Source of the DNA: an uncultured Bacteroidales bacterium
GTDB taxonomy: Bacteria; Bacteroidota; Bacteroidia; Bacteroidales; FEN-979
DNA length: 35,288 nucleotides
Assembly (NCBI GenBank): GCA_903875045.1
Contig: CAIQUS010000226.1
Span: forward strand, 1-35,288
Reading direction: 5' to 3'
Positions 1 through 35,288 of the stretch are shown here, piece by piece. Every line of letters begins with the position of its first letter. Position 1 is the first letter of the stretch. The notes under the pieces are model-generated. The model had not been told where the DNA came from. It did not search any database and saw only the letters and a list, made by a program, of their open reading frames with translations. Made by a program: the position numbers and the translations under genes.

Positions 1-91
1 CACCGCCACCCATATCCCCACCGCCACCCATATCCCCACCGCCACCCATATCCCCACCGCCACCCATATCCCCACCGCCACCCATATCCCA
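1..91. repeat. 18-bp tandem minisatellite, at least 5 copies, cut by the window edge
   Basis: Five near-perfect copies of an 18-bp GC-rich unit (accgccacccatatcccc) run from base 2 to 91; only the last base of the last copy differs. The array probably continues to the left. Because 18 is a multiple of three and the unit has no stop, frames on both strands stay open: one minus frame would encode a Gly-rich GDMGGG-like repeat and one plus frame HRHPYP. It could therefore be the end of a repeat-containing coding region outside the window or an intergenic minisatellite; the sequence here cannot decide. From 92 to 319 the DNA is AT-rich with no recognisable gene. Confidence 0.9.
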
Positions 92-319
92 CAATCCCAC
101 CTAATTGGCAAAGCCATTATTTTCTCTGTTTCGGTGACTATAAATCAACTCAAAGCATCTGTTAAACTTTGCCTTAATTATAACAGACATCATGAGTATT
201 ATTCAATGCCAGGAGCGTTTTTAGCAGGGACATCCCAATGAATGCTGTTCACAAAGTAAAAAGTTATTAACAATTTCCTCACCTTTTGACTTTTTCCCGA
301 TTAAGCTAAAAATCAGAAA

Positions 320-883
320 ATGAAAACAACATTGTTGGAACCGGGAAAATACTACCACGTATACAACCGGGCAAGAAACGGCGATCCGCTGTTTGAAGGT
401 GAGGAGGCATATCGGTTCTTCCTGAAACTCTACCAGATCCATATTTGTCCCATTGCGGAAACTTATGCGTATTGTCTGCTGAGCGACCACCTCCATTTTT
501 TAATCCGAATCCGCGACGATGCCGAAGGCAGTCTGTACAAACCCTTTGCCTTGCTTTTCAATGGTTATTCGAAGGGTTATAACAAGCACAATGAGAAAGA
601 GGGGAAAGTCTTTAAATTCAAACTCAAGCGAAAGGAAATCCGTTCCACCCCATTTTTCCTGGAGATGATCCGGTATGTCAACCAAAACCCCTGGAAACAT
701 GGCGCAACCGAGCATCCTGCGAATTACAGGTTCTCTTCCTTCCGCGCAACGATGACCACGGCCCAGACGATGATTGCAAAAGAGCAGGTCCAGGGTTATT
801 TTGGATCCCATGAAAACCTGGCCACTAACCTGCTCACGCTCGTCGATGAAACTACGATCAAGCCATTGTTGTTGGAGGAATAA
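320..883 (+). CDS. REP-associated tyrosine transposase (RAYT), Y1/HUH superfamily
   Basis: A 187-residue single-domain HUH endonuclease of the IS200/IS605-like Y1 family, most like the domesticated REP-associated tyrosine transposases. The N-terminus carries the typical YYHVYNRA motif (residues 11-18). The HUH metal-binding motif is H57-L-H59 in DHLHFLI. The candidate nucleophile is Y119 in RYVNQNPWKHG, the family's Y-x-x-NP signature. These enzymes cut and rejoin single-stranded DNA at palindromic REP sequences. The length is normal and the frame is intact, so the protein may be active. No TnpB-like partner and no clear IS ends flank it. A palindromic repeat array lies about 170 bp downstream, which fits a RAYT with its target elements. 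The start at 320 leaves the conserved N-terminus intact. Confidence 0.85.
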   Translation: MKTTLLEPGKYYHVYNRARNGDPLFEGEEAYRFFLKLYQIHICPIAETYAYCLLSDHLHFLIRIRDDAEGSLYKPFALLFNGYSKGYNKHNEKEGKVFKFKLKRKEIRSTPFFLEMIRYVNQNPWKHGATEHPANYRFSSFRATMTTAQTMIAKEQVQGYFGSHENLATNLLTLVDETTIKPLLLEE

Positions 884-1055
884 GATATGTGTTAGGTGTT
901 AAGATTTAAGTGTTAAGTGAGAAAGGGGTGGGTTAAATTATTTGTTTTTTGTTGTTTCGCTTCCATAGGTTAGTGTGTTTCATTGGTGATGTGTGTGTTG
1001 AGTGAGAGGAGTGGGGATAGGTTTAAGGTTGCCTGTTCCCCTCCTTTTTTAAATT
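884..1055. other. Intergenic, no gene seen
   Basis: The stretch between the transposase stop and the palindromic array is AT-rich and holds degenerate direct repeats (gtgttag/gtgttaag around 891-918) but no coding signal, terminator hairpin or convincing promoter. Confidence 0.6.
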
Positions 1056-1345
1056 GGTACAACGCCAGCCAAGCACTCCCCCCTCTCCTCCCAGGAGAGG
1101 GGCCGGGGGTGAGGTCCACAGCGCTTAATCCTGGTACAACGCCAGCCAAGCACTCCCCCCTCTCCTCCCAGGAGAGGGGTCGGGGGTGAGGTTCCGTGAA
1201 AACCTGGTACAACGCCAACCAAGCACGCTCCCCTCTCCTCCCAGGAGAGGGGCCGGGGGTGAGGTCCACAGCGCTTAATCCTGGTACAATGCCAACCAAG
1301 CATTCCCCCCTCTCCTCCCAGAAGAGGGGCCGGGGGTGCGGTCCT
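1056..1345. repeat. Four-copy array of REP-like palindromic units (73-77 bp each)
   Basis: Units begin with ggtacaa at 1056, 1133, 1206 and 1283, giving spacings of 77, 73 and 77 bp. Each contains cccctctcct-ccc-aggagagggg, a perfect 10-bp inverted repeat with a 3-nt loop (first copy 1080-1089/1093-1102), followed by a conserved g-rich tail ending near gggggtgaggt. Copy 4 has one stem change (gaagagggg) and a different tail. Copies 1 and 3 share the same linker (ccacagcgcttaatcct), while copy 2 has another. Conceptual translation gives phrases such as LTPGPSPGRRG, which are spurious. The hairpin and the nearby RAYT gene suggest REP elements; transcription readthrough control is an alternative role. 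Confidence 0.88.
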
Positions 1346-1368
1346 TTCGGTAATTTACGGGGGTGCGG

Positions 1369-4053
1369 TCACCGCCCAGCCCTCACCAAACCAACCCCAA
1401 CCCTCCTCAACCCGGAAACAATCCTTAACCGGTAAATTCCCGCTGGATAGCCAGACAGATCAACCTCAAACTGTGTTTCACCGGCAGGCAGGCTGAGATT
1501 TCCGGATTGGATGGTCTGCCCCATGATGTTGGCAATGGTGAATGTCGCTTTGCTCCCTGAATGAGAATGGATGATGATGGTAAACATGCCATCCTTCGAC
1601 GGGTTTGGAAAAACTTCGAGTTTCAAACCGGAAAGGCCGGGTTCGTCCCTCAATCCATCGGCGGGTTCAAGCCTGAAATTTCCCTTGCCGGTGAAGGTGA
1701 TGAGGCAAAGGTTCCTGTCTGCAATGTAGGTCAATCCTGAAACAGGACCGGAAACCGCCTGTAACGGCTGATCTGAAAAAACCGCAACCTGGCCGGGGGA
1801 GGAAACATATCCGGTGTATATTCCGTCACTTATTTTCTCAAAAGCTACATCTGATCCTGGATCGCAACTGATCACAGTTTGCAAACCATAAACAAGTGAA
1901 TCCCCGTTTTGCAGGAAGGCACCCGAAAAGGAACCATCCGTATGGATTGAATAAAGGTTGAGGTTTCCGTTGCCTTTGATGGTTTCGGCGAATCCGGTGG
2001 CGGTGCCTGACAACGGGATCAGATTATGATCGTGTTGGGCAAAAATACAGTCTGTATGGGTTCCGTCACTTACAAGGTTTGCAATCAGGTCATTCCCGGT
2101 ATTAACTTGATTCACAATCGGTTTTGACCCAATCCAAGGATAAAGCGTGCTCAGGAACAGCATGTTGCTGATGCCACTTCGGGTGACCAGTGTTTTGGTA
2201 TAGTGCCGGTAACTGTTGGCGCCAATCGCCATTGAATCGGTTGCCGTTGCAAAATCTTCGGTTGTTCCATCATGCCTGACCAGGGCAAGCAGGTGAACCG
2301 AATCACGCTGGTACATCACTGTCGAATTTGCAAAGTCGGGATAAAATGCCCCGGTTGCATCTGTGGGAAGAGCGCCTGACAGTCCGTTCCCGTGCAACTG
2401 AAACGTATAATTGTTGATGGCTGCAGAGGAGATAAAATCGCCTGAGATGAAATATTTATCATGAACAAACAGGATTTTACGGGTAATGCCGGCACCGTAA
2501 TACGATGCATTGACTTCCCCATAACCGATCGACGGCGAATCAAAATAATTTTCGATGCTGGCTGTATTGGTGGTGGTATTTACAAATTCGCCATTGGGCG
2601 GATTCGGGCCGTTCCCATTGACAAGAATCAGGTTGTGATCGGTGGGTTTGTTCACTGCATCGCTTTGAGCAGCACCCGGATATCCGGGGTCGAGGGCAAG
2701 CAACTGACCGTAGGCAAACAGGGAAAAGCTACCAGCATCGCCCTGGTGATGTGACTTGGCGCCTGTCAGTGCTATTCCATGTTTGGCAATGAAATGCAGG
2801 TAAATACCTTCAGGTGCCCATGTTGACCGGAAAACCAGGCTGCCTGCCGCCGGCAATGGTTGAAACAAGCTGTCGGTTTGCAACCCGTGTGAAACATTGG
2901 TTGCAATGTATTGCGACCGGATAAAGGGATCGTCGGGGGTAAAAGTCGGATTGGAAATGTTGAATCTGGGTTTTCCCGACAGGGCCGTGATGGTTGTTCC
3001 AAAACCTGCAGGGCTGTCATGGATGGCAGGAAAGGAACCATCGGGCAGCCTGATTTTGTTCATCCAGTCGTACAAGCGGTCATAACGCGAATCATACCAT
3101 GGATTTGGGATCTGGCGGATCGTTTGGTTAAGTGTAAAGGGATAATCACCCTCCGGCAGAAAATTTCCCATGGCACGGATGAAGGGGAAAGCGTTCTGAA
3201 AAGCATAGCTGAAATAGCCAGGGCCTTCGGCATAACCGGCCAGTGTGTCTGGCTCCGAAACCCGTGGATAGGAGCCCCCCTGTACCCATAATGAATTATC
3301 GAGGTTCCACATACCGGCATCGATCCAGTTTTGTGGCTGAAAATCGGGATCCGGATTCTCAAGGTCATTAAGGACTATCGCTGCAAGGCCAAGCGCAGAG
3401 GCCGTCATGATGCTGTGGTTGTTGAACTGAAAGTTGAAAAATTTAAACTGCAGGATTAATATAGTATAGGTATCCATGGCCCTGTGATAGAGGTTGGCCG
3501 TAAAGTGTATCAGCGAATCCCGTGATGAGACCAAACTTGCCGGGGATACACCGGCCCCCCGCAGCAAATCATAAGCAATCAGGTAGCTGATCAGCTCTTT
3601 CGACCTGTTCTGCCACTCCTGGTAAAACACCCACCCCTGCTGAAATCCCACATTCGTATTCATGTTTTCAAGCAGCCCGCGGCTTTTCCGGATCAGTGAA
3701 TCCCGGTCTGCTGCAGTCATGGGCGAGATCGTGCCATTTTCATATTTGCGGTCCATCAGTACGGCAAATGCCGCCTCTTTGGCGATCATGGCACGTGAAA
3801 TCCTGGCAATATCGGTTGAATTCTCAATGGGGATGGAGTTCCATGCATTCGCCAGGATGGATTGATACAGCGGTAAAATGTCAGGAGCCATGAGTGTTTC
3901 ACGGATCGCAGGAACAGCTGTACTATCGAGCAAAGTCCTGGGAAAACTCAGATCGGCGCCTGGCGGGTTCCAACTTCCCTGGGAACACACCGGATTGGTG
4001 TTGGCCAAAATGGATATGAAGATTGAGAGCAGGGTAATCAGGATCATTTTCAT
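1369..4053 (-). CDS. Secreted heparinase II/III-like polysaccharide lyase with T9SS sorting domain
   Basis: A large exported protein (894 residues from the chosen start). I chose ATG at 4053 because it opens a typical signal peptide (MKMILITLLSIFISILANTN, then PVCSQ); the 21 residues upstream in the same frame are not signal-like. The central part carries SHHQGDAGSF and LLALDPGYPG around residue 430, characteristic of the heparinase II/III C-terminal beta domain, preceded by a helical alginate-lyase-like toroid. The last ~85 residues begin LEVFPNPS and end GIYRLRIVSG, a Por-type (type IX) sorting domain, so it is probably exported and anchored or released by T9SS. Uronic-acid polysaccharide cleavage is the inferred role; the substrate cannot be assigned. 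There is no SusC/SusD pair nearby. The final 10-15 codons are low-complexity and abut the palindromic array. Confidence 0.8.
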   Translation of the reverse strand: MKMILITLLSIFISILANTNPVCSQGSWNPPGADLSFPRTLLDSTAVPAIRETLMAPDILPLYQSILANAWNSIPIENSTDIARISRAMIAKEAAFAVLMDRKYENGTISPMTAADRDSLIRKSRGLLENMNTNVGFQQGWVFYQEWQNRSKELISYLIAYDLLRGAGVSPASLVSSRDSLIHFTANLYHRAMDTYTILILQFKFFNFQFNNHSIMTASALGLAAIVLNDLENPDPDFQPQNWIDAGMWNLDNSLWVQGGSYPRVSEPDTLAGYAEGPGYFSYAFQNAFPFIRAMGNFLPEGDYPFTLNQTIRQIPNPWYDSRYDRLYDWMNKIRLPDGSFPAIHDSPAGFGTTITALSGKPRFNISNPTFTPDDPFIRSQYIATNVSHGLQTDSLFQPLPAAGSLVFRSTWAPEGIYLHFIAKHGIALTGAKSHHQGDAGSFSLFAYGQLLALDPGYPGAAQSDAVNKPTDHNLILVNGNGPNPPNGEFVNTTTNTASIENYFDSPSIGYGEVNASYYGAGITRKILFVHDKYFISGDFISSAAINNYTFQLHGNGLSGALPTDATGAFYPDFANSTVMYQRDSVHLLALVRHDGTTEDFATATDSMAIGANSYRHYTKTLVTRSGISNMLFLSTLYPWIGSKPIVNQVNTGNDLIANLVSDGTHTDCIFAQHDHNLIPLSGTATGFAETIKGNGNLNLYSIHTDGSFSGAFLQNGDSLVYGLQTVISCDPGSDVAFEKISDGIYTGYVSSPGQVAVFSDQPLQAVSGPVSGLTYIADRNLCLITFTGKGNFRLEPADGLRDEPGLSGLKLEVFPNPSKDGMFTIIIHSHSGSKATFTIANIMGQTIQSGNLSLPAGETQFEVDLSGYPAGIYRLRIVSGLRRVGVGLVRAGR

Positions 4054-4119
4054 GTGATAAAGATACGCACTAATATCAATCGGATAAAATGTGCTATTTT
4101 TATAGAAAATATTCATTTC

Positions 4120-5409
4120 ATGAGAATTCCCGGTTTTCTCCGGTTACTGATTTTAATGGTGCTGGTGTTACAATCCACTGCGGCGATATCACAGGAAATG
4201 GTGACGCTCTCTGGCGTGGTTTTCGATACGGTAACAGGTGAGAGACTGCCTTTCGCTTTGATCTCCATCCAAAATAGTACCATTGGAACAGTCACCAACG
4301 AGGATGGTCAGTTCAAACTTGACTTTCCGGTCAGTTTTGCCCATGATACCCTCCGGATTGCCTATCTGGGTTATGAAACATTGAAATGGCCGGTTGAGGG
4401 GCTTGCAGCCCATGGGAACCGATGGCCGCTTCAGCCTAAATTGCTGCAACTATCCGAGGTCGAAATCATTGCCCTTTCACCCGAAGAGATCATCAGGCGC
4501 GTTGTGGCCAATATCCCTGAAAACTATGGCGGGGATTCGCTGATCCTTACCGCTTTTATCAGGTCGCAGAAATATGCAGGCGGCAAACTGGCGGAATATA
4601 CCGAGGCCATCATTGAAGATTTGAAAACAGGGTACCATCTCTACCGGAGCAAAGATGAAAATGAGCAACGTACCCGGTCCAATATACCGCTATTGCTCAA
4701 AGGACGGGTCATCGCCGATACAAACCTTGTAAATTCCTTTGGCGACCTTGGAAAAAACGCCGGATGCCTGGGATGCAATTTCGTCCATGATTTTGTGGAA
4801 TTCTATCACAATACCGTGCTGGATGAGAAGCTGTTCCGGTACTATACTTTTAAAATGGAAGAGCTGATCAAACCCGAAGGCGGGAAGATCTACCACATCT
4901 GGTTTGACCAGAAAAAGGGGGTGAAAGAGATGCTGTGGAAGGGGGAGCTCCTTGTCAACGCAGCTGATTTTGCCCTCCTGAAAATCACTCAGAAACCCAG
5001 TTTTGAAGGATATGACGCGTTCGAGAAACAAAAATACAAACAGGCCTATACCCTCCTGAATTCGTCCGGATGGTTCAAAGAGATGCCGGTGATGACATGG
5101 ACTACGACCTATTCAGAGAGGAATGGCAAGTATTATCTGAATACCATCCGCATCGAAAACTGGCTCACCTTTATCAACCCGGTGAGAAAGCAGCAGGTGA
5201 AATTTGCCCATAAAACCGAAGTGGTTGTAACCGATGCCACCCGCGACCATGAGAAGATAAAAAATTATAAAGGCGATAAATCCATCGGGGTAAACCAACG
5301 CTGGGACCAGCTTGTTGGCAAAGGGGATGAAAATTTCTGGCTGGGATATAACTATCTTCCGATTGAGGAAAAACTTCAGGAGAGTCTGAGGAAAATGGTG
5401 AGCGAGTGA
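4120..5409 (+). CDS. Exported carboxypeptidase-like regulatory domain protein
   Basis: A 429-residue protein starting at ATG 4120, which gives a signal peptide (MRIPGFLRLLILMVLVLQST, then AAISQ); an in-frame ATG at 4054 would add 22 non-signal residues. After the signal, VTLSGVVFDTVTGERLPFAL to LRIAYLGYETL (about residues 27-95) is a CarboxypepD_reg-like beta sandwich, the plug-associated fold also seen in SusC and many Bacteroidota envelope proteins. The remaining ~330 residues resemble the DUF5686-type C-terminal part found behind such domains, but I cannot name a precise family. It is divergent from the lyase with 66 bp between starts. Likely an outer-membrane or periplasmic protein; no enzymatic motif is visible. 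Confidence 0.7.
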   Translation: MRIPGFLRLLILMVLVLQSTAAISQEMVTLSGVVFDTVTGERLPFALISIQNSTIGTVTNEDGQFKLDFPVSFAHDTLRIAYLGYETLKWPVEGLAAHGNRWPLQPKLLQLSEVEIIALSPEEIIRRVVANIPENYGGDSLILTAFIRSQKYAGGKLAEYTEAIIEDLKTGYHLYRSKDENEQRTRSNIPLLLKGRVIADTNLVNSFGDLGKNAGCLGCNFVHDFVEFYHNTVLDEKLFRYYTFKMEELIKPEGGKIYHIWFDQKKGVKEMLWKGELLVNAADFALLKITQKPSFEGYDAFEKQKYKQAYTLLNSSGWFKEMPVMTWTTTYSERNGKYYLNTIRIENWLTFINPVRKQQVKFAHKTEVVVTDATRDHEKIKNYKGDKSIGVNQRWDQLVGKGDENFWLGYNYLPIEEKLQESLRKMVSE

Positions 5410-5456
5410 ACGAGTGAGCGAGTGAACGAGTGGGCAAGTGGGCGAGTGGGCGAGTG
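5401..5456. repeat. 8-bp tandem repeat, 7 copies
   Basis: Seven octamers of the form (a/g)(a/g)c(g/a)agtg run head to tail. The first copy contains the last codons and TGA stop (5407-5409) of the preceding gene, so the tract overlaps the coding end. Confidence 0.9.
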
Positions 5457-5480
5457 GACCAAATTATGCTGAATCTATAC

Positions 5481-5507
5481 AATTTCTAATTTCCAATTTC
5501 CAATTTC
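5481..5507. repeat. 7-bp tandem repeat (aatttcc), about 4 copies
   Basis: Heptamers aatttct, aatttcc, aatttcc, aatttc run from 5481 to 5507. The 20 bases 5488-5507 occur again as an exact reverse complement inside valS (29098-29117). Confidence 0.85.
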
Positions 5508-5511
5508 ATCC

Positions 5512-5569
5512 TCTGCATTGTTTACATTGCCTGCATTGCTTACAATGCCTGCATTGCTTTCATTGCCTA
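5512..5569. repeat. 9-bp tandem repeat, about 6.5 copies
   Basis: Nonamers such as cctgcattg alternate with cttacaatg or ctttcattg, so a higher-order 18-bp period is visible. The tract ends at the TAG stop of the phosphatase gene (5567-5569, minus strand). An apparent Cys/His/Leu-rich reading (HCLHCLHC) is an artefact of the repeat. Confidence 0.88.
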
Positions 5570-6283
5570 CATGTCCATATTATACTGAATCACCATCTCC
5601 ATGCTTTCCAGTTCCAGTGCAACCAGATTGCCAAACCCGTCCTTTCCCGAAAGGTAAGGCCCGTTATCCAGATCGATGAACTTGTATATTTTGTTTCTGA
5701 TCGATTGGTTGATCAACTCAAGGTTTACAGGCACATGGCCGTGAATGATCCGTCGTCCGCCGATTTTCTCCGGTTTGATCTCATACTCACGAAGCCAGAG
5801 CATTGACCGGAGATCGTCAAAGGGGTTTTCTATTTTAAAATTCAACCCGGCATGAACCAGTACAAAGCGGTCCAGCTCTGCGTAGTGTTTGAGATTTCGC
5901 ATCCATTCGATGTAATCTTCCGGCACATCCCTGATATGCTGAACCTTAAAACTTCCAAGTGTGGGTTTGCCGCCGATTTCCAGCCATGCTTTGTGCTTTT
6001 TGTTGCCGAAGTTATGCCACCAGGAATTTAAGGATCTCTTTTCCGCATCGTATAGTTCAACCATAAAATCCTCATGGTTGCCTTTGAGGGCCGTTACATT
6101 ATACTCATCTTCCTGCAGAGCCCTGATAAAATCGATCACCCCCTTCGAATCCGGGCCACGGTCGACATAATCACCCAGAAAATACAACTCGTCATACCGT
6201 GTAGGCTTGATAAGGTCTTTTACCAGTGAGGTAACGGTATTCACACATCCGTGAATGTCGGGGATGACCCAGCGTTTTGTCAT
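5567..6283 (-). CDS. PPP-family serine/threonine protein phosphatase (metallophosphoesterase)
   Basis: A 238-residue cytoplasmic metallophosphatase with all PPP-family signatures: PDIHG (residues 8-12), GDYVDRG (37-43), GNHE (68-71), then LVHAGLN and HGHVPV toward the C-terminus. The aspartates, asparagine and histidines of these motifs bind two metal ions. Bacterial relatives (PrpA/PrpE, bacteriophage lambda-type) dephosphorylate proteins, and some family members act on dinucleoside polyphosphates, so the substrate is open. The first position of the GD-x-HG motif is Pro instead of Gly, a common variation. It overlaps gpmA by 4 bp (ATGA at 6280-6283) and is clearly co-transcribed and translationally coupled with it. 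Confidence 0.88.
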
Positions 6284-7026
6284 TTTTTCTTCCCCTGGTT
6301 AGCGACTTCGTCCATCAATTTTTTAATAACTTCTGGGTCGCCGAGAAAATAGTCCTTCTGCAGGTTCATCTGGTCATCGAACTCAAACACATAAGGTATC
6401 CCTGTCGGGAGGTTGATGCCAACGATTTCCTGGTCTGAAATGTTTTTTAAATATTTCAAAATACCACGAAGACTGTTACCATGTGCTGCCACTACAATCT
6501 GTTTGTGTTTCGCCAGCGCCGGTTCCATCTGCTCTTTCCAATAGGGGACAATGCGTTCCACAGTATCTTTCAACGCTTCGGTGCCGGGAACATCTTTTGG
6601 GTCGAGGTCACGGTAACGATGATCAAAACGCGGATGGCGCGGATCGTCCATTTCAAGGGCAGGCGGGCGTACATCGTAACTCCTGCGCCAGATCAGCACC
6701 TGCTCATCGCCATATTTTTCGGCCATTTCCGATTTGTTCAATCCCTGCAGCACGCCATAATGTTTTTCATTCAGCCGCCAGCTTTTTTCAACCGGAATCC
6801 ATTGAAGGTCCATCTGTTCAAGCACCAGCCACAAGGTGCGAAGCGCACGTGTGAGGTAGCTGGTATATGCCACTTTAAATTCAAAGCCCTCTTTTTTCAG
6901 GACTTTTCCTGCCTCTATGGCTTCTTTGATGCCACGTTCAGATAATTCAACATCCGTCCATCCGGTAAAACGGTTTTCTTTGTTCCAGGTGCTCTCACCA
7001 TGGCGTATCAATACGAGTTTGTTCAT
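6280..7026 (-). CDS. gpmA: 2,3-bisphosphoglycerate-dependent phosphoglycerate mutase
   Basis: A 248-residue cytosolic enzyme that interconverts 3- and 2-phosphoglycerate in glycolysis and gluconeogenesis. The N-terminus holds LIRHGES with H9 as the phospho-acceptor, followed by [12 protein letters not shown], and the second catalytic His lies in [26 protein letters not shown] and [11 protein letters not shown] are family-typical substrate loop segments. The length matches the dPGM family. It is the first gene of a two-gene unit with the downstream phosphatase (4-bp overlap) and is divergent from the DUF2723 operon. A -7-like TATTTTTG lies at 7057-7050. Confidence 0.96.
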
Positions 7027-7049
7027 GCTGTTGGTTTTACATTACCCGG

Positions 7050-7057
7050 CAAAAATA
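7050..7057 (-). promoter_or_regulatory. Putative -7 element of the gpmA promoter
   Basis: On the minus strand this reads TATTTTTG, a full match to the Bacteroidota -7 consensus TAnnTTTG, 24 bp before the gpmA ATG. No TTG is found at the usual 20-bp spacing upstream, so the -33 element is weak or absent. Confidence 0.5.
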
Positions 7058-7078
7058 CAAAAATGTTGCTATTTTTCC

Positions 7079-7086
7079 TACCTTTG
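7079..7086 (+). promoter_or_regulatory. Putative -7 element of the DUF2723 operon promoter
   Basis: TACCTTTG followed by cacc matches the -7 consensus TAnnTTTG, 21 bp before the ATG at 7108. It argues against the longer in-frame start at 7000, which would lie upstream of the promoter and inside gpmA. No good -33 TTG was seen at 20 bp. Confidence 0.6.
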
Positions 7087-7107
7087 CACCGCTTTAAGCC
7101 ATGCTTC

Positions 7108-10100
7108 ATGAATAGTTACAAAAAAATCAATAACATCCTGGGTTGGCTTGTGTTTGCCATCGCCTCCAGTGTGTATATCATCACCTCCGAACCAACCATG
7201 AGTTTCTGGGATTGTGGCGAATACATTTCCACAGCATTCAAACTGGAAGTTGGCCATCCCCCCGGGGCGCCCCTGTTCCAGTTGATTGGCAGGTTCTTCA
7301 CGCTGTTTGCCTTTGGCGATCTTACGCATGTGGCACGAATGGTTAATACCATGTCGGCGCTTGCCAGTGGATTCACCATCCTGTTCCTGTTCTGGACCAT
7401 CACCATGATTGCCAAAAAAATCATCCTGAGGCAAGGGGAGATGACCAATGAAAAAATGTGGACCATCATGGGTGCCGGTTTAATTGGTTCGCTTGCATAT
7501 ACCTTTACCGATTCTTTCTGGTTCTCGGCGGTTGAAGGTGAAGTGTATGCCATGTCCTCCTTTTTTACTGCGATCGTTGTCTGGGCTATTTTTAAATGGG
7601 AGGAACATGCCAACGAAAAACATGCATACCGGTGGCTCATTCTGATTGCCTACCTGATGGGGCTCTCCATCGGTGTTCACCTGCTCAACCTGCTGGCCAT
7701 TCCTGCCATCACATTCGTATATTACTTTAAGAAGAATCCCAAACCAGGCTGGATGGGCCTTTCCATCACGGCAGTCCTTTCCGTCGTGATCCTTGCGATC
7801 GTCATGTATCTCATCATTCCATGGATCATCAAACTGGCAGGCTTGTTCGAATTGTTCTTTATCAACTCGGTTGGTCTTCCATTTAACTCCGGAACGATCA
7901 TCTATTTCGTCCTGCTCATCAGTGGGATCATCTGGGGACTCTATTATACCGGAAAGAAAGCGAAACCTGTATGGAATGCCATCATACTGGCATTCACCTT
8001 TATTGTAATCGGTTATTCCTCTTTCCTGATGCTGGTTATCCGCAGCAATGCCGATACACCCATTGATGAGAACAATCCCGAAAATGCCATGTACCTGCTG
8101 GCCTACCTGAACAGGGAACAATATGGTGACTGGCCTTTGCTCTCAGGGCAATATTATAATGCACCTGTAATCGATCGTACCAACGGCAATCCGGTGTACG
8201 CCAAGGACCTTAAATCGGGCAAATACATTATAACCGATAAACGGGAAAAAGTGGTCCCTGTGTTTGATCCGCGCTTTACGACTATTTTTCCCAGGATGTG
8301 GGATCAGTCGGAACCACGGTTTGAAGATGAATATGTGAAATGGGGCCATGTAAAAGGGGTGCCTGTGGAATTACAATATGGCGACAAAAGCGAAACACGC
8401 AACGTTCCCACCTTCTCTGAAAATCTTGCATTTTTCTGGAATTACCAGCTGGTTCACATGTACTACCGCTATTTCATGTGGAATTTTGCCGGGAAACAAA
8501 ATGATGTGCAGGGAATGGGCAATAAGGTTGACGGCAACTGGAAAAGCGGGATAAAATTTATCGATCAAATGAGGCTTGGTCCCCAGGATATTCCCGAAAG
8601 CAGGAAAAGCAAAGGGGATAACAGCTTTTATTTCCTGCCGCTTCTGCTTGGCCTGATCGGCGTTTTCTTTACTCTTCGAAACGACAAGCAAAGTGCCTGG
8701 GTGATTTTCCTCCTCTTCGTGATGACGGGCATTGCCATTGTGCTCTATCTCAACTCTCATTCCCCCCAGCCCCGTGAACGCGACTATTCCTTTGCCGGCT
8801 CTTTTTATGCTTTTGCCATCTGGATTGGTTTGGCAATACCCCAGTTCGTCGAATGGTTCCGCAGGTATCTGGGCACTAAAATTGCCCTGGTGCTGTCGAT
8901 GATTTTTGGTTTGGGTGTTGTTTCGCTGATGGCTCAGCAGGGATGGGATGATCACAATCGCTCCAACAGGTACACTGCCCTGGCCATTGCCGAAAATTAC
9001 CTTAATTCATGCGCACCCAATGCCATTCTTTTTACCAATGGCGACAATGACACTTTCCCTTTATGGTATGCCCAGGAGGTGGAGGGTATCCGTACCGATG
9101 TACGTGTGGTGAATCTCAGCCTGCTTAATACCGAATGGTACATCGACCAGATGAAACGACAGGCATATAATTCTGAACCGGTGCCGTTTTCCCTCACCAG
9201 GGATAAATATCGCCAGGGTACCCATGATGTTACATACCTGATTGAAGACGAGGGTCTTAAAAATACTTACGTGGATGTTAAAACCCTTTTTGACATCCTT
9301 GCCCAGGATGATGGTAAATTGAAGATGAATACTTCACAGATTGGCATGATCGACTATTTCCCAACAAAAAAGTTCATGGTCACCTACGATTCGGCAGCAC
9401 TGATGAAAACAGGGAGTATCCCCCCAAAAATGGCCAATCGCCTGGATACCATCCGTTGGGAAATCAAAGCACAGGCTGTTGAAAAGGCCAACCTGATGAT
9501 CCTGGATTTACTGGCTACCAACAATTGGAAACGCCCGGTTTATTTTGTGATGACCACCGGTGCCGACACTTATATTGGTCTCGATAAGTATTTCCACCTG
9601 GAAGGACTTGCCTACAGGCTGCTGCCGGTTCAGGCAAAAAAAATGGAAGGACAGGTAGGGGAGGTGAATACGGATGTGATGTACGACAACCTGATGAACA
9701 GGTTCAAATGGGGCAACATGAATCATCCGGGGGTTTACATCGATGAAGCCAATGCCCGGATGGTGATGAACATGCGTGGCCTTTACGGGCGCCTCGCTGA
9801 CGCGCTCATCCTCGAAGGGAAACCCGATTCTGCGAAAAAAGTAATCGACCGGAGTTTCGAAATGATGCCGGAGACAGTTGGGGGGTATGACTTTTTTACG
9901 GTACCGCTCATCACAGGTTATTATCGGGCTGGCGAAACGGCCAAGGCAAATGCCATTGCTGAAAAACTCAATAAAAATGTCACGGAAGATCTGGCCTATT
10001 TCTTCTCATTCCCCGACAAAGATCTAAAGTCTATGGACATGAGCATACAGGAAGGAGTGTTCACCATGCAAAGGCTCAATGAGGCAGTCAAGGCGGCCAA

Positions 10101-10182
10101 TCAGGAAAAACTGGCTGCCCTGACGGAGGCAACACTCAAGAAATATTACGATTTGTACGTCGAAAAGGTGTATCAACCCTGA
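7108..10182 (+). CDS. DUF2723 (TMEM260-like) multi-pass membrane protein, putative protein O-glycosyltransferase
   Basis: A 1024-residue protein from the ATG at 7108 (MNSYKKINNILGWLVFAIAS). Residues ~30-70 contain SEPTMSFWDCGEYI and GHPPGAPLFQLIG, the diagnostic DUF2723 motifs; the WDCGE acidic residues sit where GT-C glycosyltransferases have the catalytic aspartate. About a dozen hydrophobic segments follow in the first ~640 residues, then a large soluble C-terminal half including FTNGDNDTFPLWYAQEV. The family is related to human TMEM260, an O-mannosyltransferase, so a role in O-glycosylating exported proteins is a reasonable inference, not shown here. It is 5 bp upstream of a polysaccharide deacetylase and heads the operon. 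The in-frame start at 7000 lies inside gpmA and is rejected. Confidence 0.88.
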   Translation: MNSYKKINNILGWLVFAIASSVYIITSEPTMSFWDCGEYISTAFKLEVGHPPGAPLFQLIGRFFTLFAFGDLTHVARMVNTMSALASGFTILFLFWTITMIAKKIILRQGEMTNEKMWTIMGAGLIGSLAYTFTDSFWFSAVEGEVYAMSSFFTAIVVWAIFKWEEHANEKHAYRWLILIAYLMGLSIGVHLLNLLAIPAITFVYYFKKNPKPGWMGLSITAVLSVVILAIVMYLIIPWIIKLAGLFELFFINSVGLPFNSGTIIYFVLLISGIIWGLYYTGKKAKPVWNAIILAFTFIVIGYSSFLMLVIRSNADTPIDENNPENAMYLLAYLNREQYGDWPLLSGQYYNAPVIDRTNGNPVYAKDLKSGKYIITDKREKVVPVFDPRFTTIFPRMWDQSEPRFEDEYVKWGHVKGVPVELQYGDKSETRNVPTFSENLAFFWNYQLVHMYYRYFMWNFAGKQNDVQGMGNKVDGNWKSGIKFIDQMRLGPQDIPESRKSKGDNSFYFLPLLLGLIGVFFTLRNDKQSAWVIFLLFVMTGIAIVLYLNSHSPQPRERDYSFAGSFYAFAIWIGLAIPQFVEWFRRYLGTKIALVLSMIFGLGVVSLMAQQGWDDHNRSNRYTALAIAENYLNSCAPNAILFTNGDNDTFPLWYAQEVEGIRTDVRVVNLSLLNTEWYIDQMKRQAYNSEPVPFSLTRDKYRQGTHDVTYLIEDEGLKNTYVDVKTLFDILAQDDGKLKMNTSQIGMIDYFPTKKFMVTYDSAALMKTGSIPPKMANRLDTIRWEIKAQAVEKANLMILDLLATNNWKRPVYFVMTTGADTYIGLDKYFHLEGLAYRLLPVQAKKMEGQVGEVNTDVMYDNLMNRFKWGNMNHPGVYIDEANARMVMNMRGLYGRLADALILEGKPDSAKKVIDRSFEMMPETVGGYDFFTVPLITGYYRAGETAKANAIAEKLNKNVTEDLAYFFSFPDKDLKSMDMSIQEGVFTMQRLNEAVKAANQEKLAALTEATLKKYYDLYVEKVYQP

Positions 10183-10187
10183 AAGCC

Positions 10188-10868
10188 ATGAGTGCTGTAA
10201 AGCCTCCGTTCTTTTTTAAGTGGTTCAATCCGGAACACCTTGTGTGTGATTTGCCCGGTTCTGATAAGGTGATTTACCTTACCCTGGATGATGGCCCAAT
10301 CCCTGAGGCAACCCCGGAAGTTCTGGATATTCTGATGAAATATCAGGCAAGCGCTACTTTTTTCATGGTTGGTGACAATGTGCGCAAATACCCGGAGTTG
10401 TTCCAACGCGTAAAAGATGAAGGACACTCAGTCGGAAACCATACGTTTCATCACCTCAATGGCTGGCATACCCCGCCGGGAGCTTATATCGAGGATGTAC
10501 ACCGGTGCAGTGAATATTTCAGTACCAAACTCTTCAGACCACCTTACGGTCGTTTTACCCCCTCTCAATATCTCCTTCTCCGCAAGGAGTTCCGGTTCAT
10601 CCTCTGGTCGGTACTTACGTATGATTTTCACCGGCGAACCACCCCCGGACAATGCCTGGACAATGCCATCAACAATACCCGCGCGGGTTCTGTTGTTGTT
10701 TTCCACGACAGCATTAAGTCAATGGATAATGTCAGGTTCGCATTGCCACGGTTTCTTGAACACTTTTTAAATTTGGGATACAGATTTGATCCACTCCCCG
10801 AAGGCAATAATCCCGTGGTCAATAACTTAAAGATAAAAGAAACTAAAATTAATGAAAACCACTGCTAA
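10188..10868 (+). CDS. Polysaccharide deacetylase (NodB homology, CE4)
   Basis: A 226-residue NodB-fold deacetylase. Motif 1 is LTLDDGP (D34-D35), motif 2 is GNHTFHH (metal ligands H85 and H89), motif 3 FRPPYGR (116-122), motif 4 WSVLTYDF, and motif 5 VFHDS with the catalytic-base partner H173. All key residues are present, so it should be active on an N- or O-acetylated glycan (peptidoglycan, capsule or lipid-linked sugar). There is no N-terminal signal peptide, so it may be cytoplasmic or exported by another route. It starts 5 bp after the DUF2723 stop and its last 17 bp overlap the next gene, so the three are one transcription unit. Confidence 0.9.
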   Translation: MSAVKPPFFFKWFNPEHLVCDLPGSDKVIYLTLDDGPIPEATPEVLDILMKYQASATFFMVGDNVRKYPELFQRVKDEGHSVGNHTFHHLNGWHTPPGAYIEDVHRCSEYFSTKLFRPPYGRFTPSQYLLLRKEFRFILWSVLTYDFHRRTTPGQCLDNAINNTRAGSVVVFHDSIKSMDNVRFALPRFLEHFLNLGYRFDPLPEGNNPVVNNLKIKETKINENHC

Positions 10869-11655
10869 CAGTATACTTCTTGTTCTTCTTTTTTTGTTGT
10901 TTAACCCGGTTTTTGGACAAAGGATGAACGGTAAGGTGAAATCCTGCAAGCTTACTTATTATGCTGTTCATGAATCGTATGGAAAAATAAAAAAGGGTTC
11001 CAGATTAAACGACTCTGTATTCCATGATCAGTTTGTCTCATTCCATCAAAACGGAAATATTTCCAAATTGGTCGAATATGATAATAAAGGCAAGGTGTCC
11101 TGTGAATTTAAAGGGAAAACTGACTATACTGACAATCATTTTGAGTCGGTGTTTATAAAGTATGACCCTGAAAAAATGATTGACAGAAAACCATTTATCA
11201 TTGAGTCTATCAAGTATCCTTCGGGGGAAAGGTATGAAATGACATACAAAAACGATAGCAAGGGCAGGCCGGAAGAAGAAACAATCTTCGATCTGATGGG
11301 GAGTGTAATTTCTAAAATTATCATCAGGAGGGATGTAAATGGAAATGCGTTGGAATATAATTTTTCCGATGGGAATGTTGATCAGTTCAAATATGATGAC
11401 CAGGGATACAGGATCGAATCGATTTCCCATACCGCAAGCGGTAACAAAGTAATAACAACCTATAAATACGATCTGTCAGGAAATTTAATTGAAGAAAATA
11501 TCAATGATTTCTTCAAGACTGCCTATAAGTATCATTTTGAGCATAATACATATACCTATCAGTACGATAAACAGGAAAACTGGATAGAAAGGACGGAATA
11601 TGAGCATGATATACCCCTGAGGGTAGTCATCCGTACGATTGAGTATGCCAAATAA
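10852..11655 (+). CDS. Secreted YD/RHS-like repeat protein of unknown function
   Basis: A 267-residue protein with a signal peptide (MKTTANSILLVLLFLLFNPV, then FGQ). The mature part has recurrent short beta motifs such as YDNKGKV, YDDQGYR, YKYDLSGNLIE and YQYDKQENW, similar to the YD repeats of RHS/wall-associated proteins but too few for a full shell. Such proteins are common and uncharacterised in Bacteroidota, and I cannot assign a function. It overlaps the deacetylase by 17 bp and converges on radC with only 2 bp between the stop codons. Its AT content is higher than the flanking genes, so it may be a more recent addition. Confidence 0.65.
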   Translation: MKTTANSILLVLLFLLFNPVFGQRMNGKVKSCKLTYYAVHESYGKIKKGSRLNDSVFHDQFVSFHQNGNISKLVEYDNKGKVSCEFKGKTDYTDNHFESVFIKYDPEKMIDRKPFIIESIKYPSGERYEMTYKNDSKGRPEEETIFDLMGSVISKIIIRRDVNGNALEYNFSDGNVDQFKYDDQGYRIESISHTASGNKVITTYKYDLSGNLIEENINDFFKTAYKYHFEHNTYTYQYDKQENWIERTEYEHDIPLRVVIRTIEYAK

Positions 11656-11657
11656 TT

Positions 11658-12356
11658 TCACAGTGCTCCCTCATCCGCGAAACTGTAATAACTGTTTTCC
11701 CCGATGATCAGATGATCAAGTACGGTTACCTCCAGCATGGCACCGGCATCATGTAGTTTTTTGGTAATCCTGCAATCTGCTTCACTGGGGGTTACTACCC
11801 CGGAAGGGTGGTTATGACCCAGGATGATCGAGGAGGCATGATTGTCGAGGCTGATTTTGAAGATCTTCTTGGGATCAACAACAGTTCCTGAAATGCCGCC
11901 TTCACTGATGTTGCATTTCTTTAATACTTTGTTGGCCCGGTTGAGCAGGATAATCCAGAACTCCTCGTAAGGCCGGTCACCGATAATACTTCGAAAGATC
12001 TCATAAGCATCGCGGCTGGTTTTTATTTTATCACGTACCAGTACCTCCGATTCATTTCTCCTGCGACCCAGTTCCAGTGCAGCCAGGATCGTTACCGCCC
12101 TTGCCTGGCCGATGCCCTTTACTTTGATCATATCTGAAAGGTTCAGCTTTGAGAGTTCGCCGAGGTTTTCATGGGCAAGGTGTAAAATATTTTTCGCCAG
12201 GTCAAGCGCCGACTCGTTTTTGGTGCCCGATCCGATGAGGATAGCCAGCAGTTCCGCATCACTCATGCTGTGCCTTCCTTTGAGGACCAGTTTTTCGCGG
12301 GGGCGGTCATCCTCCGCCCAATTTCTGATTGGATTGTGGTTTGAATATGCTTCCAT
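11658..12356 (-). CDS. radC: RadC family JAB-domain protein
   Basis: A 232-residue RadC protein. The N-terminal UPF0758 domain starts PIRNWAEDDRPREKL and has a helix-hairpin-helix-like VKGIGQARAVTI (residues 79-90). The C-terminal JAB/MPN domain holds the zinc-binding motif H181-N-H183-P-S-G with D194, plus an upstream acidic residue in EEFWIILLN. The family was first linked to DNA repair, but that role is disputed; the JAB fold suggests a metallo-hydrolase. Chromosomal length (~230 aa) and a complete N-terminal domain distinguish it from the short copies on mobile elements. Two near-consensus TACCTTTT boxes lie upstream (about 12391-12405), so it probably has its own promoter. Confidence 0.93.
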   Translation of the reverse strand: MEAYSNHNPIRNWAEDDRPREKLVLKGRHSMSDAELLAILIGSGTKNESALDLAKNILHLAHENLGELSKLNLSDMIKVKGIGQARAVTILAALELGRRRNESEVLVRDKIKTSRDAYEIFRSIIGDRPYEEFWIILLNRANKVLKKCNISEGGISGTVVDPKKIFKISLDNHASSIILGHNHPSGVVTPSEADCRITKKLHDAGAMLEVTVLDHLIIGENSYYSFADEGAL

Positions 12357-12425
12357 GGTTTGTTTTTCTGCTTAATCGGAAAAAAAGGTAAAAGGTAATA
12401 CAATGGAGGCCGTTTTCTTTATAAC

Positions 12426-13661
12426 TTATTTCGGGCCGGAGGTGCCCATCGGTAGTAACTGATAAAATTCCGAGGCGACCTTATCAAGGTCAAACTCCTG
12501 TTTCAGAAAGGCATAGCCGCGGTTGCCCGCTTCATTTAACAGATGTTGATTTTCAAACAGAAAGAATACTCTGGCTGCAAGGTCTTCGGCGTTTTCAGGT
12601 TCGAACCCCCAACCTGCACCGGCTTTGTCAATGAAAAGTTCAAGGGCTTCCCCTTCAACGCCCAACAAAATTGGTTTGCGCATGGCCAGATTTTCAAAAA
12701 TTTTGGATGGGATAGCACCTTTGAACAGCTCCAGTTTACGCAATGGAATCAACGCCACATCTGCCGCACGGATGATTGGAACCACCTCTCGTTTCGGACG
12801 GTTATCCAGAAAATATACATTGGTGAGCTGTAAGTTGTTTTTTAAACTGATTAAATCATCACGTAAAGGCCCGCTTCCCGCCAGTAAAAATTTTATTTTG
12901 GGATGGTTTCTCAACAGGTTGGCTGCTTTCAAAATTACTTCAAGCCCCTGGGCATGGCCGAGAATACCCGCGTACAGGAGCAGAAAATCATCCTCCGAAA
13001 AGCCATGAGAAGCCCGCCAGGCAGGATCGGCAGGGATCGCCGAAAGTTCTTCAATATCTACGCCGTTTTTTAGCCAGAAAACCGGCTTCCGGGGAAATCT
13101 TGAGGCAATATTAGTTACAATACCCCGGGTTTGTCCGGTAACAAGTACCGATTGACGATATAAAAACTCTTCCAGCCATGTCGACATATTCAACAAGGTA
13201 CGGTTTGTAACAAGACCGAGTTTTTCAGCGCTTTCGGGCCATAAATCTGAAACGTTGAAAATGAGTCTGGCACCTTTGATGATAGATAGGAGCCAGGCCG
13301 AGATGCCAAGAAACAAGGGTGGTGACTCACATAAAATAAAATCCTGTTTCCCCAATTTATATAGCCCGACAAGGAATGAAGTTTTCACAAAACTGAAATA
13401 GTTGACCAGTCGTAAAATGATAGCTTTGCTGGTCCCGGTGTAGATCCAGCACCGGTGAACGGGAATTCCTTCGATGAGTTCGAAGCAATAGAATTTTCCG
13501 CGATAGCCCTTATAAACATGCATCTGGGGATAATTTGGCATGGCGGTCAGCACTGTGACCTCTACTCCCAGTTTCTGCAACCGTTTGGCCAGCTGAAGCA
13601 ATCTGTTTTGCGGTGCCCCGGTTTCAGGCGGAAAATACTGTGTGAGGATCAGAAATTTCAT
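12426..13661 (-). CDS. Glycosyltransferase family 4 (WbuB/WcaI-like)
   Basis: A 411-residue cytoplasmic or membrane-associated GT-B glycosyltransferase. The N-terminal domain opens with FLILTQYFPPETGAPQNR and TVLTAMPNYP, typical of WbuB-like GT4 enzymes making O-antigen or exopolysaccharide. The C-terminal domain has LLYAGILGHAQGLEVIL, a LLAGSGP loop, and the acidic EX7E-like region around IPSKIFENLAMRKPILLG. It likely transfers a sugar from a nucleotide donor to a lipid-linked glycan; the sugar cannot be predicted. The gene begins 18 bp after the BatA-like gene's stop on the same strand, so they may be co-transcribed, although a functional link is not obvious. No other polysaccharide genes flank it. 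Confidence 0.88.
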   Translation of the reverse strand: MKFLILTQYFPPETGAPQNRLLQLAKRLQKLGVEVTVLTAMPNYPQMHVYKGYRGKFYCFELIEGIPVHRCWIYTGTSKAIILRLVNYFSFVKTSFLVGLYKLGKQDFILCESPPLFLGISAWLLSIIKGARLIFNVSDLWPESAEKLGLVTNRTLLNMSTWLEEFLYRQSVLVTGQTRGIVTNIASRFPRKPVFWLKNGVDIEELSAIPADPAWRASHGFSEDDFLLLYAGILGHAQGLEVILKAANLLRNHPKIKFLLAGSGPLRDDLISLKNNLQLTNVYFLDNRPKREVVPIIRAADVALIPLRKLELFKGAIPSKIFENLAMRKPILLGVEGEALELFIDKAGAGWGFEPENAEDLAARVFFLFENQHLLNEAGNRGYAFLKQEFDLDKVASEFYQLLPMGTSGPK

Positions 13662-13679
13662 ACCTGATACTGTTTACCA

Positions 13680-15746
13680 TCATTTCAATAATCGGATCAG
13701 CGCTATTTCGCATGCAATAAACACCAGGGCAAGGAGGATGAAAAATTTCCACAGGGGAGTGCCTTGTTTGATGTCGTGGATTTCGCGTGTGAGGGATGAC
13801 TTTTTCTCTTTCAGAATCCTGATGTCATTCACCTTGAGTCGTCCAATTTGTTTTTCGAGGTCGTTGATACTAAAACAGCTTAAATCTGACTCTTTACGAT
13901 TAAAATTAAATGCGAGCCCGGCCACTGGTTTCGCGCCCCGGCTAACAGCATAGAAACCATCATCCCTGATCTGGTCGTGGGTGAGGAGCGATATGTTGGT
14001 GCCGAATTTCCTGATCTCAGGGATGATCTCATACCCTGAGCCAAGTTTCTTGAGTTTGTAAAGATTCGTCTCCGAAACAGAATCAGCAGGGATTTCAATG
14101 GTTGCATTTTCGCCGGTGTTATAATACAGCGGATGAGCAGGATTGCTCAACAATGCGATTTTATATAAGGTTGGAACGAAAATGAGATGTTTCGGGAACA
14201 TCGTCCACGCATCATCGGCCGGGGCTGCAAACAGATATACCTTGCCATTATCAACAGGCGCTGAAATCAGAAACGGATGGTCGTTCTGAAGTTTCAATAG
14301 CACTTCCTCGCCACTGCGGATTCCCTGCGAAAGTTTGTAATGCTTTTGAACCATCGGGAGGTCGATGTTCTCCGGAAGCACAACCCGGCCATTCCCATTC
14401 TTTTCAAAAACATCATTGTAAATTGTACTCTCCACGTTCAGCCATGCGATTCGGTGCTTTGCCGTATCGATCTCCGAATATCCCGGTAGATTGAGCAGTG
14501 ATAGCAATGCGTTGTAAGAATCTGTTTTTCCCTTGACAGGTGGAAATATTATCAGGTTACCACCCGTACGCACATACCTGTTTAACTCCTGTGCCAGGCC
14601 TGAAGATATTTCTTCGGGGCTGTTTAATATAAGCAACGCATTGGAAAACAGATTGCTGTAATCAAGTTGCTTGACCTGGCTGTTGGTGAAACGGATGGTG
14701 GAATCGTTGCCAAATAAGGCATTCAGATAGCTGTTGTCGCCTTTTTCGTTGATCGAAAGTACCGGGATCGAAGGCAATACAAAGTAGGAAAAGAAGAATT
14801 TATCATCGTAAACAATGGGATAGTCAACAATTTCGACTTGTCCATATTGAATTCCGGAAAGGTTTTCGGTGAAAGGCAGCGTTACTTCCGTGGTTGAATT
14901 GGCTGCCACCGAAAAACTTGCAAGTGCCTTTTGAACAAAATTGATCGTTAGTTTTACCGGGATCTTTTCAAGTGATTCACCCGAAGCGTTGTGAATGCGT
15001 ACCCGTAAACTCACCGGCTGTGCGGGCTGATGCACCGGAGAAAGAAAAAATACGGTGTCGATGTATAAATTATCCTTCTTTTCTGCAGTTAGCGGAACAA
15101 GAAACCAACTGACGGTCGAATCGGGTCTTGCCTGCAGGAGGGAGGCCGTATTCTTCTGAAAATCAGAGATCAGATAGGCATCCCGGTTCATTTTCAGATT
15201 TGATTCCAGCAGGTCGTTTTGGCGGTTGATCACCTCCGAAATCGATTTTGGGGATGCACTGAGTTGCACTTCCTCCACCAACTTGCGAAATTCTTCCTGA
15301 CTCACAAACCGCTGATGACGTGCTTCAAAATCGTTGGTGACAAGTTGAAAAAGATCAGATTGGTTATAAGCTGAGGCAATTTCCAGCGCCTTGGTTTTGG
15401 AAAGGTCGGTTAACTTGCCTTCTGTAGCAATCGCTTCCATGGAGAAGGAGTTGTCGAGGTAAATGCTGACAGCCCTTTGGCCGGTAACTTTTTTTTGTTG
15501 CTTTAAAGATGGCAAATAGGGTTGAGCAAAGGCCATCACCAGTGCTGCAACGGCAAGCATCCGGGCCAAAAGGATAAGAAGCTGCCTCAGCTGCGACTGT
15601 TTTTTTGTCTCTTGCTGGATCTCCTGGAGAAAATGGACATTGGTAAAATAGACCTTTTTATATTTCCGAAAATTAAAAAGGTGTATCAGGACCGGGATAG
15701 CGAGTGCCGTTAAGGCAATCAGGAAAAACGGGTTAACAAATTGCAT
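13680..15746 (-). CDS. BatA-domain membrane protein with vWA-like region
   Basis: A 688-residue protein starting at ATG 15746, where MQFVNPFFLIALTALAIPVL begins the conserved BatA N-terminal domain (first TM, then HLFNFRKYKKVYFTNVHFL). A second TM (LLILLARMLAVAALVMAFAQ) precedes a von Willebrand A-like region whose SIYLDNSFSME carries a MIDAS-like DxSxS. The C-terminus ends in another TM (FFILLALVFIACEIALIRLL). Related BatA proteins occur with MoxR ATPases and DUF58 proteins in stress-tolerance clusters; here a DUF58 gene lies 11 kb away and no MoxR is seen. An in-frame ATG at 15803 would add 19 residues coded across the gdhA terminator and is rejected. Confidence 0.85.
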   Translation of the reverse strand: MQFVNPFFLIALTALAIPVLIHLFNFRKYKKVYFTNVHFLQEIQQETKKQSQLRQLLILLARMLAVAALVMAFAQPYLPSLKQQKKVTGQRAVSIYLDNSFSMEAIATEGKLTDLSKTKALEIASAYNQSDLFQLVTNDFEARHQRFVSQEEFRKLVEEVQLSASPKSISEVINRQNDLLESNLKMNRDAYLISDFQKNTASLLQARPDSTVSWFLVPLTAEKKDNLYIDTVFFLSPVHQPAQPVSLRVRIHNASGESLEKIPVKLTINFVQKALASFSVAANSTTEVTLPFTENLSGIQYGQVEIVDYPIVYDDKFFFSYFVLPSIPVLSINEKGDNSYLNALFGNDSTIRFTNSQVKQLDYSNLFSNALLILNSPEEISSGLAQELNRYVRTGGNLIIFPPVKGKTDSYNALLSLLNLPGYSEIDTAKHRIAWLNVESTIYNDVFEKNGNGRVVLPENIDLPMVQKHYKLSQGIRSGEEVLLKLQNDHPFLISAPVDNGKVYLFAAPADDAWTMFPKHLIFVPTLYKIALLSNPAHPLYYNTGENATIEIPADSVSETNLYKLKKLGSGYEIIPEIRKFGTNISLLTHDQIRDDGFYAVSRGAKPVAGLAFNFNRKESDLSCFSINDLEKQIGRLKVNDIRILKEKKSSLTREIHDIKQGTPLWKFFILLALVFIACEIALIRLLK

Positions 15747-15749
15747 GGA

Positions 15750-15757
15750 CAAAGATA
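15750..15757 (-). promoter_or_regulatory. -7-like element just before the BatA-like gene
   Basis: The minus strand reads TATCTTTG, a full -7 match, only 3 bp before the ATG at 15746. If used, transcription would start on or next to the start codon. No TTG lies at the 20-bp spacing because the gdhA terminator occupies that position. Confidence 0.35.
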
Positions 15758-15758
15758 A

Positions 15759-15790
15759 AAAAAATCCCGGCAGAATTGCCGGGATTTTTT
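15759..15790 (-). terminator. Rho-independent terminator after gdhA
   Basis: AATCCCGGCA (15763-15772) pairs perfectly with TGCCGGGATT (15777-15786) around a GAAT loop, and on the minus strand the stem is followed by a run of eight T. A-tract and T-tract on both sides would also allow termination in the plus direction. Confidence 0.93.
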
Positions 15791-15797
15791 CCTGTGG

Positions 15798-15817
15798 CGA
15801 CACAACATATTGTGTCG
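15798..15817. repeat. Perfect 8-bp hairpin between gdhA and its terminator
   Basis: CGACACAA (15798-15805) and TTGTGTCG (15810-15817) form an 8-bp stem with a CATA loop, 10 bp downstream of the gdhA stop. It could stabilise the mRNA 3' end or bind a protein; no T-run follows it. Confidence 0.75.
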
Positions 15818-15826
15818 TTAATTATA

Positions 15827-17164
15827 TTAAATCACACCCTGGTCGAGCATGGCACCGGCAACTTTCAGGAAACCGGCTACATTTGCACCTTTTACATAGT
15901 TCACATAACCTTCCTTGTCTTTGCCATATTTCACACAGGCACTGTGGATGCTGCACATGATCTGGTGAAGGCGTTCATCAACTTCCTGACTTGGCCAGCT
16001 CAGTTTCATGGCATTCTGTGACATTTCAAGACCCGAGGTGGCAACGCCGCCGGCGTTTACTGCTTTACCAGGGGCAAAGAGGATTTTATTTTCCAGGAAT
16101 TGTTCAATGGCTTCGGGTGTGCTGGGCATGTTGGCCCCTTCGGCCACACACATAACGCCATTTTTGATAAGGGCAATGGCATCATCTTTACCGAGCTCAT
16201 TTTGAGTGGCACATGGTAATGCAATGTCGCATTTTACCTCCCATGGGCGTTTACCCTGGTGGAACTGGGCATTCGGGAATTCATAAGAATAGGGTTTTAC
16301 GATATCCTGGTTCGATGCCCTCAGTTCAAGGAGAAATTCGATCTTGTCACCTGATATTCCATCCGGATCATAAATATATCCATCAGGACCGGAGATGGTA
16401 ACAACTTTTGCACCGAGTTCAGTGGCTTTGATGGCAGCACCCCAGGCAACATTGCCGAAACCGGAAATGGCGACAACTTTATCCTTGAAGGTTTCACCTT
16501 TGGTGGCAAGCATCTCTTTTGCAAAATAGACAGCACCAAAACCGGTTGCTTCCGGACGAATGAGACTGCCGCCCCAGTTGAGCCCTTTGCCGGTCAAGAC
16601 ACCGCTGTTTTCACGTGCGAGTTTGCGGTACATGCCATAGAGAAAACCGATCTCACGGCCACCAACACCAATATCCCCTGCAGGAACATCTGTTTCCGGG
16701 CCAATGAGTTTCCATAATTCAAGCATGAAGGACTGGCAGAAACGCATAATTTCAGCGTTGGACTTACCTTTGGGGTCAAAATCCGAACCACCCTTGGCAC
16801 CACCCATAGGCAGTGTGGTAAGGCTGTTCTTGAAAATTTGTTCAAAACCTAAAAATTTCAAAATGCTCAGGTTCACACTCGGGTGAAAACGCAAGCCGCC
16901 TTTGTAAGGGCCAATCGCATTGTTAAACTGAACCCTGTAACCCAGGTTCACCTGTACTTTTCCACTGTCGTCAACCCAGCAAACCTTGAAGGTTAAAATA
17001 CGATCGGGCTCCACAATACGGTCGATGATATTCGCCGATTCGAAATGAGGGTTCTCGTTATATACATCTTCAATTGATTCAAGTACTTCCCTGACAGCCT
17101 GGAGATACTCTTTTTCGCCCGGATGCTTTTTCTCCAGGTCATTCATGATTTTTTCTAAGTTCAT
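15827..17164 (-). CDS. gdhA: NADP-type glutamate dehydrogenase
   Basis: A 445-residue hexameric glutamate dehydrogenase, the usual length of the small bacterial type. It forms glutamate from 2-oxoglutarate and ammonium. GPYKGGLRFH holds the substrate-binding K88 and PMGGAKGGSDFDP the catalytic K124; the Rossmann glycine motif is ISGFGNVAWGAA. The sequence resembles NADP-dependent assimilatory enzymes (GdhA/GDH I), but cofactor choice cannot be proven from sequence. The gene is a monocistronic unit: it has a strong consensus promoter (17244-17275), a leader of about 75 nt and a strong terminator. No glnB-like or regulator gene is adjacent. Confidence 0.97.
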   Translation of the reverse strand: MNLEKIMNDLEKKHPGEKEYLQAVREVLESIEDVYNENPHFESANIIDRIVEPDRILTFKVCWVDDSGKVQVNLGYRVQFNNAIGPYKGGLRFHPSVNLSILKFLGFEQIFKNSLTTLPMGGAKGGSDFDPKGKSNAEIMRFCQSFMLELWKLIGPETDVPAGDIGVGGREIGFLYGMYRKLARENSGVLTGKGLNWGGSLIRPEATGFGAVYFAKEMLATKGETFKDKVVAISGFGNVAWGAAIKATELGAKVVTISGPDGYIYDPDGISGDKIEFLLELRASNQDIVKPYSYEFPNAQFHQGKRPWEVKCDIALPCATQNELGKDDAIALIKNGVMCVAEGANMPSTPEAIEQFLENKILFAPGKAVNAGGVATSGLEMSQNAMKLSWPSQEVDERLHQIMCSIHSACVKYGKDKEGYVNYVKGANVAGFLKVAGAMLDQGVI

Positions 17165-17243
17165 GTTGATTCAGTTTTAATGATTATTGACCAGTTATTT
17201 TGATATAGTTAAAATACTAACATTGTTAACTAAATAACAATTG

Positions 17244-17275
17244 CAAAATTACGCAGTTCCGGCCGACTGACCAAA
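17244..17275 (-). promoter_or_regulatory. Consensus Bacteroidota promoter of gdhA
   Basis: On the minus strand TTTG (17275-17272), a spacer of exactly 20 bp and TAATTTTG (17251-17244) match the -33/-7 consensus TTTG-N20-TAnnTTTG in full. The transcript would start near 17238, leaving a leader of roughly 75 nt before gdhA. Confidence 0.85.
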
Positions 17276-17282
17276 CAAAATT

Positions 17283-17299
17283 CCATAATTATTTTATGG
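17283..17299 (-). terminator. Possible weak terminator after the MORN lipoprotein gene
   Basis: CCATAA and TTATGG form a 6-bp stem with a 5-nt loop just past the stop at 17303; on the minus strand aattttgttt follows. The stem is AT-rich, so the call is tentative. Confidence 0.4.
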
Positions 17300-17302
17300 A
17301 GG

Positions 17303-17947
17303 TTATTTTTGAATTTTACTGGTAAGTTTCCCATGTTCAAAGTAATTAATTTTATCAGGTGATCCATCCGGCTTGTAAAAAACCTCTTCGCCATCTTTCT
17401 CATTCTTTGTATAATGCGTTATCTGCTTTGTGATACCATTGCCGTAAAATGCTTTTTGGATCCCCGTTCCGCGGATAAAATTTCCCTCCCCGACAACATA
17501 GCCTGAAGGATCATAATAGAGCCAGATTCCATCATGGTCGCCGGTGATATAATTGCCCTCAATCTTCAATGTGTTGTTTGGATAATATTCGGCATACCTG
17601 CCATGTAAAACGCCATTCAGATATTTACCCTCTGAAGAAATTTTTCCTGCATTATCCCAGGTTTTTACCGGCCCGTTCAGAATGCCATTGACATATTGCT
17701 GTTCAACCTGAGGTGACCCGGAAGGGTAAAAACTTCGGAACATGCCATCAATTAAATTGTTTCTGTAAGTGCAGGTAGTCTGAATGTTCCCGTTTTCAAA
17801 CCAGTAAATGGCAGCACCCTCATATTTTTCGCCCTTTGTGGTGATCTCCGATTTTTTATTTCCATTGGGCCAGTAGTCCGTCTTTTTCCTGGCACATGAA
17901 ATAAACAACATTGCCGATAAAATAATAAACAGAACCCTTTGAGCCAT
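17303..17947 (-). CDS. MORN-repeat lipoprotein (toxin_YwqK-like)
   Basis: A 214-residue exported protein: MAQRVLFIILSAMLFISC looks like a lipoprotein signal with C18 as the lipidated residue. The mature part is built of about eight ~22-residue repeats such as YWFENGNIQ, FYPSGSPQVEQQYVNGILNG and YYPNNTLKIEGNYITGDHDG, the bacterial MORN-variant repeat found in YwqK-like proteins. Function in Bacteroidota is unknown; surface or periplasmic attachment is likely. Its ATG overlaps the marC stop by one base (TAATG), so the two are translationally coupled, and it is the last gene of the three-gene unit that starts at 19415. Confidence 0.8.
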   Translation of the reverse strand: MAQRVLFIILSAMLFISCARKKTDYWPNGNKKSEITTKGEKYEGAAIYWFENGNIQTTCTYRNNLIDGMFRSFYPSGSPQVEQQYVNGILNGPVKTWDNAGKISSEGKYLNGVLHGRYAEYYPNNTLKIEGNYITGDHDGIWLYYDPSGYVVGEGNFIRGTGIQKAFYGNGITKQITHYTKNEKDGEEVFYKPDGSPDKINYFEHGKLTSKIQK

Positions 17948-18603
17948 TATTTGGGAAGGTTAAAAATATCGATGGTCCCTTCAATGCCATTGATCATCAT
18001 CTGAACAGCAATAACTGCCAGGATCAGCCCCATGATGCGTGAAACCACCTTGAGCATGCTGGGGTTTATTTTATTGGCGATCACCCGTGAGGAGATAAAC
18101 AGCAGATAGGTGATCAAACACATAATTCCGAAAATAACGATCACAAGGATAACATTTGTCATGGATTTTTCGACGCCAACAAAGTTCATTGCGGTAGATA
18201 TTGTTCCCGGACCTGCCAGCAGCGGGATTCCCAATGGTGTGATCGCCATGTCGTGGGCAATTTTCATCATTTGCTCTTTTTCTTCCGTTGATTGTGCATG
18301 GATTGGACTTTCCTTGGCATTGAGCATCTGAAAACCGATGATGAATACAATAATACCCCCTGCAATCTGAAATGCCGGAACGGTAATCCCGAATATCCGG
18401 AAAATAATGTGCCCGAAAACGCAGAAGATGGCAATGATGGTGAAAGCGGTGATGGTCGCCCGGAGGGCAACCTTGTTCTGTGTCTTTTTATCAAACTGCT
18501 GCACCATGCCGAGAAATACCGGGATGTTACCGATGGGGTTCAGCATGGCAAAAAAACCCATGAAAACAGTAATACCGTGGAGATAAAGATCGTGTAGCCT
18601 CAT
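17947..18603 (-). CDS. MarC family integral membrane protein
   Basis: A 218-residue inner-membrane protein with six hydrophobic segments and the family-typical GFFAMLNPIGNIPVFL near the N-terminus and ITPLGIPLLAGPGTISTAM in the middle. MarC/UPF0056 proteins were once tied to multiple antibiotic resistance in E. coli, but that was not upheld; the transport function is unknown. It overlaps the upstream amidohydrolase gene by 4 bp (ATGA) and the downstream lipoprotein gene by 1 bp, placing it in the middle of a tightly packed operon. Confidence 0.9.
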   Translation of the reverse strand: MRLHDLYLHGITVFMGFFAMLNPIGNIPVFLGMVQQFDKKTQNKVALRATITAFTIIAIFCVFGHIIFRIFGITVPAFQIAGGIIVFIIGFQMLNAKESPIHAQSTEEKEQMMKIAHDMAITPLGIPLLAGPGTISTAMNFVGVEKSMTNVILVIVIFGIMCLITYLLFISSRVIANKINPSMLKVVSRIMGLILAVIAVQMMINGIEGTIDIFNLPK

Positions 18604-19415
18604 TTATTTTGGTTTGTTTGGTTTTTGATCGAATAGGTGACCGACTGACGAATGAACTCCATGGCGATTGGCCCTGAAAGCGGGTTCGGCAATTCCATCC
18701 GTTCGGGATGCCATTGCACACCCAGCAAAAATGATTTCCCTGCGGGATCCTGCCATTCAATGCCTTCAATCAGTCGATCGTTTGAATAAGCATTTGAGGC
18801 GAGCATCGGGGAAAGACGGTCAACTGCCTGGTGATGATTGGTGGTAACCCTGGCCGAATCACATCCTGTGATGGTTTCAAGCAGGGTTGCTTTTCGTACC
18901 CCGATCCCATGAAAACAACTCAGGTAGTCATCACACTGATGGATAATACGTTTGCCAAAATCAGCCGGAATATCGACAATCAATGTTCCGCCAAGATAAA
19001 CATTGAGGATCTGGTGTCCGCGGCAAATTCCAACAACCGGCATCTTTTGCGCAAGTGCCTGTTTGATGAGCGCCATGTCGAGGCTGTCGCGGTGAGGGTT
19101 CATGCCGGTGCATCTCAGGGTATCGTATTCCTTGCCATACCTGCCCGGCCACACATCTTCGCCTCCGGTAAGCAACAACCCGCTGCATTGCATCAGTTGC
19201 TGAACTGCATCACCAATGGGCAATGTATACAAATCGATGGTTTGAATCGAGGGATAGGCGCGTTTCAGCCAATTCACATAATTCGGTGAGGCTTTTGAAA
19301 TGCCTATCTTCAATGGTGCCGGTTGAGAAAATGCCTGGTTCAGGAACAATAATCCCGCCAGCGTGAAGATGATCAGAGAAACACCCCTTTTTCTGATTTG
19401 CCCCGAAAGATGCAT
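18600..19415 (-). CDS. Exported class I amidotransferase-like hydrolase (peptidase C26)
   Basis: A 271-residue protein of the gamma-glutamyl-gamma-aminobutyrate hydrolase (PuuD-like) family. The nucleophile elbow is PVVGICRGHQILN with C131, LLTGGEDVWP matches the oxyanion region, and GVQWHPE carries the catalytic His and Glu. The family hydrolyses gamma-glutamyl amide bonds. Unlike the cytoplasmic PuuD, it has an N-terminal hydrophobic segment (GVSLIIFTLAGLLFLNQAFS) that looks like a signal peptide, so a periplasmic role, perhaps on gamma-glutamyl or peptidoglycan-derived compounds, is inferred. It is the first gene of the operon with marC and the MORN lipoprotein. Confidence 0.85.
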   Translation of the reverse strand: MHLSGQIRKRGVSLIIFTLAGLLFLNQAFSQPAPLKIGISKASPNYVNWLKRAYPSIQTIDLYTLPIGDAVQQLMQCSGLLLTGGEDVWPGRYGKEYDTLRCTGMNPHRDSLDMALIKQALAQKMPVVGICRGHQILNVYLGGTLIVDIPADFGKRIIHQCDDYLSCFHGIGVRKATLLETITGCDSARVTTNHHQAVDRLSPMLASNAYSNDRLIEGIEWQDPAGKSFLLGVQWHPERMELPNPLSGPIAMEFIRQSVTYSIKNQTNQNK

Positions 19416-19468
19416 CGTGATAGTTGTTTAGTGTAGTGTGGCACAGTGTTATATTCAGGCCAACAATG

Positions 19469-19476
19469 CAAATGTA
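19469..19476 (-). promoter_or_regulatory. Putative -7 element for the C26-marC-MORN operon
   Basis: The minus strand reads TACATTTG, a full -7 match 53 bp before the ATG at 19415. At the 20-bp spacing the upstream triplet is GTG instead of TTG and lies within the end of trmN6. Confidence 0.5.
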
Positions 19477-19480
19477 TAAA

Positions 19481-20206
19481 TTAAAAGTTGTGAAAGCACT
19501 TTGTCAGTGCTAAATATTCAGGTGTGAATTTGCCTGATGTATCAAGAATGACCAATGCCTGACTTTCAATATGTGTGATCTTCTTTTTTGTGAACTCCGT
19601 CAGGACTCTTTTTTTCGGAGAAGCAGGTTTTGGAAAAATATCGAGGCTTCGAAATGGGAATAACCCGTTTTCAGCACAAACCAGTTGAAATTTCTCCATG
19701 GGCCCCGGAGGCAATATGGTTGCAAAACAGCCGTCAGCAGCCAGTAAACGGCTTACGATCACAGCCAATTCAGGGAGCGAAAGACCCTCATCGTGCCGTG
19801 TATGATTGATCCTGGCAGAGGGGGACTTTAAGGAATTGGCAAAATAGGGTGGATTTGAGATGATGAAGCAATATGTTTCCTTTGTTTCGGATGAGAATGT
19901 TTCCAGGGAACAATGCATGGCTTTGATTCGCAGAGGCCACGGGCTGCTCAGAAAATTGTTTTGCGCTTCAAGAACAGAGGGTTGGTCGATGTCGATGGCA
20001 TCGATCATGGATTCTGATTTCTGTGCCATCATCAGGGCGAGAACGCCACATCCTGTGCCAATGTCCAGGATTTTTTTTGCTTTCCCGGGATTTGCCCACG
20101 AACCAAGCAGCATGGAGTCGGTGCCAATGCGTAGCGTACTCTGCGCATCTTCACAGCTGAATTGGCGAAAACGGAATGCCATGAACGGGTTACAGGTAAA
20201 TTTCAA
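19481..20206 (-). CDS. tRNA1(Val) (adenine37-N6)-methyltransferase, TrmN6/YfiC type
   Basis: A 241-residue SAM-dependent methyltransferase. FRFRQFSCEDAQSTLRIGTDSMLLG is the family's N-terminal signature, ILDIGTGCGVLALMMAQ is motif I, and IISNPPYF is the N6-adenine NPPY catalytic motif. The family modifies A37 of tRNA1(Val). The start is uncertain: 20206 gives a 17-bp overlap with rimM, whereas an in-frame ATG at 20182 (MAFRFRQF) would leave a 7-bp gap and fits family alignments about equally well. It is the third gene after rpsP and rimM, in the place where trmD sits in many bacteria. Confidence 0.85.
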   Translation of the reverse strand: MKFTCNPFMAFRFRQFSCEDAQSTLRIGTDSMLLGSWANPGKAKKILDIGTGCGVLALMMAQKSESMIDAIDIDQPSVLEAQNNFLSSPWPLRIKAMHCSLETFSSETKETYCFIISNPPYFANSLKSPSARINHTRHDEGLSLPELAVIVSRLLAADGCFATILPPGPMEKFQLVCAENGLFPFRSLDIFPKPASPKKRVLTEFTKKKITHIESQALVILDTSGKFTPEYLALTKCFHNF

Positions 20207-20714
20207 TCAAACCGGGAGGCGCTTCGATCAGCAGAAGTTTTTTCCTTCTGTCAACTTTTTGGATGATCTCGTCTACGATCGGGATGAGGATCTCTTTTTC
20301 GCCATGGCGAACCTGAAACAACGCCTGATGCGGCAATTCCAGAATGTCTTCGATCACCCCGATATTTCCATGGTTTTGATCGACCACCTGAAAACCTTTT
20401 ATTTCATGATAGTAAAACTGGTTGCCTTTAAGTGGGGGGAGTTCGGTGATGGGGAGGTACATTTCGAGACTTTGCAGGCTTTCGGCATCCTCAAGCGTGT
20501 CGAAATCCTGGAACTTTACAACGGCTTTCCGGTTGTGTTTCAGTTCAAGGGATGCAATAAAAAAAGGAATCCGTTCACCATGTAAATCGAGGTGAACGGA
20601 TTCCAGATTTTGATAGGTTGTTGGGTCATCCACATCCAGGTGAACCATCACTTGTCCTTTATTACCATGAGTTTTCAGGATTTTTCCCAGGTAATAAAAG
20701 TCATCCTTATTCAT
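20190..20714 (-). CDS. rimM: Ribosome maturation factor RimM
   Basis: A 174-residue cytoplasmic factor for 30S subunit maturation, binding S19 near the head. The N-terminal RimM barrel begins YYLGKILKTHGNKGQVMVHL; the C-terminal PRC-barrel contains YYHEIKGFQVVD and ILIPIVDEIIQKVD. Length and order of the two domains are normal. It starts 24 bp after rpsP in a conserved ribosomal pair and overlaps the following methyltransferase gene if the longer start of that gene is used. Confidence 0.95.
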   Translation of the reverse strand: MNKDDFYYLGKILKTHGNKGQVMVHLDVDDPTTYQNLESVHLDLHGERIPFFIASLELKHNRKAVVKFQDFDTLEDAESLQSLEMYLPITELPPLKGNQFYYHEIKGFQVVDQNHGNIGVIEDILELPHQALFQVRHGEKEILIPIVDEIIQKVDRRKKLLLIEAPPGLIEIYL

Positions 20715-20738
20715 AAGGAGGCAGAATTTTCCAAAAGT

Positions 20739-21443
20739 TTATGCTTCAGGAGTCGTTTCAGTTGTTTCAACGGTTGCTTCCGGGGTGGCTTCGGTCACTT
20801 CAGCAACGGGTGCTTCGATTACCTCAGCAGCTGGTGCTTCGATTACCTCAGCAGCTGGTGCTTCAACTACTTCCGCTGCTTTGGCAGCTTCGGCGATGGC
20901 GGCCAGTTCAGCTACTTTGGCGGCAAGTGCAGCGGCAGCAGCTTCGCGGGCTTCGGCTGCCTGGGCAGCTTCATCCAACCGTACTTTATTTAATTTTTTT
21001 GCAATGGCCTCAGATTTGGCCTCATTGATTTTCACCTCATTTTCCAGAAGTTTTTTGCGGGTGTCTTTGACACTCAGTTCCTGTTCTTTTTTCTTGCTGG
21101 AGATTTTGATGTGTTTTTCATCAAGCCATGTCTGGAATTTGACGTCAGCTTGTTCAATGGTCATGGCGCCTTTGGCAACGCCTTTCAGAAGGTGGTTTTT
21201 ATACATGACACCCTTGTAGGCCAAAATGGCTTTAACGGTATCGGTAGGTTGAGCGCCTTTCTTCAGCCAGTCGAGGGCTTTGTCGAATTCGAGCTCAATT
21301 TCAGCGGGTTTTGCAACAGGGTTATAGATGCCAATTCGTTCTATGAACTTTCCGTCACGTGGTGCACGACCATCCGCAATAACAATGTGGTAAAAAGCTT
21401 GACCCTTTTTACCTCTTCTCTGTAATCTGATTTTGGTTGGCAT
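20739..21443 (-). CDS. rpsP: 30S ribosomal protein S16 with long Ala/Glu-rich C-terminal extension
   Basis: The first ~80 residues are a standard S16 ([39 protein letters not shown]). The protein continues to 234 residues, against 80-95 in most bacteria. Residues ~110-175 are Lys/Glu/Ala-rich and probably helical (coiled-coil-like), and the last ~60 are a low-complexity Ala/Glu/Thr/Pro tail with repeats of EVIEAPAA. The repeats correspond to two identical 24-bp DNA units at 20811-20858. Extended S16 is seen in other Bacteroidota, though tail length varies; the extension is likely solvent-exposed on the ribosome. Heads the rpsP-rimM-trmN6 operon with a near-consensus promoter at 21495-21525. 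Confidence 0.95.
20811..20882. repeat. 24-bp tandem repeat inside rpsP
   Basis: Two identical 24-bp units (20811-20834, 20835-20858) are followed by a diverged third (20859-20882). They encode the eight-residue repeat APAAEVIE in the S16 tail. Confidence 0.88.
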
Positions 21444-21494
21444 TGTTTAAATGATTGATTTATTGATTTATTGAATGATATGATTAAAGGGGTG

Positions 21495-21525
21495 CAAAAT
21501 TCGACATTTTTTTTGAATTTACCAA
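21495..21525 (-). promoter_or_regulatory. Promoter of the rpsP-rimM-trmN6 operon
   Basis: Minus strand: TTG (21525-21523), exactly 20 bp, then GAATTTTG (21502-21495), one mismatch from TAnnTTTG. An 8-bp direct repeat (attgattt, two copies plus a variant, 21454-21477) lies in the leader. Confidence 0.65.
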
Positions 21526-21529
21526 TATA

Positions 21530-21564
21530 AATAAAAAACAGGTGAAAAGATCACTCCTTTCACC
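21530..21564 (-). terminator. Rho-independent terminator after the rubrerythrin gene
   Basis: GGTGAAA (21541-21547) pairs with TTTCACC (21558-21564). On the minus strand the stem is followed by tgttttttattt. A separate direct repeat (ggttcacc, 21567-21581) lies between the hairpin and the gene. Confidence 0.75.
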
Positions 21565-21591
21565 CGTTCACCGGTTCACCGGTTTATTTGT

Positions 21592-22212
21592 TTATTTCCC
21601 ATACTTGATATACTTATCACTCTTCGTACTGCAAAACGCGCAGCTGGCTTCAGGCTTGGCCACATCGTAGGTGTTTCCGCATTTCGGGCATACCCAGTAA
21701 ACCTTCGACAGGGTTTCTGTCTTTTTTGCATTCAGGGCATTCAGCGCTTTCTGATACATTACCTGATGTTTCTTTTCAGTATCCATGGCCCAGCGGAACG
21801 ACTTTGATGCATTCGTTGCATCTTCCGCTTTGGCGGTGGCAATAAACTCGGGATACATCGTTGTCATTTCGTATGTTTCACCTTTAATGGCATCCTGGAG
21901 GTTTTCTGCCGTAGTTTTCGATGTGAATTCAGGTTTGACGGGATCTGTTTTCTGACCCATTTTTTCCAGAACGGTTTGATGGTTGGCGGCATGGATCTGT
22001 TCAGCTTTTGAAGTTGCCTCAAACATGGCAGCAATCTGGGTCATCCCCTCTTTTTTTGCCTGTTCGGCAAAAGCAGCATATTTGGCGCTTGCGGTTGATT
22101 CCCCTTTGAAGGCTGCTTTCAGATTATCAATGGTTGTGGCAGCTCCGCCGGCGATCGACTGGAATCCGGCACTGAAAACAAGTGCAAGACAAATTAACAA
22201 TGTTTTTTTCAT
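21592..22212 (-). CDS. Exported rubrerythrin
   Basis: The ATG at 22212 gives a 206-residue protein with a clear signal peptide (MKKTLLICLALVFSAGFQSI, then AGG). An in-frame ATG at 22239 would add nine polar residues and mask it. The mature protein is a four-helix ferritin-like domain with diiron ligands in FKGESTAS, SKAEQIHAANH, IKGETYEM and DTEKKHQVMY, followed by a rubredoxin-like knuckle YWVCPKCGNTY...CAFC. Rubrerythrins reduce hydrogen peroxide in anaerobes and are normally cytoplasmic, so export is unusual; a periplasmic electron donor would be needed. The DUF2231 gene lies upstream on the same strand with its own promoter, and a terminator follows. Confidence 0.9.
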   Translation of the reverse strand: MKKTLLICLALVFSAGFQSIAGGAATTIDNLKAAFKGESTASAKYAAFAEQAKKEGMTQIAAMFEATSKAEQIHAANHQTVLEKMGQKTDPVKPEFTSKTTAENLQDAIKGETYEMTTMYPEFIATAKAEDATNASKSFRWAMDTEKKHQVMYQKALNALNAKKTETLSKVYWVCPKCGNTYDVAKPEASCAFCSTKSDKYIKYGK

Positions 22213-22293
22213 CTGTTGTGTGTTTAACTGGTTTGACAAAATAATTGAGGAAAATGAATTAAAGAAAAATCTGTAGAAAACGGAAAGGCAAAT

Positions 22294-22722
22294 TTATAAT
22301 CCAATCATGTAATCAATGACGAGTGTACCTCCCAGGTAACCGGTTATTGAAACAAAAACAAAGGACAAAAACAATAGCCCCAGGGATAGGTACTTCATCG
22401 GGGTGGTTTCCTTGTTCAGGTAGACAACCACAATCCGGAAAATGGTGGCAATGATAATGGAAATCAGTGTTGCTGTCGCAAAAAATTCGTGTTTGTCACG
22501 CATAATGCCTGCTTCCCCCTCCATGGTACTGGTGAAGAAATATCCCGAACCAAATGCAAATACAGCACCCGCCATTCCGATGATTTCAAGCCAGTAGCCG
22601 GCCTTTGACAGACATGTTTCTTTTTTAAGGACCAATGCAAGCAGGTCGAACAGAAAGCCGATGGTAATGATGGCAATGGGAAAATGTACCAGCATCGGAT
22701 GAAAATGACTTGAACTGAGCAT
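22294..22722 (-). CDS. DUF2231 membrane protein
   Basis: A 142-residue inner-membrane protein with four hydrophobic segments. The N-terminal HFHPMLVHFPIA is the conserved DUF2231 signature, whose histidines suggest metal or heme binding by analogy with related cytochrome-like membrane proteins; this is not established. DUF2231 proteins often lie near redox or heme genes. Here the neighbour downstream is an exported rubrerythrin, so a shared role in envelope redox chemistry is possible but is only an inference. Own promoter at 22740-22770. Confidence 0.85.
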   Translation of the reverse strand: MLSSSHFHPMLVHFPIAIITIGFLFDLLALVLKKETCLSKAGYWLEIIGMAGAVFAFGSGYFFTSTMEGEAGIMRDKHEFFATATLISIIIATIFRIVVVYLNKETTPMKYLSLGLLFLSFVFVSITGYLGGTLVIDYMIGL

Positions 22723-22739
22723 AATTGTTTATTTTTTCA

Positions 22740-22770
22740 CAAATATACGCCAAAAGTAATTTATTAACAA
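22740..22770 (-). promoter_or_regulatory. Promoter of the DUF2231 gene
   Basis: Minus strand: TTG (22770-22768), a spacer of exactly 20 bp and TATATTTG (22747-22740), a full match to the -7 consensus, 17 bp before the ATG at 22722. Confidence 0.8.
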
Positions 22771-22839
22771 CCCTATTTCGGTGGGTAATTTAAAATAATT
22801 TTACAAATTCATTCCTCACGATTTATTTTTTCAGCATCC

Positions 22840-25800
22840 ATGGTAGATTTCATTCATTTACATTTACATACACAATATTCGATTCTCGATGGCGCATGTC
22901 GCATCAAAGAGATGGTTGGTAAGGCTGTTGCAATGGGCATGAAGGGAGCTGCCGTAACCGACCATGGTAACTTATTCGGTATCATGGAATTTGCCGAGGA
23001 GGCTGCCAAACAGAAAGGATTCAAGCCGATTTTTGGATGCGAAACTTATGTTTCACACCGGAGCCGGTTTGAAAAAACCGAGATGACCGACCGCAAAGGT
23101 GACCATCTGATTTTATTGGCAAAAAATGAAACAGGTTACAAAAACCTGCTTAAGTTGATTTCGTTTGCATGGACTCAGGGCCATTACTATAAACCACGCA
23201 TCGATAAGGAGTTGTTAAAGCAATATCACGAGGGTTTGATTGCCTCCTCGGCATGCCTGGCAGGAGAGATTCCACGGGCAATCCACGCAGGCAATGTGGC
23301 AAAGGCTGAGCAGGTGTTGTTGGAATATAAAGCATTGTTCGGTGATGATTTTTATCTTGAACTGATGCGGCATCCGGCAACGGATCCAACACGCGATGGT
23401 GATGTTTATAAACGGCAAATGGTTGTCGGGGAGGAACTTATAAAGCTTGCTCACAAGCACCAGGTGAAATTATTGGCAACCAATGATGTCCATTTCCTCA
23501 ATGAAATTGATGCAGAGGCACATGACCGGCTGCTTTGTGTGAATACGGGGAAGTTTATGGATGATCTTGACCGGATGCGTTATACCGGACAGGAATGGTT
23601 CAAATCAAAAGAGCAGATGAACAAGCTCTTCGCCGATATTCCTGAAGCACTGGAGAATACCATGGAGGTGTATGAAAAGGTTGAATCCTTCAGTTTGAGA
23701 AGAGACCCGATCATGCCCGATTTTCCGTTGCCCGACGGATTTGATGACCCGGATGAATATCTGAGACATATTACCTATGAAGGGGCAAAGAAACGCTACC
23801 CGGAGATCACCCCTGAAATTGGTGAACGAATCGATTTCGAGTTGGCCACGATCAAGAAAATGGGCTATCCCGGTTACTTTCTGATTGTTCAGGATTTTTT
23901 GAATGCCGCCCGCGACATGGGGGTTTCAGTTGGTCCCGGTCGTGGTTCTGCTGCCGGGTCGGTGGTCGCTTTTTGCATCCGGATCACAGATGTAGAGCCT
24001 TTGCGATTTGATTTGCTCTTTGAACGGTTTTTGAACCCCGACCGTGTTTCCATGCCTGATATCGACATCGACTTTGATGAAGATGGTCGTGATCGTGTAT
24101 TGAAATGGGTTGTGAATAAATATGGAAAAGACAAAGTAGCCCAGGTAATCACCTTCGGAACAATGGCAGCCAAGGGAGCCATTCGCGATGTGGGGCGTGT
24201 TCAGCGGTTGCCCCTGGATGAAGTGGGCCGGCTTACAAAAATGGTTCCTGGCAAGCCGGGAACCACCCTGAAATCGGCTTATGAGGAAGTGCCGGAATTA
24301 AAGGCTGCCCGCTCATCATCGAATAAAGCCATTGCTGAAACACTGCGGTTTGCTGAAAGTCTTGAAGGGTCGGTGCGGCAGACAGGTATTCATGCCTGCG
24401 GGATCATCATCAGCCGCGACAACCTCACGGAATATATCCCGGTGACTATATCAAAAGAATCGGATTTGCTGGTGACCCAATTTGATGGTGAGTTTATCGA
24501 AAAGGTAGGGATGCTTAAAATGGACTTCCTTGGATTGAAAACCCTATCCATCATCAAAGATGCCGTGCAAAACATCCGCAATTCCCGGGGGATTGAAGTT
24601 GACATCGAAAACCTTCCCTTCGACGATGTTGCAACGTATGAGCTGTTCAGCCTTGGAAAAACCACCGGCATTTTTCAGTTCGAGTCGGATGGTATGAAGA
24701 AATATCTTAGGGATTTGAAACCCAATAAAATAGAGGACCTCATCGCCATGAATGCGCTTTACCGGCCCGGTCCAATGGATTACATCCCTAGTTTTATCGC
24801 GCGCAAACATGGAAGGGAAAAAATCGCATACGACATCCCGGTGATGGACAAATACCTCAAAGACACTTATGGGGTTACTGTTTACCAGGAGCAGGTGATG
24901 TTGCTGTCGCAGGAACTGGCCGGGTTCACTAAAGGACAGGCTGATTCATTGCGCAAAGCCATGGGAAAAAAGATTGAGGCCATGATGGACGATCTTAGGC
25001 CGAAATTTTTTGACGGATGTAAACAGAACGGGCACGACCTGGCAGTAGTTACCAAGATATGGAAGGATTGGGAAGCATTTGCAAATTATGCATTTAATAA
25101 ATCACATTCAGCCTGTTACGCCTATCTGGCTTATCGGATGGGGTATCTCAAGGCCCACTATCCGGCAGAATTTATGGCCGCAGTGCTTAGCAGGAACCTG
25201 AATGACCTGAAAGAAATTACCCTTTTCCTTGATGAGTGCAAACGCCTGCATATTCCTGTACTCGGCCCGGATGTGAACGAAAGTTCCACTGCTTTTGTGG
25301 CAAATAAAAAGGGGGAGATCAGATTTGGCATGGCCGGGATTAAAAATGTGGGGGAGGCTGCCGTAAAAAGTATTGAAGCAGAACGTATTGCGAATGGTCC
25401 TTACAGCAGTATTTTTGATATGACCCGCCGCATCAATTCCCACATGGTCAACAAAAGATGTATGGAATCGCTGGCCAGGGCAGGAGCTTTTGATGCATTT
25501 GAAAACACCCACCGTGCCCAATATTTTTACCAGGAAAACAGTGATGATCTTATCTTTCTTGAGAAAATTATCAGGCATGCGACCGATTATCACGCCCGGA
25601 AAGATTCCATGCAGCAGTCGTTGTTTGGTGAGGCGGAAGAAATTCATTTTAAGGAACTTACACTGCCTGAGTGTCGCCCATGGTCAAAACTTGAACAGCT
25701 GAAGTTCGAAAAAGACGTAACTGGCTTTTACCTCAGCGGGCATCCGCTGGACGACTACCAGTTTGAAATGGAGCAATTCTGTAACAAAACCATCGAAGAC

Positions 25801-26337
25801 CTGAAACAGGATTTAAAACCACTGAAAGGCAAGGAAATTGCTTTTGCAGGGATTGTAATTGAGGCGAACCATAAGATTGGAAAAACCGGGAAGCCTTATG
25901 GCTCCTTTGTTGTGGAAGATTATTTCAATTTCATTTCACTTACCATGTTTTCGGAGGAGTACCTCAGATGGAAACATTTGCTGGAAGAAGGACAGTATGT
26001 TTTTCTCAAAGCCCGCATCGAATCACGCTTCGACAGTCCTGACCAAATGACCATCCGCATCAATCAGGTAATACTTCTATCAGAGGTCATGGAGAAATTT
26101 TCAAAAGTGCTGTCTCTGACCTTGATACTCAATGAGCTTACAGTGGACACCATTTCTAAACTGCACCAGGCTGCCAAACAGTCCAAAGGGAAATGCAACA
26201 TGCGCATCAGGGTGCATGATCCAGAGGAAAATGTTACCATTGACCTGCCATCACGAAAATATCGTGTCAACCCCAAGGAGATGATCAATGCATTGGTAGA
26301 GTTGCCGGAGGTTCACGTCAGGGTGTTTGGGGAATGA
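22840..26337 (+). CDS. dnaE: DNA polymerase III alpha subunit
   Basis: A 1165-residue replicative polymerase. The N-terminal PHP domain has HLHLHTQYS (H6, H8, H10), VTDHGN (D41, H42) and TNDVHF near residue 215, so metal-binding residues appear retained. The palm holds PDIDIDFDEDGRDR with D407 and D409, and the third catalytic aspartate is D562 in KMDFLGLK. A helix-hairpin-helix and an OB-fold (IAFAGIVIEANHKIGKTG) follow toward the C-terminus. It is of the DnaE1 type and close to E. coli DnaE length. It is the first of a plus-strand run with trxA (about 107 bp downstream). No clear consensus promoter was found in front. Confidence 0.97.
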   Translation: MVDFIHLHLHTQYSILDGACRIKEMVGKAVAMGMKGAAVTDHGNLFGIMEFAEEAAKQKGFKPIFGCETYVSHRSRFEKTEMTDRKGDHLILLAKNETGYKNLLKLISFAWTQGHYYKPRIDKELLKQYHEGLIASSACLAGEIPRAIHAGNVAKAEQVLLEYKALFGDDFYLELMRHPATDPTRDGDVYKRQMVVGEELIKLAHKHQVKLLATNDVHFLNEIDAEAHDRLLCVNTGKFMDDLDRMRYTGQEWFKSKEQMNKLFADIPEALENTMEVYEKVESFSLRRDPIMPDFPLPDGFDDPDEYLRHITYEGAKKRYPEITPEIGERIDFELATIKKMGYPGYFLIVQDFLNAARDMGVSVGPGRGSAAGSVVAFCIRITDVEPLRFDLLFERFLNPDRVSMPDIDIDFDEDGRDRVLKWVVNKYGKDKVAQVITFGTMAAKGAIRDVGRVQRLPLDEVGRLTKMVPGKPGTTLKSAYEEVPELKAARSSSNKAIAETLRFAESLEGSVRQTGIHACGIIISRDNLTEYIPVTISKESDLLVTQFDGEFIEKVGMLKMDFLGLKTLSIIKDAVQNIRNSRGIEVDIENLPFDDVATYELFSLGKTTGIFQFESDGMKKYLRDLKPNKIEDLIAMNALYRPGPMDYIPSFIARKHGREKIAYDIPVMDKYLKDTYGVTVYQEQVMLLSQELAGFTKGQADSLRKAMGKKIEAMMDDLRPKFFDGCKQNGHDLAVVTKIWKDWEAFANYAFNKSHSACYAYLAYRMGYLKAHYPAEFMAAVLSRNLNDLKEITLFLDECKRLHIPVLGPDVNESSTAFVANKKGEIRFGMAGIKNVGEAAVKSIEAERIANGPYSSIFDMTRRINSHMVNKRCMESLARAGAFDAFENTHRAQYFYQENSDDLIFLEKIIRHATDYHARKDSMQQSLFGEAEEIHFKELTLPECRPWSKLEQLKFEKDVTGFYLSGHPLDDYQFEMEQFCNKTIEDLKQDLKPLKGKEIAFAGIVIEANHKIGKTGKPYGSFVVEDYFNFISLTMFSEEYLRWKHLLEEGQYVFLKARIESRFDSPDQMTIRINQVILLSEVMEKFSKVLSLTLILNELTVDTISKLHQAAKQSKGKCNMRIRVHDPEENVTIDLPSRKYRVNPKEMINALVELPEVHVRVFGE

Positions 26338-26444
26338 CGCATAACGAATGACAAATTACTTTATGATGCAGGTATCGGCTTATTCTGAAATGATTTTTGT
26401 AATTTAGCCGTCTGGAATTTAACTCACTTTTAATGTATTTTTAT

Positions 26445-26762
26445 ATGTTCGAAAAATTAACGGATTCAAATTTTGAAGAGAAAGTCGTAAAGAGCGATAA
26501 GCTTGCACTCGTTGACTTGTCGGCTGAATGGTGTGGCCCCTGCCGGATCGTATCACCGATCATTCATGAACTTGCAGCCGAATACGAAGGCCGGATCGTT
26601 GCCGGGGAACTCAATGTGGATGAAAACCCAGACACCACTGCATTGTACAGGGTCAGGAATATTCCTACCGTGCTGTTTATCAAGGGTGGGGTAGTGGTTG
26701 ACAAACAGGTGGGTGCCGTTCCAAAGGCCTCATACAAAGCCATGATCGAAAAGTACATTTAA
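26445..26762 (+). CDS. trxA: Thioredoxin
   Basis: A 105-residue cytoplasmic thioredoxin with the redox motif W29-C30-G-P-C33 and the cis-proline loop in RNIPTVLFIKGG. It reduces protein disulfides and supplies electrons to ribonucleotide reductase and peroxiredoxins. The start at 26445 (MFEKLTDSNF) matches typical thioredoxins; an in-frame ATG at 26433 would add MYFY. It lies between dnaE and the DUF58 gene; the gap to the latter is only 6 bp, implying co-transcription. Confidence 0.95.
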   Translation: MFEKLTDSNFEEKVVKSDKLALVDLSAEWCGPCRIVSPIIHELAAEYEGRIVAGELNVDENPDTTALYRVRNIPTVLFIKGGVVVDKQVGAVPKASYKAMIEKYI

Positions 26763-26768
26763 AAGATA

Positions 26769-27704
26769 GTGACCACCACCATTGATCAAAGCCGCCTGGA
26801 GCAATTTTCCTCCCTGGAATTTCTTGCAAGGCAGGTAGTTGAAGGGTTTATCACAGGATTGCATAAAAGCCCTTTCCATGGTTTCAGCGTTGAGTTTGCC
26901 GAGCACCGGTTATACAACGCAGGGGAATCGATCCGGTCGATCGACTGGAAACTGTATGGACGTACCGACCGCCTGTACACCAAAAGATATGAGGAAGAAA
27001 CCAATCTGCGGTGCCAGGTGTTTATTGATAACTCCTCGTCCATGTACTACCCGGTCCTTGCGAAGCCTGATATCGACCATCCCAATAAAATCACCTTTTC
27101 AGTATATGTTGCTGCCGCCCTCATCTACCTTTTGAGAAAACAGCGGGATGCAGCCGGAATCAGTGTTTTTTCAGACAAGGTAGAATTACACACACAAACG
27201 AAATCCAATCCGGTTCATCACAGGTATCTTTATGCTGAATTGGAAAAACTATTGATTCCCCGGCCTCCTGACCAGCAAAAAGGTACCAATGTAGCCCGTA
27301 CCATTCACGAATTGGCCGAACGGATCCACAAACGGTCTCTGGTGATTGTGTTCAGCGACATGTTCGATAAAACCGCACAACCGGAGGAAATTTTCTCAGC
27401 CTTGCAGCATCTGAAGCACAATAAACATGAAGTGATCCTCTTTCATGTGGTTGATAAAAGCAAGGAGTTTGACTTTGAATTTGATGACCGGCCCTATAAA
27501 TTCATTGATATTGAAACCGGTGAACAATTAAGGGTTCACCCGTCGAAGCTCCGGGAGAAATATGTTGAATCTCTTGCCAGGTTCAGAAATGAACTCAAAC
27601 TTCGTTGCGGACAATACCATATCGATTTGCTGGAAGCCGATATCAATGCCGGTTTTGAACAGGTTCTGCTCCCATACCTTGTTAAACGGAGCAAGCTGTT
27701 TTAA
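26769..27704 (+). CDS. DUF58 domain protein (MoxR-associated type)
   Basis: A 311-residue protein that probably starts at GTG 26769, 6 bp after trxA. GESIRSIDWKLYGRTDRLYTKRYEEE is the DUF58 signature and the following VFIDNSSSMYYP is a vWA-like MIDAS (DxSxS). VIVFSDMFD and LFHVVDKSKEFDFEF complete the vWA-like fold. Family members are usually encoded with MoxR AAA+ ATPases and BatA/BatB, acting as adaptor or substrate-recognition parts; no MoxR is in this window, while a BatA-domain gene lies 11 kb away on the other strand. No transmembrane segments are seen, so it is cytoplasmic. Confidence 0.88.
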   Translation: MTTTIDQSRLEQFSSLEFLARQVVEGFITGLHKSPFHGFSVEFAEHRLYNAGESIRSIDWKLYGRTDRLYTKRYEEETNLRCQVFIDNSSSMYYPVLAKPDIDHPNKITFSVYVAAALIYLLRKQRDAAGISVFSDKVELHTQTKSNPVHHRYLYAELEKLLIPRPPDQQKGTNVARTIHELAERIHKRSLVIVFSDMFDKTAQPEEIFSALQHLKHNKHEVILFHVVDKSKEFDFEFDDRPYKFIDIETGEQLRVHPSKLREKYVESLARFRNELKLRCGQYHIDLLEADINAGFEQVLLPYLVKRSKLF

Positions 27705-27723
27705 CCTTCCCATAATTTTAGTA

Positions 27724-27763
27724 ATTTCGCCATTTCGCCATTTCACCATTTCGCCATTTCATC
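27724..27763. repeat. 8-bp tandem repeat upstream of valS, 5 copies
   Basis: Octamers atttcgcc, atttcgcc, atttcacc, atttcgcc, atttcatc fill the space between the DUF58 stop and valS, ending 24 bp before the valS ATG. Confidence 0.9.
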
Positions 27764-27787
27764 ATTTACATTAAATTTCTTATTATC

Positions 27788-30436
27788 ATGGAAATAGCCT
27801 CCAAATACGATTCCTCCGGCATAGAAGATAAATGGTATGACTACTGGATGAAACAAGGTTTCTTCCACTCCGTTCCGGATCACCGCGAACCTTACTGCAT
27901 TGTGATCCCACCCCCGAACGTTACGGGTGTGCTGCACATGGGCCACATGCTCAATAACACGATTCAGGATATTTTGGTCCGCAGGGCAAGGATGCTGGGA
28001 AAGAATGCATGCTGGGTTCCCGGAACCGACCATGCATCAATCGCCACAGAGGCTAAGGTTGTTGCGAAACTCAAAGAACAGGGAATTGATAAAGCCACCT
28101 TAACCCGCGATCAGTTTCTTGAACATGCCTGGGAATGGAAAACGAAATACGGGGGAATTATCCTTGACCAATTGAAAAAACTGGGCGCTTCCTGCGATTG
28201 GGAACGGACCTGTTTTACCATGGATGAGGCTTTGCATGATTCTGTCATTCAGGTATTCATCGACCTTTATAATAAAGGGCTCATTTACCGTGGCATCCGT
28301 ATGGTAAACTGGGATCCGAAAGCACTAACTGCCGTTTCTGACGAAGAGGTGAACTATAAAGAGGTCAATTCGAAATTGTATTACGTGCGATACAGGGTTG
28401 AAGGTTCACAGGATGAATGGGTTACCATTGCCACTACCCGCCCGGAAACCATTTTGGGAGATACCGCCATTTGTGTACATCCCGAGGATGAGCGTTACAG
28501 CCACCTTCGCGGGAAAAGGATACTTGTCCCCCTGCTCAACCGGTCGATTCCCATGATTTTTGATGAATATGTCGACCGGGAATTTGGAACAGGTGCGCTA
28601 AAGGTAACCCCGGCCCATGATATCAACGACTATAACCTGGGGCTCAAGTACAACCTCGAGGTGATTGATACCTTTAACCCGAATGGTACCATGAGTGAGG
28701 CTGCCCGGTTGTTTGTGGGTGAAGACCGGTTTGTAGTCCGTCGTAAAATTACCGAGGAACTTAAAAACCATGACCACATCGTTAAAATAGTGGAGTATAC
28801 CAACAAGGTTGGTTATTCTGAGCGAACCGATGAAGTAATAGAGCCTCGTATATCGGTGCAATGGTTTATGAAAATGAAGGAGCTGGCCAAGCCGGCACTT
28901 GATATGGTGGAGGATGATACGATCCTGTTTCATCCGGCCAAGTACAAAAATATGTACCGCCACTGGATGGCCAACGTAACCGACTGGTGCATTTCCCGGC
29001 AACTATGGTGGGGGCAAAGGATTCCGGCGTACTATCTTCCTGACGGATCGTTTGTTGTTGCCAAATCAAAGGAAGAAGCCCTTGTTCTTGCAAATGCGAA
29101 ATTGGAAATTGGAAATTCGATATTTACATTACAAGAGCTGAAACAGGATGAGGATGTATTAGATACCTGGTTTTCAAGCTGGCTCTGGCCGATTTCGGTT
29201 TTTGACGGGATACGGAACCCGGATAATCCCGATATAAAATACTATTATCCAACGAATGACCTCATCACGGCCCCTGAAATTATCTTTTTCTGGGTTGCCC
29301 GGATGATCATGGCGGGCTGGGAGTATCGCCGGGAAATCCCCTTTAAAAATGTCTACTTTACCGGGATTGTGCGGGACAAGCAGGGACGAAAGATGTCAAA
29401 GATGCTTGGTAATTCACCGGAACCACTCGACCTGATCAGGCTGAATGGCGCAGACGCTGTGCGTGTGGGCATGCTTTTGTGTTCGCCTGCAGGAAATGAC
29501 CTGCTCTACGACGATGCCCTTATTGAACAGGGACGGAATTTCTGCAACAAATTATGGAATGCCATGCGCCTTGTAAAGGGCTGGCCGGTAGATGTTTCCA
29601 TGGCTCAGCCGGATGTGAACAAAGTGTCGGTAGCATGGTTCAACGCTGCATTTAACACGGCATTGCAAAATATCAACGACCTTTATAATGATTACCGGTT
29701 ATCGGAAGCTTTGATGGCCACTTATAAACTCGTTTGGGATGATTTCTGTTCCTGGTTCCTGGAGATGATCAAACCGGCTTATCAGCAACCGATTGATGGA
29801 CCAACATACATGGCCGTAACCGGATTCTTTGAAAAACTACTCAAGGTGCTGCATCCTTTTATGCCATTTATTACCGAAGAAATCTGGCATATTATTGAAG
29901 AACGGAAAACCGGGGAGTCGATCATGCTAACCAGTCAGCCGGTTATTGAAAACTATGATCAGGAGCTGACCGGAAAGTTTGTTTTTGCCGAAAATGTCAT
30001 CATGGCCATCAGGAATGCCCGCAAGGAAAAGAATATTCCTCAGAAAGAAGCCATCCGGTTATTCATCCGCAAAAACAACAATGAAGTACCGGATATGACC
30101 TTCGATGATCTTATACGGAAACTTTGCAACATCAGTGAACTTGACTATGTTTCTGAAAAAGTGGATGGAAGTCTTTCATTTGTTGTCGGATCTACGGAGT
30201 TTTTTATTCCGTTAACCGGAAAAATTGATGTGGAGGAGGAGCTGAAAAAGCTGGAGGAAGAGTTGGCCTATACAACCGGATTTCTAAAAAAGGTTATGCA
30301 AAAACTTGATAATGTTAGTTTTGTAAACAATGCGCCAGTGGCGGTTGTCGACTCAGAACGCAAGAAACAGGAGGATGCGGCAGCGAGAATACGGGTACTG
30401 GAAGAGCAAATCAGAAGCCTTTCTGGTAAATCCTGA
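27788..30436 (+). CDS. valS: Valyl-tRNA synthetase
   Basis: An 882-residue class Ia synthetase that charges tRNA-Val. The HIGH-type motif is [13 protein letters not shown] (H50, H53) and the KMSKS-type motif is KMSKM at 535-539. CP1 editing residues occur in [28 protein letters not shown] is strongly conserved, and the C-terminus is a coiled-coil tRNA-binding arm (from ~815 to the end). Just before the DVLDTW region, the codons at 29098-29117 consist of an attggaa heptamer repeat and give AKLEIGNS, probably a tolerated insertion in a surface loop. The last 26 bp overlap the end of the convergent oxidoreductase gene. Confidence 0.97.
29098..29117. repeat. Heptamer repeat inside valS, exact inverse of 5488-5507
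   Basis: gaaattggaaattggaaatt is the exact reverse complement of the intergenic tract at 5488-5507. In valS it lies in frame in a variable segment before the DVLDTWFSS motif. Confidence 0.85.
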
Positions 30437-31943
30437 ATCGCACTTTCTTGATCTTGCAAATCATTTGCGCAACATCCCTCGCCGATTTAATGGCTACCGG
30501 CAACCCACCCCCTGGAATGGACCAGTGACCGATGAAGTAAAAGCCTTTCAACCCAGGCAGTTCACTTTTTACAGGTGATTGAGCGATGATGTTTTTCCCC
30601 GGAAGCCATCCCTGCACACTCCCTTTCCAATTATTGGTATAGCGTCGAAACGTGGCCGGTGTGGCGATGTCGACCACCTCGATTTTGTCTTTTAATCCAA
30701 GGAGTTTTGCCTCTGCAAGAGTGATGATCATTTGAGAAAAGCGCTGTTTTTCGGCTTGATATGCTTTCAGGTTTGAAGCACGAAGGTTTATCCAGAAGTC
30801 GGCATTCCGGGTATAGTAACTGATGGAGACGACCGTTTTGCCTTCCGGGGCCAGTGTCGGATCGTAATTGTTGATGTGGACCTCCATTCGTTCATATCGG
30901 GTGTCATCGGGCGATACAAGAGGCTGTGTCAACGGAAAACGCAGAAAATGAGGTTGATCCGTGAATGTGCCCGCAACCCCCATGGATACCATAAACACTG
31001 AAAAATAAACCTTTAACTTTTCCTGTCTGTGAAGTTCCAGGATGGTTTTATTCACGTATTTCCCCTCCAATGCTGTGAATACAGTAAAATTCCAGTCGGC
31101 GGCCGAAATAGTAATGTCCGACGGAATCACTTCACCTGTGATAAGACGGATCCCCTTTGCTTCATTTTGCTCAACAATGATGTTTTCTACCTCAGTGTGA
31201 TATCTGATTTTTCCGCCAAGTGCGATATAGTTTTGTTCAATGTTGCGTACGAAACCGACGGAACCGCCAATTGGGTAACCAGTTCCATTCAAATCACTGA
31301 AAGCCAGTGGCATGGTAAGTATCAGCATGGGCATTTCATCGCCATCAAAGAGCAACCTGAATGCCTCTTTGAGAAAAGGGTTTTTTAGTTTTTCAGCGAA
31401 AGTGAAATTGGTTTCACGTTTTATCCGGTTCAGGAAAAAAAGCAGCGGAAGATATTTGATATAGCTGATTTTCTGATACCATGGCAATAATTCCGGAACC
31501 GACTTGATTTTGGGAGGAATCTCAAACGATTGCATCCTGCGCATGGTACGAATCAGCTTTGTGATGGCAGTTCGATCTTCAGAGGCAATGGAAAGCAGAT
31601 ATTTTTCCAGCCGGTCAAGATTGGTATAAAGATGAAAAACGTTATCGCCAAAAATATCCTTGTTCTCTTTCACTTCAATTTCCATCCGTACTTCGTGATG
31701 CACGAACCGGATGGAGGCCATGTCGACAAGTTCCGACCAGAGTTGATAAAAGGGATTGCTTTTACCGGAACCGAGCAACCATTGAAACCCGCTCTCAAAC
31801 GTAAACCCGTTCCGCTGCCAGCTTGTGCAAAGCCCGCCAAATGTTGAATGACGTTCAAAAATGGTGGTTTCGAATCCATTTATCTGCAGGTAGCACCCCG
31901 CTGATAATCCCGCCACACCTGCGCCGATGATGTTTATTTTCAT
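30411..31943 (-). CDS. FAD-dependent oxidoreductase, phytoene desaturase/CrtI-like
   Basis: A 510-residue flavoprotein. The N-terminal dinucleotide-binding motif is [15 protein letters not shown] followed by E30-type acidic residue in [11 protein letters not shown], and the C-terminal FAD motif is [20 protein letters not shown]. This layout is that of the CrtI/CrtISO and related amine-oxidase superfamily; the substrate is probably a polyene or another hydrophobic compound, but no crtB, crtE or other carotenoid gene is nearby, so it may do something else. It begins 12 bp after the ParE-like toxin stop and probably shares that transcript. The last 26 bp overlap the end of valS on the opposite strand. 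Confidence 0.8.
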
Positions 31944-31955
31944 GGATATACCTGT

Positions 31956-32252
31956 TTACAGCTTCTTTTTCTCAGGATTCTGCCGATTATTAAAAAAAAC
32001 AATCAAAACAATGCTATCCTTTTTAATGCGATAGTAAAGTGTAACTTGTTGTACAATAGTAAAACCACGAATATTTTTTTCTTTATTTTCTAATGAACCT
32101 ATTTCAGGGTAGTCTGGGAGTATATCAAGGAAGTCAAATACTTTCGAAATAAATTCCTTGGCTGAATTTTCACTCCATTCGTTGAGCAGGTACCCAACAA
32201 TTTGTTCAAACTTAATACTTGCACGTTTTGACCAAAAGATTTTTAAAGCCAT
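31956..32252 (-). CDS. RelE/ParE superfamily toxin
   Basis: A 98-residue protein of the ParE/RelE fold: the N-terminal helical hairpin has IFWSKRASIKFEQIVGYLL, followed by FDFLDILPDYPEIGSLEN and the beta strands ending ITLYYRIK-like YYRIKKDSIVLIVFFNNRQNP. Such toxins act on gyrase (ParE) or on ribosome-bound mRNA (RelE); the absence of the usual catalytic RelE residues points to the ParE branch, without certainty. Its start overlaps the antitoxin end by 10 bp, the usual antitoxin-first arrangement. Both genes are on the minus strand upstream of an FAD oxidoreductase. Confidence 0.85.
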   Translation of the reverse strand: MALKIFWSKRASIKFEQIVGYLLNEWSENSAKEFISKVFDFLDILPDYPEIGSLENKEKNIRGFTIVQQVTLYYRIKKDSIVLIVFFNNRQNPEKKKL

Positions 32253-32485
32253 TTTGAATATTTTTGCTTCAAATCTTCATGTGCAATAAGATTTTCCGGA
32301 TTCTCACATTCTTCGTTTGCCAGTAATAATTCATCCATGTCATCCTTTGATAACTTTCCCCAGAGTGAACCCTCTTTGGTTGATCGCTTTCGTAACATCA
32401 ATTCATAGAATTTCTGCAATAGATTCTCATTTTCGATGCTATCAATCAGATGGTGAAAGTTATTTTTTAATTCCAGCGTAGTCAT
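32243..32485 (-). CDS. Antitoxin partner of the ParE-like toxin
   Basis: An 80-residue acidic protein (MTTLELKNNFHHLIDSIENE), predicted helical, with GSLWGKLSKDDMDELLLANEE in the C-terminal half, a pattern common to antitoxins paired with ParE-type toxins in Bacteroidota. A standard DNA-binding motif is not evident, so regulation may follow another mode. It is encoded first, overlaps the toxin by 10 bp, and is preceded by a perfect consensus promoter at 32503-32534. Confidence 0.8.
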   Translation of the reverse strand: MTTLELKNNFHHLIDSIENENLLQKFYELMLRKRSTKEGSLWGKLSKDDMDELLLANEECENPENLIAHEDLKQKYSKWL

Positions 32486-32502
32486 GTCTTAAATGTTTAG
32501 TA

Positions 32503-32534
32503 CAAAGATACCATTCTGCTTATGAAACTGCAAA
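32503..32534 (-). promoter_or_regulatory. Consensus promoter of the toxin-antitoxin operon
   Basis: Minus strand: TTTG (32534-32531), exactly 20 bp and TATCTTTG (32510-32503), a full consensus match, 17 bp before the antitoxin ATG. The -33 box is itself part of TAAATTTG (32538-32531), a second -7-type match, so two start sites are possible. Confidence 0.85.
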
Positions 32535-32563
32535 TTTACCACTCTTACTTACCAATATTTATG

Positions 32564-32591
32564 AATCGTAAATCGTCAATCGTAAGTCGTC
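32564..32591. repeat. 7-bp tandem repeat between the antitoxin gene and typA, 4 copies
   Basis: Heptamers aatcgta, aatcgtc, aatcgta, agtcgtc lie in the divergent region, between the promoters of the toxin-antitoxin operon and typA. Confidence 0.8.
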
Positions 32592-32617
32592 CATGTTTCC
32601 CGCATTGAAATTTCCCG

Positions 32618-32625
32618 TACCTTTG
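32618..32625 (+). promoter_or_regulatory. -7 element of the typA promoter
   Basis: TACCTTTG followed by cacacc matches TAnnTTTG; the same box precedes the DUF2723 gene. The upstream ATGTTT (32593-32598) is near but not a full -33 match. It is 35 bp before the ATG at 32661. Confidence 0.65.
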
Positions 32626-32660
32626 CACACCATTTCAAATGCCCAAATTAATTTATTAAC

Positions 32661-34469
32661 ATGCAGGAAATCAGAAATATCGCAATTATTGCCCACGTCG
32701 ACCACGGTAAAACAACCCTGGTTGACCGGATTTTACACCAGGTTCACATGTTTCGCGACAATCAGGATGTTGGAGAGCTTATTCTCGATTCAAACGATTT
32801 GGAACGTGAACGCGGGATCACCATTTTATCGAAAAATGTTTCCGTACGATATAAAGGAGTTAAGATCAATATCATCGATACACCAGGCCACAGTGATTTT
32901 GGCGGCGAAGTTGAACGTGTGCTGAATATGGCCGACGGGGTCCTCATCCTGGTTGATGCCTTTGAAGGTCCTATGCCACAAACCCGGTTTGTGCTGCAAA
33001 AGGCCCTTGAACTCGGAAAGAAACCCATTGTTGTTATTAACAAGGTTGATAAACCAAACTGTTCGCCTGATGAGGTACATGAGGCGATGTTTGACCTGAT
33101 GTTCAGCCTGGATGCCAGTGAAGACCAGCTCAATTTTCCCACAGTGTATGGTTCGTCGAAGCAAGGCTGGATGTCGGACGATTGGAAGAATGAAACCACC
33201 GATGTCAGTTATCTGCTCGATCAGATCATTGAGCATATCCCAGCTCCGCAACAATTACCCGGAACGCTGCAGATGCAGATCAGCTCGCTCGATTATTCTT
33301 CATACGTGGGAAGGATTGCCGTAGGCCGCATCACCCGTGGATCCGTGAAAGCAGGCATGCCGATTTGCCTCGTGAAAAATGACCGGACAGTCATCAAATC
33401 GGTTGTCAAGGAGTTATATCTTTTTGAAGGGCTGAGCAAGGAGAAAGTTAAATTCGAAGTATTTGCAGGTGAAATCTGCGCCATCCTGGGGCCTGAAAAT
33501 TTTGACATCGGCGATACCATTGCCGATTTTGAAAATCCTGAAGGCATGTCGCCCATCAGCGTGGATGAGCCCACCATGAGCATGCTTTTTACCATCAACA
33601 ACTCCCCGTTTGCCGGTAAAGAAGGTACTTTTGTTACCTCCCGCCATATCCGTGACCGCCTTTTCAAAGAGACAGAAAAGAATCTGGCATTGCGGGTCGA
33701 AGAGATGGATTCTCCCGACCGTTTCCAGGTGTTTGGCAGGGGAATCCTTCACCTGGCGATCCTGGTGGAAACCATGCGTCGCGAAGGATATGAGTTCCAG
33801 CTGGGCCAACCGCGGATATTAACAAAAGAGATTGATGGGCAGAAATGCGAACCGGTAGAACTGTTGAAAGTTCAGGTTCCTGAGGCTTTTGCCGGAAAAG
33901 TTATAGAACTCGTCAGTCGCAGGAAAGGCGATATGACGCACATGGAACACAAACGCGAACGGGTAATCCTCGAGTTTGACATCCCGGCGCGCGGGCTGAT
34001 CGGTTTGCGCAATCCGGTGCTGACGGCCACCGAAGGGGAAGCAGTTATGGCACATCGTTTTAAATCATATCAACCATGGAAAGGTGATTTACCGGGTCGC
34101 AACAACGGCTCACTGATCTCCATGTATACCGGGTTGGCCATCACGTATGCCATTGATAAATTGCAGGATCGGGGCAAGTTTTTCATTGAACCTTTCGAGG
34201 ATGTCTACAACGGACAGGTAATCGGTGAGAGTACCCGCAGCGACGATATCGTGATCAATGTAAATAAAACCAAGAAACTCTCGAACGTCCGCGCATCGGG
34301 TTCCGACGACAAGGCCGTGATCTACCCGGCCACCAAGTTTTCGCTCGAGGAGGCCATGGAATATATCAAAGGGGATGAATATGTAGAGGTTACCCCGAAA
34401 TCAATTCGTTTGCGCAAGATTTTACTGGACGAAATTGACCGGAAGCGGAGCAGCAAGCAACAGGTTTAG
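32661..34469 (+). CDS. typA: Translational GTPase TypA/BipA
   Basis: A 602-residue ribosome-associated GTPase. The G domain has AHVDHGKTT (G1, residues 11-19), RERGITI (G2), DTPGHSDF (G3) and NKVD (G4). Domains II, III and V and the BipA-specific C-terminal domain (including HRFKSYQPWKGDLPGRNNG) follow. It helps ribosome assembly and translation under stress or cold. The length is normal and the start is supported by the conserved MQEIRNIAIIAHVDHGKTT N-terminus and by a -7 element 35 bp upstream. It converges on a small lipoprotein gene with 60 bp between stops. Confidence 0.97.
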   Translation: MQEIRNIAIIAHVDHGKTTLVDRILHQVHMFRDNQDVGELILDSNDLERERGITILSKNVSVRYKGVKINIIDTPGHSDFGGEVERVLNMADGVLILVDAFEGPMPQTRFVLQKALELGKKPIVVINKVDKPNCSPDEVHEAMFDLMFSLDASEDQLNFPTVYGSSKQGWMSDDWKNETTDVSYLLDQIIEHIPAPQQLPGTLQMQISSLDYSSYVGRIAVGRITRGSVKAGMPICLVKNDRTVIKSVVKELYLFEGLSKEKVKFEVFAGEICAILGPENFDIGDTIADFENPEGMSPISVDEPTMSMLFTINNSPFAGKEGTFVTSRHIRDRLFKETEKNLALRVEEMDSPDRFQVFGRGILHLAILVETMRREGYEFQLGQPRILTKEIDGQKCEPVELLKVQVPEAFAGKVIELVSRRKGDMTHMEHKRERVILEFDIPARGLIGLRNPVLTATEGEAVMAHRFKSYQPWKGDLPGRNNGSLISMYTGLAITYAIDKLQDRGKFFIEPFEDVYNGQVIGESTRSDDIVINVNKTKKLSNVRASGSDDKAVIYPATKFSLEEAMEYIKGDEYVEVTPKSIRLRKILLDEIDRKRSSKQQV

Positions 34470-34529
34470 TTAAGGTTAACGATCTTATATCAGCTTGTTT
34501 GATATTTAATTGACCGGAATCAGCCACCA

Positions 34530-34973
34530 CTATGGTTTAGGGGTGTTGCTTCCTGCATCCAGCACATATTTCCAGCTTCCGTCGGATTGCTTTTCCCAGA
34601 TTGAGACATAGTTGCCGTACAGGGTTGTGTCGGTCGCTTTAAGATAAAGTTCCCACTGGCCAAAAGTATAACCAAGATCATTTGACCGGCTGATTTTTGC
34701 CCTTAGCGGTGTCCATTTCAGAATCATTCCTGAATCGGGCCGGGTCAAATAGATACCCGCCATTTCATTTTTACTTGTGATGGGAAACTTGCCGTCCTGT
34801 AACTTTACCGCACTGTCGGCAGCATAAAAGAGGAATGCCGTGTTCAGACCTTTTTCAACACTCATCTGGCTGAAAGCCTTGTCATTGGCAATTAGTACAG
34901 ACGGATCGCTTTTTTTTTCGTGACAACATCCAAAGAGTAGCAGGATCAACCCAAACTGGAACATTTTTTTCAT
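34530..34973 (-). CDS. Small lipoprotein, DUF4440/NTF2-like
   Basis: A 147-residue protein with a lipoprotein signal (MKKMFQFGLILLLFGC, C16 lipidated). The remainder, ANDKAFSQMSVEKGLNTAFL to YVSIWEKQSDGSWKYVLDAG, matches the DUF4440/SnoaL-like (NTF2) cone fold, in which a WxxxxDGSWK segment closes the C-terminus. Members are often small periplasmic or secreted proteins that bind a small ligand; no catalytic residue set can be named here. It has no operon partner; a possible weak -7 (TAATTTAG, 34996-34989) lies upstream. Confidence 0.8.
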   Translation of the reverse strand: MKKMFQFGLILLLFGCCHEKKSDPSVLIANDKAFSQMSVEKGLNTAFLFYAADSAVKLQDGKFPITSKNEMAGIYLTRPDSGMILKWTPLRAKISRSNDLGYTFGQWELYLKATDTTLYGNYVSIWEKQSDGSWKYVLDAGSNTPKP

Positions 34974-35127
34974 GTTTCGATTTTCCAGCTAAATTACGCA
35001 GAAAAGTTTTACACTGTCCTGCTGACCCGAACCCCACAAATGGAGGGGGTAATAACTTTTAAAAACCTACTAGGATCTTGCTTCTCATGGTCAGGTTCAA
35101 GATTAAAAACTTTGTTAATTATGCAAA
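34974..35127. other. Intergenic region before the intron insertion site, no gene seen
   Basis: No coding signal was found. A short stem (ACCCC at 35031-35035 with GGGGT at 35046-35050, followed by aataactttt) may be a weak terminator-like element. Confidence 0.5.
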
Positions 35128-35153
35128 ATTGGCAACGTAGTTGCCCAATCTTT
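35128..35153 (+). terminator. Terminator-like hairpin at the intron insertion site
   Basis: ATTGGCAAC (35128-35136) pairs with GTTG(C)CCAAT (35140-35149), with a GTA loop and one bulged C, and is followed by cttt. Group IIC introns insert just downstream of such hairpins, and the intron start follows directly. Confidence 0.75.
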
Positions 35154-35154
35154 G

Positions 35155-35288
35155 GTGTGCCGGGCATGTAGTAATTCTAAAGGGTGCGGGGAAGCAATTT
35201 CCCAAGTCCCGAAAGAGCCGTAATGACCGGAATTTTATAGCCGAAAGCAAGGGTGTCCCGGGCAACCGGGAATCTGAAGGCAGCCGTA
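35155..35288 (+). mobile_element. 5' end of a group II intron (class C-like), truncated by the window edge
   Basis: The sequence opens with GTGTGCCGGGCATG, the typical group II (bacterial B/C class) 5' splice-site consensus. Domain I landmarks follow in order: AAAGGGTG with a matching AAGTCCCGA, GCAAGGGTGTCC, a CCCGG-GCAA-CCGGG tetraloop hairpin (35257-35270), and AATCTGAAGG (35271-35280) with GCAGCC after it. These are the most conserved pieces of the 5' part of these ribozymes. The hairpin plus short T-run just before the boundary fits class C target preference. Domains II-VI and any LtrA-type reverse transcriptase/maturase would lie to the right of the window. Confidence 0.88.

Follow-up and report, generated by a model that had tools for sequence, protein, structure and literature searches.

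A group IIC intron at a contig end of an uncultured Bacteroidales bacterium and its probable insertion into dispersed palindromic repeats

The window analysed here is an entire contig (C226, CAIQUS010000226.1; 35,288 nt) from the 5.96-Mb, 253-contig assembly of an uncultured Bacteroidales bacterium (GCA_903875045.1, G000). It stops 134 nt into a sequence that begins shortly after a small hairpin, and this raises two questions: what is the element that the contig end cuts, and what kind of site has it entered? A first-pass annotation, made from the sequence letters, had called it a truncated group IIC-like intron inserted after a terminator-type hairpin. The features on which our answer is built are as follows.

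35155..35288, + strand: first 134 nt (domain I) of a group IIC intron, the element being cut by the contig end; assigned from matches in the same genome and in G018, and from RF02001 in a relative
35256..35288, + strand: start of the RF02001 (group-II-D1D4-3) region, a TCCCGG-GCAA-CCGGGA stem and AATCTGAAGG; 20.7 bits
35131..35145, + strand: outer palindrome of the target repeat, GGCAAC-GTA-GTTGCC, read from the sequence
35146..35154, + strand: spacer and putative IBS1 (CAATCTTTG), the intron entering after the G; IBS1 placed by analogy with PMC10190682
35089..35154, + strand: left part of a dispersed REP-like repeat that the intron splits, from alignment with G016:C225 and with C216 and C92 of the same genome; left limit set by eye

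The intron and its copies

The opening motifs of a group II intron are found where the first-pass annotation placed them, within these 134 nt. Its statement on position, that 5 bp separate the element from a hairpin followed by cttt, also holds literally: once one bulged C is allowed, the hairpin extends over 35128-35149, with CTTTG between it and the intron. Covariance models, which it had proposed as a check, give a divided answer. The window has no Rfam match at gathering thresholds, and the sole RF02001 match in its last 189 nt, cut off at the 3′ end, scores 20.7 bits (E 0.017) against a gathering score of 32, but the same model gives 138 bits (E 9.5e-30) in an uninterrupted relative from the same genus (G018), where RF01998 (domains I-IV) gives 47 bits. 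Among 200 shuffles of the hairpin stretch alone, 14 fold as RNA at least as well as the original (z -1.68), and the intron's first 134 nt are no more stable than their shuffled versions (z -0.39).

The relative in G018 (G018:C1, JAPLDF010000014.1; Bacteroidetes bacterium isolate LacPavin_0419_WC70L_MAG_48_58) is a whole intron of 1919 nt, set inside a contig of 61 kb; its start, its end and the TAG beyond it are the same as in our genome. A 195-nt intron query taken from contig C113 matches it at 95% (E 4e-84), and it was the single match in an exact-pattern scan of the genome contigs. The 195-nt query has matches in 11 of 61 genomes; the lineage itself is present in two of the 61 (our genome and G018), and the weaker matches inspected, a set that does not include L029 of G050, are other IIC lineages. 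The open reading frame of the G018 intron (500 codons) encodes an intact RT-maturase with RVT_1 and GIIM domains, which scores 414 bits against TIGR04416 (cut-off 300) and has the GsI-IIC RT as its best solved (PDB) match (E 5.5e-124), the IIC enzymes 7uim and 5hhj being among the best. The group IIC assignment made at first pass is thereby upheld on three counts, namely D1-D4 covariance matches, an IIC-type maturase and a hairpin 5′ of the site. Absence of an RT and of domains V/VI had been named as what would speak against an intron, and this uninterrupted relative carries an RT together with apparent domains V/VI. The next best full-length RT in the 61 relatives stands at 51%. In 393 genomes of the order, a search limited to E 1e-140 gave two matches (51 and 53%) and would miss shorter ones. 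The lineage is thus far known from two genomes and one complete copy.

Within our own genome, the 5′ end of the intron occurs at seven places, every one of them a contig end, and the contigs stop 95-195 nt into the intron; three more matches to the window-end query cover its first 27 bases only (the hairpin part) and were excluded. Over the shared length, 35155-35288 is 100% identical to the other contigs with the exception of C113, where 153 nt of the 161-nt query, exon included, match at 95% and the intron part at 99%. A matching 3′ end is found at ten contig ends, and 17 contig ends of the assembly therefore coincide with the intron (7 by the 5′ end, 10 by the 3′ end). That the 5′ copies all lie at contig ends is as expected, because a multi-copy repeat halts the assembler. 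The word 'truncated' is thus correct for the window copy, which is incomplete, but it is only the contig end that makes it so, there and at the other own 5′ copies.

Domain V at the 3′ ends in our genome scores 27.5 bits with RF00029, whose gathering score is 40. One of these ends folds into domains V and VI with a single bulged A, the seventh base from the 3′ end, and 0 of 200 shuffles are equally stable; the domain V/VI end of the G018 intron is nearly identical to that at the ten contig ends. No complete RT of the intron was found in the own-genome assembly, only C-terminal pieces. Contig C106 retains an in-frame 55-aa RT C-terminus that is 89% identical to the G018 protein, and given this an ORF-less intron is not favoured. 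Contig C198 (1-1767) has about 200 nt of intron 3′ end fused to coding-like sequence and appears by eye to be either a 5′-cut copy or an assembly chimera.

Three other RTs of the genome, on C29, C93 and C244, were considered as the intron's RT and rejected as being of other types. The first (C29, 3767-6828; RT at 1399-2589 of that stretch) has an AAC/AAT-rich repeat-like region in front and a best PADLOC match of 'RT' (129 bits); from its appearance we take it to resemble a diversity-generating retroelement. The second (C93, 16249-20052; 1168-2379 of the stretch) looks like a retron-type RT, with RT-Toprim_I-C as its best PADLOC match (319 bits). On C244 (500-4500, minus strand; 79-1050 and 1062-2186 of the stretch), Cas1 (PF01867, 153 bits) comes directly after an RT (RVT_1, 60 bits).

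Judged from sequence, the window stops in a group IIC intron that measures about 1.9 kb and carries its RT-maturase inside; our genome has at least ten copies of it as counted by 3′ ends.

The insertion site and the sister lineages

At all eight 5′ junctions of the lineage (seven from our genome, one from G018) a palindrome ends 8-10 nt before the intron, with a stem of 5-7 bp that is different each time. When Watson-Crick pairs only are allowed, seven of the eight still have the palindrome, and C113 needs G.U pairs. Such a palindrome at that distance is found at 1383 of 450,934 positions (0.31%) in a background of 20 own-genome stretches (225,867 bases, both strands). The last base of the 5′ exon is G at 8/8 junctions, and the longest stretch of T within its final 15 nt is 1-3 at every one. 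On the other side of the intron, the 3′ exon starts with TAG in 11/11 cases (ten own, one G018), as against 1/7 for another IIC lineage (six own ends and G017). A second palindrome starts 24-32 nt into the 3′ exon in seven of the eleven by strict rules; the background for a start at 15-40 nt, sampled at every seventh position, is 1653/64,214 (2.6%). The 3′ exons of C40, C104 and G018 have a weaker second palindrome by eye (a G.U pair or a 4-bp stem), and that of C68 has none. The target layout read from these junctions would be an outer palindrome followed by 8-10 nt, the insertion point G^TAG, a gap of about 27 nt and, usually, an inner palindrome.

We reject a terminator target, a T-run longer than three being found at none of the lineage's junctions. 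The hairpin in the window is likewise without a T-tract, and what the first-pass annotation took for a terminator-type hairpin belongs instead to a dispersed palindrome family; it is other IIC lineages, in the same genome and family, that follow T-runs. We also tried the pattern ATSWTTGTAG as a counter of the repeat and rejected it: it gave 129 matches against 46 for a reversed control, yet seven of eight inspected ATCTTTGTAG stretches were without a preceding palindrome. The eighth, on C77, has two palindromes in front.

What an empty site looks like can be approached through the neighbour of the window. In one relative (G003:C63), bipA is followed by two minus-strand genes, both of which have matches on C10 of our genome (53% over 876 aa, E 0; 51% over 268 aa, E 8e-94) with gene order and orientation conserved. 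The matched genes on C10 lie 5.4 kb from its intron end, and among the ten 3′ contigs C10 has a 3′ exon of the window's repeat type. The corresponding stretches of seven other relatives, two of them shorter than 3 kb, have no match to C10, so that the link comes from one relative of eight; the G002 stretch has a weak match to C81 (31%). This gene order suggests that C10 lies to the right of the window. Joined together, the window flank and the C10 flank align without gaps over 80 nt with uninterrupted repeats (identity 74/80 for C92, 70/80 for G016:C225 and 66/80 for C216), and insertion therefore took place between G and TAG without duplication. Copies at different sites and a gap-free empty site are consistent with an intron that splices and is retromobile. 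Between bipA (32661-34469) and the intron, the window also contains a minus-strand ORF at 34530-34973 with a weak DUF4440 match (21.0 bits, below the Pfam cut-off of 25.2).

Sister IIC lineages sit at a different kind of site. Their junctions have a T-run of at least four in 18 of 21 cases, although many of these junctions are copies of few lineages and hence non-independent. The 21 comprise 20 of 24 sister matches, L029, L046, L054 and L051 (masked bases) being excluded, together with G021:C118; the T-run of L034 (TTTTTT), counted among the 18, was read by eye. A scripted stem search, which misses loops longer than 7 nt, found stems of 10-15 bp in 9/21. Another lineage of our own genome has six domain V ends (36.5 bits) and is full length in G017:C42, and its 5′ end, GTATGTCGGGC, also terminates own contig C20. 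In an RT tree of eight rows, built without G009 for which no frame was obtained, our lineage is sister to three T-run lineages (G017, G253 and G272) with support of 100/100. This position, in which one RT stands for the lineage, suggests that a switch from terminators is the derived state. The EBS1 loop of the lineage differs from that of the sisters. CCAA in this loop pairs in 24 of 32 cells across the eight sites; CAAA does equally well, and the score is attained at 6 of 420 positions, so the EBS1 pairing is not unique.

In our view this is probably a mobile group IIC intron from a lineage that targets a dispersed palindromic repeat. One alternative is an ordinary IIC intron that accepts any suitable hairpin, the repeats being merely common intergenic hairpins and the lineage having no specialisation. 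The use of different inverted repeats by IIC introns (PMC7923331), including terminators without a U-tract (PMC8919778), lends itself to this explanation, as do the eight differing stems, which imply that stem sequence is not required. Against it, none of the eight sites has a T-run longer than three, although T-runs are where another IIC lineage of this genome and most of the sisters are located; nor is the constant TAG of the 3′ exons demanded by hairpin shape alone. On balance we regard the absence of specialisation as unlikely.

The palindromic repeats and Y1 transposases

A query with one subtype of the repeats into which the intron lineage probably inserts has 43 matches in our own genome and, among 31 genomes, finds matches in eight; a second subtype has 5 own-genome matches, 24 in G014 and 1-6 in four more (6/31 genomes), and all genomes matched by the repeat queries belong to the genus. 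Some repeats form arrays with a period of 51-53 nt, in both orientations, with or without the intron. A canonical REP has a basal stem of 7-20 nt with GTAG or GTGG 0-2 nt away (PMC6006769); here the stems are 5-7 bp and the tag is 8-10 nt away, and because of this distance from the stem we call the repeats REP-like. A palindrome of another repeat family, CCCCTCTCCTCCCAGGAGAGGGG, occurs three times near the start of the window (1080-1102, 1157-1179 and 1230-1252), about 75 nt apart.

Three loci (G003:C65, G016:C30 and G017:C95) each contain a Y1_Tnp gene (PF01797) flanked on both sides by an outer and an inner palindrome in mirror order; at a fourth (G016:C79) the Y1 gene lies inside a palindrome array. 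These four dimer-bearing loci, of 15 fetched, were selected because repeat and Y1 matches overlapped there; the other 11, which include the three Y1 genes of our own genome, have other hairpins or none, not this dimer. Read by eye, the six ends of the three complete loci carry GTAG once, ATAG three times and ATAA twice. A transposase C-terminal fragment adjoins a window-type dimer at G016:C225 (tblastn E about 1e-5), and on own contig C92 DIDYDEQYSFEWDE and a stop lie between two dimers, by eye a similar short transposase C-terminus. Repeats of this outer/inner build thus bound Y1 (IS200-like, HuH) transposase genes on both sides at three complete loci in the genus. A further palindrome family with TTTA/TAAA loops (GTCAGCTTTAGCTGAC, GTTGGCTAAAGCCAAC) surrounds other Y1 genes (G000:C52 and G018:C73; also L091 and L107), which suggests several Y1-repeat systems in the genus.

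It could be argued that the palindromes are host repeats of other function that happen to lie near some Y1 genes, and that the intron uses them anyway. Their departure from the canonical REP description (PMC6006769), their absence from 11 of the 15 fetched Y1 loci and the deviating tag at five of six Y1 ends all fit this account. Against it stand the mirror-order pairs at both ends of the three complete genes and the transposase C-terminal remnants beside dimers at G016:C225 and, by eye, on C92; we judge it improbable. A dead fragment, a chance match or an assembler-made junction would agree with own copies that all stop at contig ends, the lack of a complete assembled RT and the appearance of C198, but is very remote and for the lineage already refuted, given seven different 5′ junctions with one common start, the whole G018 intron with the same start, end and TAG, and the in-frame RT end on C106.

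For an intron lineage that inserts into these repeats, we would envisage the following mechanism. The intron RNP would recognise the extruded palindrome by its shape (eight sites have eight stems), and would also need a short IBS1 ending in G and a T as IBS3. Insertion would proceed by reverse splicing and reverse transcription, with the repeats providing intergenic landing sites that Y1 transposases would spread or would once have spread. The lineage would have moved away from terminators with a change in its EBS1 loop. More speculatively, insertion may disable the repeat end for the transposase by separating the palindrome from the TAG.

In its fullest form, this reading holds that a distinct IIC lineage in Bacteroidota switched from terminators to the palindromic ends of Y1 (HuH) transposons, where it reads shape and G^TAG and parts the two on insertion, so that one element lands in, and may silence, the copies of another; the Y1 enzymes would be subclass-1.2-like with a REP-like system of their own. 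We hold this fuller version to be evenly balanced between right and wrong. Our confidence both in the preferred explanation and in the switch was slightly lowered because GTAG is found at only one of six Y1 ends.

Relation to known systems and significance

The IIC RNP holds a DNA stem-loop with a consensus of about 12 bp and pairs with 4 nt of IBS1 and 1 of IBS3 (PMC10190682), and both terminators and attC sites serve IIC introns (PMC7923331). Our lineage resembles the terminator-associated introns in its ribozyme domains, maturase, 5′ hairpin, short IBS1 and T as first base of the 3′ exon. It differs in having stems of 5-7 bp rather than about 12 bp (PMC10190682), a spacer of 8-10 nt, no T-run and a TAG after the site. 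The target is less new than it might seem, because a published survey already reports class C introns downstream of terminators that have a U-tract and of terminators that lack one (PMC8919778). With the IIC-attC introns it would share the specialisation of a IIC lineage on the palindrome of another system; there, however, the sites are integron attC sites, and here dispersed palindrome pairs, and the reported IIC-attC site, TTGT/T (PMC7923331), extends one base past the NTTG^T of our lineage. A group II intron of Pseudomonas putida KT2440 also has copies in extragenic palindromes, but these lie in REPs in only a minority of cases (2/9), and its class is not stated in the available text of that report (PMC1525189).

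The repeats themselves recall the REP/RAYT (TnpAREP) systems, in which dispersed GTAG palindromes are clustered, occur in both orientations and in part lie beside Y1 HuH genes (PMC3733652, PMC6006769). They are unlike these in the 8-10 nt between tag and stem and in the pairing of outer with inner palindromes. In the available part of PMC3733652, GTAG repeats are given for other phyla and, for Bacteroidetes, CGTC repeats alone. In their Y motif (YILNQEEHH) the transposases here come closest to subclass 1.2, a group without structures listed in the accessible portions of PMC3733652 and PMC6006769, and they have NHVH in place of the DH[IV]H listed there for that subclass.

We recognised no published description of this target in the literature on group II and IIC introns with hairpins, REPs, terminators, RAYT, attC and Bacteroidetes, within which coverage of subscription papers is limited. 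The element is thus of a known kind and its target class apparently undescribed, on small numbers from two genomes. If the interpretation is correct, IIC introns can shift their choice of target to DNA palindromes of a further class, in addition to terminators and attC sites, and a ribozyme retroelement would be tied to the repeats of Y1 transposases. The natural stems of 5-7 bp would also bear on how much stem the IIC RNP needs.
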